This document shows positions 1 through 64,000 of a stretch of 64,000 bases of DNA, in pieces. Both the position numbers and the translations under genes were made by a program. Under the pieces are notes generated by a model. The model was given only the letters and a program-made list of their open reading frames with translations, was not told the DNA's origin and did no database searches. The stretch is from positions 2,067,586 to 2,131,585 of the forward strand of contig NZ_KI911557.1 in the NCBI RefSeq assembly GCF_000515215.1, in the 5' to 3' direction. This stretch comes from Methylomonas sp. 11b (GTDB taxonomy: Bacteria > Pseudomonadota > Gammaproteobacteria > Methylococcales > Methylomonadaceae). Every line of letters begins with the position of its first letter. The stretch's first letter is position 1.

Positions 1-143
1 GACTGGAAAATGCCGGCCGTATCGTTAATGGTTCCGGAGCCGACACCGACATCGTGATCGCCTCGGCCAAGGCTTACATTAACGCGGTTAACAAACTGCA
101 AACACCCGACCAACGTCAGCATCCGCAAAAAGGCGATGTCTGA
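1..143 (+). CDS. leuA: 2-isopropylmalate synthase, C-terminal end (partial)
   Basis: The window opens inside a gene; the frame starting at base 3 reads 46 residues to a TGA at 141-143. The tail contains [13 protein letters not shown] followed by AYINAVNKL, which matches the C-terminal regulatory domain of bacterial LeuA, where leucine feedback inhibition acts. LeuA condenses acetyl-CoA with 2-oxoisovalerate in the first committed step of leucine synthesis. Only the end is visible, so the assignment rests on this short conserved stretch. The next gene starts 13 bases downstream on the same strand. Confidence 0.8.
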
Positions 144-156
144 TTGTTGAGCCACC

Positions 157-987
157 ATGGATAACGCGACCCGCTTGCAATATTTGGAAGCGATGGGCAT
201 TGATGTCTGGCTACCTAGGCATCAACCTGTCGTCATTCCGCGAGCGGCCGTTTATCTTGAAAATCCAGTCGAAAACGTAGAACGGCTTGAACAACCTGAA
301 GGCCGGCAAGATGTGTTCTCCAAGCAAACGGTATCAAGCGTCATCGAAACCGTTAATGCCGAAACTCCGCGACATTCCGTTTCATCGCCATCATCCCACG
401 CCAACGATCAAATATGGAGAGACTTGCAACACGAGGTTTCTTTGTGCCAAGCCTGCTCGCTGTGTAAAACCCGCACCCAAACCGTATTCGGTGTCGGCAA
501 TAAGCAAGCAACCTGGATGCTGATCGGCGAAGCGCCAGGGCAGAACGAAGATTTACAAGGCGAGCCATTCGTCGGCAAGGCTGGCCAACTTTTAACCGAA
601 ATGCTGCGGGCAATTGGCTTAAAGCGCGAAGAAGTCTACATCGCCAATATGCTGAAATGTCGACCGCCGAACAACCGCGATCCGCAAACAGAGGAAGTTG
701 CCGCTTGTAAAAATTTTTTACAGCAGCAAATTGAATTGATACAGCCAAAAATTATTTTGGCTGTAGGCCGCATTGCCGCACAAAATTTGCTCGACACGCA
801 ACAACCTCTGGCAAAATTGCGAGGGGTCCAGCATCAGTTGCACAACATCCCTTTAATTGTCATTCACCACCCGGCTTACTTATTACGTTCATTGCTGGAA
901 AAAGCCAAGGCCTGGAGCGACTTGCAATTTGCACTGTCGGTCTATCAAAAACTAGAAAAATTGAACCATGTGGAAACTGTTACATAA
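157..987 (+). CDS. Uracil-DNA glycosylase, family 4 (iron-sulfur type)
   Basis: The 276-residue protein has an N-terminal part of about 85 residues of low conservation and then the family-4 UDG domain. Visible motifs are GEAPGQNED (uracil-binding loop with the conserved Glu/Gly/Pro), FVGKAGQLL, and the C-terminal HHPAYLLR. Cysteines in CQACSLC, MLKCRPP and AACKNF fit the four ligands of the 4Fe-4S cluster typical of the family. It removes uracil produced by cytosine deamination. The start is 13 bases after leuA and the 3' end overlaps rimI by 20 bases, suggesting co-translation. The N-terminal extension is longer than in minimal thermophile enzymes, but such extensions are common in proteobacterial members. 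Confidence 0.9.
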   Translation: MDNATRLQYLEAMGIDVWLPRHQPVVIPRAAVYLENPVENVERLEQPEGRQDVFSKQTVSSVIETVNAETPRHSVSSPSSHANDQIWRDLQHEVSLCQACSLCKTRTQTVFGVGNKQATWMLIGEAPGQNEDLQGEPFVGKAGQLLTEMLRAIGLKREEVYIANMLKCRPPNNRDPQTEEVAACKNFLQQQIELIQPKIILAVGRIAAQNLLDTQQPLAKLRGVQHQLHNIPLIVIHHPAYLLRSLLEKAKAWSDLQFALSVYQKLEKLNHVETVT

Positions 988-1522
988 ATTGAAAGATGCT
1001 GTGATTTACGATGCGGACCGTGAGTTTTACGCCAAGGTGTTTCCCGATTCGGTAGATAGCAAAGACTTAATGCGCATGCGCAAAATGGACCATGCCGATT
1101 TGGCTAGCGTCCTGAAGATCGAAGAGTTAAATTACGAATTCCCTTGGTCGGAAGGGATATTTAAAGATTGTTTCCGCACGATGACTTACACCAGTTGGGT
1201 TTGCGAAGCGCCGGATGACAACATAGTAGGCTACTGCATCATCAATGTTGCGGCTGGCGAAGCACACATTATGAACATCAGCGTCAACCCTGTCTTTCAA
1301 AGGCAGGGAGCCGGCCGCAAAATGTTGGAACACTTAATTGAATACGCCAGGCCTCGCGCCGAGAAAATATTCCTCGAGGTGCGCCCCAGCAATCCTGGCG
1401 CCATCAATTTGTACCGACAAACCGGCTTTCGCGAAATCGGCACCCGTAAGAATTATTATCCGGCGAAAAATGGTCGCGAGGACGCAATTATGTTTGCGTT
1501 GGATCTGGTTCCTATGCTGTAG
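968..1522 (+). CDS. rimI: Ribosomal-protein-alanine N-acetyltransferase RimI
   Basis: This GNAT-fold acetyltransferase carries the acetyl-CoA binding signature QRQGAGRKML and the C-terminal NLYRQTGF/NYYPAKNGREDAIMF segment diagnostic of RimI, which acetylates the N-terminal alanine of ribosomal protein S18. The predicted protein is 184 residues, roughly 35 longer than usual. The extra N-terminus precedes MRKMDHADL, where RimI homology begins, so an internal start near 1070 is possible. No clear ribosome-binding site separates the two options. The gene overlaps the UDG gene by 20 bases. Tandem udg-rimI pairs are common in gammaproteobacteria. Confidence 0.9.
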   Translation: MWKLLHKLKDAVIYDADREFYAKVFPDSVDSKDLMRMRKMDHADLASVLKIEELNYEFPWSEGIFKDCFRTMTYTSWVCEAPDDNIVGYCIINVAAGEAHIMNISVNPVFQRQGAGRKMLEHLIEYARPRAEKIFLEVRPSNPGAINLYRQTGFREIGTRKNYYPAKNGREDAIMFALDLVPML

Positions 1523-1623
1523 CCGGATTATGTCTATTCCCTGTCGGCCTCAATTATCCCGCCAACTATTCCTTAGAGACGGTAACTGACCCGATTAGAG
1601 CAGTACATCGGGCGTTTACCAAG

Positions 1624-1791
1624 TTATAAAACCGGATACTTTTTCACTCTATTTTGCAATTGCTGAGGCCCTTGCTTCAACCAATTTGCTGTTTGGACCC
1701 TTAGGTCAATTTCGTAAAGATATATTGGGTTTGCTTGAAAACCAGCATCACGGGTTTTAAGCGAGTTGGATTTGCCGAATTTAGTTATCAT
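1624..1791 (-). CDS. Possible 55-residue hypothetical protein
   Basis: A short reading frame begins with ATG at 1791, preceded on the minus strand by AGGGA at about 7 bases, and ends with TAA at 1624. The product begins MITKFGKSNSLKTRDAGF and is basic and soluble. I recognise no family. It is the only frame in the 850-base stretch after rimI (1523-2377) with a plausible ribosome-binding site. The rest of that stretch shows no recognisable gene, RNA or repeat. It may equally be a decayed remnant. Confidence 0.3.
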   Translation of the reverse strand: MITKFGKSNSLKTRDAGFQANPIYLYEIDLRVQTANWLKQGPQQLQNRVKKYPVL

Positions 1792-2377
1792 CGTAATTCC
1801 CTAATGTGCAGTTTATCTATAAAAGCAAAAACTTGTTCAAGTCTCATAAACAATTGAATTCGTTAGCTTACAAACACTGGTCAAACGAGTATCTGGCTGT
1901 ACCGGAATGTATGTCGCTAGCATTTGGCAATAGTTACAAAGCAAATAACACACCATTTTCTGAACACGGAATGGCCTTCGCCTCTTCGAACGATCTGCGT
2001 AGATAAGACTATTTTTTGTCAGCGCAGTATTGCCATAAGTGACAGTCACCTGACATTTTTGGTCAGTAACGGAAAAGATCGCTTATCTTTGTCCAATACG
2101 GCGATCCGCCACTGCAAAGGGCTAATCTGGCAACCCATTCAAGCTGATGAACAAATCCTTCGATTGCGCGAACACAGAGACACCACCAAGATATGGCAGT
2201 TCAAATGACAAAATCGATAACATTTAATTGACTTTAAGAAAGTGAATCAAGATTCTGTTTTGGAAGATTTTGTCTATTTTTTTAGAAGCACACCGTCTAC
2301 GAGAGCGACCAAAACACTGTTGAGTTTTAGAAAAAAGGTGGCAGAATCGGACCAGCCGATAGCTTTTGGGAGGTCTT

Positions 2378-2506
2378 ATGAAAATACTAGCAGTGCTGAT
2401 ACTCGCCGGACTTACTTATGGTCTTGCGTTATTCATAGTTGGAATAATCAAAGAATTGGCGGAGTTCGCCGTTGAGGCATGGCGTGACGTTCAGATCGGA
2501 AGATAA
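2378..2506 (+). CDS. Small single-pass membrane protein, 42 aa
   Basis: An ATG at 2378 follows a strong GGGAGG ribosome-binding site (2368-2373). The frame encodes 42 residues: a hydrophobic helix over about residues 3-24 (start MKILAVLILAGLTYG) and a short charged tail ending DVQIGR. A clear Rho-independent terminator lies 72 bases after the stop codon, so a discrete short transcript is likely. The family is not recognised. Overlapping longer frames in other phases lack both signals. Small membrane proteins of this kind often modulate larger membrane complexes, but no function is claimed. Confidence 0.6.
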   Translation: MKILAVLILAGLTYGLALFIVGIIKELAEFAVEAWRDVQIGR

Positions 2507-2577
2507 GCCTATTCAATTCAACTAAATCAGAATAATTAACTTTCAAAAACTCACTGAATTGTCATTTAGATAAGCAG

Positions 2578-2603
2578 AGCCGGGAACAGAACCCGGCTTT
2601 TTT
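2578..2603 (+). terminator. Rho-independent terminator after the 42-aa gene
   Basis: A perfect 7-bp stem (AGCCGGG at 2578-2584 with CCCGGCT at 2592-2598) closes a 7-base loop and runs into six T residues. Confidence 0.85.
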
Positions 2604-2630
2604 GTGATTGTGGTTTTCTCGTGAGCGTAT

Positions 2631-2858
2631 CTAAACTATAAACACGGGCAATCTTAACGGCTGCATGGTTTTTATTGGCACAGCATTTGGGACGAATGCT
2701 GCCTGTCGGACCGTCGATTTAGATAACAGTCGCCCGCATTCCATACAGATGAAACTCCCGGTTGGCGACCCGTAGGCGAATTCCATGGTCAAGGTCGGGT
2801 GGTCACAATAATTGCTGTCGGCATGGCTGGCTATTGGTATCGCTTTTATATTGTCCAT
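2631..2858 (-). CDS. Hypothetical small protein with possible zinc-binding Cys/His
   Basis: The 75-residue product starts at the ATG at 2858, chosen because AAGGAAAAAATT precedes it; the open frame extends 18 codons further upstream without a ribosome-binding site. The protein contains CDHP near residue 20 and a CMEC knuckle near residue 39, spaced as in a small treble-clef or zinc-ribbon fold. That is only a pattern-level inference. It has no membrane segment, and no family is recognised. It is transcribed towards the terminator of the upstream 42-aa gene. About 250 bases upstream (2859-3113) hold nothing I can identify. Confidence 0.5.
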   Translation of the reverse strand: MDNIKAIPIASHADSNYCDHPTLTMEFAYGSPTGSFICMECGRLLSKSTVRQAAFVPNAVPIKTMQPLRLPVFIV

Positions 2859-3113
2859 AATTTTTTCCTTATAACCGTCTAAGCTAGATTTGTGTGTCGT
2901 TACTTTATTCAAACTTCCTTAAATCTAGATTATGTGCAAATTAAGATTTCATTATTAATGGCCCAAGCAAATCCGGCCAAACGGTAATTTGCCATGAATT
3001 TTTAAATTTGCCGACATAGCTCGGTTCGTACGCTTAACAAGTACCACGGTCTTAATGCCTTATCTTTAGCTTAAATTTGCGCTGAGACCCCTATATTCAC
3101 AATTGGTGAGATT

Positions 3114-4622
3114 TTACCGCCCGGCCTTAAACTTCAAAGCATGCGCCATCACCTGATAGATGTAACTTTGCTCTTGTACTCCATGAAATAAATGCGCTTT
3201 GGGGCCAAACGCGAAAATCGCCACATCTTCGGCACCGTGCGTTTCGCTACCCAGCGGGACGACGGCTTCCTGCAGAAAATCGGGATGCGCAGTATCGACA
3301 ACGCTTAGATCCGGACGGCCGTTTTGGCCTCGATAGCCCGGGCCATTGGCATATCCCAGCGTAGCGTACGGCAGACCGTTGCTGTCCTTGGCAAAACCGG
3401 TTTCGCCAGTTTGTTTTACCAAGCCCATGATAGGATTTCCGCGTTGCGGGTAGCCGGCGATAGTAAAGGTATGGCTATGGTCGGCGGTAACGACGATTAA
3501 AGTATCTACAGGATTGGTTTTTTCCAGCGCCTTGCGCACCGCATTAGATAGCTCGATTGTTTCCGTCAAGGCTCTATAGGCATTACCGGCGTGATGGGCA
3601 TGATCGATACGGCCCGCCTCCACCATCAGCACATAGCCTTTTTTATTTTTCGACAATATATCTATGGCTTTTTCGGTCATCTCGGTCAAAGACGGCTCTC
3701 CACCCTTGTCGCCAAGCCGGTCATGTTCGTATTCCATGTGCGAAAGCTCGAACAGTCCCAGCAAATGCTCGGTTTGCTTAGAGTCTATGGCGTCGAAGCC
3801 GGCTTTGTTGTAAACGTAGGCGGATTGCGGATATTGGGCTAGCCAACGCTGGGTCAAATCAACACCGTCTTTGCGGCTACCAAACTTGTCACTATCTTCC
3901 GGGTCCGGCGTCGTTTCGGGCAAAAACATGCTACGCCCGCCACCCAAAGCCACTTCCAGGCCGTTACCGTATTCGAACTCCAGGAGTTGCTTGGCAATAT
4001 CGGGAACTGTGGCGCCCTCAGGAACTTGCGCATCAGACTCCCAATCGCGTTCAGAGGTATGGGCGTAACAAGCAGCCGGAGTGGCATGCGTGACTCGGGC
4101 AGTAGAAACCACGCCAGTCGATAGACCTTTTTCCTCGGCCTGTTCCAGTAAGGTTTTCACCTTGTAGGTATTGATGACATCTGCGCTTTTTTCCCGGCGT
4201 GCCACCTGCATCCCCACCGACAATTCGCCATCGTTGGTTTTCACACCAGTGATGATGGCTGACATGGTCGGCGCGGAATCCGGGGTTTGCTGATTGGCGC
4301 TGTAGGTTTTCGATAACGCCACATACGGCGCAGCTTCGAAACTCAATGAGTTCTCCTCTCCGCCACGATTGCCCGGTTTACGCTGCCCCTCCAGAATACG
4401 CGCCGCGGTAATAGTCGCGATGCCCATACCGTCGCCGACAAATAGAATCACGTTTTTGGCGAATGCTTTATTGGCTTTAAGTTGCTCAGCGGCCTTGATG
4501 CGGTTTTGCCCAGATTCCAACCAGAATGCAGGCGTTTCTAAAGCAGGTTCAGCCTGGGATGTTCCGACCGCAAAGGCCAGTGTGCCAATCAGGATTGCGG
4601 ATTTACAGCGCGTAGGGATCAT
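3114..4622 (-). CDS. phoA: Alkaline phosphatase, secreted (PhoA family)
   Basis: The 502-residue protein has a Sec signal peptide (residues 1-24, ending GTSQA) followed by the alkaline phosphatase domain. FVGDGMG supplies a metal-binding aspartate, PDSAPTMSA holds the nucleophilic serine, GRIDHAHHAG holds Asp/His metal ligands, and TADHSHTF another metal-binding Asp-His. The enzyme hydrolyses phosphomonoesters in the periplasm with two zinc ions and one magnesium ion. It shares the strand of lnt, 42 bases downstream of lnt's stop codon. No obvious Pho box was found in that short gap, so phosphate control would have to act further upstream. Confidence 0.92.
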   Translation of the reverse strand: MIPTRCKSAILIGTLAFAVGTSQAEPALETPAFWLESGQNRIKAAEQLKANKAFAKNVILFVGDGMGIATITAARILEGQRKPGNRGGEENSLSFEAAPYVALSKTYSANQQTPDSAPTMSAIITGVKTNDGELSVGMQVARREKSADVINTYKVKTLLEQAEEKGLSTGVVSTARVTHATPAACYAHTSERDWESDAQVPEGATVPDIAKQLLEFEYGNGLEVALGGGRSMFLPETTPDPEDSDKFGSRKDGVDLTQRWLAQYPQSAYVYNKAGFDAIDSKQTEHLLGLFELSHMEYEHDRLGDKGGEPSLTEMTEKAIDILSKNKKGYVLMVEAGRIDHAHHAGNAYRALTETIELSNAVRKALEKTNPVDTLIVVTADHSHTFTIAGYPQRGNPIMGLVKQTGETGFAKDSNGLPYATLGYANGPGYRGQNGRPDLSVVDTAHPDFLQEAVVPLGSETHGAEDVAIFAFGPKAHLFHGVQEQSYIYQVMAHALKFKAGR

Positions 4623-4664
4623 AAGTACTTCTGAGGAATGTTTTCTAAATCAATCGCCACAGTT

Positions 4665-6188
4665 CTAAACGGCTTCAACGCCTTGTTTGGAAATACCCGC
4701 ACCGAACTTGCGATGCCAGACATACGTCACCAGCAGCAATACGGCCAACACCCCGAAAAAACCTTTATCACCCAAGATGACGTAAGGCGTAAGACCACGC
4801 ATCGGCACTATATAATCGGTTAAAGTAGTCGTAGTAAACAAAGGCGCCTGCTTACGTAATGCACCGTCCGGACCTACAAACCCGGTCACACCAGTATTGG
4901 TGGCTCGTGCCAAATAGCGGCCGGTTTCCAGCGCCCGCATTTGCGCCATTTGCATGTGTTGATGCGGCTGCGACGAATCGCCGAACCAGGCGTCGTTGGT
5001 CATATTGACGATGTAGCCGGCATCCGCAACCTGCCTGGCAACCAACTCGCCGAAGGCATCTTCATAACAAATAGTAGTGACAAACGCATGACCGCCCGCC
5101 GTCAACAACGTTTGCCGGTCGCCACCGGCAGCGAAATCGCCCAGAGGTATTTGCAATTTATCCAATACCCAGCCCGATAACGGCTGAAGCGGTAAATATT
5201 CGCCAAAAGGCAGTAGGTGATTTTTGTGGTAAAGGGCTTGATTTTCGCCCAAGGTCATGACGCTGTTGTAATACTCCTTACCCTGCCCGCTGCTGGGTAG
5301 CCCAACAACCAAATCAACTCCATGCGCTTGCGCGGCAGTTTGCAGAGGATCGATGTAGAACTCTTTCACTTGCGATAGAAAGGCCGGAATCGAGGTTTCC
5401 GGCCAGATGATTACATCAGAATCCCAATGCTGTTCTGTGAGCTCTTGATAAAGTCTGAGCGTGTTGAGTTTCTGATTTTTTTGCCATTTCTGATCCTGGC
5501 CAATATTGCCTTGCACCAATGTTACCTTGATCGGCGCGCCAGCGGCTTGAGTCCACGACACGGTTCGCAAATAGCCACCGCCCGCCCAAATTAATCCTAA
5601 AACCAGCAGCCCCGGCAATGCCGGCAATTTGCCACGCAATATCTCGACTAACGAAAAAGCCGATACAGCCAACAAAAACCCGACCCCATAAACCCCGGTC
5701 AGTGGGGCATAACCAGCCAAAGGCGTAGACAGTTGGCTGTAGGCAATTTGCAGCCAGGGAAAACCATTCAACAACCAATAACCGCGAAAATACTCGACCG
5801 CCACCCAAGCGACAGCGGCAGCCGTTATACGTAGCCATGCCCCGGACCACATCGAGGTTTTGGCGATAAACCAGCCGGTCAAGGCCGGGAACAAAGCCCA
5901 AACTGCTACCAGCAAAGCCGTCAGCGCTATCGAGCTATACGGGTCGCCGCCGCCAAAATCGTGAATACTGATATACGTCCACCAAATACCTGAACCGAAC
6001 AAACCCAAACCGAACAAATAACCACTAAGCACCGCCCTCTTCGGCATCTGCCGCTGCCAAACCCAGTAAATGAAAACTAATGCACCGATTGCGGCGTAGG
6101 CATAATCGTATGGAGCAAAGGCCATGGTGAGCAATATCCCAAAAACCGGTGCGGCAAGTTCCCATTTACAATTCAATATTCGCGTCAT
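4665..6188 (-). CDS. lnt: Apolipoprotein N-acyltransferase
   Basis: Lnt transfers the third acyl chain to the N-terminal cysteine of lipoproteins in the inner membrane. The N-terminal half holds six or seven hydrophobic segments, and the C-terminal half is a nitrilase-like domain. The catalytic triad is visible: Glu in IIWPETSIP, Lys in YHKNHLLPFGEY, Cys in TTICYEDAFGEL, with TNDAWFGDSSQP after it. The frame is open up to 6305, but the first membrane helix starts just after MTRILNCKWEL, so I place the start at 6188; MPIPSN at 6221 is an alternative. It is divergent from the gene at 6324. Confidence 0.92.
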   Translation of the reverse strand: MTRILNCKWELAAPVFGILLTMAFAPYDYAYAAIGALVFIYWVWQRQMPKRAVLSGYLFGLGLFGSGIWWTYISIHDFGGGDPYSSIALTALLVAVWALFPALTGWFIAKTSMWSGAWLRITAAAVAWVAVEYFRGYWLLNGFPWLQIAYSQLSTPLAGYAPLTGVYGVGFLLAVSAFSLVEILRGKLPALPGLLVLGLIWAGGGYLRTVSWTQAAGAPIKVTLVQGNIGQDQKWQKNQKLNTLRLYQELTEQHWDSDVIIWPETSIPAFLSQVKEFYIDPLQTAAQAHGVDLVVGLPSSGQGKEYYNSVMTLGENQALYHKNHLLPFGEYLPLQPLSGWVLDKLQIPLGDFAAGGDRQTLLTAGGHAFVTTICYEDAFGELVARQVADAGYIVNMTNDAWFGDSSQPHQHMQMAQMRALETGRYLARATNTGVTGFVGPDGALRKQAPLFTTTTLTDYIVPMRGLTPYVILGDKGFFGVLAVLLLVTYVWHRKFGAGISKQGVEAV

Positions 6189-6323
6189 TACTCTGCTGTG
6201 TTTATTCGATGGAATCGGCATTTTATGCAGCCGCCGGGGTTTCGTAAAATTGGCAGCTGCCTTTAGCCGCCAATCTGAACTAAACTGAGGTAATGTTTTC
6301 AACACAACTTAACTCGCAAGTAC

Positions 6324-7832
6324 ATGACCGATAACGCATCACTGCCTTTTGAGCTGTCAACGGAGTCCCTCGGCGCATGGATAAATTCATTAAGCGCGTT
6401 GCCGGCGGCGAACGCTGCAAATCAGTTGAATCTGGTCCTTAAACAACTGACTCGCAGCAACGCCCCAGCCGCAAACGTGTTGCCGATACTCGTCAATTTA
6501 ACGCCACTGACATTGCATTTATCCAATGGTTTAACCAACGCGGCGCGTTCCGAAACAGACCTAGCCACCAACACCAAAGCGCTGAAAATTGCGAAACTAG
6601 CCATCCAGTTACTCAGACATTTGAGCCTGGCTTTTTGTCGTACTGTCGAGACCAAACAACTCGATACATTGCTGAACCAACAAGCGATATTTTATGCCTT
6701 GCAACTCGTTGGGTACTGTCTGCGCAGCACGGCGCTGTTTTACGAAATGCCGTCTACAACCTTGTGGAAAAAAAGCGGCCTGCTTTACACCATAGCTGTT
6801 GAACTGCAACTGTTAAAAAAACCGATCTCTTCCAAACTTCAGGAGTTTAAGTTACAAAGCACCATTGAAGCAGTCGTTAAACGCAACGTATTGTTTGCAC
6901 TCAGCAAACCCAACCAATACTCAACAACTGAAATCAGTCAATTATTTCAGTTGGTTAATCGGCATCAAGATCGCCTGGAGCTCAGCAAAACTGCCAATCC
7001 GGATAGCGGTTTTTTTTGGAATCTGGGCAGCGAACCAAGTCCAATACCGCGCACGAACAGTACATTGCCGCGCGGCTCCGTGCACATCAGCTGCCTGAGA
7101 CTCGGCCATGCCTTGCAACTTGGCGAAATCGAGACCGAACTGAATTCAAACATGCAGACCAAACTGGCTTTGCACTTGACAGGATACAGCAATATTTTCG
7201 CATCGGTGGCAATCGGCCCGCCGATGCCTGCACACTTACTCGAGGGCTTCGTTGCGGTCAGCGCCCATCTGCAAGGCGAAGAAAAATTATCGAAAATCAT
7301 GAACCTTAGCTCGCAATTGTCGCGCGGTAGGTCCCTGGCCCGCGATATGTCTCTAGTGCCATTGGAACATGAAAAAAGTTTCTACAAACCGCTCAATGCT
7401 AGCATTGTCAGTTTCCCCGAACACGGCACTAGTCTGAGTCTGCTACGCAACGTCAGCAAACAATTCCTGGTGGCGGAAAGCCCCGCGCCCAATTGTTCAA
7501 CCGGTGATATTGGCTTACTGTGTCGCGAGCAGCAGCCCGCCAAAGTGGTGATAGTTCGCCAGCAAACGCTATATGAAGATGTAACACTAATTTTGCTGGA
7601 ACCCATTATCGGCAACATTACAATCCACGACATCGAAAATGCCGGCGACAGCAACAGCCAGAAAGCCATAGTCATCGGGATGGAAACCGAGCACCCCGAG
7701 GTGTTGTTAGCCAACGGCAAATACACGGTAGGCAGTAAAATCAATCTGCTGTACGGCAACACCTTGTATTTGAAAGCTTGCGTGGAAAGCACCCCTTGGT
7801 TAGTGCGCTTCAAGGTCGGTGTTGATTTGTGA
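6324..7832 (+). CDS. Conserved protein of unknown function, helical N-domain and beta C-domain
   Basis: The 502-residue soluble protein begins MTDNASLPFELSTES. Residues 20-220 are predicted helical with leucine-rich amphipathic stretches (LPILVNLTPL), and the last 150 residues alternate as beta strands (VTLILLEPIIGNITI, GSKINLLYGNTLYLKA). The arrangement recalls proteobacterial proteins with a helical domain followed by a PilZ-like barrel. I see no clear RxxxR...DxSxxG c-di-GMP motif, so the resemblance is weak. Its 3' end overlaps the convergent 5'-nucleotidase gene by 23 bases. No specific function can be assigned. Confidence 0.75.
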   Translation: MTDNASLPFELSTESLGAWINSLSALPAANAANQLNLVLKQLTRSNAPAANVLPILVNLTPLTLHLSNGLTNAARSETDLATNTKALKIAKLAIQLLRHLSLAFCRTVETKQLDTLLNQQAIFYALQLVGYCLRSTALFYEMPSTTLWKKSGLLYTIAVELQLLKKPISSKLQEFKLQSTIEAVVKRNVLFALSKPNQYSTTEISQLFQLVNRHQDRLELSKTANPDSGFFWNLGSEPSPIPRTNSTLPRGSVHISCLRLGHALQLGEIETELNSNMQTKLALHLTGYSNIFASVAIGPPMPAHLLEGFVAVSAHLQGEEKLSKIMNLSSQLSRGRSLARDMSLVPLEHEKSFYKPLNASIVSFPEHGTSLSLLRNVSKQFLVAESPAPNCSTGDIGLLCREQQPAKVVIVRQQTLYEDVTLILLEPIIGNITIHDIENAGDSNSQKAIVIGMETEHPEVLLANGKYTVGSKINLLYGNTLYLKACVESTPWLVRFKVGVDL

Positions 7833-8709
7833 CGCCATGCGGGACGTGGGCGGCAGCGATTTGATGGGACTCTGCGGAATCGCAATGGCCTTTTTGATCA
7901 TCGAAGAAAATATCAGCCCCGAACGCTTTTAAAAACGCCCCCTTGGGCATGCCGCCTAAAAACAAGGCTTCATCAATTCTAATTCCCCAAGCCCGCAAGG
8001 TTCTAACGACCCGCTCGTGAGCAGGTGCGGCGCGTGCGGTGACCAAGGCGGTGCGAATCGGCGACAAATCTTGATCGAAATGGGTTTGAATGCGGTGCAA
8101 AGCACTTAAAAACTCTTTCAACGGTCCGTCGGACAAGGGCTTATGCGCCTCGTTGCGCTCATTGGCGGCAAAAGCCGCCAAACCGTGTTGTTGATAAATC
8201 CGCTCCGATTCATCGGAAAACAGCACCGCATCGCCATCAAAAGCAATCCGCAACTGCGGCGACGGATTGGCTACGGCGCCGGAGACGATGGTCGCAGCAG
8301 CATAACCGGCAGCCAGAGCTTTTCTGACATCCTCGCCATTGGCCGACAAAAACAAATGCGCGCCAAAAGCCGGAATATATTCGTAAGGCGAAACGCCGCT
8401 AGTAAACGCCGCCCGGCTAATCGCCAGTTCGTAATGATTAATCGAGTTAAAGATACGCAAACCGGTATCCGCGCTATTTTGCGACAGCAGGATAATCTCC
8501 ACCAACGGCGCCCCGGGAAAAGCTTTGTTAATATCCAGAAACTTCTTCACCAAGGAAAATCCAAAACCCGGCGGCAGAATTTCGTTTTCGTGCTCAATCT
8601 GATAACGACAAAAGGCTTCCTTGCCCTGGGTTTCGAAAATCGCATGCGATTCATCCAGATTGAATAAGGCTCTGGACGATACTGCAACCACAAGTTTCTG
8701 ATTATCCAT
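7810..8709 (-). CDS. Cytosolic 5'-nucleotidase (NT5C1-like family)
   Basis: The 299-residue protein matches the bacterial 5'-nucleotidase family related to eukaryotic cytosolic nucleotidase I. Recognisable blocks are LVVAVSSRALFNLDESH at the N-terminus, the HAD-like FDGDAVLFSDESE motif near residue 155, TARAAPAHERV (HAD motif II/III region) and DIFFDDQKGHCD near the C-terminus. It should dephosphorylate nucleoside monophosphates. The start lies 2 bases past the stop codon of the SPOR-protein gene on the same strand, so they are probably co-transcribed. Its last 23 bases overlap the convergent gene ending at 7832. Confidence 0.88.
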   Translation of the reverse strand: MDNQKLVVAVSSRALFNLDESHAIFETQGKEAFCRYQIEHENEILPPGFGFSLVKKFLDINKAFPGAPLVEIILLSQNSADTGLRIFNSINHYELAISRAAFTSGVSPYEYIPAFGAHLFLSANGEDVRKALAAGYAAATIVSGAVANPSPQLRIAFDGDAVLFSDESERIYQQHGLAAFAANERNEAHKPLSDGPLKEFLSALHRIQTHFDQDLSPIRTALVTARAAPAHERVVRTLRAWGIRIDEALFLGGMPKGAFLKAFGADIFFDDQKGHCDSAESHQIAAAHVPHGVTNQHRP

Positions 8710-8711
8710 GG

Positions 8712-10436
8712 CTATTCTTTATTGCGGGTAACCCACACCGAATCGAGATTAAGGGTTTTCTTGATTTTCGCCGCATAAGCCGCCGCTTCGTACTGGGTTT
8801 TAAAACCGTCCACAAACAAACGATACCAGTTTTCGCCCTTGGATTCGGTTTTGACTACCTTGGCCGGCACGCCTTTGCCCGCAAACTCTTGGGCCTTGCT
8901 CTTGGCATACCAATCCTGTTTAAACGCTATTAAATTGACCGCCCAATTTTCCTCGACCGGTACCGGCTTTTTCTTCTCCGGCTTAGGGGCCGGCGCAGCA
9001 GCTACCGCTCGACCTTTTTCCAAGGCGCTCACCTTGTTCTGCAAAGCTTCTATCGCAGCGCCGATTTGCATGATCTGGCTGCCGATTTCGGCAGAAGGCT
9101 TGGCCTGATCGCCGTTCGCTTTTGCCGCACCAGTATCAGCATGCCCCGCCTTACTTAATTCCGCAATCTGAGTGGCCATCACGCCATTGCTCACCGTCAA
9201 CTCGTCTAACTGTTTGCGCAACATTTCCTTGTCCGCTGCATCGCTGGCAGGCGCAGCATTCACTTGTTCCTGTAATTTTCCAATAATGGTGACCAACTCG
9301 CCGACTTGCGACTTGGCGATCATGCCTTGTATTCCTAATCCGGTACCGATCAGCAGCGCCGCCACTGCGATGCCATTGGCCACATAGGCAGCTACCGGCT
9401 TTTTAGCCGCCAAGGCATCCAAGGCCCGCTTGGTTTTCTTCTGTTCGGTCTGTACGCTTTCCAGACTATCCAAACAACCAAGCAGCTCATTTTTACCCGC
9501 CGCCTCGGTCAGATCGTGGCGCATCTGCTGCTGATGCTTTTTGAGGTCGACGATATTCCGATTCAACGCGGCAATTTCGCTACTATGATCGATGACTTGT
9601 ATAGGCGGAACTGGGGCCGCTTGAACTTGCTCGACCGCGTCGGCAATCGGCGCTATTTCGGGCTCATTGCTCTGGACGACAACTAATTCTTCCTCGTTAT
9701 TTTGCTCACTGACCGCTGCCGCAAATATCTGATCCAAATCCGGCTCCGGTTCCGGCGCACTTGCTTGGACGCTGTTATCGGGTTCTTCCAAATCGGCAAA
9801 ATCATCGACGATTGGCGGTGCCGACGGTGCATATTCGTCATCAGCCGAAATATCGAAATCCGCAATCAGAAAATCGGCATTGCCGCCAGCCAACTCGGCA
9901 TCATCGGAAAACTCGTCTATTTCGGCCATATTCTCCAGCTCGTCCACCGCAGTTTCCGCCAAACCCACTGCGGCGACCGGGGTGTCTTCGGGGAAATCGT
10001 CGATTTGACCGACCCGCTCTAACTCCGCTACTTCTTCAAATACATCATCAACCGGCAAATCTAAAGGGTTCCCCTGATTTTCGGCATCGACGATATCGGC
10101 AAACTCATCGTCGATAACTTGCTGCTCGCGTCCGGGATTAATGCCGATGTCGGCGTTGAAATCGTCGCCAAACTCATCAATATCGTCGGCTAAACTCGAT
10201 ACTGCCTTAGGCTCATTCGCACTCAGCAATTCATCGATATCCGCGAACTCGTCAATCTCCTGTTGCGCCTCAGGCTCGAATGTCTCGTCGCCCACCAGCA
10301 AACGGTCAATGGCTTCGTCATCATCTATTTTGCCAACCTGTTGTTCGGAGGGGTCGCCAATATTCAGCATGGCATCCAGATCGTCGGCGAACGCATCCAA
10401 GGTTTTTTTGTTTTTACTACCAGTCGATTCAGCCAT
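8712..10436 (-). CDS. SPOR-domain membrane protein with long acidic repeats
   Basis: The 574-residue protein has three parts. Residues 1 to about 270 are extremely acidic and contain degenerate repeats around (I/V)DDFAD or DEFADIDE. A coiled-coil stretch and one membrane helix follow (about 345-370, containing AVAALLIGTGLGI). The periplasmic C-terminus is a second coiled coil, a PKPEKKKPVPVEE linker and a SPOR domain (about 490-574) ending VWVTRNKE. SPOR domains bind denuded peptidoglycan glycans at division sites. The topology (acidic cytoplasmic part, single helix, periplasmic SPOR) suggests an envelope or septal role. Start ATG 10436. Confidence 0.82.
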   Translation of the reverse strand: MAESTGSKNKKTLDAFADDLDAMLNIGDPSEQQVGKIDDDEAIDRLLVGDETFEPEAQQEIDEFADIDELLSANEPKAVSSLADDIDEFGDDFNADIGINPGREQQVIDDEFADIVDAENQGNPLDLPVDDVFEEVAELERVGQIDDFPEDTPVAAVGLAETAVDELENMAEIDEFSDDAELAGGNADFLIADFDISADDEYAPSAPPIVDDFADLEEPDNSVQASAPEPEPDLDQIFAAAVSEQNNEEELVVVQSNEPEIAPIADAVEQVQAAPVPPIQVIDHSSEIAALNRNIVDLKKHQQQMRHDLTEAAGKNELLGCLDSLESVQTEQKKTKRALDALAAKKPVAAYVANGIAVAALLIGTGLGIQGMIAKSQVGELVTIIGKLQEQVNAAPASDAADKEMLRKQLDELTVSNGVMATQIAELSKAGHADTGAAKANGDQAKPSAEIGSQIMQIGAAIEALQNKVSALEKGRAVAAAPAPKPEKKKPVPVEENWAVNLIAFKQDWYAKSKAQEFAGKGVPAKVVKTESKGENWYRLFVDGFKTQYEAAAYAAKIKKTLNLDSVWVTRNKE

Positions 10437-10498
10437 GTTTTTTCTCGTTTAAGCCGCACATAGTTCAGCAAATGCTGATTCGCAAGCACCGTAAGGTG

Positions 10499-11230
10499 TC
10501 ATTTAAGCGCAGTTACCAAGGCATTGACCTCCATGCGTTGCTGCAAATCAATGTCCCGAAAACCGGCCTTAGCCATCTGCGCCAACGCGACGGATTCGCG
10601 CATGACATGATTTTCCGACTCGTCGTTAAACAGATGGACTATCCAATGCTCGAGTAAATCCAATCGGTTGATTTCGGTCAACACCTTAAAATAACCGCCA
10701 ACTTCTTGCTGAATGCTGCGGGTATGCGCGCTGACATCATCCAAGGCATAACGGTCGCCGTTGACGAATTTTCCACCCGGCTTTAACACCCGATATATTT
10801 CGACCAACACTTGACGGCGGTAATCGCAATGGAAATTATGCAAAGTATATGCCGACGCCAAAATATCGACACTGTCGCTCGCCAATGCTTGTAATGCCGT
10901 CAAGGCGTCCTCGCCGGAAAAACACAATCTGCCTGCTGCGACCCAGTCCCGCAAACTCTGCTTCGCCTGATTTTGCATAGTGGGTTCGTTATCGACACTT
11001 AATATACTTAGGTTATCCGCGGCAGACAGGATCGCCAACGTAGTGATACCAGTACCGCCACCAAGTTCAACCACTGTCTGGGGAGCGCTCTGCTTTTCAC
11101 AGTAATCGCCAACCATTTCACCAACTAAGCGGCTCATTTCCGTCGCAAATGGGCATATCAAGTTGAGCATTTGATATTCTTGACCAATCACGCTGGAGAA
11201 CATCGCATCGAAGGGTTTTTCTTCCGTCAT
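10499..11230 (-). CDS. Class I SAM-dependent methyltransferase
   Basis: The 243-residue protein has the Rossmann-type SAM-binding fold: motif I VVELGGGTGITTLA, acidic motif II ILSVDNEP, and post-II LASAYTLHNF followed by VLKPGGKFVNGDRY. These features match the UbiE-like or methyltransferase-11/25 families. The substrate cannot be told from sequence. It overlaps the upstream DUF1244 gene by four bases (start ATG at 11230 within the DUF1244 stop region), indicating translational coupling. Confidence 0.85.
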   Translation of the reverse strand: MTEEKPFDAMFSSVIGQEYQMLNLICPFATEMSRLVGEMVGDYCEKQSAPQTVVELGGGTGITTLAILSAADNLSILSVDNEPTMQNQAKQSLRDWVAAGRLCFSGEDALTALQALASDSVDILASAYTLHNFHCDYRRQVLVEIYRVLKPGGKFVNGDRYALDDVSAHTRSIQQEVGGYFKVLTEINRLDLLEHWIVHLFNDESENHVMRESVALAQMAKAGFRDIDLQQRMEVNALVTALK

Positions 11231-11532
11231 GATTGCGCTTTCAGTTTTTGTTTTGCGTCGTACGCTGCCAGTTGCTCCGGAGTGGCTTCGCGTTGATATT
11301 TATCTTTCCATTCGCTGTAAGGCATGCCGTAGACAATCTGCCGTGCTTGCTCGTAATCAATGTCGATTGCGCGTTCTGCGGCGGCGGCTGCATACCATTT
11401 AGCCAGGCAATTCCGGCAAAAATCAGCGAGCACCATCAGTTCGATATTCTGCACTTCGGTATGCTGTTGTAAATGGGCTAGTAGTTGCCTGAAAGCCGCC
11501 GCTTCCAGCTCGACGTTATTGGACTGAATCAT
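11227..11532 (-). CDS. DUF1244 family protein
   Basis: The start at 11532 is chosen because AAAGGAGGATTTC immediately precedes it, whereas the open frame continues upstream without a ribosome-binding site. The 101-residue product contains FCRNCLAKWY and YGMPYSEWKDKYQ, the core of DUF1244, a small helical family found widely in proteobacteria. No biochemical role is established. The two cysteines in CRNC could bind a metal, which is an inference. The gene is translationally coupled to the following methyltransferase. Confidence 0.85.
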   Translation of the reverse strand: MIQSNNVELEAAAFRQLLAHLQQHTEVQNIELMVLADFCRNCLAKWYAAAAAERAIDIDYEQARQIVYGMPYSEWKDKYQREATPEQLAAYDAKQKLKAQS

Positions 11533-11644
11533 GAAATCCTCCTTTAAAACCGGCATTTTAGCAGCAAAGCCGTTAGGCTCATGTACAATTGCACCCAAAG
11601 ATTCTACAATGAAGTAATTGATACTTGGGCTCTAATCGCGCTTT

Positions 11645-11974
11645 GTGAACACAATACACAGTTCATCCTTGGCTTTTTATCCGGTCGGCTATAACCAGCC
11701 GAGAGCCGTACGGCCGGATAATAATCTTGAACAAAAGCAAAAGCCTAATAGCGACGAGACCGGGATACCTCGGCAGAATCCTGATTTACCTAAAACCTCG
11801 TCAACCGCTCAAATCAAGGCCGCTTTGGCGGACAACGGGCTGACAGTAAGCAATAACGACCAACCAAGTAATTCGCGTACCTTGAAAGCATTGAACGCCT
11901 ACACAGAAAACCGCAATCAACCCGCCCAAAACCGGGTTGCCGAGATCATTTCCGGTATCGATCTTTACGTCTAA
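11645..11974 (+). CDS. Hypothetical protein, 109 aa
   Basis: The frame starts at GTG 11645 and encodes a polar, probably largely disordered protein rich in Asn, Gln and Pro. It ends in a more ordered motif, AEIISGIDLYV. Proteins with this sort of C-terminal SGIDLYA-like ending occur as short conserved hypotheticals in methanotrophs, as far as I recall. The ribosome-binding site is weak. It lies 27 bases upstream of yciB and could be in the same transcript. Confidence 0.55.
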   Translation: MNTIHSSSLAFYPVGYNQPRAVRPDNNLEQKQKPNSDETGIPRQNPDLPKTSSTAQIKAALADNGLTVSNNDQPSNSRTLKALNAYTENRNQPAQNRVAEIISGIDLYV

Positions 11975-12001
11975 CCTCCCTCCCATCTTTAAACGTCAAT
12001 C

Positions 12002-12544
12002 ATGAAACCGCTTTTAGAGTTTTTCCCTATCGTTCTATTCTTTGTCGCGTACAAACTGTACGACATTTACATTGCCACTGCCGTCGTAATCGCCGCCACG
12101 GTTGTGCAGGTCATCAGCTATTGGCTGCTCTATCGCAAAGTGGAAACCATGCAGTGGATTACACTGGGATTAATTTTGGTCATGGGTGGTGCGACACTAT
12201 ATTTACAGGACGAGCAATTCATTAAGTGGAAACTAACCATTATTGAGTGGCTGTTCGGCGGTGCATTTTTGGTCAGCCAATTCGTCGGCAAAAAAACTTT
12301 TATAGAACGCATGATGGGCGCAAACCTCGAATTGCCGGATCGTATCTGGAAACGCCTTAACCTGAGCTGGTCCATGTTTTTTATCGGGGTCGGCTGTTTA
12401 AATTTATACGTGATGGCGAACTACAGCACCGACGACTGGGTCAGTTTTAAAACTTTCGGCGTTCCCGGCCTGATGCTTATTTTTATTGCCGTACAAATAG
12501 TGTTCTTGTATAAGTTTATTCCCGCACCAGAGGCTAAAGAGTAA
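12002..12544 (+). CDS. yciB: Septation/inner-membrane protein YciB
   Basis: The 180-residue integral membrane protein has five predicted helices and opens with the family signature [31 protein letters not shown] and KPTFIERMM-like [13 protein letters not shown] are further conserved blocks. YciB/IspZ proteins are needed for normal septation and envelope integrity in some bacteria. The stop codon overlaps the start of the next gene (yciI) by one base, making yciB-yciI-bolA a tightly packed cluster, an arrangement that is frequent in gammaproteobacteria. Confidence 0.93.
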
Positions 12545-12846
12545 TGTTGTATGCCATCATGGCCGAAGATGTCGCGGACAGCCTGAGCAATCGTTTGGCC
12601 GCCCGTCCGCAGCATCTGGAACGATTAACTATATTGCAAAACCAAGGCCGCTTGGTATTGGCCGGGCCGCATCCTGCGATAGATAGCGAAAACCCCGGCG
12701 ATGCCGGATTTAGCGGCAGCCTGATTGTTGCCGAGTTTGCCAGTCGGCAGGACGCCCAAGACTGGGCCAATGCCGACCCTTATATCTCCGCGGGCGTATA
12801 TGCTCGTGTTACCGTTAAACCTTTCAAACAAGTATTTCCCCAATGA
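12544..12846 (+). CDS. YciI family protein
   Basis: The 100-residue protein has the dimeric alpha-beta barrel fold of YciI. It opens [10 protein letters not shown] and contains RPQHLERL with the conserved histidine, GPHPA, and [17 protein letters not shown] at the end. The conserved His-Asp pair of the family is discernible. The biochemical role of the family is unsettled. It overlaps yciB by one base and the next gene by four. Confidence 0.9.
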
Positions 12847-13106
12847 CAGCCGACCATATCAGACAGAAGCTGGAAGAAGCTTTTAAGCCAGAATTAATCG
12901 AAATCATCGACCATAGCGCCGCACACGCCGGCCACGCCGGTAACAAAGGTGGCGGTCATTTCCATGTCACTCTCATATCCACTCAATTTGAAGGTAAATC
13001 CCTGGTGCAAAGACATCAGCTGGTTTATCAGGCCTTGGGCGACATGATGAAGGATGAAATCCATGCCCTGGGCATTAACGCTTTAACCCCCTCTGAAAAC
13101 AGCTAA
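12843..13106 (+). CDS. bolA: BolA family protein
   Basis: The 87-residue protein has the BolA/IbaG class-II KH-like fold, with DHSAAHAGH and [11 protein letters not shown] supplying the conserved histidines used to bind a 2Fe-2S cluster together with monothiol glutaredoxins. The later block [16 protein letters not shown] and the final [10 protein letters not shown] confirm the family. It probably acts in iron-sulfur trafficking or iron sensing. ATG 12843 overlaps the yciI stop codon. Confidence 0.92.
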
Positions 13107-13120
13107 AGGAAATTCTTAAG

Positions 13121-14092
13121 ATGAAACTGAAACTTATTCCCCTGATACTAGCCAGTAGCGTACTGTTACCCGGTTGCTTCGAAGAAAAAGCCAAGGAAGC
13201 GTCCGCACCAGCGGCACCGACTGTCAGCAAAGAGGACGCGGTTGCTTCGGTTAACGGCACCTATATCAGCAAGAAAACCTTGGAAACCTTGGAAAAAGAA
13301 ATTGCAGAACGCAGCCAAGGCCAAACCTTCCCAAAAGAACAGCTATTGGAAGAACTGATTCAACGCGAATTGTTGATTCAGCAAGCCGTACAAAAACAAC
13401 TGGATAAATCGCCGGAAGTCATCGAACGGATGGCGACCGTTAGAAACTCCTTATTGTCGCAAGCGGCCCTACAAGACTACCTGAAAGCCAACCCAGTCAC
13501 CGACGAAGAAATCAAAGCGGAATACGACTCCAAAATGGCTAATATGGGCAGCGAATACAAGGCCCGCCACATTTTGGTTAAAACCGAAGACGAAGCAAAA
13601 AAACTGATCGCAGAACTGGAAAAAGGCGGCGATTTTACCGCGCTGGCTAAAAAACATTCCATCGACCCGATGGGCTCCGAAGGTGGAGATTTAGGTTGGT
13701 TTACCGCTGATCGCATGGTCCCGCCCTTCTCTGAAGCCGTGGTTGCGCTGGAAAACGGCAAATTCAGCAAACAACCCGTGCAAACTCAGTTTGGCTGGCA
13801 TGTGATCCTGCGCGAAGAGTCCAGAGCGCTAACACCACCGCCGTTTGATTCAGTTAAAGAACAAATTCGCCCAATGTTACAGCGCCAAAAAGCGCAAGCC
13901 ATGATCGAAAATTTGCGCAAAAACGCCAAAGTTGAAGTCTTACTGCCGCCGACACCACCAAAGCAAGAAGAGGCTCAACCGGCTGATCAGGCTGCACCAG
14001 CACCTGCTGCTGAGGCCACTCCGGCCGAACCAGCCAGCGCCGCACCAAACGCAGACGTAAAACCCACCGAACCAGCGGCTACAGCTAAATAA
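13121..14092 (+). CDS. Peptidylprolyl isomerase, parvulin/PpiC type, lipoprotein
   Basis: The 323-residue protein begins with a lipoprotein signal (LASSVLLPGC, cysteine at about residue 19), so it is probably anchored in the periplasm. A SurA/PrsA-like N-terminal helical region is followed by a parvulin rotamase domain: RHILVKTEDEA, DPMGSEGGDLGWF, PVQTQFGWHVI. The last 50 residues are an Ala/Pro-rich disordered tail. It should assist folding of exported proteins. A ribosome-binding site AAGGAAA lies 9 bases before the ATG, and a strong terminator follows 12 bases after the stop codon, ending the yciB cluster. Confidence 0.92.
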   Translation: MKLKLIPLILASSVLLPGCFEEKAKEASAPAAPTVSKEDAVASVNGTYISKKTLETLEKEIAERSQGQTFPKEQLLEELIQRELLIQQAVQKQLDKSPEVIERMATVRNSLLSQAALQDYLKANPVTDEEIKAEYDSKMANMGSEYKARHILVKTEDEAKKLIAELEKGGDFTALAKKHSIDPMGSEGGDLGWFTADRMVPPFSEAVVALENGKFSKQPVQTQFGWHVILREESRALTPPPFDSVKEQIRPMLQRQKAQAMIENLRKNAKVEVLLPPTPPKQEEAQPADQAAPAPAAEATPAEPASAAPNADVKPTEPAATAK

Positions 14093-14104
14093 CGCGCCAT
14101 ACAG

Positions 14105-14134
14105 AACAGGGCGGTCCAACCGCCCTGTTTTTTT
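14105..14134 (+). terminator. Rho-independent terminator after the PpiC gene
   Basis: An 11-bp perfect stem (14105-14115 with 14119-14129) with a 3-base loop runs into seven T residues. Confidence 0.93.
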
Positions 14135-14178
14135 GCAACATACGTCTTATATCCCTATAAGCTCAGCTAACTAAATAA

Positions 14179-14370
14179 CTATGCCGCTTGAGCTTGCATC
14201 TTCCGATTCTGCGTATTTTCATCCAGTAAAGCTTTAATACTGGCCGTGCATTTTCCACATACACCACCCGCACCCGTGCACTGCATCAGCTGTCTGCGAT
14301 TACATACACCTTGACTGATTGCCTGCGTAACCTGTCTATCGGTGACCGCTTTACACACACATACGTACAT
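14179..14370 (-). CDS. bfd: Bacterioferritin-associated ferredoxin
   Basis: The 63-residue protein has the Bfd-type 2Fe-2S motif: CVCKAVTD at the N-terminus and TGAGGVCGKC near residue 40, giving C-x-C and C-x2-C ligands. Bfd reduces the ferric core of bacterioferritin to release iron when iron is scarce. A near-perfect Fur-type inverted repeat lies 30 bases upstream of the start codon, consistent with induction under iron limitation. No bacterioferritin gene is adjacent. Confidence 0.92.
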   Translation of the reverse strand: MYVCVCKAVTDRQVTQAISQGVCNRRQLMQCTGAGGVCGKCTASIKALLDENTQNRKMQAQAA

Positions 14371-14399
14371 AACACCCTCACTTAATTCATATGCGCATT

Positions 14400-14418
14400 A
14401 ATGATAACAATTATCATT
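14400..14418 (-). promoter_or_regulatory. Fur box upstream of bfd
   Basis: AATGATAA and TTATCATT form a perfect 8-bp inverted repeat with a 3-base centre, closely matching the 19-bp Fur consensus. It sits 29 bases before the bfd start, where bound Fe-Fur would block transcription. Confidence 0.8.
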
Positions 14419-14605
14419 TAAAAGTAAAGCATCCACCATCACATTTTTTCCACGCGAACTTCCCAAACTAATCAGAGTCGGATGTTGCAATTACCTTGCT
14501 TTGCTTAGGAAATACGCGGGATTCAGGCACGAACCCGAATTGCAAACCCAGGTTTGTTCATGATTAAATAGGACGATAACCTTTTCGTCATTTATTACAG
14601 AGCCA

Positions 14606-15085
14606 ATGATGCAAGACTATCAAACCCAAAAACCCACCGTGTTGGAAATACTGAACACTCATCAAGCAATGCCGGGTAATCTGTTGCCTATTTTGCATGG
14701 TATTCAGGACACTCTGGGCTACATCCCGCCGGCCGCCGTAGTAGACATTGCCAAGTCGCTCAATCTTTCCCAAGCGGAAGTCCACGGGGTTATTAGTTTT
14801 TATCATTACTTTCGGGAGACTCCGCCCGGAGAGCACACAATACGAATTTGTCGGGCCGAATCATGCCAAGCAATGAACGGTAAAGCGCTGGAAACCCATG
14901 TTAAACAACAGCTTGGCATCGACTTTCACGAAACCACAGCTGACGGAATTTTTTCACTAGAACCTGTTTATTGTTTAGGTAACTGCGCTTGTTCGCCATC
15001 AATTACCATAGACGACGAGGTGATGGGTCGCGTCACAACTGAAAAATTTGATCGTTTGCTAGCCACTTATAAAGGTGCCAAATAA
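14606..15085 (+). CDS. fdsG: NAD-dependent formate dehydrogenase gamma subunit
   Basis: The 159-residue protein is a NuoE-like thioredoxin-fold subunit. The four cysteines of the 2Fe-2S cluster are visible as CRAESC and, about 37 residues later, CLGNCAC. It relays electrons within the soluble FdsGBA complex that oxidises formate to CO2 with NAD+, the last energy-yielding step of methane oxidation in methanotrophs. It opens the operon fdsG-fdsB-fdsA-fdhD-fdsD. The stop overlaps the fdsB ATG by one base. An alternative ATG follows immediately (14609). The 190 bases upstream, back to the Fur box, should contain the promoter. Confidence 0.93.
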   Translation: MMQDYQTQKPTVLEILNTHQAMPGNLLPILHGIQDTLGYIPPAAVVDIAKSLNLSQAEVHGVISFYHYFRETPPGEHTIRICRAESCQAMNGKALETHVKQQLGIDFHETTADGIFSLEPVYCLGNCACSPSITIDDEVMGRVTTEKFDRLLATYKGAK

Positions 15086-16629
15086 TGACACGCGTATTTA
15101 TTTCCCGTGATTCCACCGCACTTTCCCTGGGTGCTGAACAAGTTGCCAAGGCATTGGAACAGCAAGCTAGCAGCAAAGGCTTATCAGCTGAAATCGTCCG
15201 CAACGGCTCTCGCGGATTGTTCTGGCTGGAGCCCCTCGTCGAAGTCGAAACCAGCCAAGGCAGAGTTGCCTATGGCCCCGTGCAAGTGGAAGATGTGGCA
15301 CCTTTACTCGATGCCGGGCTGCTGGATGGCAAGCAACATCCGCTTTATTTAGGCAACATTGAAGAAATAGCTTATTTCAAAAATCAAAATCGTCTTACCT
15401 TCGCCCGCGTCGGCCTAACAGACCCGGTCAACATCGACGACTACTTGGCTCACGATGGATACCGTGGCCTGAAAAATGCGTTGGCTTTGCAAGCCACCGA
15501 AATCGTCAAACAGGTCACTGACTCGGGCCTGCGTGGTCGTGGCGGCGCCGCGTTTCCGACCGGCATCAAATGGAACACAGTGCTAAACGCCCCGGCAGAT
15601 CAAAAATACATTGTCTGTAACGCTGATGAAGGCGACTCTGGTACATTTTCCGACAGAATGATCATGGAAGGCGACCCCTTCGTTTTGATCGAAGGCATGA
15701 CCATAGCCGGCCTCGCGGTGGGAGCTACTCAAGGTTATATCTATCTGCGCGTCGAATACCCACACGCTAAGATTGCGCTGAATCAAGCTATCGAAGCGGC
15801 GTACAAAAACGGTTATTTGGGCGAAAACATCCAAAACAGCGGAAAAACGTTCCACCTGGAAGTACGCAGCGGCGCCGGAGCCTATATTTGCGGCGAAGAA
15901 ACTTCCCTGTTGGAAAGCCTGGAAGGTAAACGTGGATTGGTACGTTTTAAGCCACCACTCCCCGCTATCGTCGGCCTGTTCGGTAAACCTACCATCGTCA
16001 ACAATGTCATTTCGCTGGCCTCGATTCCTGTGATTCTGGACAAAGGCGGCGAATATTATAAAAACTACGGCATGGGCCGTTCACGCGGTACGCTACCTCT
16101 GCAACTGGCTGGAAATATCAAGCACCCCGGTCTGTTTGAGGTCGCTTTCGGCATGACCTTGCGCGAGCTGCTTTACGATTACGGCGGCGGCTCAGCGAGC
16201 GGCCGACCGATACGCGCGGTACAGGTCGGCGGACCGCTGGGCGCTTATTTGCATGAGAGCCAGTTCGATACACCGCTGGATTACGAAGCCTTCGCGGCCA
16301 TTTCAGCGGTATTGGGTCATGGCGGCATAGTGGTTCATGACGATACCGTCAACATGGCCGACATGGCGCGTTATGCAATGGAATTTTGTGTGGAAGAATC
16401 CTGCGGCAAATGCACACCTTGCCGGATAGGATCAACACGTGGCGTCGAAGTAATAGACCGTATCGTCGAGGGCGTGCAAAAGGATAAAAACACCGTGTTG
16501 TTGCGCGATTTATGCGACACCATGACTTACGGATCTTTGTGTGCAATGGGCGGCATGACACCTTTCCCGGTGTTAAGCGCGCTGAATCATTTCCCTGAAG
16601 ACTTTGGCTTACAATCCGCCAAAGCCTGA
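15085..16629 (+). CDS. fdsB: NAD-dependent formate dehydrogenase beta subunit
   Basis: The 514-residue subunit is NuoF-like with an N-terminal thioredoxin-like extension of about 120 residues, as in FdsB and HoxF. GLRGRGGAAFPTG near residue 150 and NADEGDSGTFSDR bind FMN and NAD. GAGAYICGEETSLLESLEG is the conserved NuoF block. ESCGKCTPCR near residue 437, with a later cysteine in RDLCDTM, binds a 4Fe-4S cluster. It passes electrons from the FdsA clusters to NAD+. The next gene starts 22 bases downstream with an AGGAG site in the gap. Confidence 0.95.
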   Translation: MTRVFISRDSTALSLGAEQVAKALEQQASSKGLSAEIVRNGSRGLFWLEPLVEVETSQGRVAYGPVQVEDVAPLLDAGLLDGKQHPLYLGNIEEIAYFKNQNRLTFARVGLTDPVNIDDYLAHDGYRGLKNALALQATEIVKQVTDSGLRGRGGAAFPTGIKWNTVLNAPADQKYIVCNADEGDSGTFSDRMIMEGDPFVLIEGMTIAGLAVGATQGYIYLRVEYPHAKIALNQAIEAAYKNGYLGENIQNSGKTFHLEVRSGAGAYICGEETSLLESLEGKRGLVRFKPPLPAIVGLFGKPTIVNNVISLASIPVILDKGGEYYKNYGMGRSRGTLPLQLAGNIKHPGLFEVAFGMTLRELLYDYGGGSASGRPIRAVQVGGPLGAYLHESQFDTPLDYEAFAAISAVLGHGGIVVHDDTVNMADMARYAMEFCVEESCGKCTPCRIGSTRGVEVIDRIVEGVQKDKNTVLLRDLCDTMTYGSLCAMGGMTPFPVLSALNHFPEDFGLQSAKA

Positions 16630-16651
16630 TCGCGATTACCAGGAGATAAAC

Positions 16652-19504
16652 ATGTCTGACAATAACGAAATAGATTACGGAACTCCCGCAAGTTCGTCTG
16701 CAAATCAAGTCACTCTGGAAATCGACGGCCACAAGGTCACTGTCAATGCCGGCAGTTCCGTGATGCGCGCCGCCGCCGAAGCGGGGATCAGCATTCCTAA
16801 ATTGTGCGCCACCGATAGCCTGGATCCGTTCGGTTCTTGTCGGATGTGCCTGGTGCAAATCGAAGGTGCGCGCGGCTATCCGGCTTCCTGTACTACCCCG
16901 GTGGCAGAAGGCATGAAGGTATGTACCCAGAACGACAAGCTAGCCAGCATCAGACGCGGCATTGCCGAACTATACATCTCCGATCATCCTTTAGACTGTT
17001 TAACCTGCGCCGCCAACGGCGATTGCGAATTGCAGGATACCGTCGGCCAAGTCGGCTTGCGCGAAGTGCGTTACGGTTTCGACGGCGAGAATCATCTGGA
17101 TTCCGAAAAAGACACCAGCAACCCCTATTTCAGCTTCGACCCGGCAAAATGTATCGTTTGTTCACGATGCGTCCGTGCCTGCGAAGAGGTACAAGGTACC
17201 TTCGCATTGACCATCGACGGCCGCGGCTTCGATTCCAAAGTCTCTCCAGGGCAAAATCAGCCATTCATGGAATCCGAATGCGTATCCTGCGGCGCTTGCG
17301 TGCAAGCCTGCCCCACCGCGACACTGATGGAAAAATCGGTAATCGACCACGGTGTTCCGGAACATAGCACCATCACCACCTGCGCCTATTGCGGTGTCGG
17401 TTGCTCATTCAAAGCCGAAATGAAAGGCGAACAACTGGTACGCATGGTGCCGGATAAAAACGGCCAAGCCAATCACGGCCACTCTTGCGTCAAAGGCCGA
17501 TTTGCATTCGGTTATGCCACGCACAAAGACCGTATCACCACCCCTATGGTACGGGAAAACATTTCCGATCCTTGGCGCGAAGTCAGTTGGGAAGAAGCGA
17601 TCAGTTTTGCCGCCACCAAATTGAAGGGGATCCAAGCCAAATACGGCAAAGACTCAATCGGCGGCATTACCTCTTCGCGTTGCACTAACGAAGAAACCTA
17701 TCTGGTGCAAAAATTAATCCGTGCCGGCTTCGGTAACAACAATGTCGATACCTGTGCCCGCGTTTGCCATTCGCCGACCGGCTACGGCTTGAAAAGCACT
17801 TTTGGCGAATCATCCGGCACCCAAACCTTTGACTCGGTGATGCAGTCCGATGTGATTATGGTAATCGGCGCCAATCCGACTGACGGCCACCCGGTTTTCG
17901 GTTCGATGATGAAACGCCGCTTACGCCAAGGCGCGAAACTGATCGTGGTCGATCCGCGCAGTATCGATTTGGTTAGCAATAGCCCACATGTGAAAGCCGA
18001 CTACCATCTGAAACTTCGCCCCGGCACCAATGTTGCGGTTGTCACCGCATTGGCTCACGTCATTGTCACCGAAGGCTTGGCGGATGAAAAATTCGCACTG
18101 GAACGCTGCGATATTGAGTCGTTCAATAAATGGAAAACCTTTGTTGCGCTGCCCCAACATTCACCTGAGGCCGTCGCCGAATTAACCGGCGTACCCGCCG
18201 AAACCATGCGCGCAGCGGCTCGCTTGTACGCAACGGGCGGTAATGGCGCGATCTATTACGGCTTGGGTGTGACCGAACATAGCCAAGGTTCAACAACAGT
18301 TATCGGTATCGCTAATCTGGCAATGGCAACCGGTAACATTGGCCGCGATGGGGTTGGCGTCAACCCGCTACGCGGACAAAACAATGTCCAAGGCTCTTGC
18401 GATATGGGTTCGTTCCCGCACGAGTTTGTCGGCTACCGCCATGTTTCCGACTCGCAAACTCGCGTTCAGTTTGAAACTGCTTGGAACGTGGCGCTGTCCT
18501 CAGAACCCGGCTTACGTATCCCGAATATGTTTGCCGCCGCTATCGACGGTAGTTTCAAAGGCTTGTACGTACAAGGCGAAGACATCGCTCAATCCGATCC
18601 TGATATCACCCACGTACATCACGCGCTACGTGAATTGGAATGCTTGGTCGTACAAGACATTTTCCTGAACGAAACCGCTAAATTTGCTCACGTGTTTTTA
18701 CCAGGCTCCTCGTTCCTGGAAAAGAACGGCACGTTTACCAATGCTGAACGCCGGATTTCGCCGGTTCGTAAAGTGATGACCCCGCTGGGTGGCAAGGAAG
18801 ACTGGGAAGTAACCCAGGATTTGTCGAACGCCCTGGGTTATCCGATGAATTACAGCCATCCTTCGGAAATCATGGCCGAAATCGCGGCGCTGACACCGCA
18901 ATTCGCCGGTGTCAGTTACGAAAAAATCGACGAAATGGGCAGCATACAGTGGCCTTGCAATGACGAAACACCCGATGGCACGCCGATTATGCACGCCGAC
19001 CACTTCGTGCGCGGTAAAGGCCGCTTCATGCTAACCGAATATGTCGCTACCGAAGAACGTACCAGCAGCAAATATCCGTTGATTCTGACTACCGGCCGGA
19101 TCTTGTCGCAATACAACGTCGGTGCCCAAACTCGCCGCACGGAAAACGTCGCCTGGCACGAGGAAGATCGTCTGGAATTGCATCCACACGATGCTGAAGT
19201 ACTGGGTATTAGCGATGGCGACTGGTGCGGCGTGAAAAGCCGTTCCGGGGAAACCGTGTTGCGCGCTTTGATTACTGATCGCATGCAGCCTGGCGTGGTT
19301 TACACCACGTTCCATTTCCCACATTCAGGCGCTAACGTCATCACCACCGATAACTCGGACTGGGCAACCAACTGTCCGGAATACAAAGTCACCGCTGTAC
19401 ATGTCGCCAAAGTTGCACAAACTTCGGCATGGCAACAGGAATACCAAGACTTTTCCGACAATCAGTTGTCTCTACTGGAAAACCGCATCGCGGTCAACGA
19501 GTAA
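16652..19504 (+). CDS. fdsA: NAD-dependent formate dehydrogenase alpha (molybdenum) subunit
   Basis: Start ATG 16652 is chosen because AGGAGATAAAC precedes it; the frame is open 16 codons further. The 950-residue catalytic subunit has an N-terminal 2Fe-2S ferredoxin domain (CATDSLDPFGSCRMC), a His-ligated 4Fe-4S site (HPLDCLTCAANGDC), two ferredoxin-type clusters (CIVCSRCVRAC, CVSCGACVQAC), the FDH cluster motif CAYCGVGC, and the molybdopterin domain. CARVCHSPTG places the metal-ligating cysteine at about residue 372, so this is a cysteine rather than a selenocysteine enzyme. Molybdenum or tungsten bis-MGD is expected. Confidence 0.95.
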   Translation: MSDNNEIDYGTPASSSANQVTLEIDGHKVTVNAGSSVMRAAAEAGISIPKLCATDSLDPFGSCRMCLVQIEGARGYPASCTTPVAEGMKVCTQNDKLASIRRGIAELYISDHPLDCLTCAANGDCELQDTVGQVGLREVRYGFDGENHLDSEKDTSNPYFSFDPAKCIVCSRCVRACEEVQGTFALTIDGRGFDSKVSPGQNQPFMESECVSCGACVQACPTATLMEKSVIDHGVPEHSTITTCAYCGVGCSFKAEMKGEQLVRMVPDKNGQANHGHSCVKGRFAFGYATHKDRITTPMVRENISDPWREVSWEEAISFAATKLKGIQAKYGKDSIGGITSSRCTNEETYLVQKLIRAGFGNNNVDTCARVCHSPTGYGLKSTFGESSGTQTFDSVMQSDVIMVIGANPTDGHPVFGSMMKRRLRQGAKLIVVDPRSIDLVSNSPHVKADYHLKLRPGTNVAVVTALAHVIVTEGLADEKFALERCDIESFNKWKTFVALPQHSPEAVAELTGVPAETMRAAARLYATGGNGAIYYGLGVTEHSQGSTTVIGIANLAMATGNIGRDGVGVNPLRGQNNVQGSCDMGSFPHEFVGYRHVSDSQTRVQFETAWNVALSSEPGLRIPNMFAAAIDGSFKGLYVQGEDIAQSDPDITHVHHALRELECLVVQDIFLNETAKFAHVFLPGSSFLEKNGTFTNAERRISPVRKVMTPLGGKEDWEVTQDLSNALGYPMNYSHPSEIMAEIAALTPQFAGVSYEKIDEMGSIQWPCNDETPDGTPIMHADHFVRGKGRFMLTEYVATEERTSSKYPLILTTGRILSQYNVGAQTRRTENVAWHEEDRLELHPHDAEVLGISDGDWCGVKSRSGETVLRALITDRMQPGVVYTTFHFPHSGANVITTDNSDWATNCPEYKVTAVHVAKVAQTSAWQQEYQDFSDNQLSLLENRIAVNE

Positions 19505-19518
19505 GTAGCAACCGCCTT

Positions 19519-20358
19519 ATGGATGCAGTCTCAAGCGAACTGGGCTGGACCAGCTATCGAACCGGTACGTTCGATAGCTGGCGCGGCCCAGTTCACACCG
19601 CGAAAGAGGATTATGTCGCTGAAGAAGTGCCGGTGGTGTTGGTTTACAACACCATTCCGCACGTGGTGATGCTGACGACCCCTCTCAATCTAGAAGATTT
19701 TGCATTGGGCTTCAGTCTGACCGAAGAAATCATCGGCCATACGTCGGAATTGCAGTCGGTACGCGTCGTACAACGCTCCAAAGGAGTGGAAGTTAGAATG
19801 ACGATTCCTGAAAAGCGTTTTGAGAAACTGCACGGCAAGGGAAAAAACATGACCGGCAGAACCGGTTGCGGTTTGTGCGGAGCCACCACCCTGGAGCAAG
19901 CCATTCGGCGTCCCCATCATGTGGGGCAAGGTTTAGCGCTGAATGCAGCGCTATTAAGCAGCGGTTTCGCCGATATGGCGCAAAAGCAATCTCTGAATAT
20001 GCTGACCGGTGCGGTCCATGCGGCAGCGTGGCTGCACCCGGAACGCGGCATCGTTACTGTAAGGGAAGATGTCGGCCGTCATAATGCACTGGATAAACTG
20101 ATCGGTTCATTAGCCAAGGCCAACTGCGATTTTGAAAATGGCTGGCTGCTGGTGACCAGCCGCGCCAGTTATGAAATGGTACAAAAAGCGGCCAGTGTTG
20201 GCATCACCTTGCTGGCAGCCATCTCGGCACCTACCGCGTTAGCAATTCAATTGGCGGAAGAGTGCGGACTGACCCTGGTTGGCTTCGCCCGCCACGAAAA
20301 TCATATGATCTACACTCACCCTCATCGTTTACAACATTACCAAGAATCAGCCGCATAA
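19519..20358 (+). CDS. fdhD: Formate dehydrogenase accessory sulfurtransferase FdhD
   Basis: FdhD (FdsC) delivers sulfur from a cysteine desulfurase to the molybdenum cofactor of formate dehydrogenase. The 279-residue protein contains the persulfide-carrying TGCGLCGATTLEQ motif, GAVHAAAWL, and VREDVGRHNALDKLIG with conserved cofactor-binding residues. Start ATG 19519 lies 14 bases after fdsA; an upstream open frame would overlap fdsA and lacks homology. It precedes fdsD by only three bases, so all five genes form one transcription unit. Confidence 0.94.
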   Translation: MDAVSSELGWTSYRTGTFDSWRGPVHTAKEDYVAEEVPVVLVYNTIPHVVMLTTPLNLEDFALGFSLTEEIIGHTSELQSVRVVQRSKGVEVRMTIPEKRFEKLHGKGKNMTGRTGCGLCGATTLEQAIRRPHHVGQGLALNAALLSSGFADMAQKQSLNMLTGAVHAAAWLHPERGIVTVREDVGRHNALDKLIGSLAKANCDFENGWLLVTSRASYEMVQKAASVGITLLAAISAPTALAIQLAEECGLTLVGFARHENHMIYTHPHRLQHYQESAA

Positions 20359-20361
20359 AAC

Positions 20362-20574
20362 ATGGATAACCATAACCTCATTAAAATGGCCAACAACATT
20401 GGCGCTTTTTTCAAATCCGAACCCGACCGGGAATTGGCCATTAAGGGCGTTGAACAACATATCCGAAACTTTTGGGAACCGCGCATGCGTAAAGCGATTG
20501 TCGAATATGTGCAACAAGGTGGTAAAGAGTTAATGGAAATAGTGTCGGAAGCCGTATTGCGTATTGCCAAGTAA
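20362..20574 (+). CDS. fdsD: Formate dehydrogenase delta subunit
   Basis: The 70-residue protein has the FdsD pattern: LIKMANNIGAFF, HIRNFWEPRMRKAI and a C-terminal helix ending SEAVLRIAK. FdsD is a small helical subunit needed for a fully active soluble formate dehydrogenase. Its start is three bases after fdhD, and it closes the operon. Confidence 0.92.
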   Translation: MDNHNLIKMANNIGAFFKSEPDRELAIKGVEQHIRNFWEPRMRKAIVEYVQQGGKELMEIVSEAVLRIAK

Positions 20575-20658
20575 CTCTGGGCTAATGCATCGGTTACTCG
20601 TACTTATTGAATCAGTTTATCGACCATCGCTCTAAACTGGTCATCAGCCTAATTGATA

Positions 20659-20693
20659 ACTTCCCCCCCAATAGGATCCCATTTGGGGGAAGT
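20659..20693. terminator. Hairpin between fdsD and tolC (convergent)
   Basis: An inverted repeat of about 11 bp (ACTTCCCCCC... with ...GGGGGAAGT, one bulged C) with a loop containing GGATCC sits between two convergent genes. No run of T follows, so it may be a bidirectional barrier rather than a classical terminator. Confidence 0.5.
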
Positions 20694-20734
20694 CTAAATC
20701 TCTACATAGCCTTAACTATTAATGATTGAGCGCC

Positions 20735-22063
20735 TTAGTCAGCGGAACTAAGCGGTTGAACTTCGGATGGCAAAGTCGTACCCAAATATTTATTCAGTTG
20801 GCCCTTGCTCGCTAAAATTCGAAATTGCGAAAACAGCTCATCGTATTTAGCATTGATATACGAGCTTTTAGCAATATAAGCCTCGTTGAAGGTATCCAGC
20901 AAATCTAATAAGGTCCGTTGACCAATATTGAACTGCTGCTGATAAGCACTGATGGTCTTTTCGCTGGAATCGACGTGTTGTTTAAAAAACTCCAACTGGC
21001 TCTTCACGGTTTGATGAGCGACCCAAGACAAACGCATACTTTCAATCACCTGCCTATGCGTATTATCGCGAATATCCTTGGCCTGATTGATTAACTGCGC
21101 GGTTTGCTCGCGGCGAGCTATATCCTTGCCGCCGTTAAAAATGTTATAGCGCATACGTAACATTGCCGTCATATCGGAATTGGTGCCGCGGATACCGTCT
21201 AAGTTGTAGTTATGACTGGCGCCGGCCTCAATATCAAAACGCGGAAAATAGGGGGCCATAGCCGTAGCATGTTGGGCAAATGCCGAATCGATATCTGAAT
21301 TAGCAGATTTCAGAATGGGATGATCGGCTAACGCTTCTTCTATCGCTTGATCCAGCGATTGGGGTAGCGCGGTTCCCGGCGATTGAATCGGTTGAATACC
21401 TTCCGGCAATATGCCGATGACTCGCAAGAAACTGGTCTCGGCATCTTTCAAATTACCGATTTCGGACAACACGTTCTTTTCCGCCAAGGCTACCCTGCCC
21501 ATTGACTGGTCGACATCCGCCCGTTTGCCGACGCCGCGTTCGCTACGCAGTTTGATTTGATCGTTGGTACCTTGATGGCGTTGCAGATTTTCCTTAGCCA
21601 GATTCAACAACTCCTGACGCCGCAACACCTTAATATAGGCTTCAACACCATCGAGCGCGGTTATTTCCGACTGGCCGAATACTGTGTAAGCCCGAGAGTC
21701 GGTCCGAGCTTCCTGCCTCTCCACTTCATTCGGAGTAGCCAGACCATCAAACAACATTTGCCTGGCCAGAATCGCCCCTTCCTCTCTATGATAAAAAACC
21801 GATCCGTCACCGCGGCCACGGGTGGTAGGGTTATTCGATTCTTCCCAGCCGATGCCGGCTGTGACATCCACAGTTGGAAAATAACCGGCCTTGGCTTGAC
21901 CGATTTCCTCTTCAACTGCGCGGCGTTCTGATTTGGCAGCTTGGATTTTGGGATTTTCATCCAACACTTTCTGAATAGATTCTTGCAAACTCAACGCCTG
22001 ACTGCTTGATACACAGGCCAAATGCATGGCTATTCCTAAACTCAAACTCCTGCTGACTCTCAT
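20735..22063 (-). CDS. TolC-family outer-membrane protein of type I secretion
   Basis: The 442-residue protein has a signal peptide (residues 1-23, ending SSQALS) and two structural repeats of the outer-membrane efflux protein family, with the coiled-coil segments typical of TolC (VDQSMGRVALAEKNVLSEIG, RQVIESMRLSWVAHQTV). ILPEGIQPI and QQQFNIGQRTLLDLLDTFNE are characteristic of the AggA/LapE branch. It would form the outer-membrane tunnel for the ABC transporter and adaptor encoded just upstream. The start overlaps the regulator gene stop by four bases. Confidence 0.92.
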   Translation of the reverse strand: MRVSRSLSLGIAMHLACVSSSQALSLQESIQKVLDENPKIQAAKSERRAVEEEIGQAKAGYFPTVDVTAGIGWEESNNPTTRGRGDGSVFYHREEGAILARQMLFDGLATPNEVERQEARTDSRAYTVFGQSEITALDGVEAYIKVLRRQELLNLAKENLQRHQGTNDQIKLRSERGVGKRADVDQSMGRVALAEKNVLSEIGNLKDAETSFLRVIGILPEGIQPIQSPGTALPQSLDQAIEEALADHPILKSANSDIDSAFAQHATAMAPYFPRFDIEAGASHNYNLDGIRGTNSDMTAMLRMRYNIFNGGKDIARREQTAQLINQAKDIRDNTHRQVIESMRLSWVAHQTVKSQLEFFKQHVDSSEKTISAYQQQFNIGQRTLLDLLDTFNEAYIAKSSYINAKYDELFSQFRILASKGQLNKYLGTTLPSEVQPLSSAD

Positions 22064-22707
22064 GACATTCCTCTCTGATATTGGTCGATTTCTTTTAACA
22101 ATATGGCTAGTCTTAAGCGGTCGTCGACATGCAGTTTCCTAAAAATCGACGATAAATGCGCTTTTACAGTCCGCTCGGAAATATTCATAGCAAAAGCAAT
22201 ACGCTTATTACTTTCACCCTGCCGTATCATGTCCGCCACTTCCACTTCGCGCGCGGATAAACTGGCCAGTTGCTTTAGCTTTAGTTCGGTATCGACGGTA
22301 CTAGGCGTAAGTTGTGTACGTCTGGCACTGGTCAACACACCAATGACCTTGGGCACCAAGGCCCGACGAATCCAAATATCACCCGCCAAAATACAAGCTA
22401 CCGCACGCATTAAAAGCTCCGATGCTTCGGACTGTTCGCAATAGCCGGCGGCACCGTTAATCAGCACCTCGATCTGCTTATGTTCCGGCCAATCGGAGCC
22501 GATGACCAGGAAACGGACTTTTTTGTTGGCAAAAACCGTTAACAAACCGGCATCGTCATCCAGTTTTTTTGCATCGAAAATCACTGCATCGGCGGTATAT
22601 TCGCTGCGGATACTGTGCAGCATACTAACGTTATATCCCGCGATCAGCGCATGAGTCCACTGCGCCGTCAGCTGAGGATTATTGGAATAAATCAGTATGT
22701 TAGCCAC
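22060..22707 (-). CDS. LuxR/NarL-family response regulator
   Basis: The 215-residue protein has an atypical receiver domain (residues 1-120), with VIFDAKKLDD carrying the only plausible phospho-acceptor aspartate and no clear acidic pocket at the N-terminus. A LuxR-type HTH follows at about 150-210 (LSAREVEVADMIRQGESNKRI, MNISERTVKAHLSSIFRKL). It sits inside the type I secretion operon between the adaptor and TolC genes. Co-transcription implies that it senses or controls export or biofilm status. No cognate histidine kinase is nearby. Confidence 0.88.
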   Translation of the reverse strand: MANILIYSNNPQLTAQWTHALIAGYNVSMLHSIRSEYTADAVIFDAKKLDDDAGLLTVFANKKVRFLVIGSDWPEHKQIEVLINGAAGYCEQSEASELLMRAVACILAGDIWIRRALVPKVIGVLTSARRTQLTPSTVDTELKLKQLASLSAREVEVADMIRQGESNKRIAFAMNISERTVKAHLSSIFRKLHVDDRLRLAILLKEIDQYQRGMS

Positions 22708-22728
22708 AAATGTAATTGTTGTTATGAG

Positions 22729-24087
22729 TTATCGTTCTCTTAAAGCCCTATCCCTGGCTTTCAATATCGGCTTCAAGAGGTAATCAAGCACTGTTTTTTT
22801 TCCGGTTAAAATATCAACTTCCGCGGTCATCCCGGCAATAATTTCCAAACGTTCGCCGCCCTTTTCCAGGTAGTTTTTAGCGGTGCGCAAACGAATCAAA
22901 TAGTAACTGTCCTCATCTTTCTTCTCGCCGGGTATGCTGTCGGCGCTGATGTGTTCCAAAGAGGCCTCCAGGCCACCGTAGATCGAAAAATCATAAGCGC
23001 TTAGTTTTACCACAGCTTTCTGCCCAGGGCGAAGAAAAGCAATGTCCGCCGGCCGAATTTTCGCTTCAATCAACAGCTGATCTTCCAAAGGCACGATTTC
23101 CAGCAAATCCATGCCGGGTTGAATGACACCGCCCACCGTAGCCACTTTGATGCGCTTTACCGTGCCTTTTACCGGCGACAGCACTCTGGTACGGCTAACT
23201 CTATCTTCCAAAGCTACAGCAGATTCGGATGTGCGATCCAGTTCCGCCTTCACTTCGTTCAATTCTTTCAACGCTTCGGTTTTATAGCGAATCTTGATCT
23301 CCGCCAATTTGTTGCGCGCTTCGTCCAATGACGAACGTAGCCGCGGCATCGCCAAATTTGCGGAATTCAAGTCGCCTTTCAAATCATTAGCAGCACGTTG
23401 TAAGCGCAGTAATTCAACTTGCGACATAGCCCCATCAGCCACCAACGGTTCGGACATCTTTACTTCGTCCTGCAAAAGTTTGTAGCTACGCGCCAATTGG
23501 TCGCTTTTCGACTGAATTTCGATAATTTCCTGCTCTTTCTGCCGCACCTGCTCGGCAAAAATGTCGCTATTCGATCTTATTTCGTTCTGCTTGGAAACCA
23601 GCAATTGCCTGACGTTGTCGGCGATTTGCGGTGCATTCTTCATAACCTCTTCCGGAATTGCCAAAGGCGTGCCGTTAATTTCGGCATTCAAGCGCGCGGT
23701 ATTTGCCAACAACTCGTAATACTTTAACTTGGCTTCTTTAAACGAGGAAGCAAAACGGACTTGATCGAGTTGCAGCAAAACCTGATCCTTGTCCACCAAT
23801 TGACCTTCTTGCACCAATATTTCCGAAACGATACCGCCCTCCAGGTTCTGCACCACCTGCACTTGACTGGAGGGTATGGTTTTACCTTCGCCGCGCGTAA
23901 CCTCATCCAAGCTGGCAAACCCGGCCCAAACCAAGGATGCCGCAACAAAAGCCGCGGCAAACCACAGGATCAAATGGCTTTGCAAGGGTAATTCGTAAAG
24001 ATTAGCGGCGTTGACGTCGCTTAAAAAACGCTGATCTTCGGCTCGATACCGATGCTCGGCGCGCCACTCGGCTATTTTTTTCAACAT
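22729..24087 (-). CDS. HlyD-family type I secretion membrane-fusion protein
   Basis: Start ATG 24087 is chosen; it lies one base after the stop codon of the ABC transporter gene. The 452-residue adaptor has a cytoplasmic N-terminus, one membrane helix (about residues 38-60, ILWFAAAFVAASLVWAGFA), lipoyl-like half motifs (VVQNLEGGIVSEILVQEGQ), a long periplasmic coiled coil (about 120-300) and a C-terminal barrel with GQKAVVKLSAYDFSIYGGL, the HlyD signature. It links the inner-membrane ATPase to TolC. Confidence 0.92.
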   Translation of the reverse strand: MLKKIAEWRAEHRYRAEDQRFLSDVNAANLYELPLQSHLILWFAAAFVAASLVWAGFASLDEVTRGEGKTIPSSQVQVVQNLEGGIVSEILVQEGQLVDKDQVLLQLDQVRFASSFKEAKLKYYELLANTARLNAEINGTPLAIPEEVMKNAPQIADNVRQLLVSKQNEIRSNSDIFAEQVRQKEQEIIEIQSKSDQLARSYKLLQDEVKMSEPLVADGAMSQVELLRLQRAANDLKGDLNSANLAMPRLRSSLDEARNKLAEIKIRYKTEALKELNEVKAELDRTSESAVALEDRVSRTRVLSPVKGTVKRIKVATVGGVIQPGMDLLEIVPLEDQLLIEAKIRPADIAFLRPGQKAVVKLSAYDFSIYGGLEASLEHISADSIPGEKKDEDSYYLIRLRTAKNYLEKGGERLEIIAGMTAEVDILTGKKTVLDYLLKPILKARDRALRER

Positions 24088-24088
24088 A

Positions 24089-26239
24089 TTAGATAGCCAC
24101 CTTGATCTGTCCTTGGCGCAAGGCTTCCAGCACATGTTCCTTGGGGCCGTCTGCGACCATATGCCCGCCGTCCATCACGATCAGCCTGTCCACCAAGCTG
24201 AGCAGCGACATGCGATGCGTGACCAGTATCAGAGTCTGTTGCCCCAATTGCGCGGCAAACCGCTGTTTAAAGGCTTCTTCGCTACTGTTGTCCATCGCAT
24301 TAGTCGGCTCGTCCATAATAAAAATCGACGGCGACAACAGCAAGGCTCTGGCCAGCGCAATACTTTGCCGTTGCCCACCCGACAAGGATGCGCCGCGCTC
24401 GCCCACTTGCAAATCAAAACCGGCGGGATGTTTACTGACGAACTGATCGACGCCGGCAATCGCCGCCGCCTTTAACACCGCAGCATCATCGGCGTAGCGC
24501 GAACCCAAAACGATATTGTCCTTCACGCTACCGAACATTAAGGAAATATCTTGCGGCACATAGCCGATTTGCCGGCGTAAATCGGAAGGATCGATTTGGC
24601 GAATATCGGTGCCGTCTATCAAGATCGAACCTTCTTGAGCCTGGTACAAACCCAGCATCAATTTTTCCAGCGTGCTCTTGCCGGAACCTATTCGGCCGAT
24701 AAAACCCACGCGCTCGCCGGCCTTGATTTTAAACGATATGCCATCCAAGGCCTTGACCGGCTGCTGCGGATAGCTGAAGCGAACCTGCTTGAACTCAATC
24801 TCGCCGTTAAAGCGCGGTCTATGCAAATAGTCCTTGCCGTTCTCGCGTTCCACCGGTAGAGCCATCATTCGGTTAAACGACCCCAGGGCGGTCACCGCCT
24901 GATGGTAACGGGTCAATAGTGCCGCGACCTGCCCGACCGGAGCCAAGGCCCGCGAGGTCAGCATGGTGCAAGCCACCAAGCCGCCTGTCGTCAAATCACC
25001 ATCAGTAATCCGGTAGACGCCGGCCACCACCACCAACACCGATGCCAATTGCTGCAAAAATGCGGTCAAATTGACGGTCAAGCCGGCATAAAACCGCGAC
25101 TTTAAGCCCAGCCGGGCGATTTCGCCGACATTCTGTTCCCAACGGCGCTGCAATTGTCCTTCCGCGCCGGCCGTTTTGATCGTTTCCAGATTGGACAACG
25201 CTTCCACCAGCGTGGCATTTTTTTCACCGCCGAATTTGAACATGGCGTTGATCGTGTTTTTCAATGGCGCCTGCAAGGCGATACCAATCAACATTGCTAA
25301 CGGTAAAATCGCCAATGGAATCAAGGCCAAATTGCCGCCGACACTATAAATGATCAGTAAAAACAAAAACAAAAACGGCAAATCGATCAGTGTCACCAGC
25401 GTTGCCGAGGTCAAAAATTCACGAAAGGATTCGAATTCGCTTAAGTTGTTTGCAAAAGCACCCACCGATGGCGGCCGGGCTTCCATACGAATATTCATCA
25501 GTTTTTCGAAAATATTCGCCGACAAAATAATATCGGCGCGTTTGCCGGCTGCATCGATAAAATAGCTTCGTAGCAGCTTCATCGCCAATTCGAAACCAAA
25601 CACGATCAGCACACCTATAGTCAGTACCCACAACGTTTCCAGCGCGTGATTCGGTACCACGCGATCATAAACATTCATGAAAAACAAGGGCGCGGCCAAA
25701 GCGAACAGATTGATTAATAACGAGGCCGCCAGCACTTCCGCATAGATAGGCCAGGACTTATAAAGCACGTCCCAAAACCAATGTTTGACCTTCGGTACAG
25801 CCGATTCCGCAGTGCGCCCGTCAAAGCGGTGCTGCAACTGCACGAAAAAAGCCGAACCGCTGTAACTAGCTTGCAACTCCGCAGCGCTAACGGTCTTCTC
25901 GCCGCTATCGGTTTCCGGCAACACTACCGTATAGTTTTCACCGCTCTTGGCAAGCAATACACAGGCATTACCGTCTTTCAGCAACAGCACTGCCGGCAAT
26001 ACCAAATTGGAAATTTTCTCTAAGGGTCTGCGCAACAAGCGGCTGGTCAAACCAGCGCGTTCAGCGGCGCGCACGAACAAACCGGGCGTCAATCTATTCT
26101 CGACCAAGGGCAGTCCGGCTACCAAGGCCGTTGCAGTTTGCGGAATATGTAACAACTTGCAGACCGATAGCAAAGCCAACAATAGAGGATCGTCAAACGT
26201 GGAATCTGCTGGTCCGGATATCTGGCCGCTATCAGGCAT
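24089..26239 (-). CDS. Type I secretion ABC permease/ATPase (LapB-like)
   Basis: The 716-residue protein has an N-terminal C39-like domain (1-140) with no DCG catalytic motif, so it probably binds rather than cleaves its substrate. A six-helix membrane domain follows (about 165-440), then an ATPase domain: Walker A GRIGSGKST, signature LSGGQRQS, Walker B IFIMDEPTNAMD, and switch His in VTHRMSLL. The layout matches LapB-type exporters of large RTX adhesins. No RTX protein or LapD/LapG-like gene lies in the window. A sigma-70-like promoter is about 55 bases upstream. Confidence 0.92.
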   Translation of the reverse strand: MPDSGQISGPADSTFDDPLLLALLSVCKLLHIPQTATALVAGLPLVENRLTPGLFVRAAERAGLTSRLLRRPLEKISNLVLPAVLLLKDGNACVLLAKSGENYTVVLPETDSGEKTVSAAELQASYSGSAFFVQLQHRFDGRTAESAVPKVKHWFWDVLYKSWPIYAEVLAASLLINLFALAAPLFFMNVYDRVVPNHALETLWVLTIGVLIVFGFELAMKLLRSYFIDAAGKRADIILSANIFEKLMNIRMEARPPSVGAFANNLSEFESFREFLTSATLVTLIDLPFLFLFLLIIYSVGGNLALIPLAILPLAMLIGIALQAPLKNTINAMFKFGGEKNATLVEALSNLETIKTAGAEGQLQRRWEQNVGEIARLGLKSRFYAGLTVNLTAFLQQLASVLVVVAGVYRITDGDLTTGGLVACTMLTSRALAPVGQVAALLTRYHQAVTALGSFNRMMALPVERENGKDYLHRPRFNGEIEFKQVRFSYPQQPVKALDGISFKIKAGERVGFIGRIGSGKSTLEKLMLGLYQAQEGSILIDGTDIRQIDPSDLRRQIGYVPQDISLMFGSVKDNIVLGSRYADDAAVLKAAAIAGVDQFVSKHPAGFDLQVGERGASLSGGQRQSIALARALLLSPSIFIMDEPTNAMDNSSEEAFKQRFAAQLGQQTLILVTHRMSLLSLVDRLIVMDGGHMVADGPKEHVLEALRQGQIKVAI

Positions 26240-26298
26240 GTAGGATGTAAGTAGAAGTTATGATTTTTATAACGCTTTAGGCGCTATTGTACTTAAGT

Positions 26299-26326
26299 AT
26301 TATAAATTGATGCGATTACAACCCAA
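26299..26326 (-). promoter_or_regulatory. Sigma-70-like promoter for the type I secretion operon
   Basis: On the minus strand TTGGGT (26321-26326) and a perfect TATAAT (26299-26304) are separated by 16 bases, placing transcription start about 50 bases before the ATG at 26239. Confidence 0.55.
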
Positions 26327-26349
26327 AAAGCATTTTTATCAAAGCAAAT

Positions 26350-27387
26350 TCAATCACCGGCACCAGATGCACCGCCAATTATTTCCCGTAACAAGGCGGT
26401 GGCATAGCTACCGGCGGGCAAATTGAAGCTCAACTTGAGTTGATTATCCAGCCACTGCCACTCCAGATCTTGCGGCAATGTGCGTAAAGCGCGTCGATCA
26501 GCTTCCAGATCAAACGCAAGCAATCCGTCGGCTATGGATGCGTTAGCGGCAATCACGGCGTCTTCTATCGCACCAGCCTCAGCTGTGGCAATCTTACCGC
26601 CACGGCCCCACATGGTCCCGGTGGGATGAATATCACCCTGTTCGACGCGAGCCGACAGACTGGCGTCGTCGCTATCGCCGGTAAAACAGCTATTACTGCC
26701 GTCAAGCTTGAATACATCGCCATTCAATGCTTGATGCCAATTCGCTTGCTCGACGCGCTGCGCCAAGATCAGATTGAACAAATACGAGCGCGCTGCCGAT
26801 AAATACAAAGAGCGTTGTTCCCGCTTGACCTTGGCACCGGCAAACATGGCCAGCGCGCGATTGATATTTTGGCCTTGATGACCGAAACGTTGCGGTCCGA
26901 AGTAATTGGGAAAGCCTTGGGCTTTAATCTGCTGCAGTTGCTTTTCGGTGCTTTCTTGGTCGCCCGTCCAATTTCGGATCAGCAAGTTAAATCGATTGCC
27001 CGCCAAAACACCGCGCTTTAGTTTTCGGGCGTGGCGGACCGTTTGCAACACTTGCAAATGCTCGGTTTCGATAGCTGACCAATCCGGATCGTCCTTACCC
27101 GGCAACCACACACTAAACCATTGCCGCGTTCGGCCGTGTCTATCCTTAAGACCAGCATAGCTGACATCTCGCTGCCTGACCCCGACATGACGAGCCAGCT
27201 GCCGCGCGACATATTCGGTGTTTTCACCGATTTTTTCGATATGCAGGAATATATGCTCGCCGCTGCCTTCCGGCTCGAACGATAGAACTTCTTCGACTAC
27301 GAAATCCTCGGGCTCGGTTTTGATATCTCCGGTACCTGAGGGTCCGCCGTACGCGTAGGGCCATTCGGGTAAATTAAAATCTGTCAT
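26350..27387 (-). CDS. truD: tRNA pseudouridine(13) synthase TruD
   Basis: The 345-residue protein shows the TruD hallmarks: VSYAGLKDRHGRTRQW with catalytic aspartate near residue 82, FPNYFGPQRFGHQGQN, RSYLFNLILAQRV, and the TruD insertion domain ending PTGTMWGRGG. It modifies U13 in tRNA-Glu. It lies downstream of ispF, separated by a 103-aa membrane-protein gene and a short repeat element. Confidence 0.94.
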   Translation of the reverse strand: MTDFNLPEWPYAYGGPSGTGDIKTEPEDFVVEEVLSFEPEGSGEHIFLHIEKIGENTEYVARQLARHVGVRQRDVSYAGLKDRHGRTRQWFSVWLPGKDDPDWSAIETEHLQVLQTVRHARKLKRGVLAGNRFNLLIRNWTGDQESTEKQLQQIKAQGFPNYFGPQRFGHQGQNINRALAMFAGAKVKREQRSLYLSAARSYLFNLILAQRVEQANWHQALNGDVFKLDGSNSCFTGDSDDASLSARVEQGDIHPTGTMWGRGGKIATAEAGAIEDAVIAANASIADGLLAFDLEADRRALRTLPQDLEWQWLDNQLKLSFNLPAGSYATALLREIIGGASGAGD

Positions 27388-27404
27388 AAGGCTTATAAAA
27401 TATC

Positions 27405-27533
27405 GTAGGTCATGTTGCCGCGATACGACTGCATGGATGCAGGAGGTAGAGCAACGCAGGAACGGTTGCCGAGTGGTGAGGTGACATTCCGAATGTGAAA
27501 TTGTCAGGGAACGCTACTCGCACCATGACCTAC
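27405..27533. repeat. Extragenic element with 10-bp terminal inverted repeats
   Basis: GTAGGTCATG at 27405-27414 is matched by CATGACCTAC at 27524-27533, giving perfect 10-bp inverted ends of a 129-bp non-coding element. Inside is a smaller palindrome, CTGCATGGATGCAG. The context, a gap between two genes of the same strand, fits a MITE-like or REP-like dispersed repeat. Only one copy is in this window. Confidence 0.5.
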
Positions 27534-27560
27534 ATGGATTATCGCTTTCAATCCATAGGT

Positions 27561-27872
27561 TCAGAAAATTAGCTTCGGTTGAAAAAGGATAAAAAAAACG
27601 TCTAAGGCAACAATGAAAATACCGGCTTTAAACGTAAGAAAATTCGAGTGATAAAACTCTTCCTCCTTGGTTGGCGGGCGTGAGTCATTTTGAGCGTCTA
27701 AATACCCTCTGACTCCTCTTTTTTGCCTGTCGCTTAACCAAGGAATCATCCCGGAACTAATAAGCATAGCGGTGCCAAAAAGAACAATTCCGAATCCTAC
27801 GCCATGACGCTCAAAGCCATAGGCGATAAATTCGCTTATTGTGTCATTTAGACTCATTGTCAATTCATTCAT
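27561..27872 (-). CDS. Hypothetical membrane protein, 103 aa
   Basis: The product has two predicted membrane helices (about residues 24-45, GFGIVLFGTAMLISSGMIPW, and 80-98, AGIFIVALDVFFILF) joined by a charged loop of about 35 residues (SDRQKRGVRGYLDAQN). No family is recognised. An alternative start is the sixth codon. It interrupts the usual ispF-truD adjacency, so it may be a lineage-specific insertion. Confidence 0.6.
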   Translation of the reverse strand: MNELTMSLNDTISEFIAYGFERHGVGFGIVLFGTAMLISSGMIPWLSDRQKRGVRGYLDAQNDSRPPTKEEEFYHSNFLTFKAGIFIVALDVFFILFQPKLIF

Positions 27873-27992
27873 TTACCGAGCATCAATACTAAAGACAGTA
27901 ATCCTAATCGATGCCGTATGGTGCAATTTTCAAGATTACACTAGATGGTCGAGTATCGCGGTATCGCTCGTGATCTAACGCTGGCAACGTTT

Positions 27993-28466
27993 TTATTTCT
28001 CTATCAACACCACCGCCTGCACCGCGATGCCTTCCTTGCGGCCTTCGAAGCCTAATTTTTCAGTCGTGGTAGCTTTGACATTGATGAAATCGACATCCAC
28101 GGCCAAGTCGGCAGCGATATTGGCACGCATAGCCGGCACGTGCGGCAGCATTTTCGGTGCCTGGGCGATGATAGTGACATCGGCGTTAACCAGCTTGTAA
28201 CCTTTTTCCTGGACAATTTTGTAGACGTGGCGTAGCAATACCCGGCTGTCGGCACCCTTGAATTCGGGGTCGGTATCCGGAAAATGCTTGCCGATGTCGC
28301 CCAACGCTGCCGCGCCGAGAATTGCATCAGCCAAGGCATGCAGCACCACATCGCCGTCGGAATGGGCTTCCAAACCTCTTTCATAGGGGATTTTCACACC
28401 GCCCAATATGATGTGATCGCCGTCGTTGAAACGGTGGACGTCGTAACCTTGACCGACTCGGATCAT
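27993..28466 (-). CDS. ispF: 2-C-methyl-D-erythritol 2,4-cyclodiphosphate synthase
   Basis: The 157-residue protein starts [13 protein letters not shown] with metal ligands Asp9 and His11. [23 protein letters not shown] and [15 protein letters not shown] are all present. It forms the cyclic diphosphate in the MEP isoprenoid pathway. Its start overlaps the ispD stop by four bases. Confidence 0.95.
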
Positions 28467-29158
28467 GCTTGTTGCTCCATGTAGAATTGCGCCAGCGCCA
28501 GATCTTCGGGCCGGGTGATTTTGATGTTGTCGGGTCGGCCTTCGACGATTTTGGGTTTGTAGCCCAACAATTCCAATGCACTGGCCTCGTCGGTAACGGC
28601 CGGATTGCCTTCGGTTTGCTGCAAAGCGTCGCGCAGCATGCCGTATTTGAACATTTGTGGCGTCAACGCCCGCCAGACATGTTTGCGGTCTATCGTTGCG
28701 GTAATGGTGTCGCCGTCGACGTGTTTCAGCGTGTCGTGTGAAGACAGCGCCAGAATGCCGCCGACCTCATCGTTTTTGAGCGTGTCGATTTGCAGATGAA
28801 TATCAGAAGCCGTCAGACAGGGTCGTGCGGCGTCATGCACCAGCACCCAATCGTCCTCGGCGGCTTGGCCCTGCAAAGCTTTCAGCGCCGACAGCACCGA
28901 GTCAGCCCGCTCCTTGCCGCCCGGTGCGGTAATCACATCAGGATGTTTGGATACGTCTAATTCCGGCCAATACGGATCTTCAATCGATATAGCGACAGCC
29001 ACGGCTTGAAACGCACCGGATTGCAATAAGCGATTTAAGGTATGTTCAATGACGGTTTTGCCGGCCAGCGGTAGATATTGTTTAGGGCGGTCGGCTTGCA
29101 TACGTTTGCCGACGCCGGCTGCCGGGACTACCGCCCAGCATCTAAGAATTTGATTCAT
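28463..29158 (-). CDS. ispD: 2-C-methyl-D-erythritol 4-phosphate cytidylyltransferase
   Basis: The 231-residue nucleotidyltransferase contains [21 protein letters not shown], here read as the CTP-binding loop with Arg and Lys catalytic residues, and [11 protein letters not shown] with the metal-binding aspartate. [11 protein letters not shown] and the C-terminal [13 protein letters not shown] are also typical. It makes CDP-methylerythritol in the MEP pathway and is coupled to ispF. Confidence 0.95.
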
Positions 29159-29161
29159 GCT

Positions 29162-29431
29162 CTACTCAAGCACTTGAAAGAAGGTTTCGTTTTCCTTGAT
29201 CATGCCCAATTCATAGCGGGCACGCTCTTCGATGGTTTCCAAGCCACGGCGCAAATCCAGCACCTCGGCATACAGGGAATCGTTGCGTTCCTTTTTTTCC
29301 TGGGCTTCCTTGGTCAGGGTGTCGAGACGTTCCCGATAATCGCTAATCTGCGAGACGCTGGCATCACCTAGCCACAACCGATACTGGAAGTGAACGATTA
29401 ATAGGATGATGATGGCGATGAGCGTTTTTAT
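29162..29431 (-). CDS. ftsB: Cell division protein FtsB, apparently without a standard start codon
   Basis: The coiled coil (ISDYRERLDTLTKEAQEKKE) and the C-terminal ERARYELGMIKENETFF are typical FtsB, a bitopic divisome protein that binds FtsL and FtsQ. Upstream in frame is the expected membrane helix (LIAIIILLIVHFQYRLWL), but between it and the in-frame TGA there is no ATG, GTG or TTG. The best initiation point is ATA at 29429-29431, giving 89 residues, with GAG about 10 bases before it. The first standard start, TTG at 29377, would remove the helix. A palindromic repeat element ends 18 bases upstream. Either AUA is used or the start has been damaged. Confidence 0.8.
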   Translation of the reverse strand: MKTLIAIIILLIVHFQYRLWLGDASVSQISDYRERLDTLTKEAQEKKERNDSLYAEVLDLRRGLETIEERARYELGMIKENETFFQVLE

Positions 29432-29448
29432 AGCGAATTCTCAACAAT

Positions 29449-29544
29449 GTAGGTTGGGTTAGCTCTATCAGAGCGTAACCCAACATTTAATGCCAACGCG
29501 TTGGGTTACGCCCTTCGCTACCGCTTAGGGCTAACCCAACCTAC
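29449..29544. repeat. MITE-like palindromic element between eno and ftsB
   Basis: GTAGGTTGGGTTAGC (29449-29463) and its exact complement at 29530-29544 form 15-bp terminal inverted repeats. Nested inside, GCGTAACCCAAC (29473-29484) pairs perfectly with 29500-29511. The 96-bp unit has no coding capacity and fills the gap between the enolase stop codon and ftsB. Such GTTGGGTTA elements are, to my knowledge, dispersed in several gammaproteobacterial genomes. Confidence 0.75.
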
Positions 29545-29549
29545 GCTTT

Positions 29550-30842
<1,293 letters not shown>

Positions 30843-31676
30843 CTATAGAGTGGTTTCAATCAGGCTGGTGGATTTAACAGCCCGGTCTATCGTTACTAAC
30901 ATTTCCAATAATTCTTTCATGCGGTGCAAAGGCCAGGAGTTGGGGCCGTCGCTCAACGCTTCTTCCGGTTTGGGATGCGATTCCATGAAAAGTCCGGCAA
31001 TGCCCACTGCCACTGCCGCCCTCGCTAAAACAGGCACATGCTCGCGCTGACCGCCGGAAACATTGCCTTGCCCGCCCGGTAACTGCACGGAATGAGTGGC
31101 GTCGAATACCACCGGGCAACCGGTGTCGCGCATCACAGCCAACGAACGCATATCCGAAACCAAATTATTATAGCCAAACGACACGCCGCGCTCGCAAACC
31201 ATGATTTGCTGATTGCCGGTGGCTTTGGCTTTAGCAGCGACATTGGCCATATCCCACGGCGCTAAAAACTGGCCTTTTTTGATATTCACCGGCTTGCCCA
31301 AAGCGGCGACGCTTTGGATGAAATTGGTCTGGCGGCACAAAAACGCCGGTGTTTGCAGCACATCGACCACCGCCGCAACTTCTTCTAGCGGTGTATCTTC
31401 ATGGACGTCGGTCAAAACCGGCACATGCAATTGTTGCTTCACTTTTTCCAGGATCTGCAAACCTTTTTCCAGACCCGGACCGCGAAAACTTCCCAATGAA
31501 GAACGGTTGGCTTTGTCGAACGAGGATTTGTAGATAAACGGAATATTCAACTCGTCGGCTATTTCTTTCAATTTACCGGCGGTATCCATGGTCATTTGTT
31601 CGCTTTCGATCACACAGGTGCCGGCGATCAGGAAAAACGGCTTATCCAGGCCGACTTCGAAATTACATAATTGCAT
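30843..31676 (-). CDS. kdsA: 3-deoxy-8-phosphooctulonate synthase
   Basis: The 277-residue protein has [13 protein letters not shown], the substrate-binding [23 protein letters not shown] and [12 protein letters not shown] typical of KdsA. It condenses phosphoenolpyruvate and arabinose 5-phosphate to KDO 8-phosphate for lipopolysaccharide. It follows pyrG by two bases, consistent with a pyrG-kdsA-eno transcription unit. Confidence 0.95.
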
Positions 31677-31678
31677 GT

Positions 31679-33388
<1,710 letters not shown>

Positions 33389-33435
33389 TTAATTGCCAAA
33401 GCAAGCTGAGCTGGGATCTCGATAATTGAAAAACA

Positions 33436-34908
33436 TCAACGACATTCGGCAGTAAACACCAACTGATTTTTGCCGCGTTGCTTGGCCAAATACATCGCAT
33501 CGTCGGCACATTTAATCAACAATTCAGCTTCGGAATGATCGGTGGGATACATGGCAATGCCGATACTGGCCCCAATTTTGACGGTCTTTCCATGAATTAA
33601 AAATACTTGATTGATAGCTTTCAACACATTTTGCGCGACTTGCTTAGCCGCCAACACCGAGTGTAAAGAGGTCAGCACGAATACGAACTCATCGCCGCCC
33701 AAGCGCGCAACCGTATCGACTTCACGGCAACATTGCTCGAAACGCCGGGCCACGGCTTGCAATAACTCATCTCCGGCATCGTGGCCCATTTCATCGTTCA
33801 CAATCTTGAAACCGTCCAAGTCCAGAAACAATACTGCCAAAAATGTCGAATCGCGCTTAGCGCGCAGTAAGTCTTGCCGTAAACGCTCGACCAACAAACC
33901 GCGATTGGGTAAACCGGTGAGCTGATCGTGAAACGCCAGATACATTAACTGCTTTTCCTTGCGCTCCTGTTCGCTGACATCGGTAATCGTACACATACTG
34001 ATTTGATCGTTAAATTCGAACAGAGTTTGGGTGTTGATTTTCGCAACAAAGGTGGAGTTGTCGCGCCGCAACCCCAGCATTCGGACATTGTCCGCAATAA
34101 TCAATTCTTTTAAAGGCTTGCCGATCAAAGCCTGATCGCTATATCCGAACAACTGATTGGCAGTCTTATTGGCGGAACGTACACATTCGTCACGACCATA
34201 CAACACGATACCGGTCTCGATGGAATCGATGATATTGCGCAAGGCCTGCACATTGCCCTGCGATTGCTTGATTTGCGCCAGCAAGCGCTTGCAGACCAAG
34301 GCAAAATTCAGCAATGCCAGTAACAGCAAACTGGCTTGCAAGCTGCGCAGATAAAACACTTCCTTGGTGGCGTTCTGCTCCAATGCGGTAGTCAGCTCAT
34401 TCATCAAACCCAGCAATTGCGAGTTATGCATCAACAAAGCATTCAGTGCCGGCCGCAAAATCTCGGCATCAACCCCGGCACCGCCCTGTTCAACCGGCGA
34501 TAGGCGTTTGTGAATCAGCGTCCAGAGCTGGGACGCCGAGCCGATAATCATTTGCGTATTGGGGGCATCGGCGGCGGCCAGATAAACCGGTTTGCCATCA
34601 CCGCTACTGGTCATACCGCCTTGCAAAAAACCACCTAAGGTTTTATCGAACAAGTCGACAGCATTGGAAAATTCGCTAAAAGCGCTGAGCTTTTCCGTAT
34701 TGGTTTGCACGACATGCAACATCAGCAAAGATTTGGTCATCCGCTGCGACAACATGCGTTGGCGGCCGGATAAATTAATAGCCACCGCGCTCTTTTCCAG
34801 CTTTGCGGAAATCCAAAAATTAAGCCCCAGCGCCACCGCATCAAACACGATGAATAACACCACCGGAATGAAAATCGCCGGAAGTTTGCCGCGGGTCTTT
34901 TCGGTCAT
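33436..34908 (-). CDS. Membrane diguanylate cyclase with PilJ-type sensor
   Basis: The 490-residue protein has a membrane helix at about 11-31, a periplasmic PilJ/NIT-like helical sensor with the hallmark SGRQRMLSQRMTKSLLM, and a second helix near 190-210. A PAS-like domain (about 220-320, NIIDSIETGIVLYGRDE) and a GGDEF domain follow; the intact motif RLGGDEFVFV is near residue 404. It should make c-di-GMP. No EAL domain is present. The start ATG 34908 follows two small membrane-protein genes on the same strand. Confidence 0.92.
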   Translation of the reverse strand: MTEKTRGKLPAIFIPVVLFIVFDAVALGLNFWISAKLEKSAVAINLSGRQRMLSQRMTKSLLMLHVVQTNTEKLSAFSEFSNAVDLFDKTLGGFLQGGMTSSGDGKPVYLAAADAPNTQMIIGSASQLWTLIHKRLSPVEQGGAGVDAEILRPALNALLMHNSQLLGLMNELTTALEQNATKEVFYLRSLQASLLLLALLNFALVCKRLLAQIKQSQGNVQALRNIIDSIETGIVLYGRDECVRSANKTANQLFGYSDQALIGKPLKELIIADNVRMLGLRRDNSTFVAKINTQTLFEFNDQISMCTITDVSEQERKEKQLMYLAFHDQLTGLPNRGLLVERLRQDLLRAKRDSTFLAVLFLDLDGFKIVNDEMGHDAGDELLQAVARRFEQCCREVDTVARLGGDEFVFVLTSLHSVLAAKQVAQNVLKAINQVFLIHGKTVKIGASIGIAMYPTDHSEAELLIKCADDAMYLAKQRGKNQLVFTAECR

Positions 34909-34921
34909 TTCAGGATGCCGC

Positions 34922-35119
34922 TTAAAAACCCTGGTCTACGCCATTTTGTAACTTGGGCCACGAGCTAAATGCAAACACCCAAATCATGATGACATTAAGC
35001 ACCGGCACCAACAAAACCAGCGTCCAGCGCCCGTCGAATCCGGCTTTTTCCAAAATTCGATAGCCCAGCCAAAGGCAAAAGAGCATGAATGCCGGCAACA
35101 ACACGAAAAATAGTTCCAT
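34922..35119 (-). CDS. Small two-helix membrane protein, 65 aa
   Basis: Start ATG 35119 is preceded by AAAGGAGGGCTAGTC, an excellent ribosome-binding site, so the longer open frame upstream is rejected. The product starts MELFFVLLPAFMLF and has two helices linked by EKAGFDGRW, ending in a short polar tail. It is a paralogue of the neighbour at 35122-35316: both share KAG-x4-W, LV-x2-PV and an AF-x2-WP ending. The stop is 14 bases before the diguanylate cyclase start. Function unknown. Confidence 0.7.
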   Translation of the reverse strand: MELFFVLLPAFMLFCLWLGYRILEKAGFDGRWTLVLLVPVLNVIMIWVFAFSSWPKLQNGVDQGF

Positions 35120-35121
35120 GA

Positions 35122-35316
35122 CTAGCCCTCCTTTTTTGCATTCGGCCATTCTTTGAAAGCCAGTTGCAGAAACACGATCAGCAATCCAAAGACCGGCAAA
35201 AACACCAATGCCGCCCACGCCGGATTTAGACCGGCTTTTTTATAGATCAAGATCGCCGGAATCGCGATCATCATGCCCACGATCATGGCCTGGAGTATCT
35301 CGGGAAACATCAACAT
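35122..35316 (-). CDS. Small two-helix membrane protein, 64 aa
   Basis: The product starts MLMFPEILQAMIVGMM, with two hydrophobic helices around a YKKAGLNPAW turn, and ends KEWPNAKKEG. A ribosome-binding site GATAGGAGGTGTC precedes the ATG. The tandem paralogue starts two bases downstream of its stop. Similar short proteins with a KAG-x-W turn are known from other proteobacteria as uncharacterised membrane proteins. The pair and the diguanylate cyclase are likely co-transcribed. Confidence 0.7.
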   Translation of the reverse strand: MLMFPEILQAMIVGMMIAIPAILIYKKAGLNPAWAALVFLPVFGLLIVFLQLAFKEWPNAKKEG

Positions 35317-35347
35317 GACACCTCCTATCGGTTTTCGTTAGCTATCA

Positions 35348-36676
35348 TTACATGCTTTCGGATGCGCGCCAATCCAACTGGTAACAAGCGTCCACCGCAC
35401 TAAGCCAAGCCCATTCCGCAATCCATAAGCCTGCTACCGCAGCCAGACTACCATCCAAATAAATCAATGGCCGAATATCTCTTTCCCAAGGCGGAACCCC
35501 TGCTTCCTGGTAGAGTTTTTTTAAACCATGATGACCGACCCGACCAGGCAATTTAAGCTTTTCGCCGCCGCGCCGTGGCTCCACCGTCACTATTGCATTC
35601 TGCCATAAATCTTTAGATAACCCGACCGATGCTGAATTTCTACGCAACACATAGCCATTGCTTAAAGATATTTGCTCCTGTTCTTGCGCCCAGCACTTTG
35701 CTTCAGTGTCCTTTCGTAGATTGAGCTCGGGGATGCAATACAATTTTTGCCGATATTTGCGGATGGAATGGCCTTGAATATAAATTTGCGGCAATGCATC
35801 GGCACGTCCGCCCATTAACTGATTGACTAGCGTTTGCAACACCGCCTGACTCGGCGGCTTCAATCCCATGCATCCCAACCAGTGCCGCAAAAGACAGTTC
35901 AGCTGCGTCGCCGTGATCGCTGATAAATCGGCGATATCGAAACTGCCATCGGTGGGATGGAAAGCCGCCGGCAAGTTCTGCTTCGCCCAAGCCTCTATCA
36001 TCTGCGCCGCGTCGCCGCAGAGCTTAGCCGAACGCGCAACCGTTTTATCCAGCGCCGGCCAGCGCTGTTTCAACACCGGCAGAATTTCGTTACGCAGGTA
36101 ATTGCGGTCGAAATCGCTGCTTTGATTGCTGGGATCTTCCACCCATTGCAAACCGCGCTGTTGCGCATAGCGCTGGATATCGACCTTAGCCACATCCAAT
36201 AGTGGCCGCAGCAGTTGTCCGTTCCCAAACGCACTGGAAATCGGCATGCCGGCCAAGCCTGACACGCCGGCGCCTCGAAACAATTGCAGCAGTAAGGTTT
36301 CCATCTGATCTTCGCGGTGCTGGGCCAGCAGGATAATATCGTCGACAGCTAATAGTTGCCGCAGCGCCCGATAGCGCGCTTCGCGGGCCGCAGCTTCCGG
36401 GCTTTCGCCGTTACAGGCCCGCGCATCTACCGTTAACAATTCAAAATCCACACTTAAGCTTTCTGCTTGCCGGCGACAATGTTCGCCCCATCCCGCTGAC
36501 TCAGCTTGCAAGCCGTGATCGACATAAACGGCGATGACCTTGCCGGCGAGCGCCGGCAAGCCCACGCATAAATCCAGCAGCACAGTCGAGTCTAAACCGC
36601 CGCTATAGGCGACGAACACTTTCCGGCACGTGGCAGGCAATAGAGCAGCAATAGTCTGCGGATTGAGATCGGGCAT
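35348..36676 (-). CDS. tilS: tRNA(Ile)-lysidine synthase
   Basis: The 442-residue protein has the PP-loop ATPase motif VAYSGGLDSTVLLDL near residue 25, AQHREDQMETLLLQLFRGAG, and the TilS-specific C-terminal domain with LPGRVGHHGLKKLYQEAGVPPWER. It converts the wobble cytidine of the AUA-reading tRNA-Ile to lysidine. It is relevant that AUA decoding depends on this enzyme, given the proposed AUA start of ftsB. A terminator separates it from accA upstream. Confidence 0.95.
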   Translation of the reverse strand: MPDLNPQTIAALLPATCRKVFVAYSGGLDSTVLLDLCVGLPALAGKVIAVYVDHGLQAESAGWGEHCRRQAESLSVDFELLTVDARACNGESPEAAAREARYRALRQLLAVDDIILLAQHREDQMETLLLQLFRGAGVSGLAGMPISSAFGNGQLLRPLLDVAKVDIQRYAQQRGLQWVEDPSNQSSDFDRNYLRNEILPVLKQRWPALDKTVARSAKLCGDAAQMIEAWAKQNLPAAFHPTDGSFDIADLSAITATQLNCLLRHWLGCMGLKPPSQAVLQTLVNQLMGGRADALPQIYIQGHSIRKYRQKLYCIPELNLRKDTEAKCWAQEQEQISLSNGYVLRRNSASVGLSKDLWQNAIVTVEPRRGGEKLKLPGRVGHHGLKKLYQEAGVPPWERDIRPLIYLDGSLAAVAGLWIAEWAWLSAVDACYQLDWRASESM

Positions 36677-36687
36677 GGTTTACTCAC

Positions 36688-36715
36688 AAAAAAGGCCGAT
36701 TTGACTCGGCCTTTT
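36688..36715 (-). terminator. Rho-independent terminator after accA
   Basis: On the minus strand a 10-bp perfect stem AAAAGGCCGA/TCGGCCTTTT with a 6-base loop runs into six T residues, 28 bases after the accA stop codon. Confidence 0.9.
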
Positions 36716-36743
36716 GTTGATCAACTAATTATGACTGACAGTT

Positions 36744-37718
36744 TTATTTAACCGGCTCTTCGATGTACGAACCAAAACGCATAATGCGCTGATAACGTCT
36801 CTCCAGCAGTAAATCCATGTTTTCCGCCTGTTGCTGAAGATCGTTAAGGTGCCTGGACAATGCGTCCTGCAAATTGGCGGCAATTTTTTCGAAATTGCGA
36901 TGACCGCCACCCACTGGCTCGCGAATCACTTCATCCAGAAAACCTTGCTCACGTACGCGGTCCGAGGTTATCCCCATCGCTTCCGCCGCCAACTGGGCTT
37001 TATCGGCGCTTTTCCATAGAATCGAGGCACAACCTTCCGGAGAGATAACCGCGTATGTACTGTATTCCAGCATTAATAATCTATCACCCACACCAATAGC
37101 CAACGCCCCACCAGAACCACCCTCGCCGATCACGGTGCAAATAATAGGCGTGCGGAGTTTGGACATTTCGAACAGATTACGGGCGATAGCCTCACTTTGA
37201 CCGCGTTCTTCGGCGCCGATACCCGGATAAGCGCCCGGAGTATCGATCAAACAGATGATAGGCAGCTTGAAACGCTCGGCTAACTTCATCACGCGTAAAG
37301 CTTTGCGATAACCTTCCGGACGCGGCATGCCGAAATTACGATAAATTTTTTCCTTGGTATCCCGGCCCTTCTGATGCCCGATCACCACCACCGGCTGTCC
37401 CAGCAAACGCGCCATCCCGCAGACTATCGCCGGATCGTCGGCATAGGAGCGGTCGCCATGCAGCTCGTGGAATTCTGTGAATATCAGATCAATATAATCC
37501 AAGGTGTACGGCCGGCCAGGGTGGCGGGATAATTGCGATATTTGCCAGTCCGACAAATCCGCGAAAATACTTTCGGTCAAACTCTCGCATTTCTGTTCGA
37601 GTTGCTTCAAGGTTTCGGAAATGTCGAAATTGTTGTCCAGCTCTACCTTACGCAGCTCTTCTATCTTGGCCTGGAGTTCGGCAATCGGCTGTTCGAAATC
37701 TAAGAATTTTAAATCCAT
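36744..37718 (-). CDS. accA: Acetyl-CoA carboxylase carboxyltransferase subunit alpha
   Basis: The 324-residue protein matches AccA along its length: [10 protein letters not shown] at the N-terminus, [11 protein letters not shown], the oxyanion-hole [12 protein letters not shown] and [17 protein letters not shown]. With AccD it transfers carboxyl from carboxybiotin to acetyl-CoA to form malonyl-CoA for fatty-acid synthesis. It is divergent from rarA and followed by a strong terminator. Confidence 0.95.
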
Positions 37719-37806
37719 GTCAATCCGGCATTAGAATCAATAAAATGGCCGGCAATTCTAATGAAAAATGCCGTCATTGCCTATTTGTTTTACCGAGCCC
37801 CTGCAA

Positions 37807-39117
37807 ATGAAGAATGCTACCGCCTTTGATAATACCGCCTATGCGCCGCTTGCGGCCAGAATGCGGCCAACTACGCTGGACGATTTCATCGGTCAGCAGC
37901 ATCTGCTCGGCAAAGGCAAATCGCTGCGCGTGGCTATCGAACAAGGCGTGCCGCACTCGCTGGTATTTTGGGGGCCACCCGGAGTCGGAAAAACCACTTT
38001 GGCCAAAATCATCGCCGCCAGCGCGCATTGCCATTTCATCGAATTGTCGGCGGTGATGGCCGGCGTGAAAGAAATCAGGGCGGCGGTAGCCGAGGCGGAA
38101 GAAGTCAAACAGAGCCGCAATCTGAATACGGTGGTGTTTATCGACGAGATTCACCGCTTTTCCAAAAGCCAACAGGATTCGCTGTTGGCCCCCATCGAAA
38201 GCGGCGCGATTATTTTATTCGGCGCCACCACAGAGAATCCTTCGTTCGAGTTGAATAACGCCTTACTGTCCCGACTGCGGGTCTACGTGATGCGCAGCAT
38301 CGAGACCAAAGATCTGGAGGCCTTGTTAAATAATGCATTGACTGACTCAGAACGCGGACTGGGTAGCCGCAATTTGCAGATCGACGCGGATGTGTTGACC
38401 ATGATCGCCAAAGCCGCCGACGGCGACGCCCGCCGCTGTTTAAACATCCTGCAAATCGCCGCCGATCTGGCGGAAAACATCGACGGCCGGGAAACCGTGA
38501 ATCGCGAAGTATTGGACGAAGTGCTGCTGGGCCATGCCAATCGCTTCGACAAGGGCGGCGATATTTTCTACGATCAAATCTCTGCCTTACATAAATCGGT
38601 ACGTGGCACCGACCCGGACGCCGCGCTGTACTGGTTTGCCAGAATGCTGGACGGCGGCTGCGATCCTTTGTATATCGCCCGCCGAGTTATTCGGATGGCA
38701 TCCGAAGACATAGGCAACGCCGACCCGAGAGGCCTGGAATTGGCGTTGAATGCTACCAACGCTTACGAGCGGCTGGGCAGCCCCGAAGGCGAACTATCGC
38801 TGGCGCAAGCCATCGTTTACCTGGCCTGCGCGCCGAAAAGCAATGCGGTTTACGTGGCCTACAAAGCCGCCATGGCGGACGCTCGCAACTGCGGCTCGCT
38901 GGAAGTACCCATCCATTTACGCAATGCGCCAACCAAATTAATGAAGGAACTGGGACACGGTGCGGACTATCGCTACGCCCATGACGAAAAAAATGCTTAT
39001 GCCGCCGGCGAAAACTATTTCCCGGAATCGTTAAAAGCCCGGCAGTATTATTTTCCGGCGGAACGTGGTTTGGAAATAAAAATAAAAGAGAAACTGAATT
39101 TCCTGCGGAAATTATAA
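37807..39117 (+). CDS. rarA: Replication-associated recombination protein A
   Basis: RarA (MgsA) is an AAA+ ATPase related to clamp loaders that acts at stalled forks. The protein has PLAARMRP near the N-terminus, Walker A FWGPPGVGKTTLA, Walker B VVFIDEIHRF, sensor-1 LFGATTENPSFELN and the C-terminal tetramerisation region with RGTDPDAALYWFARML. The frame is open from 37768; the start at 37807 gives an N-terminus of family-typical length, but neither site has a strong ribosome-binding sequence. Confidence 0.93.
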   Translation: MKNATAFDNTAYAPLAARMRPTTLDDFIGQQHLLGKGKSLRVAIEQGVPHSLVFWGPPGVGKTTLAKIIAASAHCHFIELSAVMAGVKEIRAAVAEAEEVKQSRNLNTVVFIDEIHRFSKSQQDSLLAPIESGAIILFGATTENPSFELNNALLSRLRVYVMRSIETKDLEALLNNALTDSERGLGSRNLQIDADVLTMIAKAADGDARRCLNILQIAADLAENIDGRETVNREVLDEVLLGHANRFDKGGDIFYDQISALHKSVRGTDPDAALYWFARMLDGGCDPLYIARRVIRMASEDIGNADPRGLELALNATNAYERLGSPEGELSLAQAIVYLACAPKSNAVYVAYKAAMADARNCGSLEVPIHLRNAPTKLMKELGHGADYRYAHDEKNAYAAGENYFPESLKARQYYFPAERGLEIKIKEKLNFLRKL

Positions 39118-39250
39118 GAATTGAAAACTGGATGCAATCTTTTGGCGGCTATAATTTTAACTACAGCAAAACACCATTAAAAACTCGATTATAACTGGAA
39201 TATATAGATAGCGGAATTAACTGATTCGCTCTGCGCTTATGGTAGCGGGC

Positions 39251-39286
39251 AAAAAAAACTCCCATAAACCAAGGAATCTATGGGAG
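39251..39286 (-). terminator. Rho-independent terminator of the 53-aa gene
   Basis: On the minus strand CTCCCATA pairs perfectly with TATGGGAG (forward 39279-39286 and 39259-39266) and is followed by eight T residues. Confidence 0.85.
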
Positions 39287-39346
39287 CATGGAAGCAAACG
39301 CATGATGGAAGATCGTTTGCAAGTCTCTGACTATAGGAGAAAACTT

Positions 39347-39508
39347 TCAACTCTTAACTGCTTGCGCACGATTATTTAATAAAATCGTGCTCCATACTGC
39401 TGCCACCCCAAACATCATTGTTGACAATATAAACTGTCCTGAAACAAAAGCGACTATACCTAAAAACGATACAGAACCAATAAACATGTCTTTTTTTAAT
39501 TCGTTCAT
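39347..39508 (-). CDS. Small membrane protein, 53 aa
   Basis: A frame too short for routine calling begins with ATG at 39508, preceded by AGGTGG at about 7 bases, and ends at TGA 39347. The 53 residues start MNELKKDMFIGSVSF and form one or two hydrophobic helices (about 9-45), finishing with NNRAQAVKS. A strong terminator lies 60 bases downstream on the same strand, which supports independent transcription. No family is recognised. The remaining parts of the 39118-39888 gap show nothing else except the promoter at 39836. Confidence 0.6.
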   Translation of the reverse strand: MNELKKDMFIGSVSFLGIVAFVSGQFILSTMMFGVAAVWSTILLNNRAQAVKS

Positions 39509-39835
39509 TTGCGCCACCTAATATAAAAAAATAATAATTAAAACTGTTAATAATTTTTTAAATCATCCCAAAACTTCTTCAAAGCCCTGTTCGAAAACGT
39601 GGCTTAAGTAAAACTCAAAATCGGATCATCCGCCACTGGCAATAGATAAATTTTGAATAGCACTCGCATTATTTAACTTTAGATATTATTGATATCCGCT
39701 GTAACCCTGATTAACTCTGGAGTTTGCTTGTCTATGTTTATTGCGTTTTAAAACCCAATGCCGAATATGTGAATCTATTCACAATCGAATGCTCGCGCGC
39801 TGTCTACCTGCCAAGAACCCAGCGACCAAGCCAAG

Positions 39836-39863
39836 TTGAACTACACCGACTCCAGCTTATAAT
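39836..39863 (+). promoter_or_regulatory. Sigma-70 promoter of the DUF2959 gene
   Basis: TTGAAC (39836-39841) and a perfect TATAAT (39858-39863) are spaced by 16 bases, 25 bases before the start codon at 39889. This placement also argues against the longer open frame starting at 39724. Confidence 0.7.
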
Positions 39864-39888
39864 GCGCTCACCCATCCAAGGAGCTTTT

Positions 39889-40536
39889 ATGAAATACAGT
39901 TCGCGTTTTATGTTGTTTTTGTTGACGTTTGGCTTAGCCGCCTGTTCCAGCGCGTATTACAGCGGCCTGGAGAAAATCGGCATCCCTAAACGTGAAGTGA
40001 TGGTGCATCGCGTGGAAAAAGCCCGCGATACCCAGGAAGAAACCAAGCAACAATTTAAATCGGCACTCGAACAATTCACCGTGATGACTAATTTTAAGGG
40101 CGGCGATTTGGAAGCCACCTACAACAAACTTAACGGTGAATATGAGGCCAGCGTGAAAAAGGCCGAGGAAGTTAACAAACGCATCGCCGACATAGAAGAC
40201 GTCTCCAGCGCACTGTTCAGCGAATGGGAAACCGAACTAAGCCAATACAGTAATGCCTCGCTAAGACGGAATAGTCAGCAAAAATTGACAGCCACCAAAG
40301 CGCACTATCAACAACTGATTGAGGCAATGCGCAAAGCCGAAACCAAAATCGAGCCAGTGCTCAGCGTGTTTCGCGATCAGGTGCTCTATCTAAAACACAA
40401 CCTGAATGCTCAAGCCATCGCCTCGCTAAAAGGCCAGTTGGACTCGGTTAAATCCGATGTATCGGCCTTGGTAGTGGAAATGGAAAAATCGATTAATGAG
40501 GCGGACGGGTTTATCAAGACTATGGAAAAGCAATAG
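39889..40536 (+). CDS. DUF2959 family lipoprotein
   Basis: Start ATG 39889 has AAGGAG at 39878-39883. The 215-residue product has a lipoprotein signal, with the lipobox cysteine near residue 19 in FGLAACSS. A mainly coiled-coil mature part begins SAYYSGLEKIGIPKREVMV, the DUF2959 signature. The family is periplasmic and uncharacterised. It is a single-gene unit: a sigma-70 promoter lies directly upstream and a shared hairpin at 40595-40620 follows. Confidence 0.88.
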   Translation: MKYSSRFMLFLLTFGLAACSSAYYSGLEKIGIPKREVMVHRVEKARDTQEETKQQFKSALEQFTVMTNFKGGDLEATYNKLNGEYEASVKKAEEVNKRIADIEDVSSALFSEWETELSQYSNASLRRNSQQKLTATKAHYQQLIEAMRKAETKIEPVLSVFRDQVLYLKHNLNAQAIASLKGQLDSVKSDVSALVVEMEKSINEADGFIKTMEKQ

Positions 40537-40588
40537 CGCTTCTCCACCAAGCTATTCTGATTAAAGCAAAGGCAGACAATTTTAGAAC

Positions 40589-40620
40589 CGAAAACTTACC
40601 CTCTCAACGGAGAGGGTAAG
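40589..40620 (-). terminator. Hairpin ending the NafY-like operon
   Basis: CTTACCCTCT (40595-40604) pairs perfectly with AGAGGGTAAG (40611-40620) around a 6-base loop; on the minus strand it is followed by TTTTC. It lies between convergent genes and could serve both. Confidence 0.65.
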
Positions 40621-40638
40621 ATGCACGATTTTCGAATC

Positions 40639-41346
40639 TTATTCCTGATGAGCAAACCGCTTCCGCTCCTCGGCACTTTTACCGAGGGCTTTCGCCATCC
40701 AAGGCGGCGCGGCATCGAACACTTTCTGAAACTCGGTGAGTTTCTCCACCGCGTCGATAACATCGGGTTCCTTGATCGGATAAATATCCGCACGTATCAC
40801 TTTCGCGGCCGCCGGTCCGCCGATGGATTGCACGAACAGCACATGGCAATCCTTGATCATATTAGCCCGGAACAGATTTCTGTCTTCCGCACTATCGGCT
40901 TCCACAGTAGAGCGAATGTCGATCAAGCGCATATCGCTTTTGGACAATTGATAGACCAAAAACCGAATGCAGGAACCAAAATGCCCATTCAATAGCTGAC
41001 CGCTATTGGAGGCAATCGCCACCCGAATCGATTCCGGAATATCGCCGTCTTTGTAAGGCATAATCTCCGGCAGACCTTCGTCTTCCTCTTCCTCGCCCCA
41101 CAAATACCTGACCGCCAGCTTGATGTTTTCCAGACCGATGCCGATATCTTCGCCGTCTTCCTCGCCATCCAGACTACCGATGCCGGTCTTCAGGTTGGTG
41201 ACAGTAATCGACTTCAGTTTCTCGTCGTCCAGCGGCGAGCCGACTTTCTCGTGCAACACACCGATCAACTTCGGCACATCCACTCCCGGCAAAATCCGCG
41301 AAGCCAATGCGATACGCAAAGCCAGATCTCGTGATAATTGTTCCAT
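40639..41346 (-). CDS. NafY/NifX-like dinitrogenase cofactor-binding protein
   Basis: Start ATG 41346 has AAAGGGTGACGCT before it. The 235-residue protein has an N-terminal helical domain (about 1-60, ALRIALASRILPGVDVPKL) like the apodinitrogenase-binding domain of NafY. An acidic linker (about 75-105) and a C-terminal NifX/NifB-type FeMo-cofactor domain follow (RVAIASNSGQLLNGHFGSC, KDCHVLFVQSIGGPAAAKV). NafY carries FeMo-co to apo-dinitrogenase. It is the third gene behind a sigma-54/NifA-type promoter, fitting a nitrogen-fixation role. The nitrogenase structural genes are not in the window. Confidence 0.85.
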   Translation of the reverse strand: MEQLSRDLALRIALASRILPGVDVPKLIGVLHEKVGSPLDDEKLKSITVTNLKTGIGSLDGEEDGEDIGIGLENIKLAVRYLWGEEEEDEGLPEIMPYKDGDIPESIRVAIASNSGQLLNGHFGSCIRFLVYQLSKSDMRLIDIRSTVEADSAEDRNLFRANMIKDCHVLFVQSIGGPAAAKVIRADIYPIKEPDVIDAVEKLTEFQKVFDAAPPWMAKALGKSAEERKRFAHQE

Positions 41347-41356
41347 AGCGTCACCC

Positions 41357-41665
41357 TTAAAGTTTGTGCTGTTCTTTCCAGTCGGCATAGCCGCCGGCCA
41401 AGCTGTAGACTTGTTGAAAACCGAAATCACCGAACATTTCAGCCAAATGCTCGCTGGCATGCCCGTAATAGCAATAGATCAGCAAAGGCTTGGCCTTGTC
41501 GGCTTTTTTCAGCAACGAATCGCGTAATTGCTCGTGGACATGCATGGCATTTTCAATATGCCCAGCCCGGTAATCCTTAAGATCGCGACAATCCAGAATC
41601 ATCGGTTGCTGCTCCGCAATTAGCTGTTCGGAATCGGCCGTGGAGATAGTTTTGAAATTTTTCAT
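41357..41665 (-). CDS. Rhodanese-like sulfurtransferase domain protein
   Basis: The 102-residue single-domain protein has ILDCRDLKDYRAGHIENA and the active-site loop CYYGHAS with the persulfide-forming cysteine, then GGYADWK at the end. Rhodanese-like genes recur in nif regions, where they may supply sulfane sulfur for iron-sulfur cluster assembly. Here the role is inferred from the operon: it lies between the 191-aa unknown gene and the NafY-like gene, with 36 and 10 base gaps. Confidence 0.88.
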   Translation of the reverse strand: MKNFKTISTADSEQLIAEQQPMILDCRDLKDYRAGHIENAMHVHEQLRDSLLKKADKAKPLLIYCYYGHASEHLAEMFGDFGFQQVYSLAGGYADWKEQHKL

Positions 41666-41701
41666 AGCACTAACACCCTCACCAGGCTCAAGACGCCAAC
41701 C

Positions 41702-42277
41702 CTAAACCGGCCCACCGGCTAAATCTTTCTTAACTTCGATAGTTTGCGACAGAGCAGCCTCCAGACTAATAGGCTCGGCTTTGATTTTATAGCCCTTAGC
41801 CGCCTCGTATGCGGTGATTACCTTGTCTTCGCCGGACTGGCCCTTCAGATCGGATTTTTCGATATATAGCTCTTCCAACATCAAGTTCCAGATCATACCT
41901 TCCTGATGCGGCAATAAATTGAAAACAACGCCATCTAAAACGATTTGCATCGGCTTAGCGATGTTTTGCACGTAAAACAGGGTGACGGTTTCCGGGGTCA
42001 ACGCTTCTTTATATTTTTCGACAAATACCGGCAAGTCTTCCAATTGGAAAAACAGGCCGTTGATGAACAAAATCTTGTCGGCATCGGCCAATATCGCTGA
42101 TTGATTAATCACCATCTCCGGGGTTTTCCGGTCACGGATATTCGTCGACCCTTCACGCAACTCACCTTCCACTAACACCAAGTCGCCGCGAAACGCGGAA
42201 AGCCCGGCAGTGCTGGTTTTGCCGACTAAGGTGGTAATCCATAAAAGCCCTTGGCTGTCGTATTTTTCAAGTAGCAT
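41702..42277 (-). CDS. Nif-associated protein of unknown function, 191 aa
   Basis: Start ATG 42277 is preceded by GGGGA; the frame is open further but upstream codons would overlap the promoter. The soluble product begins MLLEKYDSQGLLWIT and includes a central beta-rich stretch (VTLFYVQNIAKPMQIVLDG). I recognise no family. It is the first gene of a three-gene operon directly downstream of a sigma-54 promoter, so it should be expressed with nitrogenase. Codon use and composition look like those of its neighbours. Confidence 0.7.
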   Translation of the reverse strand: MLLEKYDSQGLLWITTLVGKTSTAGLSAFRGDLVLVEGELREGSTNIRDRKTPEMVINQSAILADADKILFINGLFFQLEDLPVFVEKYKEALTPETVTLFYVQNIAKPMQIVLDGVVFNLLPHQEGMIWNLMLEELYIEKSDLKGQSGEDKVITAYEAAKGYKIKAEPISLEAALSQTIEVKKDLAGGPV

Positions 42278-42330
42278 TTGCTTAAATCCCCAATGAAAGG
42301 TAATGAATGAAAAGTAGTTAACAGCTTGCA

Positions 42331-42347
42331 AGCAAAACACTTGCCAG
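42331..42347 (-). promoter_or_regulatory. Sigma-54 (-24/-12) promoter
   Basis: The minus strand reads CTGGCAAGTGTTTTGCT: GG and GC are exactly 10 bases apart and only one consensus base differs (TGGCA-A instead of TGGCA-C). Transcription would start near 42320, about 43 bases before the ATG at 42277. Confidence 0.8.
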
Positions 42348-42453
42348 GACGACTAAAACCACATCAAAGCCATGGTTGATAAGGTTTTTACTTGGTTTTT
42401 TGATGAGAATAGTTCGTAGAAATATGCCGTTTGGCAGCGGCACAGCCCGACAA

Positions 42454-42469
42454 TGTAGTAAACACGACA
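42454..42469. promoter_or_regulatory. NifA upstream activator sequence
   Basis: TGT-N10-ACA is matched exactly (TGT at 42454-42456, ACA at 42467-42469), 107 bases upstream of the sigma-54 promoter, the usual distance for NifA sites. Confidence 0.7.
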
Positions 42470-42530
42470 ATTATCGAATGATGCTTATTTAAGATTTGTA
42501 GGATTTATAACGAAATTTTTATCGGGCTAG

Positions 42531-43367
42531 CTAACAGTCACCGGCAGGCATCAGTGCAGCCAGGATTACGGCATTGCTCTTAAATACCGCTGCCGCATTG
42601 ACGCCTGGTTTTAGCGCAAGAACCTCGGCACTCGCTTGAGTAATAGTCGCGGCAATAGTTTCGCCGCTGGGTAGCTGGATGATCACTTCAGAATCCACTC
42701 CATCAAAATGAATGCGAATCACGCGGCCAGCCAGACGATTCCGCGCCGAAAACAGATGCAATCCACCATCATCAGCCAATACCAAAATGTCCGGCGCATT
42801 GACCAGCACCACTGCGTCGCCGCCTACCTTAAGCTCCAAGTTTACAAGCGTTGCCAGCGGCACGCTGGCAACTACTTGCTCTCCACCCTTCAAAGACACA
42901 AACACTTCGGCGTTTACCGAACCAGAGTTGATCCTGGCAATCGTTCCGGACAGCTGGTTTCTGGCACTGGTTTTGATCACCTGTCGTTTCAACAAAAGCA
43001 TTACATCCGGATCGTCGATCAAGCTTTGATTCAGTTGCTGCAAAAGGGCGCGATGCTGATCCTCTAGGCGGGTGAATAACTTCAGTAAGGATAAACCCGC
43101 CGCTGTTAGCGTGGTCCCCCCGCCCTTGCTGCCACCCGTCGCAGTGGCTATTAAAACCTTGGGAGCCAAATTATTTGCCCGCTCTATCATTTGCCATGCG
43201 CCCTTGTAACTTAATCCGGCCTGCTTGGCCGCTTGATTGATCGAACCGCTTTGTTCTATTGCCCGTAGCAAGCTAATCATGCGATTGTCCAATATGCCGG
43301 CTAGGCGTAATTCGCCTTCAAGCCAAGGAGGCTCTGGTCTGTTTGGATTTTTCTCTGCTGTAGACAT
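42531..43367 (-). CDS. modE: Molybdate-responsive transcriptional regulator ModE
   Basis: The 278-residue protein has a LysR-type winged helix (about 20-110: LLRAIEQSGSINQAAKQAGLSYKGAWQMIERAN) and two TOBE/Mop molybdate-binding domains in tandem, starting TSARNQLSGTIARI (about 131) and FSARNRLAGRVIRI (about 205). This is the architecture of E. coli ModE, which binds DNA when loaded with molybdate. A matching 24-bp operator lies in the divergent intergenic region at 43465-43488, so it probably represses the porin-modA-molbindin-modC arm. Confidence 0.94.
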   Translation of the reverse strand: MSTAEKNPNRPEPPWLEGELRLAGILDNRMISLLRAIEQSGSINQAAKQAGLSYKGAWQMIERANNLAPKVLIATATGGSKGGGTTLTAAGLSLLKLFTRLEDQHRALLQQLNQSLIDDPDVMLLLKRQVIKTSARNQLSGTIARINSGSVNAEVFVSLKGGEQVVASVPLATLVNLELKVGGDAVVLVNAPDILVLADDGGLHLFSARNRLAGRVIRIHFDGVDSEVIIQLPSGETIAATITQASAEVLALKPGVNAAAVFKSNAVILAALMPAGDC

Positions 43368-43464
43368 TATTCAATTTATCTATCTAATTTTTTAATGGCC
43401 TATTTAAAAAATAAACTGCCGACTACCATTATTTCCCCAATTGAAATAAGTTATTTTTGTTTTT

Positions 43465-43488
43465 CGTTATTTACTTTCGTACATAACG
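43465..43488. promoter_or_regulatory. ModE operator
   Basis: CGTTAT-N12-ATAACG matches the spacing and ends of the E. coli modA ModE site, and the repeat extends to TTTTCGTTAT/ATAACGAAAA. It overlaps a plausible sigma-70 promoter (TTGTTT at 43457-43462, 17 bases, TACATA at 43480-43485) reading towards the porin gene. Confidence 0.85.
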
Positions 43489-43600
43489 AAAAGTAGACTG
43501 CCAACACTCCCTGGCAGGAATGAAACACCATAGCAAAATCAGACAAAAGCCAGGACATTATCATAAACCCAGCGCATTTAACCGGCTTAATAGGTGAAAC

Positions 43601-45097
43601 ATGGCCCCCAAAAACCGTTATCGCAAAGCATCTTTTCTCACGGCACTGAGTGCGATCACAGCGAATAATCTTTACATTGACGCTAGCGAGGCCGCGGAAA
43701 ATAAAACCTACAGCAAGCCACCCATGGCCGCCTTTTCCAGTCAGATGCCGGATGCCCTGCTGGGCAACGATAAATTCGAAAAGCCGGTCTGGAATCTACA
43801 TGACACGCTGAATTTGCCAAAGTGGCTATCCGCCTCACTGGAACAGCGCACCCGCTATGAGACTATGGACGGCAGCTTTAAAGCCAACGGCAGAGGCGGC
43901 GATCAACAGATTGCCTTGCAAACCGATTTGTGGCTGCAAGCCAATCTGGGCAAGTTAAGGCTCGGTACCGAGTTTCTGGATGCCCGCGCGCTGGGCGCCG
44001 ATAGCGGTTCCGGCGTAAATAACACCCACGCCGACACTGCGGACTTCATTCAAGGTTACGCCGCGTGGGCAGATCAAAATCTGTTTTACAGCGGTATCGG
44101 CGCTGAAATTGTGGCCGGCCGGCAAACGCTAAATCTGGGCAGTCGCCGCTTAATTGCCCGCAATGCGATGCGCAACGATATCAACAGCTTTACCGGAATA
44201 AAGCTGAGGCTGTTGGACTACGATTCTTGGCAATTTACCGGCTTTGTGACCATGCCGGTCAACCGCTATCCGACCGCCGCTGCGGACATTCTGAACGAGG
44301 TCCACGAGTTCGACGAGGAAGATACCCACACTTGGTTTTCCGGCGGGTTCTTGGAGCTTTACAACTTGGCCTGGAATATCAATAGCGAAGTTTATCTATA
44401 CCATCTCGACGAAGGCGACAGCATCCGCAATCCCACCCGGAATCGCCGCTACTTCACACCCGGCGTGCGCTTTTATCTGAAGCCCAAGAAGGCCAATTTC
44501 GACTTTCAAACCGAAACCATCGGCCAGCTAGGCACCGTCCGTTCCAGTACTGCCGCCAGCAATGGCCGCGATTTGGAGCACGCCGCCTGGTACCAGCACG
44601 CCGATGTCGGCTATACCTTCGACGCCCCTTGGTCTCCGCGTTTCGCGTTGGAATACGACTATGCCAGCGGGGATGAAAACCCTAACAACAATCAAGACCA
44701 GCGCTTCGACACCTTGTACGGTGCCCGACGCTTCGAGTTCGGCGCGACCGGTATGTATGGCGCGTTCGCCCGCAGCAATATCAGTACGCCCGGCTACCGC
44801 ATCGCTGCCGCGCCGCGCAACGATGTGCAGCTTGGACTGAGTCACCGTTTTTATTGGCTGGCATCGGACAGAGACAGTTGGACCACGGCCAGTTTGCAAG
44901 ATACCGGCGGTCGGAGCGGTGATTTCGTCGGTCAACAATTGGAATTGACCGCGCGTTGGGATTTTAACAGCAGTTTGAATTTCGAAACCGGCTGGGCGCA
45001 TTTGTTCAAGGGCGAATTTGCAAAAAGAGCGCCGTCGGCACCGACTATTAAAGACGACGTCGATTATGTTTACGTGCAGAGCCAATTACGGTTTTAG
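43601..45097 (+). CDS. Outer-membrane porin, alginate-export family
   Basis: The 498-residue protein has a signal peptide-like N-terminus and the alginate-export beta-barrel domain: LSASLEQRTRYETMDG, TDLWLQANLGKLRLGTEF, VAGRQTLNLGSRRLIARN, and a terminal aromatic strand ending QLRF for Bam-dependent insertion. Family members are channels for anionic polymers or small solutes. Here it sits 113 bases downstream of a ModE operator and 36 bases upstream of modA, so passage of molybdate or other oxyanions through the outer membrane is a reasonable inference. No alginate genes are nearby. Confidence 0.85.
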   Translation: MAPKNRYRKASFLTALSAITANNLYIDASEAAENKTYSKPPMAAFSSQMPDALLGNDKFEKPVWNLHDTLNLPKWLSASLEQRTRYETMDGSFKANGRGGDQQIALQTDLWLQANLGKLRLGTEFLDARALGADSGSGVNNTHADTADFIQGYAAWADQNLFYSGIGAEIVAGRQTLNLGSRRLIARNAMRNDINSFTGIKLRLLDYDSWQFTGFVTMPVNRYPTAAADILNEVHEFDEEDTHTWFSGGFLELYNLAWNINSEVYLYHLDEGDSIRNPTRNRRYFTPGVRFYLKPKKANFDFQTETIGQLGTVRSSTAASNGRDLEHAAWYQHADVGYTFDAPWSPRFALEYDYASGDENPNNNQDQRFDTLYGARRFEFGATGMYGAFARSNISTPGYRIAAAPRNDVQLGLSHRFYWLASDRDSWTTASLQDTGGRSGDFVGQQLELTARWDFNSSLNFETGWAHLFKGEFAKRAPSAPTIKDDVDYVYVQSQLRF

Positions 45098-45133
45098 CCG
45101 CTACCGATCAGCTTATCATTCAGGAGAAATAGC

Positions 45134-45901
45134 ATGTCGTTTATCGCTTTAAATCGGATAATTTTAGCTTTATCGCTTTTGTCGAGCGCGTTTGCGCAGG
45201 CCGAGACTACGCTGGTTGCGGTCGCCGCCAACTTTACCAAACCCATGACCGAGATCGCTGAGGCGTTCGAGAAAGCTAGCGGCCATAGTGCCAAGCTGTC
45301 GTTCGGTTCGTCCGGCAAATTCGTCGCCCAATTTGAGAACGGGGCACCGTTTGAAGTGTTTTTATCGGCTGACGATAAAAGCCCGTTAAAACTGGAGCAA
45401 TCAGGTTTGGCCGTGGCCGGTAGCCGGTTTACCTATGCCATCGGCAAATTGGTACTGTGGTCCGGCAACCCCGGCTATGTCGACGAGCAAGGCAAAATCT
45501 TGAGCAAGGGCGACTTCAAGCATCTGGCCTTGGCGGACCCTAAACTGGCGCCCTACGGTGCGGCGGCGGTGGAGGTCCTGAAAAACCAAGGCCTATTGGA
45601 AAAACTGCAACCTTTGTTCGTACAAGGCGAAAACATCGCTCAAACTCATCAATTTGTCAGTACCGGCAATGCCGAACTGGGTTTTGTGGCCTTATCGCAA
45701 GTGATCAACAACGGCAAAGTCGGCGCGGGCTCCGGCTGGATCGTGCCGGAAAACCTGCATAGCCCGATCCTGCAAGACGCGGTATTGCTGAAAACCGGTG
45801 CCGAAAATCCGGCCGCGCAAGCTTTGCTGGCTTTTCTGAAAACGCCGCCGGCTTTGGCCATCATAGAAAAATATGGCTATGCCTTACCCGCAGCAAATTA
45901 A
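45134..45901 (+). CDS. modA: Molybdate-binding periplasmic protein ModA
   Basis: The 255-residue protein has a signal peptide (about 1-22, ending SAFAQA) and the ModA fold: VAAANFTKPMTEIAEAFEKASG, SFGSSGKFVAQFENGAPFEVFLSADD, and later ADPKLAPYGAAA. The Ser and Thr/Gly positions that hydrogen-bond the tetrahedral oxyanion are present in FGSSGK and LSADD. AGGAGAAATAGC precedes the ATG. A molbindin gene, not modB, comes next. Confidence 0.94.
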   Translation: MSFIALNRIILALSLLSSAFAQAETTLVAVAANFTKPMTEIAEAFEKASGHSAKLSFGSSGKFVAQFENGAPFEVFLSADDKSPLKLEQSGLAVAGSRFTYAIGKLVLWSGNPGYVDEQGKILSKGDFKHLALADPKLAPYGAAAVEVLKNQGLLEKLQPLFVQGENIAQTHQFVSTGNAELGFVALSQVINNGKVGAGSGWIVPENLHSPILQDAVLLKTGAENPAAQALLAFLKTPPALAIIEKYGYALPAAN

Positions 45902-45957
45902 CGTTTATTCAAACCCTTTATGTTAAGGGCGCTCCCATCCAATCAAGAGGAATTATC

Positions 45958-46386
45958 ATGAAAGCAAGCGCACGTAACCAATTTTCCGGCACCGTCACGG
46001 AAGTCACCATCGGCGCAGTCAACGCCGAAGTGCATGTCGGTTTGAAAGGTGGCGAAACCATCGTCGCCTCGATTACCAAAGACTCCGTCGAAACCTTGGC
46101 GATAGAAACCGGCAAGAAAGTCATCGTGTTGGTAAAAGCGCCGCAAGTCATCGTCGTCACCGATTTCGGCGGTTATCGGATTTCGGCGCGTAACCAATTG
46201 GAAGGTACGGTCACTGACGTTAAGGCGGGCGCTGTGAACACTGAAGTGGATATTGCCCTGCCCGGCGGCGACAAAATCGCCGCTACTGTCACCAACGATA
46301 GCGTGGAAACCTTGGGGCTACGCAAAGGCCAAACTGCCACCGCGGTATTCAAAGCCGGCGCGGTGATTCTCGGCGTGCAGGGTTAA
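45958..46386 (+). CDS. Molbindin with two TOBE/Mop domains
   Basis: The 142-residue protein consists of two Mop repeats, beginning SARNQFSGTVTEV at residue 3 and SARNQLEGTVTDV near residue 75. Each carries the conserved GAVN-x-EV and KDSVETL or NDSVETL pieces that form the oxyanion sites. Such proteins assemble as trimers and buffer cytoplasmic molybdate. A strong AGAGGAATTATC site precedes the ATG. It occupies the position where modB is normally found. Confidence 0.93.
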   Translation: MKASARNQFSGTVTEVTIGAVNAEVHVGLKGGETIVASITKDSVETLAIETGKKVIVLVKAPQVIVVTDFGGYRISARNQLEGTVTDVKAGAVNTEVDIALPGGDKIAATVTNDSVETLGLRKGQTATAVFKAGAVILGVQG

Positions 46387-46442
46387 TATCGTGATCGGCC
46401 CGGCCAACCAGACCGGGTCGACTTTAACCACCGGAGGTGGTC

Positions 46443-47624
46443 ATGCTGCTGGAAATGAATGTCAAACTGCGTCGCGGTCATTTCGACCTCAGCACGCAAT
46501 TATCGGTCGGCGACATCAGCGTCGGCCTGTTCGGACAATCCGGCGCAGGTAAAAGCACCTTACTGGGGCTGATCGCCGGCACCATCCAGCCGCAAAGCGG
46601 ACATATTGCGCTGGACGGCAAAATCTTGTTCGATAGCCGTAAAGGTATCGTGATGCCGCGCGAACAACGGCCGATAGGCGCGGTATTGCAGAGCGATTGC
46701 GCCGACGCCACGGAAACCGTGCGCGACAATCTAACCGCCGCCTATTACCGCACCCTCAAACAGCGCCGACTGTTCAAACCGGACTATTTAATCAATTTAC
46801 TGGAACTGGGCGCCAATCTGGATCAGCCTATCGAACGGTTATCGGTTGGTGAACGCCAGCGGGTGGCGCTGGCCCGTTCGCTGCTGAAATCGCCGAAGTT
46901 GTTATTGCTTGACGAGACTTTCGCCGCCATCGGCCACGGTTACCGTTCGCAACTACTACCGATTTTGAAACGCCTGCAAGACGAATTCGGTTTGCCGGCA
47001 CTGTATGCCAGCCAGTCGCTGGGCGAAATTCTGGAATTGACCGACCAGTTGATTGTGCTGGAACACGGCCAGGTGCTGCGCAGCGGCTCTTTGCGCGAAG
47101 TGGCTAAACAACAAGGTATCTTGCGCTATCTGGGTATCCGCCAAATCGACAACATCCTGCCGATCAGTATTCGCAATCACGATGTCCAGGCAGGTTGCAG
47201 TATGGCGGATAGTTTCGGTCTGCCGCTGGCCTTGCCGCTACGCCCGCAGTTTGCAATCGGCAGCCAGAGCCAGGTATCGATCCGCGCCAACGACATCGCC
47301 CTGTCTCGGGCCTACATCGACGGCATCTCCATTCAGAATCAGCTAAAAGGCCGGATCTGCGCAATCATCCCTAGCGGCGAAAGCCTGATCGTGCAAGTCG
47401 ATTGTGGTGGGACCTTATTGGTGGAAATTACGCCGGGGGCCTGCCAGAGTATGGCGTTGCGGGAAGGCGACGTGGTGTATTGCCTGATTAAAACTCACGC
47501 CATCGTCTATCTGGCCGAACTGGACACCCTACCCTACCAACGCATCGTCAGCCACGGTGACGGCTACTACTATTTGAACCATGCCGGCGCCGACACCAGC
47601 CGTGTTTTGGAATACCGTTACTGA
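46443..47624 (+). CDS. modC: ModC-like molybdate ABC ATPase with altered catalytic motifs
   Basis: Start ATG 46443 with CCGGAGG just before it. The 393-residue protein has a ModC-type ATPase domain and a C-terminal TOBE domain (QNQLKGRICAI). Walker A GQSGAGKST (31-39) and signature LSVGERQ (133-139) are intact, and Walker B ends LLLLDE (153-158). The following residues are TFAAIG instead of the usual PLASLD (D-loop aspartate lost). The switch histidine of YVSHSLDE is glutamine (YASQSLGE, residue 191). No modB permease lies in the operon. It may be a transport ATPase of reduced activity, or repurposed. Confidence 0.88.
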   Translation: MLLEMNVKLRRGHFDLSTQLSVGDISVGLFGQSGAGKSTLLGLIAGTIQPQSGHIALDGKILFDSRKGIVMPREQRPIGAVLQSDCADATETVRDNLTAAYYRTLKQRRLFKPDYLINLLELGANLDQPIERLSVGERQRVALARSLLKSPKLLLLDETFAAIGHGYRSQLLPILKRLQDEFGLPALYASQSLGEILELTDQLIVLEHGQVLRSGSLREVAKQQGILRYLGIRQIDNILPISIRNHDVQAGCSMADSFGLPLALPLRPQFAIGSQSQVSIRANDIALSRAYIDGISIQNQLKGRICAIIPSGESLIVQVDCGGTLLVEITPGACQSMALREGDVVYCLIKTHAIVYLAELDTLPYQRIVSHGDGYYYLNHAGADTSRVLEYRY

Positions 47625-47637
47625 ACTCGGTATCCGC

Positions 47638-48405
47638 CTATACGGCGCCCAAACTGTCGCTGAGAAAAGTGTCTAACTGCTGTAGTACGATTGCTTGCGC
47701 GGCTGCAACGGCGTGGTCTGCGGCAAGGTTATAACCCCATAGCGCGAAGAATAATTTCACATCGGCCAACTCCGGGTGTTTTTTTACACCTTCCAGAGCA
47801 GGCAGGCGATCCTCGGTAAAATAAATCGGCTGGCCCGGATGCCGGGCTTTTAAACCTTTCAGGATTTCCGGTTTGCCGAGTTTGCGGTCCATCCCGAAAA
47901 TTCGTTCATCGGCCAATTCAATCTGGTTGGCACTAAGGATTTCCTTCACGAAGCGCTCTTGTTTGGTGGTAATCACGCACCAAAAATGCCGTTGTCCCAA
48001 GTCACGCAGCTTTTCGGCAACACCGGGATACAAGGGATTTTTGGCTATCCAATCGGCACGATCACTGGCAATCCAATTGTCACGGGTTTCGCCGAACAGC
48101 TTTTTCAAATCGTCGATGCTTAAATGGATTTCGTCCAGCATCCTTTGCACTTTAGCGGCGTAGTTGGCGTAAATAGCGGCAGTACTCTTGCCCAAATACA
48201 TGAGGCGGATAATCAGAATCGCTTCGTACCCCGTCTCGATAATCGGCCGCACTTCGCGAAACTGCTCAACGATAGCCTGAGGTACCTCGTCAGGCATGTC
48301 TTTCCAAATAGTAGTGCCGGCTTTCCAGCCGGTGATCGCGGTTTCAATCGCACTGTCGCAGACAACGCCATCAAAATCCAGCGCATAAATAATTGAATCG
48401 TTCAT
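47638..48405 (-). CDS. HAD-family hydrolase
   Basis: The start is placed at ATG 48405, where homology begins (MNDSIIYALDFDGVVCDSA). The open frame upstream lacks similarity. The 255-residue protein has HAD motif I DFDGVVCDS, motif II in CVITTKQERF and motif III/IV in KLGKPEILKG with FTEDRLPALEGV. This resembles cyanobacterial and methanotroph phosphatases of the phosphoglycolate type, but the substrate is unknown. It is convergent with modC, ending 13 bases from its stop. Confidence 0.82.
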   Translation of the reverse strand: MNDSIIYALDFDGVVCDSAIETAITGWKAGTTIWKDMPDEVPQAIVEQFREVRPIIETGYEAILIIRLMYLGKSTAAIYANYAAKVQRMLDEIHLSIDDLKKLFGETRDNWIASDRADWIAKNPLYPGVAEKLRDLGQRHFWCVITTKQERFVKEILSANQIELADERIFGMDRKLGKPEILKGLKARHPGQPIYFTEDRLPALEGVKKHPELADVKLFFALWGYNLAADHAVAAAQAIVLQQLDTFLSDSLGAV

Positions 48406-48687
48406 TGAAATAGGGGTATCCGGAGTCACGGGAAATGGGCGGTATTGTAACGGATGAAGCGGCGGATAATCTGGATTGCATCGCAAAACCCGGCGGGAAT
48501 CGCGCCACTCGCAATAATCGAAACTAGAGTCAACACCGCGCAGACTATAATGCGTATATAGTTGCGAAACTACCAGCGCTCGCCTTGGACTGGTCCGATT
48601 CTGGACCGTGTCGATTTTGCTGTATGCCAGCAGTTTGAGCAAATATTGCGCCGGAAGTACGCGATACGAATCTACTGACGGATAAGC

Positions 48688-50475
48688 TTATTTAGTCACT
48701 TGTATACTGACAACGCCTGAATTACCCGATGTATCCGTTGCAATCACTTTGATAACATGGTTGCCTGCTGAGATTTTTTTGGCGTTCCAGTTATAACTCA
48801 AACTACTGCTGGTCGTGGAAGCAACCAACTTCGTATCGATATAAATCTGCACCTTGGCAACTGCGACATTATCTTTTGCCGCAACAGAAACCGCGACCAA
48901 ACCACTGACTTTAGCGCCGTTCACTGGGGTAGAAATATTAACCGTGGGTGCGATCAAATCAGCAGTGGCTGTATTGCCAGTAGTGCCGCCGGTAGCATTT
49001 TGATTCTGTACGCTGACAGTCACGACAGCAGATGAACCAGTATTTCCAGCCGAATCGATTGCGGCAGCAGTTAAGCTAACGTTGCCATTGGCTAGACTAC
49101 CGGTATCCCAACTAAATTGATAAGGCGCGACACCGTCGGTTCCGACCAGCTTGCCATTGGCAAACAGCGAGACTTGGCTGACGGACACATTATCACTAGC
49201 GGACACCGCTACAGAGGCCAATCCACTAACCACACTACCGGCACTTGGCGACGTAATAACCGCTGTCGGTGCCTGAGTATCCACCGAAATGGTATTGATA
49301 GCTGTCTTTATTGCATTAGCCGCGTTGATTCGCCCATAGCCGTAGTTCAAGTCAAAATTAACACCGGACACCTTATCGGCAGAACTTTTCAATATTTTCT
49401 CGACATTGTCAGGCGTAAGTTTCGGATTCGCCGCCTGAATCAGTGCGACAACACCAGCGGCAACAGGAGTGGCGAGCGAAGTACCGTACCAAGCAGCATA
49501 AGTGCCGCCTTTATTGGTCGTCGCGATGGATACGCCCGGTGCGGCAACATCAATGTATTTACCGAAATTCGAGAAGCTTGCTTTCACATCGTTAGTATCT
49601 GTAGCGGAAACAGCAATCAGATTTACGCTATCTGCAAGCCCAGGGTCCAAACCATCATTGCCGGCAGCCACCAATACCAAACCGCCTTTACTGCGCATGT
49701 ATTGGGCAGCTGAAGCTACCGTGGCGCTATCGCTTGCGGCGTAGCTAAGGTTAGCGACGTCGGCACCATTATCTGCGGCCCAGTTCAAGCCTCGTGCTAC
49801 GTCACTCCAATATGCATAACCACTGGCATCATTGGTAATTCTGATCGGCATGATTTTGGCGTTCCACGCTACGCCTGCCACACCACTGGCATTGTTGGTA
49901 ACAGCAGCGGCGGCACCCGCTACGGCGGTACCATGTCCATTGACATCAGCAGTGACCGAACCACTATCTACCGCATTCCAGCCAGGCACCATATGTGCCG
50001 CTAAATCGGGATGTGAACCATCCACCCCGCTATCAAGAATGGCAATGGTAATTCCATCTGCTTTTGATACATCCCATGCGTTAGGGCTCTGAATTTTTGA
50101 TAGATGCCAAGCATTGGCAAACTGTGGATCGTTGGGAACCGCACTTAGTGGCACAGCCATATCCAATTCAGCAAACTCGATATGGGGATTTTTTGACAAG
50201 GCTCGCACCACAGCAGCCTCAGCATTTTCAGGGACATTAATGATATGAATAGCCGAACTACCGATTTTTTCAGCAATACCACTGCCATTGAAACGTAGAA
50301 TTTTTTTAAACTCGGCGTCAGGCAATCCAGCTTTGGGCTGGACTAATATCTGTCCGAATTTCCAAGCTTTGCCGGCCGGCAAATTGGTTGCAGTATTAGA
50401 AAATGCTTGCCCATAAACGAATCCAGCAGGCAAACTGAACAAACTTACAACCACAATCTCCTTAACTCTAAGCAT
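48688..50475 (-). CDS. Secreted S8 (subtilisin-like) serine protease with Ig-like domains
   Basis: The 595-residue protein has a signal peptide (1-23), an inhibitor-type propeptide (about 37-110, GQILVQPKAGLPDAEF) and a subtilase domain. The catalytic residues are Asp148 (ILDSGVDG), His181 (NGHGTAVAG) and Ser333 (GTSLATPVAAG), with oxyanion Asn273 (AAGNDG). Two bacterial Ig-like domains follow, each starting APT-x-V...SP or NG and containing DN(V)-x-V-x-V. It is a paralogue of the gene at 50707-52524, so a local duplication is likely. The extracellular substrate is unknown. Confidence 0.92.
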   Translation of the reverse strand: MLRVKEIVVVSLFSLPAGFVYGQAFSNTATNLPAGKAWKFGQILVQPKAGLPDAEFKKILRFNGSGIAEKIGSSAIHIINVPENAEAAVVRALSKNPHIEFAELDMAVPLSAVPNDPQFANAWHLSKIQSPNAWDVSKADGITIAILDSGVDGSHPDLAAHMVPGWNAVDSGSVTADVNGHGTAVAGAAAAVTNNASGVAGVAWNAKIMPIRITNDASGYAYWSDVARGLNWAADNGADVANLSYAASDSATVASAAQYMRSKGGLVLVAAGNDGLDPGLADSVNLIAVSATDTNDVKASFSNFGKYIDVAAPGVSIATTNKGGTYAAWYGTSLATPVAAGVVALIQAANPKLTPDNVEKILKSSADKVSGVNFDLNYGYGRINAANAIKTAINTISVDTQAPTAVITSPSAGSVVSGLASVAVSASDNVSVSQVSLFANGKLVGTDGVAPYQFSWDTGSLANGNVSLTAAAIDSAGNTGSSAVVTVSVQNQNATGGTTGNTATADLIAPTVNISTPVNGAKVSGLVAVSVAAKDNVAVAKVQIYIDTKLVASTTSSSLSYNWNAKKISAGNHVIKVIATDTSGNSGVVSIQVTK

Positions 50476-50618
50476 GACAATCCCGTCTATCGAACAAAAG
50501 GCTTATTGTAAGATGCTCAGGCCGCATACTTTATTAAGAACACATTAAATCCCCTGGGGATCATTTGCGAATAGCCCAACCAGGATTAACCCGTTTCTTT
50601 GTTTATGCCGACTCACAC

Positions 50619-50648
50619 AAAAAAAACAGGGGCGAAATACGCCCCTGT
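50619..50648 (-). terminator. Rho-independent terminator after the second S8 protease gene
   Basis: On the minus strand ACAGGGGC and GCCCCTGT form an 8-bp stem with a 7-base loop, followed by eight T residues. Confidence 0.88.
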
Positions 50649-50706
50649 CTTAATTGCCTTTGAAATACCGCCGACAATATTGTTGGCAGTTTTCCAGATA
50701 CGAACG

Positions 50707-52524
50707 CTACTTGCTGACTAGAATGCTGACGGTACCGGTTTTATTGGAGGTATCGGTGGCAACCGCTTTGATCGAATGGCTGCCGGCAGCCACTTTCTTG
50801 ACATTCCAGCTATAGCTCAAGGTTTTGCTGGTTGTAGAAGACACCAGCTTGTTGTCGATATAAAGCTGTACCTTAGCGACAGCAATATCGTCATTAGCAG
50901 CTGCGGCGATATTCACTACGCTTCCACTCACTTTCGCACCATTTGTTGGGTTAGAAATGGTCACGGTTGGAGCCGCTTGATCCGTGGTGGTTACCGTGGT
51001 TTGATTTTGTACGTTCACAGTCACGGCGCTTGATGAGCCTTGGTTTCCGGAAGAGTCAGTAGCCACCGCAGTTAAATTTATATTGCCGTTTGCCACAGTC
51101 GTGGAATCCCAACTGAATGTGTAAGGAGCAGTGCCATCTGTTCCGACCAATTTACCGCCTGCGTAAAATGAAACCTGGCTTACGGCGACATTATCGTTAG
51201 CGTTAACGGCGACAGAGGTTAAACCACTTACCACAGAACCAGCAGCTGGAGATGAAATGGCAGCGGTCGGCGCCAGAGTATCTCTAGCCACTGTATTGAG
51301 CGCTAATTGCACAGCGGCGTTAGCATTGATACGTCCATAGCCATAGTTTGGATCAAAATTAACACCGGATACTTTATCGGCAGAATCTTTTAGCACCTTT
51401 TCGACATCCGCAGGCGCCAAGTTGGGATTTGCAGCTTGAATCAACGCCACTACACCCGCGGTAACCGGACTAGAAAATGAGGTCCCGTTCCAATTGGCAT
51501 ATCCGCCACCTCTCAGAAGCGTGGCAATAGAAGTGCCGGGAGCTGCGACATCAATAAAGGCGCCATAGTTGGACCAACTGGCCTTCACATCATTCCAATC
51601 GGTTGCTGAAACAGAAATCATGTAGGGGTTATCGGTATAACCGGGATCTACTCCGTCGTTGGCGCCTGCAACAACCACTATTCCGCCTTTGGAATTCATA
51701 TACTGGGCCGCCGATGACACCGCCGAGCTACCACTCACCCCATAACTGATATTTGCGACATCGGCACCATTGTCAGCCGCCCAACTCAGGCCACGCGCAA
51801 CGTCACTCCAGTAAGCGTATCCCGTTGAATCGTTGGTAATTCTGACGGGCATAACTTTCGCGTTCCACGCCACGCCAGCAACCCCTACTGAGTTATCGGT
51901 GACAGCAGCTGCTGTACCGGCAACCGCAGTACCATGACCATTGATGTCGGTAGTGTCGGAGCCTCCATCCACCGCATTCCACCCCGGAATCATATGATTT
52001 GCCAAATCCGGATGCGAACCATCAACACCACTATCCAAGACGGCTATTGTAATGCCGTCCGCTTTGGAAACATCCCATGCGCCAGGCGTTTGAATTTTTG
52101 CTAAATGCCACGCACCACCAAAGTTTGGATCATTTGGGGTGGTAGTACTCATAGGCTGAGCCATGTCTAACTCAGCGAACTCGATATGGGGGTTTTTTGA
52201 TAGCGCCCGTACCACCGCTTCTTCCGCTTGCTCAGGGACGCTAACGATATGAACCGGCAAATTACCGATTTTTTCACTGCTTTTACCTTGATTGCCACGC
52301 AGAATTTTCTCAAATTCCGCATCAGCCAAACCGGCATTGGGCTTAACTAAAATTTGCCCTGGTTTCCAGGTCTTAGCGACGTTACCAGCCGAGGCGGGCA
52401 ACTGCTGCATATCCCGATTTATTTGCAAAATTTCCTGGTCTAGCAAATATTTATCGAGATAAATGATTACAGGCACTGCCAGTAGTGCAACACCTAAAGT
52501 GATGTACAAATTTTTTTTGTTCAT
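50707..52524 (-). CDS. S8 (subtilisin-like) serine protease with N-terminal anchor and Ig-like domains
   Basis: Start ATG 52524 has GGGGGACAGTC before it. The 605-residue protein begins MNKKNLYITLGVALLAV, an uncleaved anchor or signal helix, followed by a propeptide (GQILVKPNAGLADAEF) and a subtilase domain with Asp164 (VLDSGVDG), His197 (NGHGTAVAG), Asn289 (AGANDG) and Ser349 (GTSFSSPVTAG). Two Ig-like repeats end the protein. It is very similar to the downstream paralogue; the main difference is the N-terminal anchor. Terminators separate the genes, so each is probably expressed on its own. Confidence 0.92.
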   Translation of the reverse strand: MNKKNLYITLGVALLAVPVIIYLDKYLLDQEILQINRDMQQLPASAGNVAKTWKPGQILVKPNAGLADAEFEKILRGNQGKSSEKIGNLPVHIVSVPEQAEEAVVRALSKNPHIEFAELDMAQPMSTTTPNDPNFGGAWHLAKIQTPGAWDVSKADGITIAVLDSGVDGSHPDLANHMIPGWNAVDGGSDTTDINGHGTAVAGTAAAVTDNSVGVAGVAWNAKVMPVRITNDSTGYAYWSDVARGLSWAADNGADVANISYGVSGSSAVSSAAQYMNSKGGIVVVAGANDGVDPGYTDNPYMISVSATDWNDVKASWSNYGAFIDVAAPGTSIATLLRGGGYANWNGTSFSSPVTAGVVALIQAANPNLAPADVEKVLKDSADKVSGVNFDPNYGYGRINANAAVQLALNTVARDTLAPTAAISSPAAGSVVSGLTSVAVNANDNVAVSQVSFYAGGKLVGTDGTAPYTFSWDSTTVANGNINLTAVATDSSGNQGSSSAVTVNVQNQTTVTTTDQAAPTVTISNPTNGAKVSGSVVNIAAAANDDIAVAKVQLYIDNKLVSSTTSKTLSYSWNVKKVAAGSHSIKAVATDTSNKTGTVSILVSK

Positions 52525-52752
52525 GACTGTCCCCCTGGTTTTTGTTTTGAATGTCCAAATCTTAAACACCTCATCCTTGGCTTCATGCCATGAGGCTTTC
52601 TGAACGCAAGCTAATTTGAATTTTCCGAATCAGCTTTCTGCTTGGAAGGAAGTCTAAAAAAACTGGGCCACCATTACTGTGACTTTACTTTCAGAATCAC
52701 CATAACAACAATGGGGTAACACCTATTGCTATAGCTACCAGACAATTTCTGG

Positions 52753-52782
52753 AAAAAAAACGCCGGTTTAACCGGCGTTTTT
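52753..52782 (-). terminator. Terminator downstream of the PEP-CTERM gene
   Basis: A perfect stem AAAACGCCGG/CCGGCGTTTT with a 5-base loop is flanked by A and T runs, so it can act on both strands; the minus-strand gene ends 25 bases away. Confidence 0.85.
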
Positions 52783-52806
52783 AAGGCGTGTAAACAAATC
52801 GGACAA

Positions 52807-53514
52807 TCAGACTTTGTTTTTACGTGACAAACCCATGCCCAACAAACCCATGCCTAGCAAAGCCACAACGCTTGGCTCTGGCACGCTCCCTTGACCGCCA
52901 CCACCACCGTTGCGTGTGTAGTTACCTATCAGGAAGCCGCTATCGGAACAACCAGCACAACCTGCCGTACTTAGCGACTGCAAATGAGCACCCAATTGAC
53001 CGGCAGGTAACGTAGCTTCAGAGCTCTGTAGTGCCGCTGCGGAATAAAAGTCATCCAAAGTCCAATTACGGTTTAAGGTTGCGGTAAACGACAAATTCAC
53101 GGCATTAGTGACGTTGTTTCCGTTGCCTGGCGGATCAACGGCTTCAAATAGAAACGTGGGATTGAAGTTCCCCCCGCCTACTGTCGACGCTGGATTGCTG
53201 ATAACCCAACCTGTTGGCGAAAACCCACCAAAACTCAAATTTCCGGGGATGACTGAAGACCCTAGATTGAAATAAAACTCGTCAAGCTTTGCATTTGGAT
53301 GCAAAGGCGAAGCGATATCCACTGTCCAAGTAGCGACTGTGTCAACGACATTAATGCCAACGTTGATGAACAGGTTATCTGGATTATCAGTTCTGGGATC
53401 GCCTGTTAGGCTACCCGCTACGCTAAATGAGGCCGCTTGAACGCCGCCTCCGAAAATTGCGGTTGACGATAAAAGTCCCGCTAAGAATATGTGTTTAATC
53501 GTTTTGGTTTCCAT
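52807..53514 (-). CDS. PEP-CTERM sorting-domain protein
   Basis: The 235-residue secreted protein has a signal peptide (about 1-27, ending GGVQAA) and a beta-rich body. It ends in the PEP-CTERM module: VPEPS, a hydrophobic helix (VVALLGMGLLGMGLS) and a basic tail RKNKV. Such proteins are processed by exosortase and associated with the outer surface or exopolysaccharide. A cysteine pair CAGC near residue 190 may form a disulfide. The gap of about 740 bases upstream (53515-54256) is AT-rich and holds no gene I can support. Confidence 0.9.
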   Translation of the reverse strand: METKTIKHIFLAGLLSSTAIFGGGVQAASFSVAGSLTGDPRTDNPDNLFINVGINVVDTVATWTVDIASPLHPNAKLDEFYFNLGSSVIPGNLSFGGFSPTGWVISNPASTVGGGNFNPTFLFEAVDPPGNGNNVTNAVNLSFTATLNRNWTLDDFYSAAALQSSEATLPAGQLGAHLQSLSTAGCAGCSDSGFLIGNYTRNGGGGGQGSVPEPSVVALLGMGLLGMGLSRKNKV

Positions 53515-54118
53515 AATTCCCCCTAATATAAAATCTGCACAATCTTTGAATGCTTTCTTTGGTTAAGTTTCCGTTAGGCATAGCACGAAACCATATAAAT
53601 AATCAGCAAATAGCAAGCCAAAAAAAATTTAAATTTATAAAACAGATGTTTAAATAAAAATCATCATCTCGAAACAATTTCAAACGCCACGAGTTGTAAA
53701 TTTTTATGTCAGCATTTGCTTACATTACGCGCATTACAATTCAAACCTACTTGGGCATAAACTAAGAAAAACTGAGTCGTGACATCTACTTAATCAGTTT
53801 TGTCCCAGCGATTCTCATAAGATTGTTTTTTACAAATCCAATGTCAGAGAGCTTTTACAAAGCAAGTTCAGGAAAAAATCCCGACGCATTGTCAATTAAA
53901 TTTAACACTGCTCCCGACCAAAAGTTTCATTTGGGAATCCATCATTCTTGACTGTAAAAAAAACTGACACAACACTTGCACTGTTGAATGTTTTGTAAGT
54001 CATGATCGATTGACCCAATCGAAAAATTGAAACTTAGTTTTTTCAAGACAGAAAAGCTACTAGGCGCAATGCGCCTTGCAACTCGACGAATCAACTATTT
54101 CAACGATCTATGGTATAA

Positions 54119-54143
54119 AGCGCTGCGATTTAATCGTAGCGCT
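54119..54143. repeat. Perfectly nested hairpin in a long non-coding gap
   Basis: AGCGCTGCGAT pairs with ATCGTAGCGCT (one G-U) around a 3-base TTA loop. No T run follows, so it is not an obvious terminator. It lies 113 bases before the next gene and could be a 5' leader structure or a binding palindrome. Confidence 0.4.
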
Positions 54144-54256
54144 TCCATCATGCTTTAGAATACAAGCCGCGGAAGCAATATACCTAGAAAGCCAATCGGT
54201 AACGCTGTAGGTGTTAATTTGTTTTGGATTAATAACAATATTGAGGGGGACAAATC

Positions 54257-54937
54257 ATGATAGAACTTCTAATAATCGTAGTGCTGGCAGTAGTCGGTTG
54301 GCTGGCCTGGAAAGGCAAACTAAAACTCAAACCAATCGGCAAGACGCCAGAAAACAAACAGGCGACACCACCTCAACAAGCAGCTTCCCGTGCAGCGAAT
54401 TCCCCTTCGCAACCCCATACGCCTTCGCCAACGGCTCCAATAGCGCAACAACTCGAGACACTGGTAGCGCCCCCAACCCAAGCGCCTGAGTCGATTGCCG
54501 AACCAGCCCCACAAGCGCCAATCGTCACCGCAGCTACCGAAGAACCGAGAACTCCGGCGGTAGAAGCGCCGGCAATCAATCTACCCGAAGATTCGATATT
54601 AAAACGCCATTATCTGGCTGCATTGCAAGCGGAGAAAGAAGCCCTTAGCAATCCCTATCCCACCGACTCCGTGCTACGCCGTCACTACGAAACTCTGCAT
54701 AAAATCACATCGCCTCAACACTCAGAAACGGCAGACTTATCGGAACCAACCCAGCAGCCAGTCACTGTTACAGAAACAGATCTTACTGAAAAATCTTCAG
54801 TACCGACGCATGACCTTGACCAATTACGCCGCGAGATTGCAGCGGAATTGCCGGCACCGCCCACCGATTCGGTGTTGAAACGCCACTATGACAGTTTGCT
54901 GCAAACCAAGCTGCAACAACGACTATCAGGACAATAA
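54257..54937 (+). CDS. Membrane-anchored Pro-rich protein with three DSxLxRHY repeats
   Basis: ATG 54257 follows GAGGGGGAC. The 226-residue protein has one N-terminal helix (MIELLIIVVLAVVGWLAW), a Pro/Ala/Thr-rich segment, and three copies of a motif spaced about 45-65 residues apart: EDSILKRHYLAALQ (about residue 113), TDSVLRRHYETLH (about 142) and TDSVLKRHYDSLLQ (about 204). The motif looks like a short amphipathic helix. Function unknown; the repeats may be docking sites for a partner. Confidence 0.75.
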   Translation: MIELLIIVVLAVVGWLAWKGKLKLKPIGKTPENKQATPPQQAASRAANSPSQPHTPSPTAPIAQQLETLVAPPTQAPESIAEPAPQAPIVTAATEEPRTPAVEAPAINLPEDSILKRHYLAALQAEKEALSNPYPTDSVLRRHYETLHKITSPQHSETADLSEPTQQPVTVTETDLTEKSSVPTHDLDQLRREIAAELPAPPTDSVLKRHYDSLLQTKLQQRLSGQ

Positions 54938-55256
54938 GCACTGGGCAATCGCCGAAGGTTTCAACAGCCGCCCATACAGCCAGGCAACTATGGGCCCTGT
55001 CCTCCCGCGAGAGAATGACCGAGGCCCCGTATTTCCAAACTATACTGAAGTTCCTTCCGACAACCCCCTCGCAAAAAAGGGTATTGTCACGCTATAGATT
55101 TTTGACAATCCGATGAACAACGGTAAGCTCGGTGAATATTTGTCTATGGATCTTGATCGGGATGCATGGACCTAAGAGGGGCTTTAGCCATTGCAACTCG
55201 ATGGACAGCGGGATGCAAGACAAGCGCAAGTAATTCCATAACGGACCAGTATCAGC
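54938..55256. other. Gene-free stretch
   Basis: About 320 bases between the repeat protein and glutathione peroxidase hold no frame with a ribosome-binding site, no RNA gene and no repeat that I can see. Confidence 0.5.
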
Positions 55257-55763
55257 ATGAATGACATATACCAATTCTCGGCCACTAACATTAACGGCGA
55301 AACTGTTTCTTTAGAAGATTTCCGCGGCAAAGTGCTACTAATCGTCAACACCGCCAGTCAGTGCGGTTTTACGCCGCAATACCGCGGCTTGGAAGCGTTG
55401 TACCAAACTTATAAAAGCCGGGGCTTGGTGATACTAGGATTTCCGTGTAATCAGTTCGGTCAGCAGGAACCCGGCGACAGCCAAGAAATAGCCAGTTTTT
55501 GCGAATTAAATTATGGCGTGAGTTTCCCGATGTTCGAAAAAATCGATGTCAACGGTAACAACGCGCATCCGCTCTACGAGTATTTGAAAAACGCGGCACC
55601 GGGCATTTTGGGATTTAATGCCATCAAATGGAATTTCAGCAAATTTCTTATCGGGCGAGATGGCAAGGTTTTTAAACGCTATGCGCCGATAGACACACCG
55701 GCAGGCATGAGCAAGGACATCGAGCGCTTACTAGGCTTGAGCGACGCGCCCGTCAAGGCGTAG
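55257..55763 (+). CDS. Glutathione peroxidase (thiol peroxidase)
   Basis: The 168-residue protein is a cysteine-type glutathione peroxidase with [16 protein letters not shown] (peroxidatic Cys), [13 protein letters not shown] (Gln of the catalytic tetrad), and IKWNFSKFL with Trp and Asn of the tetrad. It reduces hydrogen peroxide and lipid hydroperoxides, usually with thioredoxin in bacteria. It is convergent with the FlgT-like gene, overlapping it by 11 bases. Confidence 0.93.
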
Positions 55764-56934
55764 CGAAACTTTTCACCCAGTCGCCTGGCCTGACTGCACC
55801 GGCAACTGCCGTTGAATCAAGAGTACCCGCCGCAGTCGTCGCACTAACGTCGGTTATCGTCAAAATACCCTGCGATTCCCCCAAACCGGCTCCCGCCACA
55901 CCGCCGGCGGACGCGGAATATATCATCAGCCTGTCGCCGATTTTGATTTTATCCTGAGCGCCGGCCGCAATCACAATCCGATTATTACCGGCCTGTATTA
56001 CCCGGGTGGTAAAAGGATAACAGCCAAATAATTTATGAATGTCTTCGCTGGCTTCCTGAATAATTTCGCTGATGGCGTGACCGGCCGATGTCGAGTTGAA
56101 GCGGTCGCTACCTACCGTATAGCCGCTTGGAAGCGATACATCACCAAGGATGGAATCGGTGTAACGATGTTGAAACAGCAAGGCACCGCTAAAACCATCG
56201 TAAACATATACATCAATCCCCACGCTGCGGCGAGCCACAAAATCCCTGACCATGGATTTTAAATCCGCCAGCGGTCCACTACCGCGCACATATTCGGTGG
56301 ACTCCACCCGAAAGTCGCGAATCACGCCGGACAATACAAACTGCGCATTCTGCTGCTTGGCGATATTCAGAATTACCGATTCGGCTGTACCCTCGGCAAA
56401 GCGAATCTCCGGCGCCAAATCGGGCCGGCTGTATAAAGAGGTGTTGGTCAGATTACGGCCGATAAAATCGCCGGTTTCCATCAACTGATTATTAATTTCC
56501 CTGGGGATGCCGCTGTATAAATCCTGGCTTTCGGTGCCGCTGATTTGATCGGCATTCATGACCGGAAAGCCGGTGGCGACGATTTTCTTCCGATACGGCG
56601 AACCGCAACGCTGTTTATCGGATAACACGGCCAGCACTTGCACATGGTAGAGATCGGCATCCTGCCACTCGTCGACCACCTTAATATCGCTGACCAGTAG
56701 TGCCGAATTATTGTTACGTTTTAATTGTAGGGAGGCGTTACTCACTGCATCGTCGATAGCCGCACGACGAGCTGCTTCGACACCTCCGCCGACGATAGCC
56801 GCACTACCTTGCACACTAACCTGCTGACCGGACGCGGCCACACCATTCTCATCACCGCGCCGCTTACTGTTGCCGCTGCTGCATGCAGCCAGCAAGGCGA
56901 TCAATACCACTGTTAGCAAGTTTCTATAAGGCAC
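55753..56934 (-). CDS. FlgT-like flagellar assembly lipoprotein
   Basis: The 393-residue protein has a lipoprotein signal ([11 protein letters not shown], cysteine near residue 18). It shows the three FlgT segments: an N-domain with [20 protein letters not shown], a middle domain with [14 protein letters not shown]...[12 protein letters not shown], and a C-domain rich in beta strands with [13 protein letters not shown]. FlgT forms the H-ring around the basal body of sheathed or polar sodium- and proton-driven flagella. The neighbouring FlgP-like gene supports this. No other flagellar gene is present, so the pair is detached from the main cluster. Confidence 0.8.
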
Positions 56935-57610
56935 TATAAAATCCGTTGATCAACAAATACTGAAATATCGTCCGCAAACCGGTATTGGCGATCCATTCCA
57001 CATCGTAAAGACCGGCTTCCAGCAAGGTATCATCCACGACATTGGCCTTTTTGGAAAAGCCTGCCACATAATATTGATCGCTACAATCCCGAGCACCACA
57101 GGCCAGGTTGGCAGAGGTCACCGTCGCGGCTTTATAACCCAGCCGCGTAAACGCCAGCTTATTATCTTCCTGCAAACACTGACCGGCAAAAGCAGTATCG
57201 CCAGACATACATTGATAAAAACGCGGGCTAAGACGTAATTCAAGAGTCGTTTTTAAACTGTCTCTGACAGTCCGATAATCGGCGGCGCGCGCATCGCGTA
57301 AGTAACTATCCAGATAAACCCGGTAGACCTCGTCGCGCATCACCTGAGCACCGACGGTAGTTTGATTGCCCAATCTTTCTTGATACAACAAATCCGCCAA
57401 GCCGCGATAGGCTTCCAGTTTGGCGGCTTGTTGCGCCTGTAACCAGCGCTGATTAACCGCCAGCTTACCGCTGTCGTCAAAACGGCTATAACCAGTAGCG
57501 CGCAGCGTTTTTCCGGCGGATGGTACGTCAGCATGCTTATCGCCCACCGCAGCACAACCGTTTAAGGCTAACGCCATCAACACCCAGCAAATTGTTTTAA
57601 ACACTTTCAT
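56924..57610 (-). CDS. LPP20/FlgP-family lipoprotein
   Basis: The 228-residue protein has a lipobox (ALNGCAAVG), then a short mature domain with GYSRFDDSGKLAVNQRWLQAQQAAKLEAYRGLADLLY, the conserved LPP20/FlgP element. A domain with several cysteines follows (YQCMSGDTAFAGQC, CGARDC). FlgP forms an outer-membrane-associated basal-body disk or H-ring part. ATG 57610 follows AGGAGGAGGGGTC. It overlaps the FlgT-like gene by 11 bases. Confidence 0.75.
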   Translation of the reverse strand: MKVFKTICWVLMALALNGCAAVGDKHADVPSAGKTLRATGYSRFDDSGKLAVNQRWLQAQQAAKLEAYRGLADLLYQERLGNQTTVGAQVMRDEVYRVYLDSYLRDARAADYRTVRDSLKTTLELRLSPRFYQCMSGDTAFAGQCLQEDNKLAFTRLGYKAATVTSANLACGARDCSDQYYVAGFSKKANVVDDTLLEAGLYDVEWIANTGLRTIFQYLLINGFYSAL

Positions 57611-57723
57611 GACCCCTCCTCCTACTCGCCTAAGTCATCGACTACTTGGGCTTTTTCTTGAGGGCGGATGACAAATTCTGCCCTTGGTCCACTGGAAATT
57701 TCTTTCGGCAAGTCGCGGGAAAA

Positions 57724-58065
57724 CTAGCTATGTGTCTTGTCGCCTGCCACTGACCAGAGTTTTTCCAGCTGATACAGTTCGCGGGCCTGACCGGTCATCA
57801 CATGCACGATCACATCGCCCAAATCCAACAAAATCCAATCCGAACTTTGGTCGCCTTCCAACCCCAGCGGTTGCTGCCCCTGCTCCTTGACCTTTTCCAT
57901 CACATAATCGCACAGCGACTTGGCGTGCCGGGACGAGGTACCGGTGGCAATGACCATGTAATCGGTAATACTGGTTTTGCCGCGCACATCGATAGTCTTG
58001 ATGTTAAGGCCTTTACGGTCGTCGAGCTCGGTTTCGACCAGCTTTAGTAATGCTTCTGTTTGCAT
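57724..58065 (-). CDS. rsfS: Ribosomal silencing factor RsfS
   Basis: The 113-residue protein has the RsfS/Iojap fold with GLNIKTIDVRGKTSITDYMVIATGTSSRHAKSL and SSDWILLDLGDVIVHVM. It binds L14 of the 50S subunit and prevents subunit joining during starvation. It starts one base before nadD ends, giving the common proA-nadD-rsfS order. Confidence 0.95.
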   Translation of the reverse strand: MQTEALLKLVETELDDRKGLNIKTIDVRGKTSITDYMVIATGTSSRHAKSLCDYVMEKVKEQGQQPLGLEGDQSSDWILLDLGDVIVHVMTGQARELYQLEKLWSVAGDKTHS

Positions 58066-58707
58066 TCAATTTCCTGTGAGATGAATGGGGGGTTGATATA
58101 AACGATGCCGCCGAATCAATTCGATGACCCGGTCCGGCAGTAAAAATTGTGGATCGCGTCCGGCAGCCACCAGTTCGCGGATGGCGGTGGCTGAAATCGC
58201 CAGCGCAGTGACTTCTTGGAACGTTAAAAGCCCGGCTGTCTGCCGACTAAACTGCGTCCGGTCCTCGGCGATTCGCTCCTGTAAAAACGCCGACAGCTCC
58301 AGTCCTGCATAGCCAGGTCGGGTCATGACCACGATGTGCGCATAATCGAATAAGCGCTGCCATTGGTGCCAGCGCTCCAAACCGGCAAAGGCATCGGCAC
58401 CGATAAACAGCAACAGCGGTGTATTGCCTATTTCGTTACGCAAGGAATGCAGCGTATCCACCATATACGAGGGCCCCTCCCTATCCAACTCGCGTCTATC
58501 CACGCTAAGGCCGTGAGTATCGGCGACAGCGGCTTCCAGCATTTGCAAACGCAAGTGCGCCGGCACGTCGGGTTCTTGGCGATGCGCAGGCACGCGGCAG
58601 GGAATCAGACGCAGCTGCTCCAACTCGAACAGCTCTTTCACTTCCAGCGCGGTGCGCAAATGGCCGTAGTGGACCGGATTAAACGTGCCGCCGTATACCC
58701 CAATCAT
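58066..58707 (-). CDS. nadD: Nicotinate-mononucleotide adenylyltransferase
   Basis: The 213-residue protein has the nucleotidyltransferase signature GGTFNPVHYGHLR (HxGH motif), LFIGADAFAGLERWHQW, VMTRPGY and AISATAIREL near the C-terminus. It adenylates nicotinate mononucleotide in NAD synthesis. Its ATG overlaps the proA stop codon by one base. Confidence 0.95.
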   Translation of the reverse strand: MIGVYGGTFNPVHYGHLRTALEVKELFELEQLRLIPCRVPAHRQEPDVPAHLRLQMLEAAVADTHGLSVDRRELDREGPSYMVDTLHSLRNEIGNTPLLLFIGADAFAGLERWHQWQRLFDYAHIVVMTRPGYAGLELSAFLQERIAEDRTQFSRQTAGLLTFQEVTALAISATAIRELVAAGRDPQFLLPDRVIELIRRHRLYQPPIHLTGN

Positions 58708-59963
58708 TATTGGCGGATATGGCCGTCGCCCAACACGATGAATTTCAATGAGGTTAAACCATGTAACCCAACCGGACCGCGAGCGTGCAATTTGTCGGTG
58801 CTAATGCCAATCTCCGCCCCCAAACCGTACTCAAAGCCGTCGGCAAACCGAGTGGAGGCGTTGACCATCACCGAACTAGAATCCACTTCCCGCAAAAAGC
58901 GCCGCGCTAAGGTGTAATCCTCGGTGACAATGGCCTCAGTATGCGCCGAGCTGTAGGTGTTGATATGCGCAATCGCCTCGTCGATGTCCGCAACAATCTT
59001 GATAGACAAAATCGGCGCCAAATATTCGGTATGCCAATCTTCCTCGGTGGCGCGCACGGCAGTTTTGATCAAGGAACAGGTTTTCAAACAACCGCGGAGT
59101 TCCACGTTTTTTTCTGTGTATTGTTCAGCCAAAATCGGCAACACCGTGGCGGCAATGCTTTCCGCCACCAGCAAGGTTTCCATCGCATTACAGACGCCGT
59201 AACGATGGGTTTTCGCGTTCATGGCAATCGCCACCGCTTTATCCAAGTCGGCTTTGCCATCAATATAGACATGGCAAATGCCGTCCAGATGCTTGATGAC
59301 CGGGATGGTCGCTTCGCCACTGATACGTTCGATTAGACTTTTGCCGCCGCGCGGCACGATCACATCAACATAATCCTTCATCGTGATCAATTCACCGACT
59401 GCGGCCCTATCGGTGGTTTCCACCACTTGCACAGCCTGCTGCGGCAAGCCGGCAGCGGCCAAACCGCTGGCGATGCACACCGCAATCGCCCGATTGGAAT
59501 GAATCGACTCGGAACCACCACGCAAAATACAGGCATTGCCAGACTTCAAGCACAAAGCTGCCGCATCGACGGTGACGTTGGGCCGGGATTCGTAAATGAT
59601 GCCGATCACTCCCAAAGGCACCCGCATTTGTCCGACCTGAATACCGCTGGGCTGGTAGTTAAGGTTGGTAATTTCCCCGACTGGATCGGGCAGCGCGGCA
59701 ACCTGTTTCAGACCTTCTATCATCGCCTGGATGCGGGCCGGCGTCAGTTCCAGACGGTCCAACGACGCCGGATCCATACCATTCTGTTTACCGGCTTCCA
59801 AGTCTTTGCGATTTTCGCTGGCAATTTCGGCACTGCCTACGGCAATAGCCTCGGCGATTTTCAACAAAGCATTATTTTTCCGCCCGCTTTCGGCCTTGCT
59901 GATCTCGCGGCCAGCCGCTCTGGCCTGTTGCCCCAATTGCTGCATGTACTGTTTAACGTCCAC
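58707..59963 (-). CDS. proA: Glutamate-5-semialdehyde dehydrogenase
   Basis: The 418-residue protein has the ProA aldehyde-dehydrogenase fold with [25 protein letters not shown] here read as the conserved N-terminal block, [30 protein letters not shown] with the catalytic cysteine, and [26 protein letters not shown]. It reduces gamma-glutamyl phosphate in proline synthesis. proB is not adjacent. Confidence 0.95.
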
Positions 59964-60186
59964 AATTATCGACCCGATGATTTGGAAAAGCCGGCATTAT
60001 AGCAAGCCGGGCTCAGTTGCAGCGAAAACGGCAATAGCCGCTACGATTCCGGGCAACGTCAGTCACAACCAGCCTCGTTACAGACGCCGATTCATCTTGA
60101 TTAATCTAGCAATTGCCAAGTACGAATCGACCTCGTAGACTGCATTACAACGGTTGCGACACTCTCCATTCCACAGGGACACTGAT

Positions 60187-61299
60187 ATGAGTCAGCTTTT
60201 TTCTCCATATTCCATCGGCTCGGTTACGCTGCCCAACCGTATCGTCATTGCGCCGATGTGTCAGTATTCGGCGGTCAACGGCGAAGCCAACGATTGGCAT
60301 TTAATACATCTAGGCAATTTGGCGATGTCTGGCGCTGGCTTGTTGATTATTGAAGCCACCGCCGTAGAACCGGAAGGCCGCATCTCACCGGCCGATCTCG
60401 GCCTCTGGTCGGACGCGACCGAAGCTGCACTGGCCCGCGTTTTAAGCGCGGTGCGAAAATATTCGAACATACCCATTGCGATTCAACTGGCGCACGCCGG
60501 TCGCAAGGCTTCCACCGCCGCGCCTTGGGACGGCGGCGGTCTGGTCAATACCGAACAGGGCGGCTGGCAGACGGTTGCCCCATCGGCGTTGGGCTTTATG
60601 CCGGACGACTCGAAGCCGACCGCGCTTGATGCGACCGGTTTGCAACGCATCCTGCAGGCATTTGCGTCGGCTGCAAAGCGCGCGCATAAACTGGGCCTCG
60701 ACGCCATCGAGATTCATGCCGCTCACGGCTATTTGCTGCACGAATTTCTCTCGCCCTTGTCGAATCAGCGCCACGACGAATACGGCGGCTCGCTGGAAAA
60801 CCGCATGCGTTTTCCACTGGCGGTGTTCGAGGCGATGCGGGACGCAGTGCCAACCCAAATGCCCATCGGCGTGCGGATCTCCGCGACCGACTGGGTGGAC
60901 GGCGGCTGGGACTTAGCGCAAAGCGTGATCTTTGCTAACGCCTTACAAACGCGCGGCTGCGCATTTATCCATGTCTCCAGCGGCGGCCTGTCGCCACTGC
61001 AAAAAATCCCGGTCGGCCCCAATTATCAAGTACCGCTGGCGGCAAGCATCCGCGCTGAAACCGGCCTGCCTACCATCGCCGTTGGTCTGATCACCGAAGC
61101 TGAAGAAGCCGAAGCCATCGTCGCCGACGGCCGGGCCGATATGGTGGGTTTGGCACGCGGTATTCTGTACGATCCACGCTGGCCTTGGCATGCCGCCGCC
61201 AAGCTGGGCGGGCAAGTGAACGCGCCGCCGCAATACTGGCGGTGCCAACCGCGCGAGCAAAAGGCTTTATTTGGCGATATTCAATTTCGGCAGCGCTGA
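60187..61299 (+). CDS. NADH:flavin oxidoreductase, old-yellow-enzyme (YqjM) family
   Basis: Start ATG 60187 is chosen at MSQLFSPYSIGSVTLPNRI with AGGGA before it. The 370-residue TIM-barrel flavoprotein has VIAPMCQYSAVNGEANDWHLIHLG with the YqjM-type cysteine and histidine, IQLAHAGRKAS, and IEIHAAHGYLLHEFLSPLSNQR with the substrate-binding His pair. C-terminal FMN phosphate binding is in DMVGLARGILYDP. It reduces activated alkenes; the physiological substrate is unknown. Confidence 0.92.
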   Translation: MSQLFSPYSIGSVTLPNRIVIAPMCQYSAVNGEANDWHLIHLGNLAMSGAGLLIIEATAVEPEGRISPADLGLWSDATEAALARVLSAVRKYSNIPIAIQLAHAGRKASTAAPWDGGGLVNTEQGGWQTVAPSALGFMPDDSKPTALDATGLQRILQAFASAAKRAHKLGLDAIEIHAAHGYLLHEFLSPLSNQRHDEYGGSLENRMRFPLAVFEAMRDAVPTQMPIGVRISATDWVDGGWDLAQSVIFANALQTRGCAFIHVSSGGLSPLQKIPVGPNYQVPLAASIRAETGLPTIAVGLITEAEEAEAIVADGRADMVGLARGILYDPRWPWHAAAKLGGQVNAPPQYWRCQPREQKALFGDIQFRQR

Positions 61300-61495
61300 G
61301 CGAAATCACAGACTATTTGGCCGGGATCAATCAACCCGTTATAGTCATCACACCTCAAACTTCGCTTTTTCGATTCCCTCACCCCTGCCCCATCCATAAG
61401 TGCGAGGGAGCAGATGTGCCGAAACTTGAAGTGGGGAAACTATAGTAAATTCGACCATACAGCTGGAGCCGGCTGTATTTCAAAACTGGACATTC

Positions 61496-62713
61496 ATGCG
61501 TTTTTTAGGCACTTCAAATCCCGCGTTTCTAAAACTCTTAATTTTTCGCGTGCTCATCGTGCTGGCCTATCAAATCGTGGCGATTGTGGTGGGTTGGCAT
61601 ATCTACGAACTGACGCACGATCCACTGGCACTAGGCCTGATCGGTCTGGCCGAAGTGATCCCGTATTTTTGCAGCGCACTGTTCGCCGGTTACGCCGTCG
61701 ATCATTACTCACGGCGCTGGTTTGCGATTTCGGCGTGTATGCTGTTATGTCTGAATGCCCTGACCTTGACCGCCATCGCGGCGCAATGGATCCCCGACAA
61801 CCCGTTAGCATTGATGTATGGCTCCATAGCCGTCACCGGCGTGGCGCGCGCCTTTATCGGCCCATCTTACAGCGCACTGTTCGCCCTGGTTTTGCAACGC
61901 GAACACTATGCGCGGGCAGCTGGGCTGGGGAGCTCGGTGTTTCAATTTGCTCTGGTAGCCGGCCCGGCACTGGGTGGCGTTCTGGTCGGCTGGGCCGGCA
62001 AGACGGTAGCTTATGGTATATCCGGAGGTTTATGCGTGCTGGCGGCGCTGGCTTTGCTGTCGTTGCGCATCAAGGAACCGCCGGCCGCGCAAAGTGCGCC
62101 GATTTTTACCAGTATCGCCGAAGGCCTGCGCTTTGTATTCAATAACCAGATCATCCTTGGCGCGCAGTCGCTGGATATGTTTGCCGTGTTGTTTGGCGGC
62201 GCGGTCGCCATGCTGCCGGCCTTCATTCACGACATATTTCATTATGGCCCGGAAGGTCTGGGGATTTTACGCGCCGCACCCGCCGTCGGCGCAGTCATGA
62301 CCGGCTTATTCTTGGCCAGGTATCCGCTTAATAAGCACGCCGGACGTTGGTTATTGGTTGCGGTCGCGGGCTTTGGCCTGTGCATGATCGGCTTTGCGCT
62401 TTCAACAAATTTTTGGGTGGCTGGCCTGGCCTTACTGTTATCCGGCGTCTGCGACGGGGTATCGGTGGTGATGCGTACTACCATCATGCAATTGGCCACC
62501 CCGGATACCATGCGTGGCAGAGTAGCGGCGATCAACGGCATATTCATAGGCTCGTCTAACGAACTGGGCGCATTCGAATCAGGGGTTGCCGCGCGGCTGC
62601 TGGGCTTGGTGCCGTCAGTAGTTTTTGGCGGCGGCATGACCCTGTTGGTAGTGGCGATTACGGCTAAATGGGCGCCTAAACTACGCAGGCTGGAGCTTGA
62701 TCAGCTCCAGTAA
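61496..62713 (+). CDS. MFS transporter, EntS-like
   Basis: The 405-residue membrane protein has 12 predicted helices and MFS_3/EntS-like features: FRVLIVLAYQIVAIVVGWHIYELTHDPLALGLIGLAEVIP here summarised as the first two helices, and YAVDHYSRRWFA between helices 2 and 3. The cytoplasmic loop TPDTMRGRVAAINGIFIGSSNELGAFESG is typical of the enterobactin-exporter branch. No siderophore genes are nearby, so the exported compound is unknown. Confidence 0.88.
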   Translation: MRFLGTSNPAFLKLLIFRVLIVLAYQIVAIVVGWHIYELTHDPLALGLIGLAEVIPYFCSALFAGYAVDHYSRRWFAISACMLLCLNALTLTAIAAQWIPDNPLALMYGSIAVTGVARAFIGPSYSALFALVLQREHYARAAGLGSSVFQFALVAGPALGGVLVGWAGKTVAYGISGGLCVLAALALLSLRIKEPPAAQSAPIFTSIAEGLRFVFNNQIILGAQSLDMFAVLFGGAVAMLPAFIHDIFHYGPEGLGILRAAPAVGAVMTGLFLARYPLNKHAGRWLLVAVAGFGLCMIGFALSTNFWVAGLALLLSGVCDGVSVVMRTTIMQLATPDTMRGRVAAINGIFIGSSNELGAFESGVAARLLGLVPSVVFGGGMTLLVVAITAKWAPKLRRLELDQLQ

Positions 62714-62743
62714 GCTTGGTTCCACAAACTAAAAACAGCTGCT

Positions 62744-62887
62744 TTATTCGGACTTTTTTCCGCGCATCAATAAAAAACCTGCGCCAATCGTGGCTACTAC
62801 CAAAACCAACATTAAGATCGGATGCTGATAAAACATGTCAAAAAACGCGCCGGTACTTTGCGACGTACCTCTGTAATACGGTCCCAT
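62744..62887 (-). CDS. Small single-pass membrane protein, 47 aa
   Basis: ATG 62887 is preceded by TTTAGGAGGAATC, an almost perfect Shine-Dalgarno sequence. The 47 residues start MGPYYRGTSQSTGAFFDMFY, contain one hydrophobic helix (about 25-41, LMLVLVVATIGAGFLLM) and end RGKKSE, giving a cytoplasmic basic tail. It is convergent with the EntS-like gene and 31 bases from its stop. No family is recognised. Confidence 0.65.
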   Translation of the reverse strand: MGPYYRGTSQSTGAFFDMFYQHPILMLVLVVATIGAGFLLMRGKKSE

Positions 62888-63418
62888 GATTCCTCCTAAA
62901 GTATCAATCAATAGCCAGCCTCTAGCTCAAAGCTTGGTTAAGGGTAGAAAATTTACCTTAGAATTTCGCTTTGTCGAGTTTTGTCTACATTGCCAAAACC
63001 GCCACTCTTTCCGCTCAGCATCTAACCAAGCGTTCAAGTTGACTGCGCTCAAGCTTACGAAACGCCTGTGCGATTAACATTATTCTTCTGCTTACTTGGA
63101 ACAAGCTTATTAGGATTTCTCGATTAAAAAAGCCGTAAGCACTAAGCCTACTTTGCCTCAATTATTATTGGGCGGTAAAAAGTTTACTGTCTTTGCGGTC
63201 AATCTAGCCCTTGAATAATCAAGCGTCCTGTTTGTGGCGCTTTCTCATATAGGCACCGTCAACTTCACAAGTACGTATCTTTGCTGTTGGAAATGGTCAA
63301 GGGCCGCTTTAGCGTCTGAATCAGCCGACTAACATTCCCTGTTACTGCGGTTAGCAGCGCGCCGAATTGGCTCATTGGTTGTGCTCATGGACAAGTCGCC
63401 AGCCCAGCTATCCATTCA
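62888..63418. other. Gene-poor stretch with a partial attC-like sequence
   Basis: About 530 bases carry no supportable gene. Around 63020-63040 the sequence ATCTAAC-CAAGCGTTCAAG resembles the first arm of an integron attC site (RYYYAAC box plus AGCGTTCAAG), but no matching GTTRRRY arm was found within 60 bases. Confidence 0.3.
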
Positions 63419-64000
63419 TCAATGATCCAAGCACGACACCTGCATAGGCTCTTTCATCGTGAAGGCCACCAGCATCGACACGGCCGCGCACGCGCTGACG
63501 TAGTAGGCAAACCATTCCGCGTGACCCAGACTTTTCAGCCAAAGAGCCAGATACTCGGCGGTGCCGCCGAATATTGCCACGGTCAGCGCATAGGGAAAGC
63601 CCACCCCCAAGGCCCGAATATGCACCGGAAACATTTCGGCTTTAACGATGGCATTCACCGATGAGTAACCGGAGACAATCAGCAATGCGCAGACATACCA
63701 TCCCAACGCGGATTCCATCGTTTGCGCGTGCCCCAATAGATCAAGCAATGGTGCAGTAAACAGGGTAGCGCCGACACCGAAGGCGATCAACATCGTGCGG
63801 CGGCCGACATAGTCAGAGATCAGGCCGAACAACGGTTGAATCAACATGAAGACGATCAAGGCCAGCGTGCAGATTGTGGTGGCATCGTCCTTACTAAAGC
63901 CGGTGGTGTTGACCAGGTACTTTTGCATGTAGACGGTGAAGGTGTAGTACGACAAGGTCCCGCCGGCGGTCAAAGCCACCACGGTCATTACCGGTTTGGG
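63419..64000 (-). CDS. MFS alpha-ketoglutarate permease-like, C-terminal part (partial)
   Basis: The frame runs off the window end without a start; at least 193 residues are visible. The last six membrane helices of an MHS-family symporter are recognisable: TLSYYTFTVYMQKYLVNT, IQPLFGLISDYVGRRTMLI, VKAEMFPVHIRALGVGFPYAL and FGGTAEYLALWLKSLG, very close to KgtP. It would import 2-oxoglutarate or a related dicarboxylate with protons. Confidence 0.9.
   Translation of the reverse strand, partial: PKPVMTVVALTAGGTLSYYTFTVYMQKYLVNTTGFSKDDATTICTLALIVFMLIQPLFGLISDYVGRRTMLIAFGVGATLFTAPLLDLLGHAQTMESALGWYVCALLIVSGYSSVNAIVKAEMFPVHIRALGVGFPYALTVAIFGGTAEYLALWLKSLGHAEWFAYYVSACAAVSMLVAFTMKEPMQVSCLDH

Follow-up and report, generated by a model that had tools for sequence, protein, structure and literature searches.

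An orphan ModC paralogue with a degenerate ATPase domain and a well-kept TOBE domain in a molybdenum operon of Methylomonas

What does the ATPase of a molybdate importer do in an operon that holds no permease? This question is raised by the last gene of a molybdenum operon in Methylomonas sp. 11b. The operon lies within a stretch of 64,000 nucleotides (contig NZ_KI911557.1, positions 2,067,586 to 2,131,585), in the following called the window; the genome itself is a single contig of 5.41 Mb. An earlier note, made from the letters of the window alone, had described the order porin-modA-molbindin-modC with a tandem-TOBE molbindin, and this order was found again; 36, 56 and 56 bases separate the successive frames. 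The terminal gene encodes a ModC paralogue that we name ModCx (orphan ModC). The operon and the relevant parts of the protein are:

42531..43367, minus strand: modE-like regulator with HTH and two Mop domains, divergent from the porin operon
43465..43488, strand not assigned: palindrome CGTTAT-N12-ATAACG resembling a ModE box, in the gap that separates the modE-like gene from the porin operon
43601..45097, plus strand: porin of the outer membrane (Alginate_exp family), with which the operon begins
45134..45901, plus strand: modA, the sole modA-model match of the genome
45958..46386, plus strand: molbindin, tandem Mop/TOBE; in 31 of 43 loci of other genomes, a relative is the gene immediately before modCx
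46443..47624, plus strand: modCx, 393 amino acids, degenerate ATPase domain and TOBE domain
46533..46559, plus strand: Walker A GQSGAGKST, residues 31-39; Lys37 is present in 56 of 56 orphans
46689..46718, plus strand: Gln83 and the next segment, residues 83-92; the L-F-P-H found here in permease-linked ModC is lost in ModCx and in 56 of 56 orphans
46899..46934, plus strand: Walker B, Glu158 and the degenerate D-loop A-A-I-G164, residues 153-164
47013..47015, plus strand: Gln191 at the position of the switch histidine
47310..47507, plus strand: TOBE domain, residues 290-355, with SIQNQ, KGRIC, VQVDCG and Lys350; the best conserved part

The frame is intact over all 393 residues. Walker A, the Walker B stretch LLLLD with Glu158 and the signature LSVGE (residues 133-137) are kept, and Gln191 and AAIG occur where the earlier note had placed them. 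Where the canonical ModC of the same genome reads P-L-A-S-L-D, ModCx reads T-F-A-A-I-G164, and Gln191 replaces the histidine of the canonical protein. With 261.1 bits ModCx stays below the cut-off of 285.05 of the NCBIfam modC model TIGR02142. Its C-terminus matches PF03459 (TOBE) at residues 296-351, and Pfam gave no DNA-binding domain in the protein. The L-F-P-H segment after the Q-loop is what we take to be the permease-docking segment of ModC; most domain functions of the proteins discussed are given as general background. The next gene of the window after modCx is a convergent HAD-like gene. Further downstream, at 48688-52569, two tandem and similar subtilisin-like protease genes were recognised by eye, with relatives at the matching place in five loci (L067-L071). 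Candidate subunits of a Mo-dependent NAD formate dehydrogenase together with FdhD, likewise assigned by eye, are found at 15085-20358 and would represent a second molybdenum user in the window.

In agreement with the earlier note, the window contains no modB; the six matches of the genome to the modB model (E ≤ 0.001) are all located outside. The whole-genome search located a modB (237 bits, over the cut-off) and a canonical modC (432 bits) together at G000:C1:2492601-2494333, about 380 kb from modCx, the two genes overlapping each other. No modA accompanies this pair (L007:6593-8367), and the only modA-model match of the genome is that of the window, so that the pump is encoded in two pieces. 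A pump-less genome is thus rejected, as modB, canonical modC and modA are all present. A ModE-box-like site (at least 8 of 10 bases) was not found within 300 bp upstream of the distant modB; of the co-regulated modB elsewhere that had been considered as a refutation, the gene exists, but no site in this range points to its co-regulation. Since the distant pair has neither an adjacent modA nor such a site, separate regulation of the two halves of the pump is possible.

Some relatives have all of these genes in a single run, modA-modB-modC-mop-modCx, in which modB again comes with a modC of its own. The porin directly precedes this run in L054, L059, L078, L080 and L092, a TauE-like gene lies between porin and modA in L057, L072 and L076, and in L056 the run is cut by the contig end ahead of the porin. 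The lineage of the window (L067-L071) has porin-modA-mop-modCx. The arrangement in relatives, together with the modB and canonical modC elsewhere in the genome, identifies ModCx as an extra gene and not as modC itself. A recent duplication of the genome's own modC is rejected, as in the tree ModCx stands with type-2 ModC and at a great distance from type 1. The Alginate_exp porin also heads the mod operon in several relatives and is a candidate outer-membrane molybdate channel.

The unusual residues are not peculiar to this genome. Among ModCx and the best 120 of 6905 matches, Gly164 is invariant (121 of 121) and Gln191 occurs in 120 of 121 proteins, whereas Glu158 is replaced by Asp in 25 of them; an isolated substitution, which the earlier note had left as an option for Gln191, or a sequencing error is thereby rejected. 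The closest named protein among the matches listed belongs to Methylomonas sp. Kb3 (97% identical). Of the 201 family genomes, 43 have a ModCx in a search with the protein of the window (E ≤ 1e-90); divergent orphans present in G120 and G164, also of the family, are not included in this count. The 42 genomes besides the window's own yielded 43 loci, with two from G121 and several cut by contig ends. Of the 311 genomes of the order, 92 were positive in a profile search at E ≤ 1e-85, which also picked up more divergent relatives; the weaker group of the 92 was sampled through 20 fetched stretches. The profile search of 369 genomes of the class had three positives, namely the own genome, G234 (same order, orphan) and G522, whose match is an intact, modB-linked ModC. 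At the cut-offs used the orphan clade is seen in the order of the window only, which shows the reach of the sampling rather than absence elsewhere. A scan of named genomes returned at least 80 loci, mostly distant ABC ATPases, three of which (L151-L153) were examined. In a plasmid search the best match was an orphan on a plasmid of Methylococcus sp. EFPC2, lower matches being generic ABC and ModC proteins. This motif-broken orphan ModC-like gene (L130, G224:C2) is carried by the 89.6 kb plasmid NZ_CP070492.1. It is preceded by an FAD-oxidoreductase-like gene, as are the orphan genes of L127 and L134 (domain-scanned in L127 only). The f4 group of genomes presumably corresponds to Methylococcaceae.

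For a comparison of motifs 86 proteins were aligned, 56 orphans and 30 other ModCs. The latter comprise 10 of type 2 and 20 of type 1 (19 from fetched loci, one from the window's own genome), and modB lies beside 29 of the 30 (10/10 type 2, 19/20 type 1, the remaining one being at a contig end). All 56 orphans form one clade with a support of 100/99 beside type-2 ModC, in a tree for which the program warned of long branches (X_L059 and Y_L144 among them) and false joins with Y_L144 are possible. Glu158, Asp164 and His191 occur together in 30/30 other ModCs, which also all have Gln83, and in none of the 56 orphans. Position 164 of the orphans is occupied by Gly (48), Asp (5), Glu (2) or Pro (1), position 191 by Gln (39), His (12), Ser (2), Arg, Tyr or Pro (1 each), and position 158 by Glu (32) or Asp (24). 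The Walker A Lys and the Walker B Asp are present in 56/56; the Q-loop Gln83 is lost in five, and the signature Gly136 is kept in 47, with further decay of Q-loop and signature in L151 and in the f4 orphans. Different branches have lost different catalytic parts, as would be expected once hydrolysis no longer matters. Slow hydrolysis is possible, since Glu158 is kept in 32 orphans.

The earlier note had read the loss of His and Asp as a sign of possibly low activity. Every orphan lacks the full E/D/H set; the histidine, however, is kept in 12/56, and its loss is rejected as the defining mark of the group. Gln191 alone is weak evidence of inactivity, since according to the accessible part of PMC7756269 the H-loop Gln mutant in NBS2 of ABCC1 (MRP1) retained wild-type-like transport.

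The segment following the Q-loop also separates the two groups. Phe88 is present in 30/30 other ModCs and in 0/56 orphans. All four residues of L87-F88-P89-H90 are found in 28/30 other ModCs, and two or more of them in 0/56 orphans; a lone Pro89 occurs in eight orphans, the five f4 orphans included. By alignment, the catalytic set and the docking L-F-P-H are thus gone from every orphan compared, while the nucleotide-binding motifs are kept.

The opposite trend was observed for the C-terminal domain. Entropies and identities were calculated after removal of one truncated ModC and two near-duplicates, which left 55 orphans and 28 other ModCs. For residues 84-92 the mean entropy amounts to 2.24 bits in orphans and 0.69 bits in true ModCs, whereas the TOBE motifs show lower values in the orphans: 0.27 versus 0.76 bits for SIQNQ, 0.50 versus 1.70 bits for KGRIC and 0.28 versus 1.56 bits for VQIDCG. 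Identities follow the same pattern. Type-1 ModCs share 71.5% in the ATPase domain and 63.4% in TOBE among themselves, type-2 ModCs 60.0% and 42.1%, and the two types against each other 42.5% and just 27.1%. Within the ModCx core, 74.6% in the ATPase domain compare with 77.3% in TOBE; the values for the core against the distant subclade are 53.8% and 59.8%, against the five f4 orphans 40.0% and 55.7%, and against the L128/L139/L140 group 35.3% and 53.4%. At an ATPase-domain identity of 40-42%, TOBE identity is hence 56% between ModCx and the f4 orphans and 27-42% where a permease-linked ModC is compared. TOBE is the best-kept part in orphans; in true ModC the reverse holds and the ATPase domain is kept best.

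Of 55 orphans with a residue at the respective positions, 54 have Cys306 and 51 Cys321 in TOBE; most other ModCs differ, with Cys321 shared by 3D31. In the available text of PMC11980592 the side chains of the type-2 molybdate site are given as Ser, Lys and a second Ser. In our own reading of the alignment, the putative site of the orphans comprises Ser296 (55/56) and Lys350 (54/56), the rest being gaps in both cases, and the position of the second Ser is Ala333 in 53/56. The whole-gene dN/dS between modCx of the window and six relatives is 0.05-0.08, corresponding to purifying selection, and a pseudogene is rejected on these values. For TOBE alone, dN/dS is 0-0.02 in five pairs and 0.085 with L072, where it is no lower than in the rest of the gene.

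Gene context points towards molybdenum as well. Besides mop directly upstream, any mod gene was found in the fetched stretch of 34/43 loci and modB in 18/43, while nine loci have no mod gene in this range. The palindrome CGNTAT-N12-ATANCG, contained in the E. coli ModE consensus as quoted in the accessible part of PMC545781, occurs 35 times in 29/43 loci versus 0.5 occurrences expected by composition. Counted by hand, 29 of the 35 are no more than about 300 bp away from the start of a porin, modE, mop, modA or modCx gene; the other six are located elsewhere. The window has two, one in the modE-porin gap (43465..43488) and another at 52182, where it falls within a protease frame.

In nine orphans a ModE-box-like site with 9 or 10 of 10 bases is located 12-15 bp before the start codon. 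Six of them belong to the distant ModCx subclade, and their fetched loci contain no mod gene (10/10 bases in L062, L064 and L066, 9/10 in L060, L061 and L063, with an additional perfect box further up in L061). The other three are L141, with modE-like and MosA genes nearby, L143, and L145, with a modA-modB pair about 5 kb off; they are the only ones with a box of at least 9 bases among 11 orphans outside the first set, the other eight having none. Upstream of the five f4 orphans, which form one subclade, no box of at least 8/10 bases was detected. The control consisted of 490 upstream regions of other frames from a mechanical listing, frames beside mod genes included; 19 of them reach 9 bases, eight of these reaching 10. 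Judging from these sites, expression of modCx is probably under ModE control.

Several other neighbours were noted. A cluster of TonB receptor, phnS2-like binding protein and di-haem oxidoreductase lies beside modCx or modE in L061:1294-6002, L082:1180-5822 and L081, and in these three loci a ModE-box-like palindrome occupies the gap before the cluster, making it a candidate ModE-controlled outer-membrane uptake set. A CynR-like LysR gene follows modCx closely in L054, L057, L063, L065, L078, L080, L082 and L086, in some cases succeeded by a gene for MsrA or metal-independent formate dehydrogenase. Single loci have MosA/MosB-like genes (L053, L055), NifE (L055) or a Mo formate dehydrogenase (L064) as neighbours. 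In L137:5822-11953 and L138:1339-7602 a type-2 modA-modB-modC set is accompanied by two MoSto-like genes and an ABC ATPase (drrA-like in L137), which may amount to a different kind of Mo store equipped with a transporter of its own.

Co-occurrence across the 201 genomes of the family is in accordance with a role in molybdenum metabolism. nifD (E ≤ 1e-150) was found in 39/43 ModCx genomes versus 101/201 overall (Fisher 7e-10, shared ancestry ignored); three of the four ModCx genomes without a match are 75-79% complete, and the fourth, G190, 93%. MosA, identified by its match to 2OGX, occurs in eight of the 201 genomes, all of which are positive for ModCx and nifD (p 2.5e-6, and 3e-4 within nifD-positive genomes, shared ancestry ignored). 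Related genomes count as independent in these tests, so that the p values are too favourable. modB is present in 43/43 ModCx genomes versus 169/201 overall. Among the family genomes that belong to the window's genus, G147 and G171 have nifD without ModCx, and G189 and G195 lack both. The window's own genome gave no match to MosA/MoSto at E ≤ 1e-60, and MoSto is accordingly rejected as the partner of ModCx there.

On balance we favour a permease-free, ATP-binding but hydrolysis-impaired descendant of an importer ATPase that acts as a cytosolic sensor of molybdate and energy or as a handling factor, an assignment drawn from sequence comparison. Of the earlier proposal, a degenerate ModC of probably low activity in a molybdenum-handling setting, rather than a pump motor, is supported; the genome, however, is not pump-less, and ModCx is an extra gene. 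In the M. acetivorans ModABC importer, molybdate between the C-terminal domains of ModC blocks transport, which is known as trans-inhibition (PMC10710835, accessible part), and the TOBE-domain dimer is held necessary for binding in the available text of PMC11980592. ModCx would likewise dimerise and, as Ser296 and Lys350 suggest, bind molybdate (or tungstate) between its TOBE domains, with ATP binding and molybdate binding influencing each other as in trans-inhibition. Beside molbindin, and MoSto where present, it might then serve as cytosolic sensor or handler through which molybdenum is supplied to or spared for nitrogenase and Mo formate dehydrogenase. A more specific and tentative version is a two-input switch, in which a non-hydrolysing, membrane-free ATP-sandwich dimer moves the TOBE pair together or apart, and the ATP level would set hold or release of molybdate, feeding molbindin, MoSto and nitrogenase cofactor assembly.

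A rather unlikely alternative is that ModCx forms the degenerate half of an asymmetric importer. It would sit on ModB together with the canonical ModC, contribute its signature to a single functional ATP site and tune or dampen uptake. Degenerate sites of heterodimeric exporters, in which changes of the Walker B Glu often go with H-loop changes (PMC7756269, accessible part), would be a precedent, and the retention of Gly136 in most orphans as well as the modB found in every ModCx genome and within 18 of the fetched loci are consistent with it. The docking Phe88 is, however, absent from all orphans, five have lost the Q-loop Gln, the fetched stretches of nine loci contain no mod gene, and ModCx groups with type-2 ModC and not with type 1, its would-be partner. 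Loss of the docking segment and the orphans standing alone therefore disfavour this alternative. A still-working importer ATPase that uses the distant ModB and tolerates its substitutions is very improbable: this ModB already has an overlapping canonical modC, the D-loop Asp and the docking segment are lost in addition to the histidine, and Q-loop and signature decay further in relatives (L151, f4 orphans), which outweighs the retained Glu158 and the active H-loop Gln mutant of ABCC1 (PMC7756269, accessible part).

We also consider a mainly transcriptional role improbable, in which ModCx, for example together with the CynR-like LysR protein, would act as a co-regulator and choose between Mo-dependent and Mo-free formate dehydrogenases. 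The LysR gene, counted as one cluster, close downstream in 8/43 loci, the metal-independent formate dehydrogenase in five loci and the Mo formate dehydrogenase alpha gene near modCx in L064 would fit such a role; 8/43 are few, however, Pfam detects no DNA-binding domain in ModCx, and in the window modCx is followed by the convergent HAD-like gene. We find it hardly credible that ModCx is a remnant in the course of being lost. The catalytic motifs have decayed in differing combinations and 158/201 family genomes have no match (E ≤ 1e-90), but dN/dS of 0.05-0.08, the invariant Gly164 (121/121, ModCx and best 120 of 6905 matches) and ModE-box-like sites of its own speak against such a fate.

If the reading as sensor or handling factor is true, the motor of an importer has been freed from its pump and retained for its sensing end, and a factor reading ATP and molybdenum beside molbindin and MoSto would be a missing link from molybdate uptake to nitrogenase cofactor assembly in methanotrophs. 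If the two-input switch is true, methanotrophs throughout an order have turned a transporter motor into a metal chaperone or sensor. The name 'molybdenum ABC transporter ATP-binding protein', given to several close relatives in public records, should not be taken as evidence of a pump. In the literature searched (titles and abstract starts, with subscription journals thinly covered) no description was found of a conserved orphan family of ModC paralogues that are catalytically broken and strictly retain TOBE; this is weak evidence of novelty.

Compared with known systems, ModCx shares with ModC (TIGR02142; solved relatives 3D31 and 2ONK) the ABC ATPase domain and one C-terminal TOBE in a near full-length match. 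It differs by its score below the family cut-off, the missing permease gene of its own, the broken E/D/H set and docking segment, and a TOBE kept better than the ATPase domain. Subunits of heterodimeric ABC exporters carry membrane domains and have a dedicated partner, both of which would distinguish them from ModCx. Common to both are changes of the Walker B Glu and the H-loop, as reported for the degenerate NBS of ABCB2/B3 in the accessible part of PMC7756269. Molbindin/Mop/Tub and ModE share TOBE, the molybdate setting and the gene neighbourhood with ModCx, but have no ATPase domain (domain scan of the two proteins of the window). MoSto (MosA/MosB), the ATP-dependent molybdenum store, likewise combines ATP and molybdenum in the cytosol, and 8/8 MosA genomes carry ModCx; it belongs, however, to the amino-acid-kinase family and has a fold different from that of ModCx.
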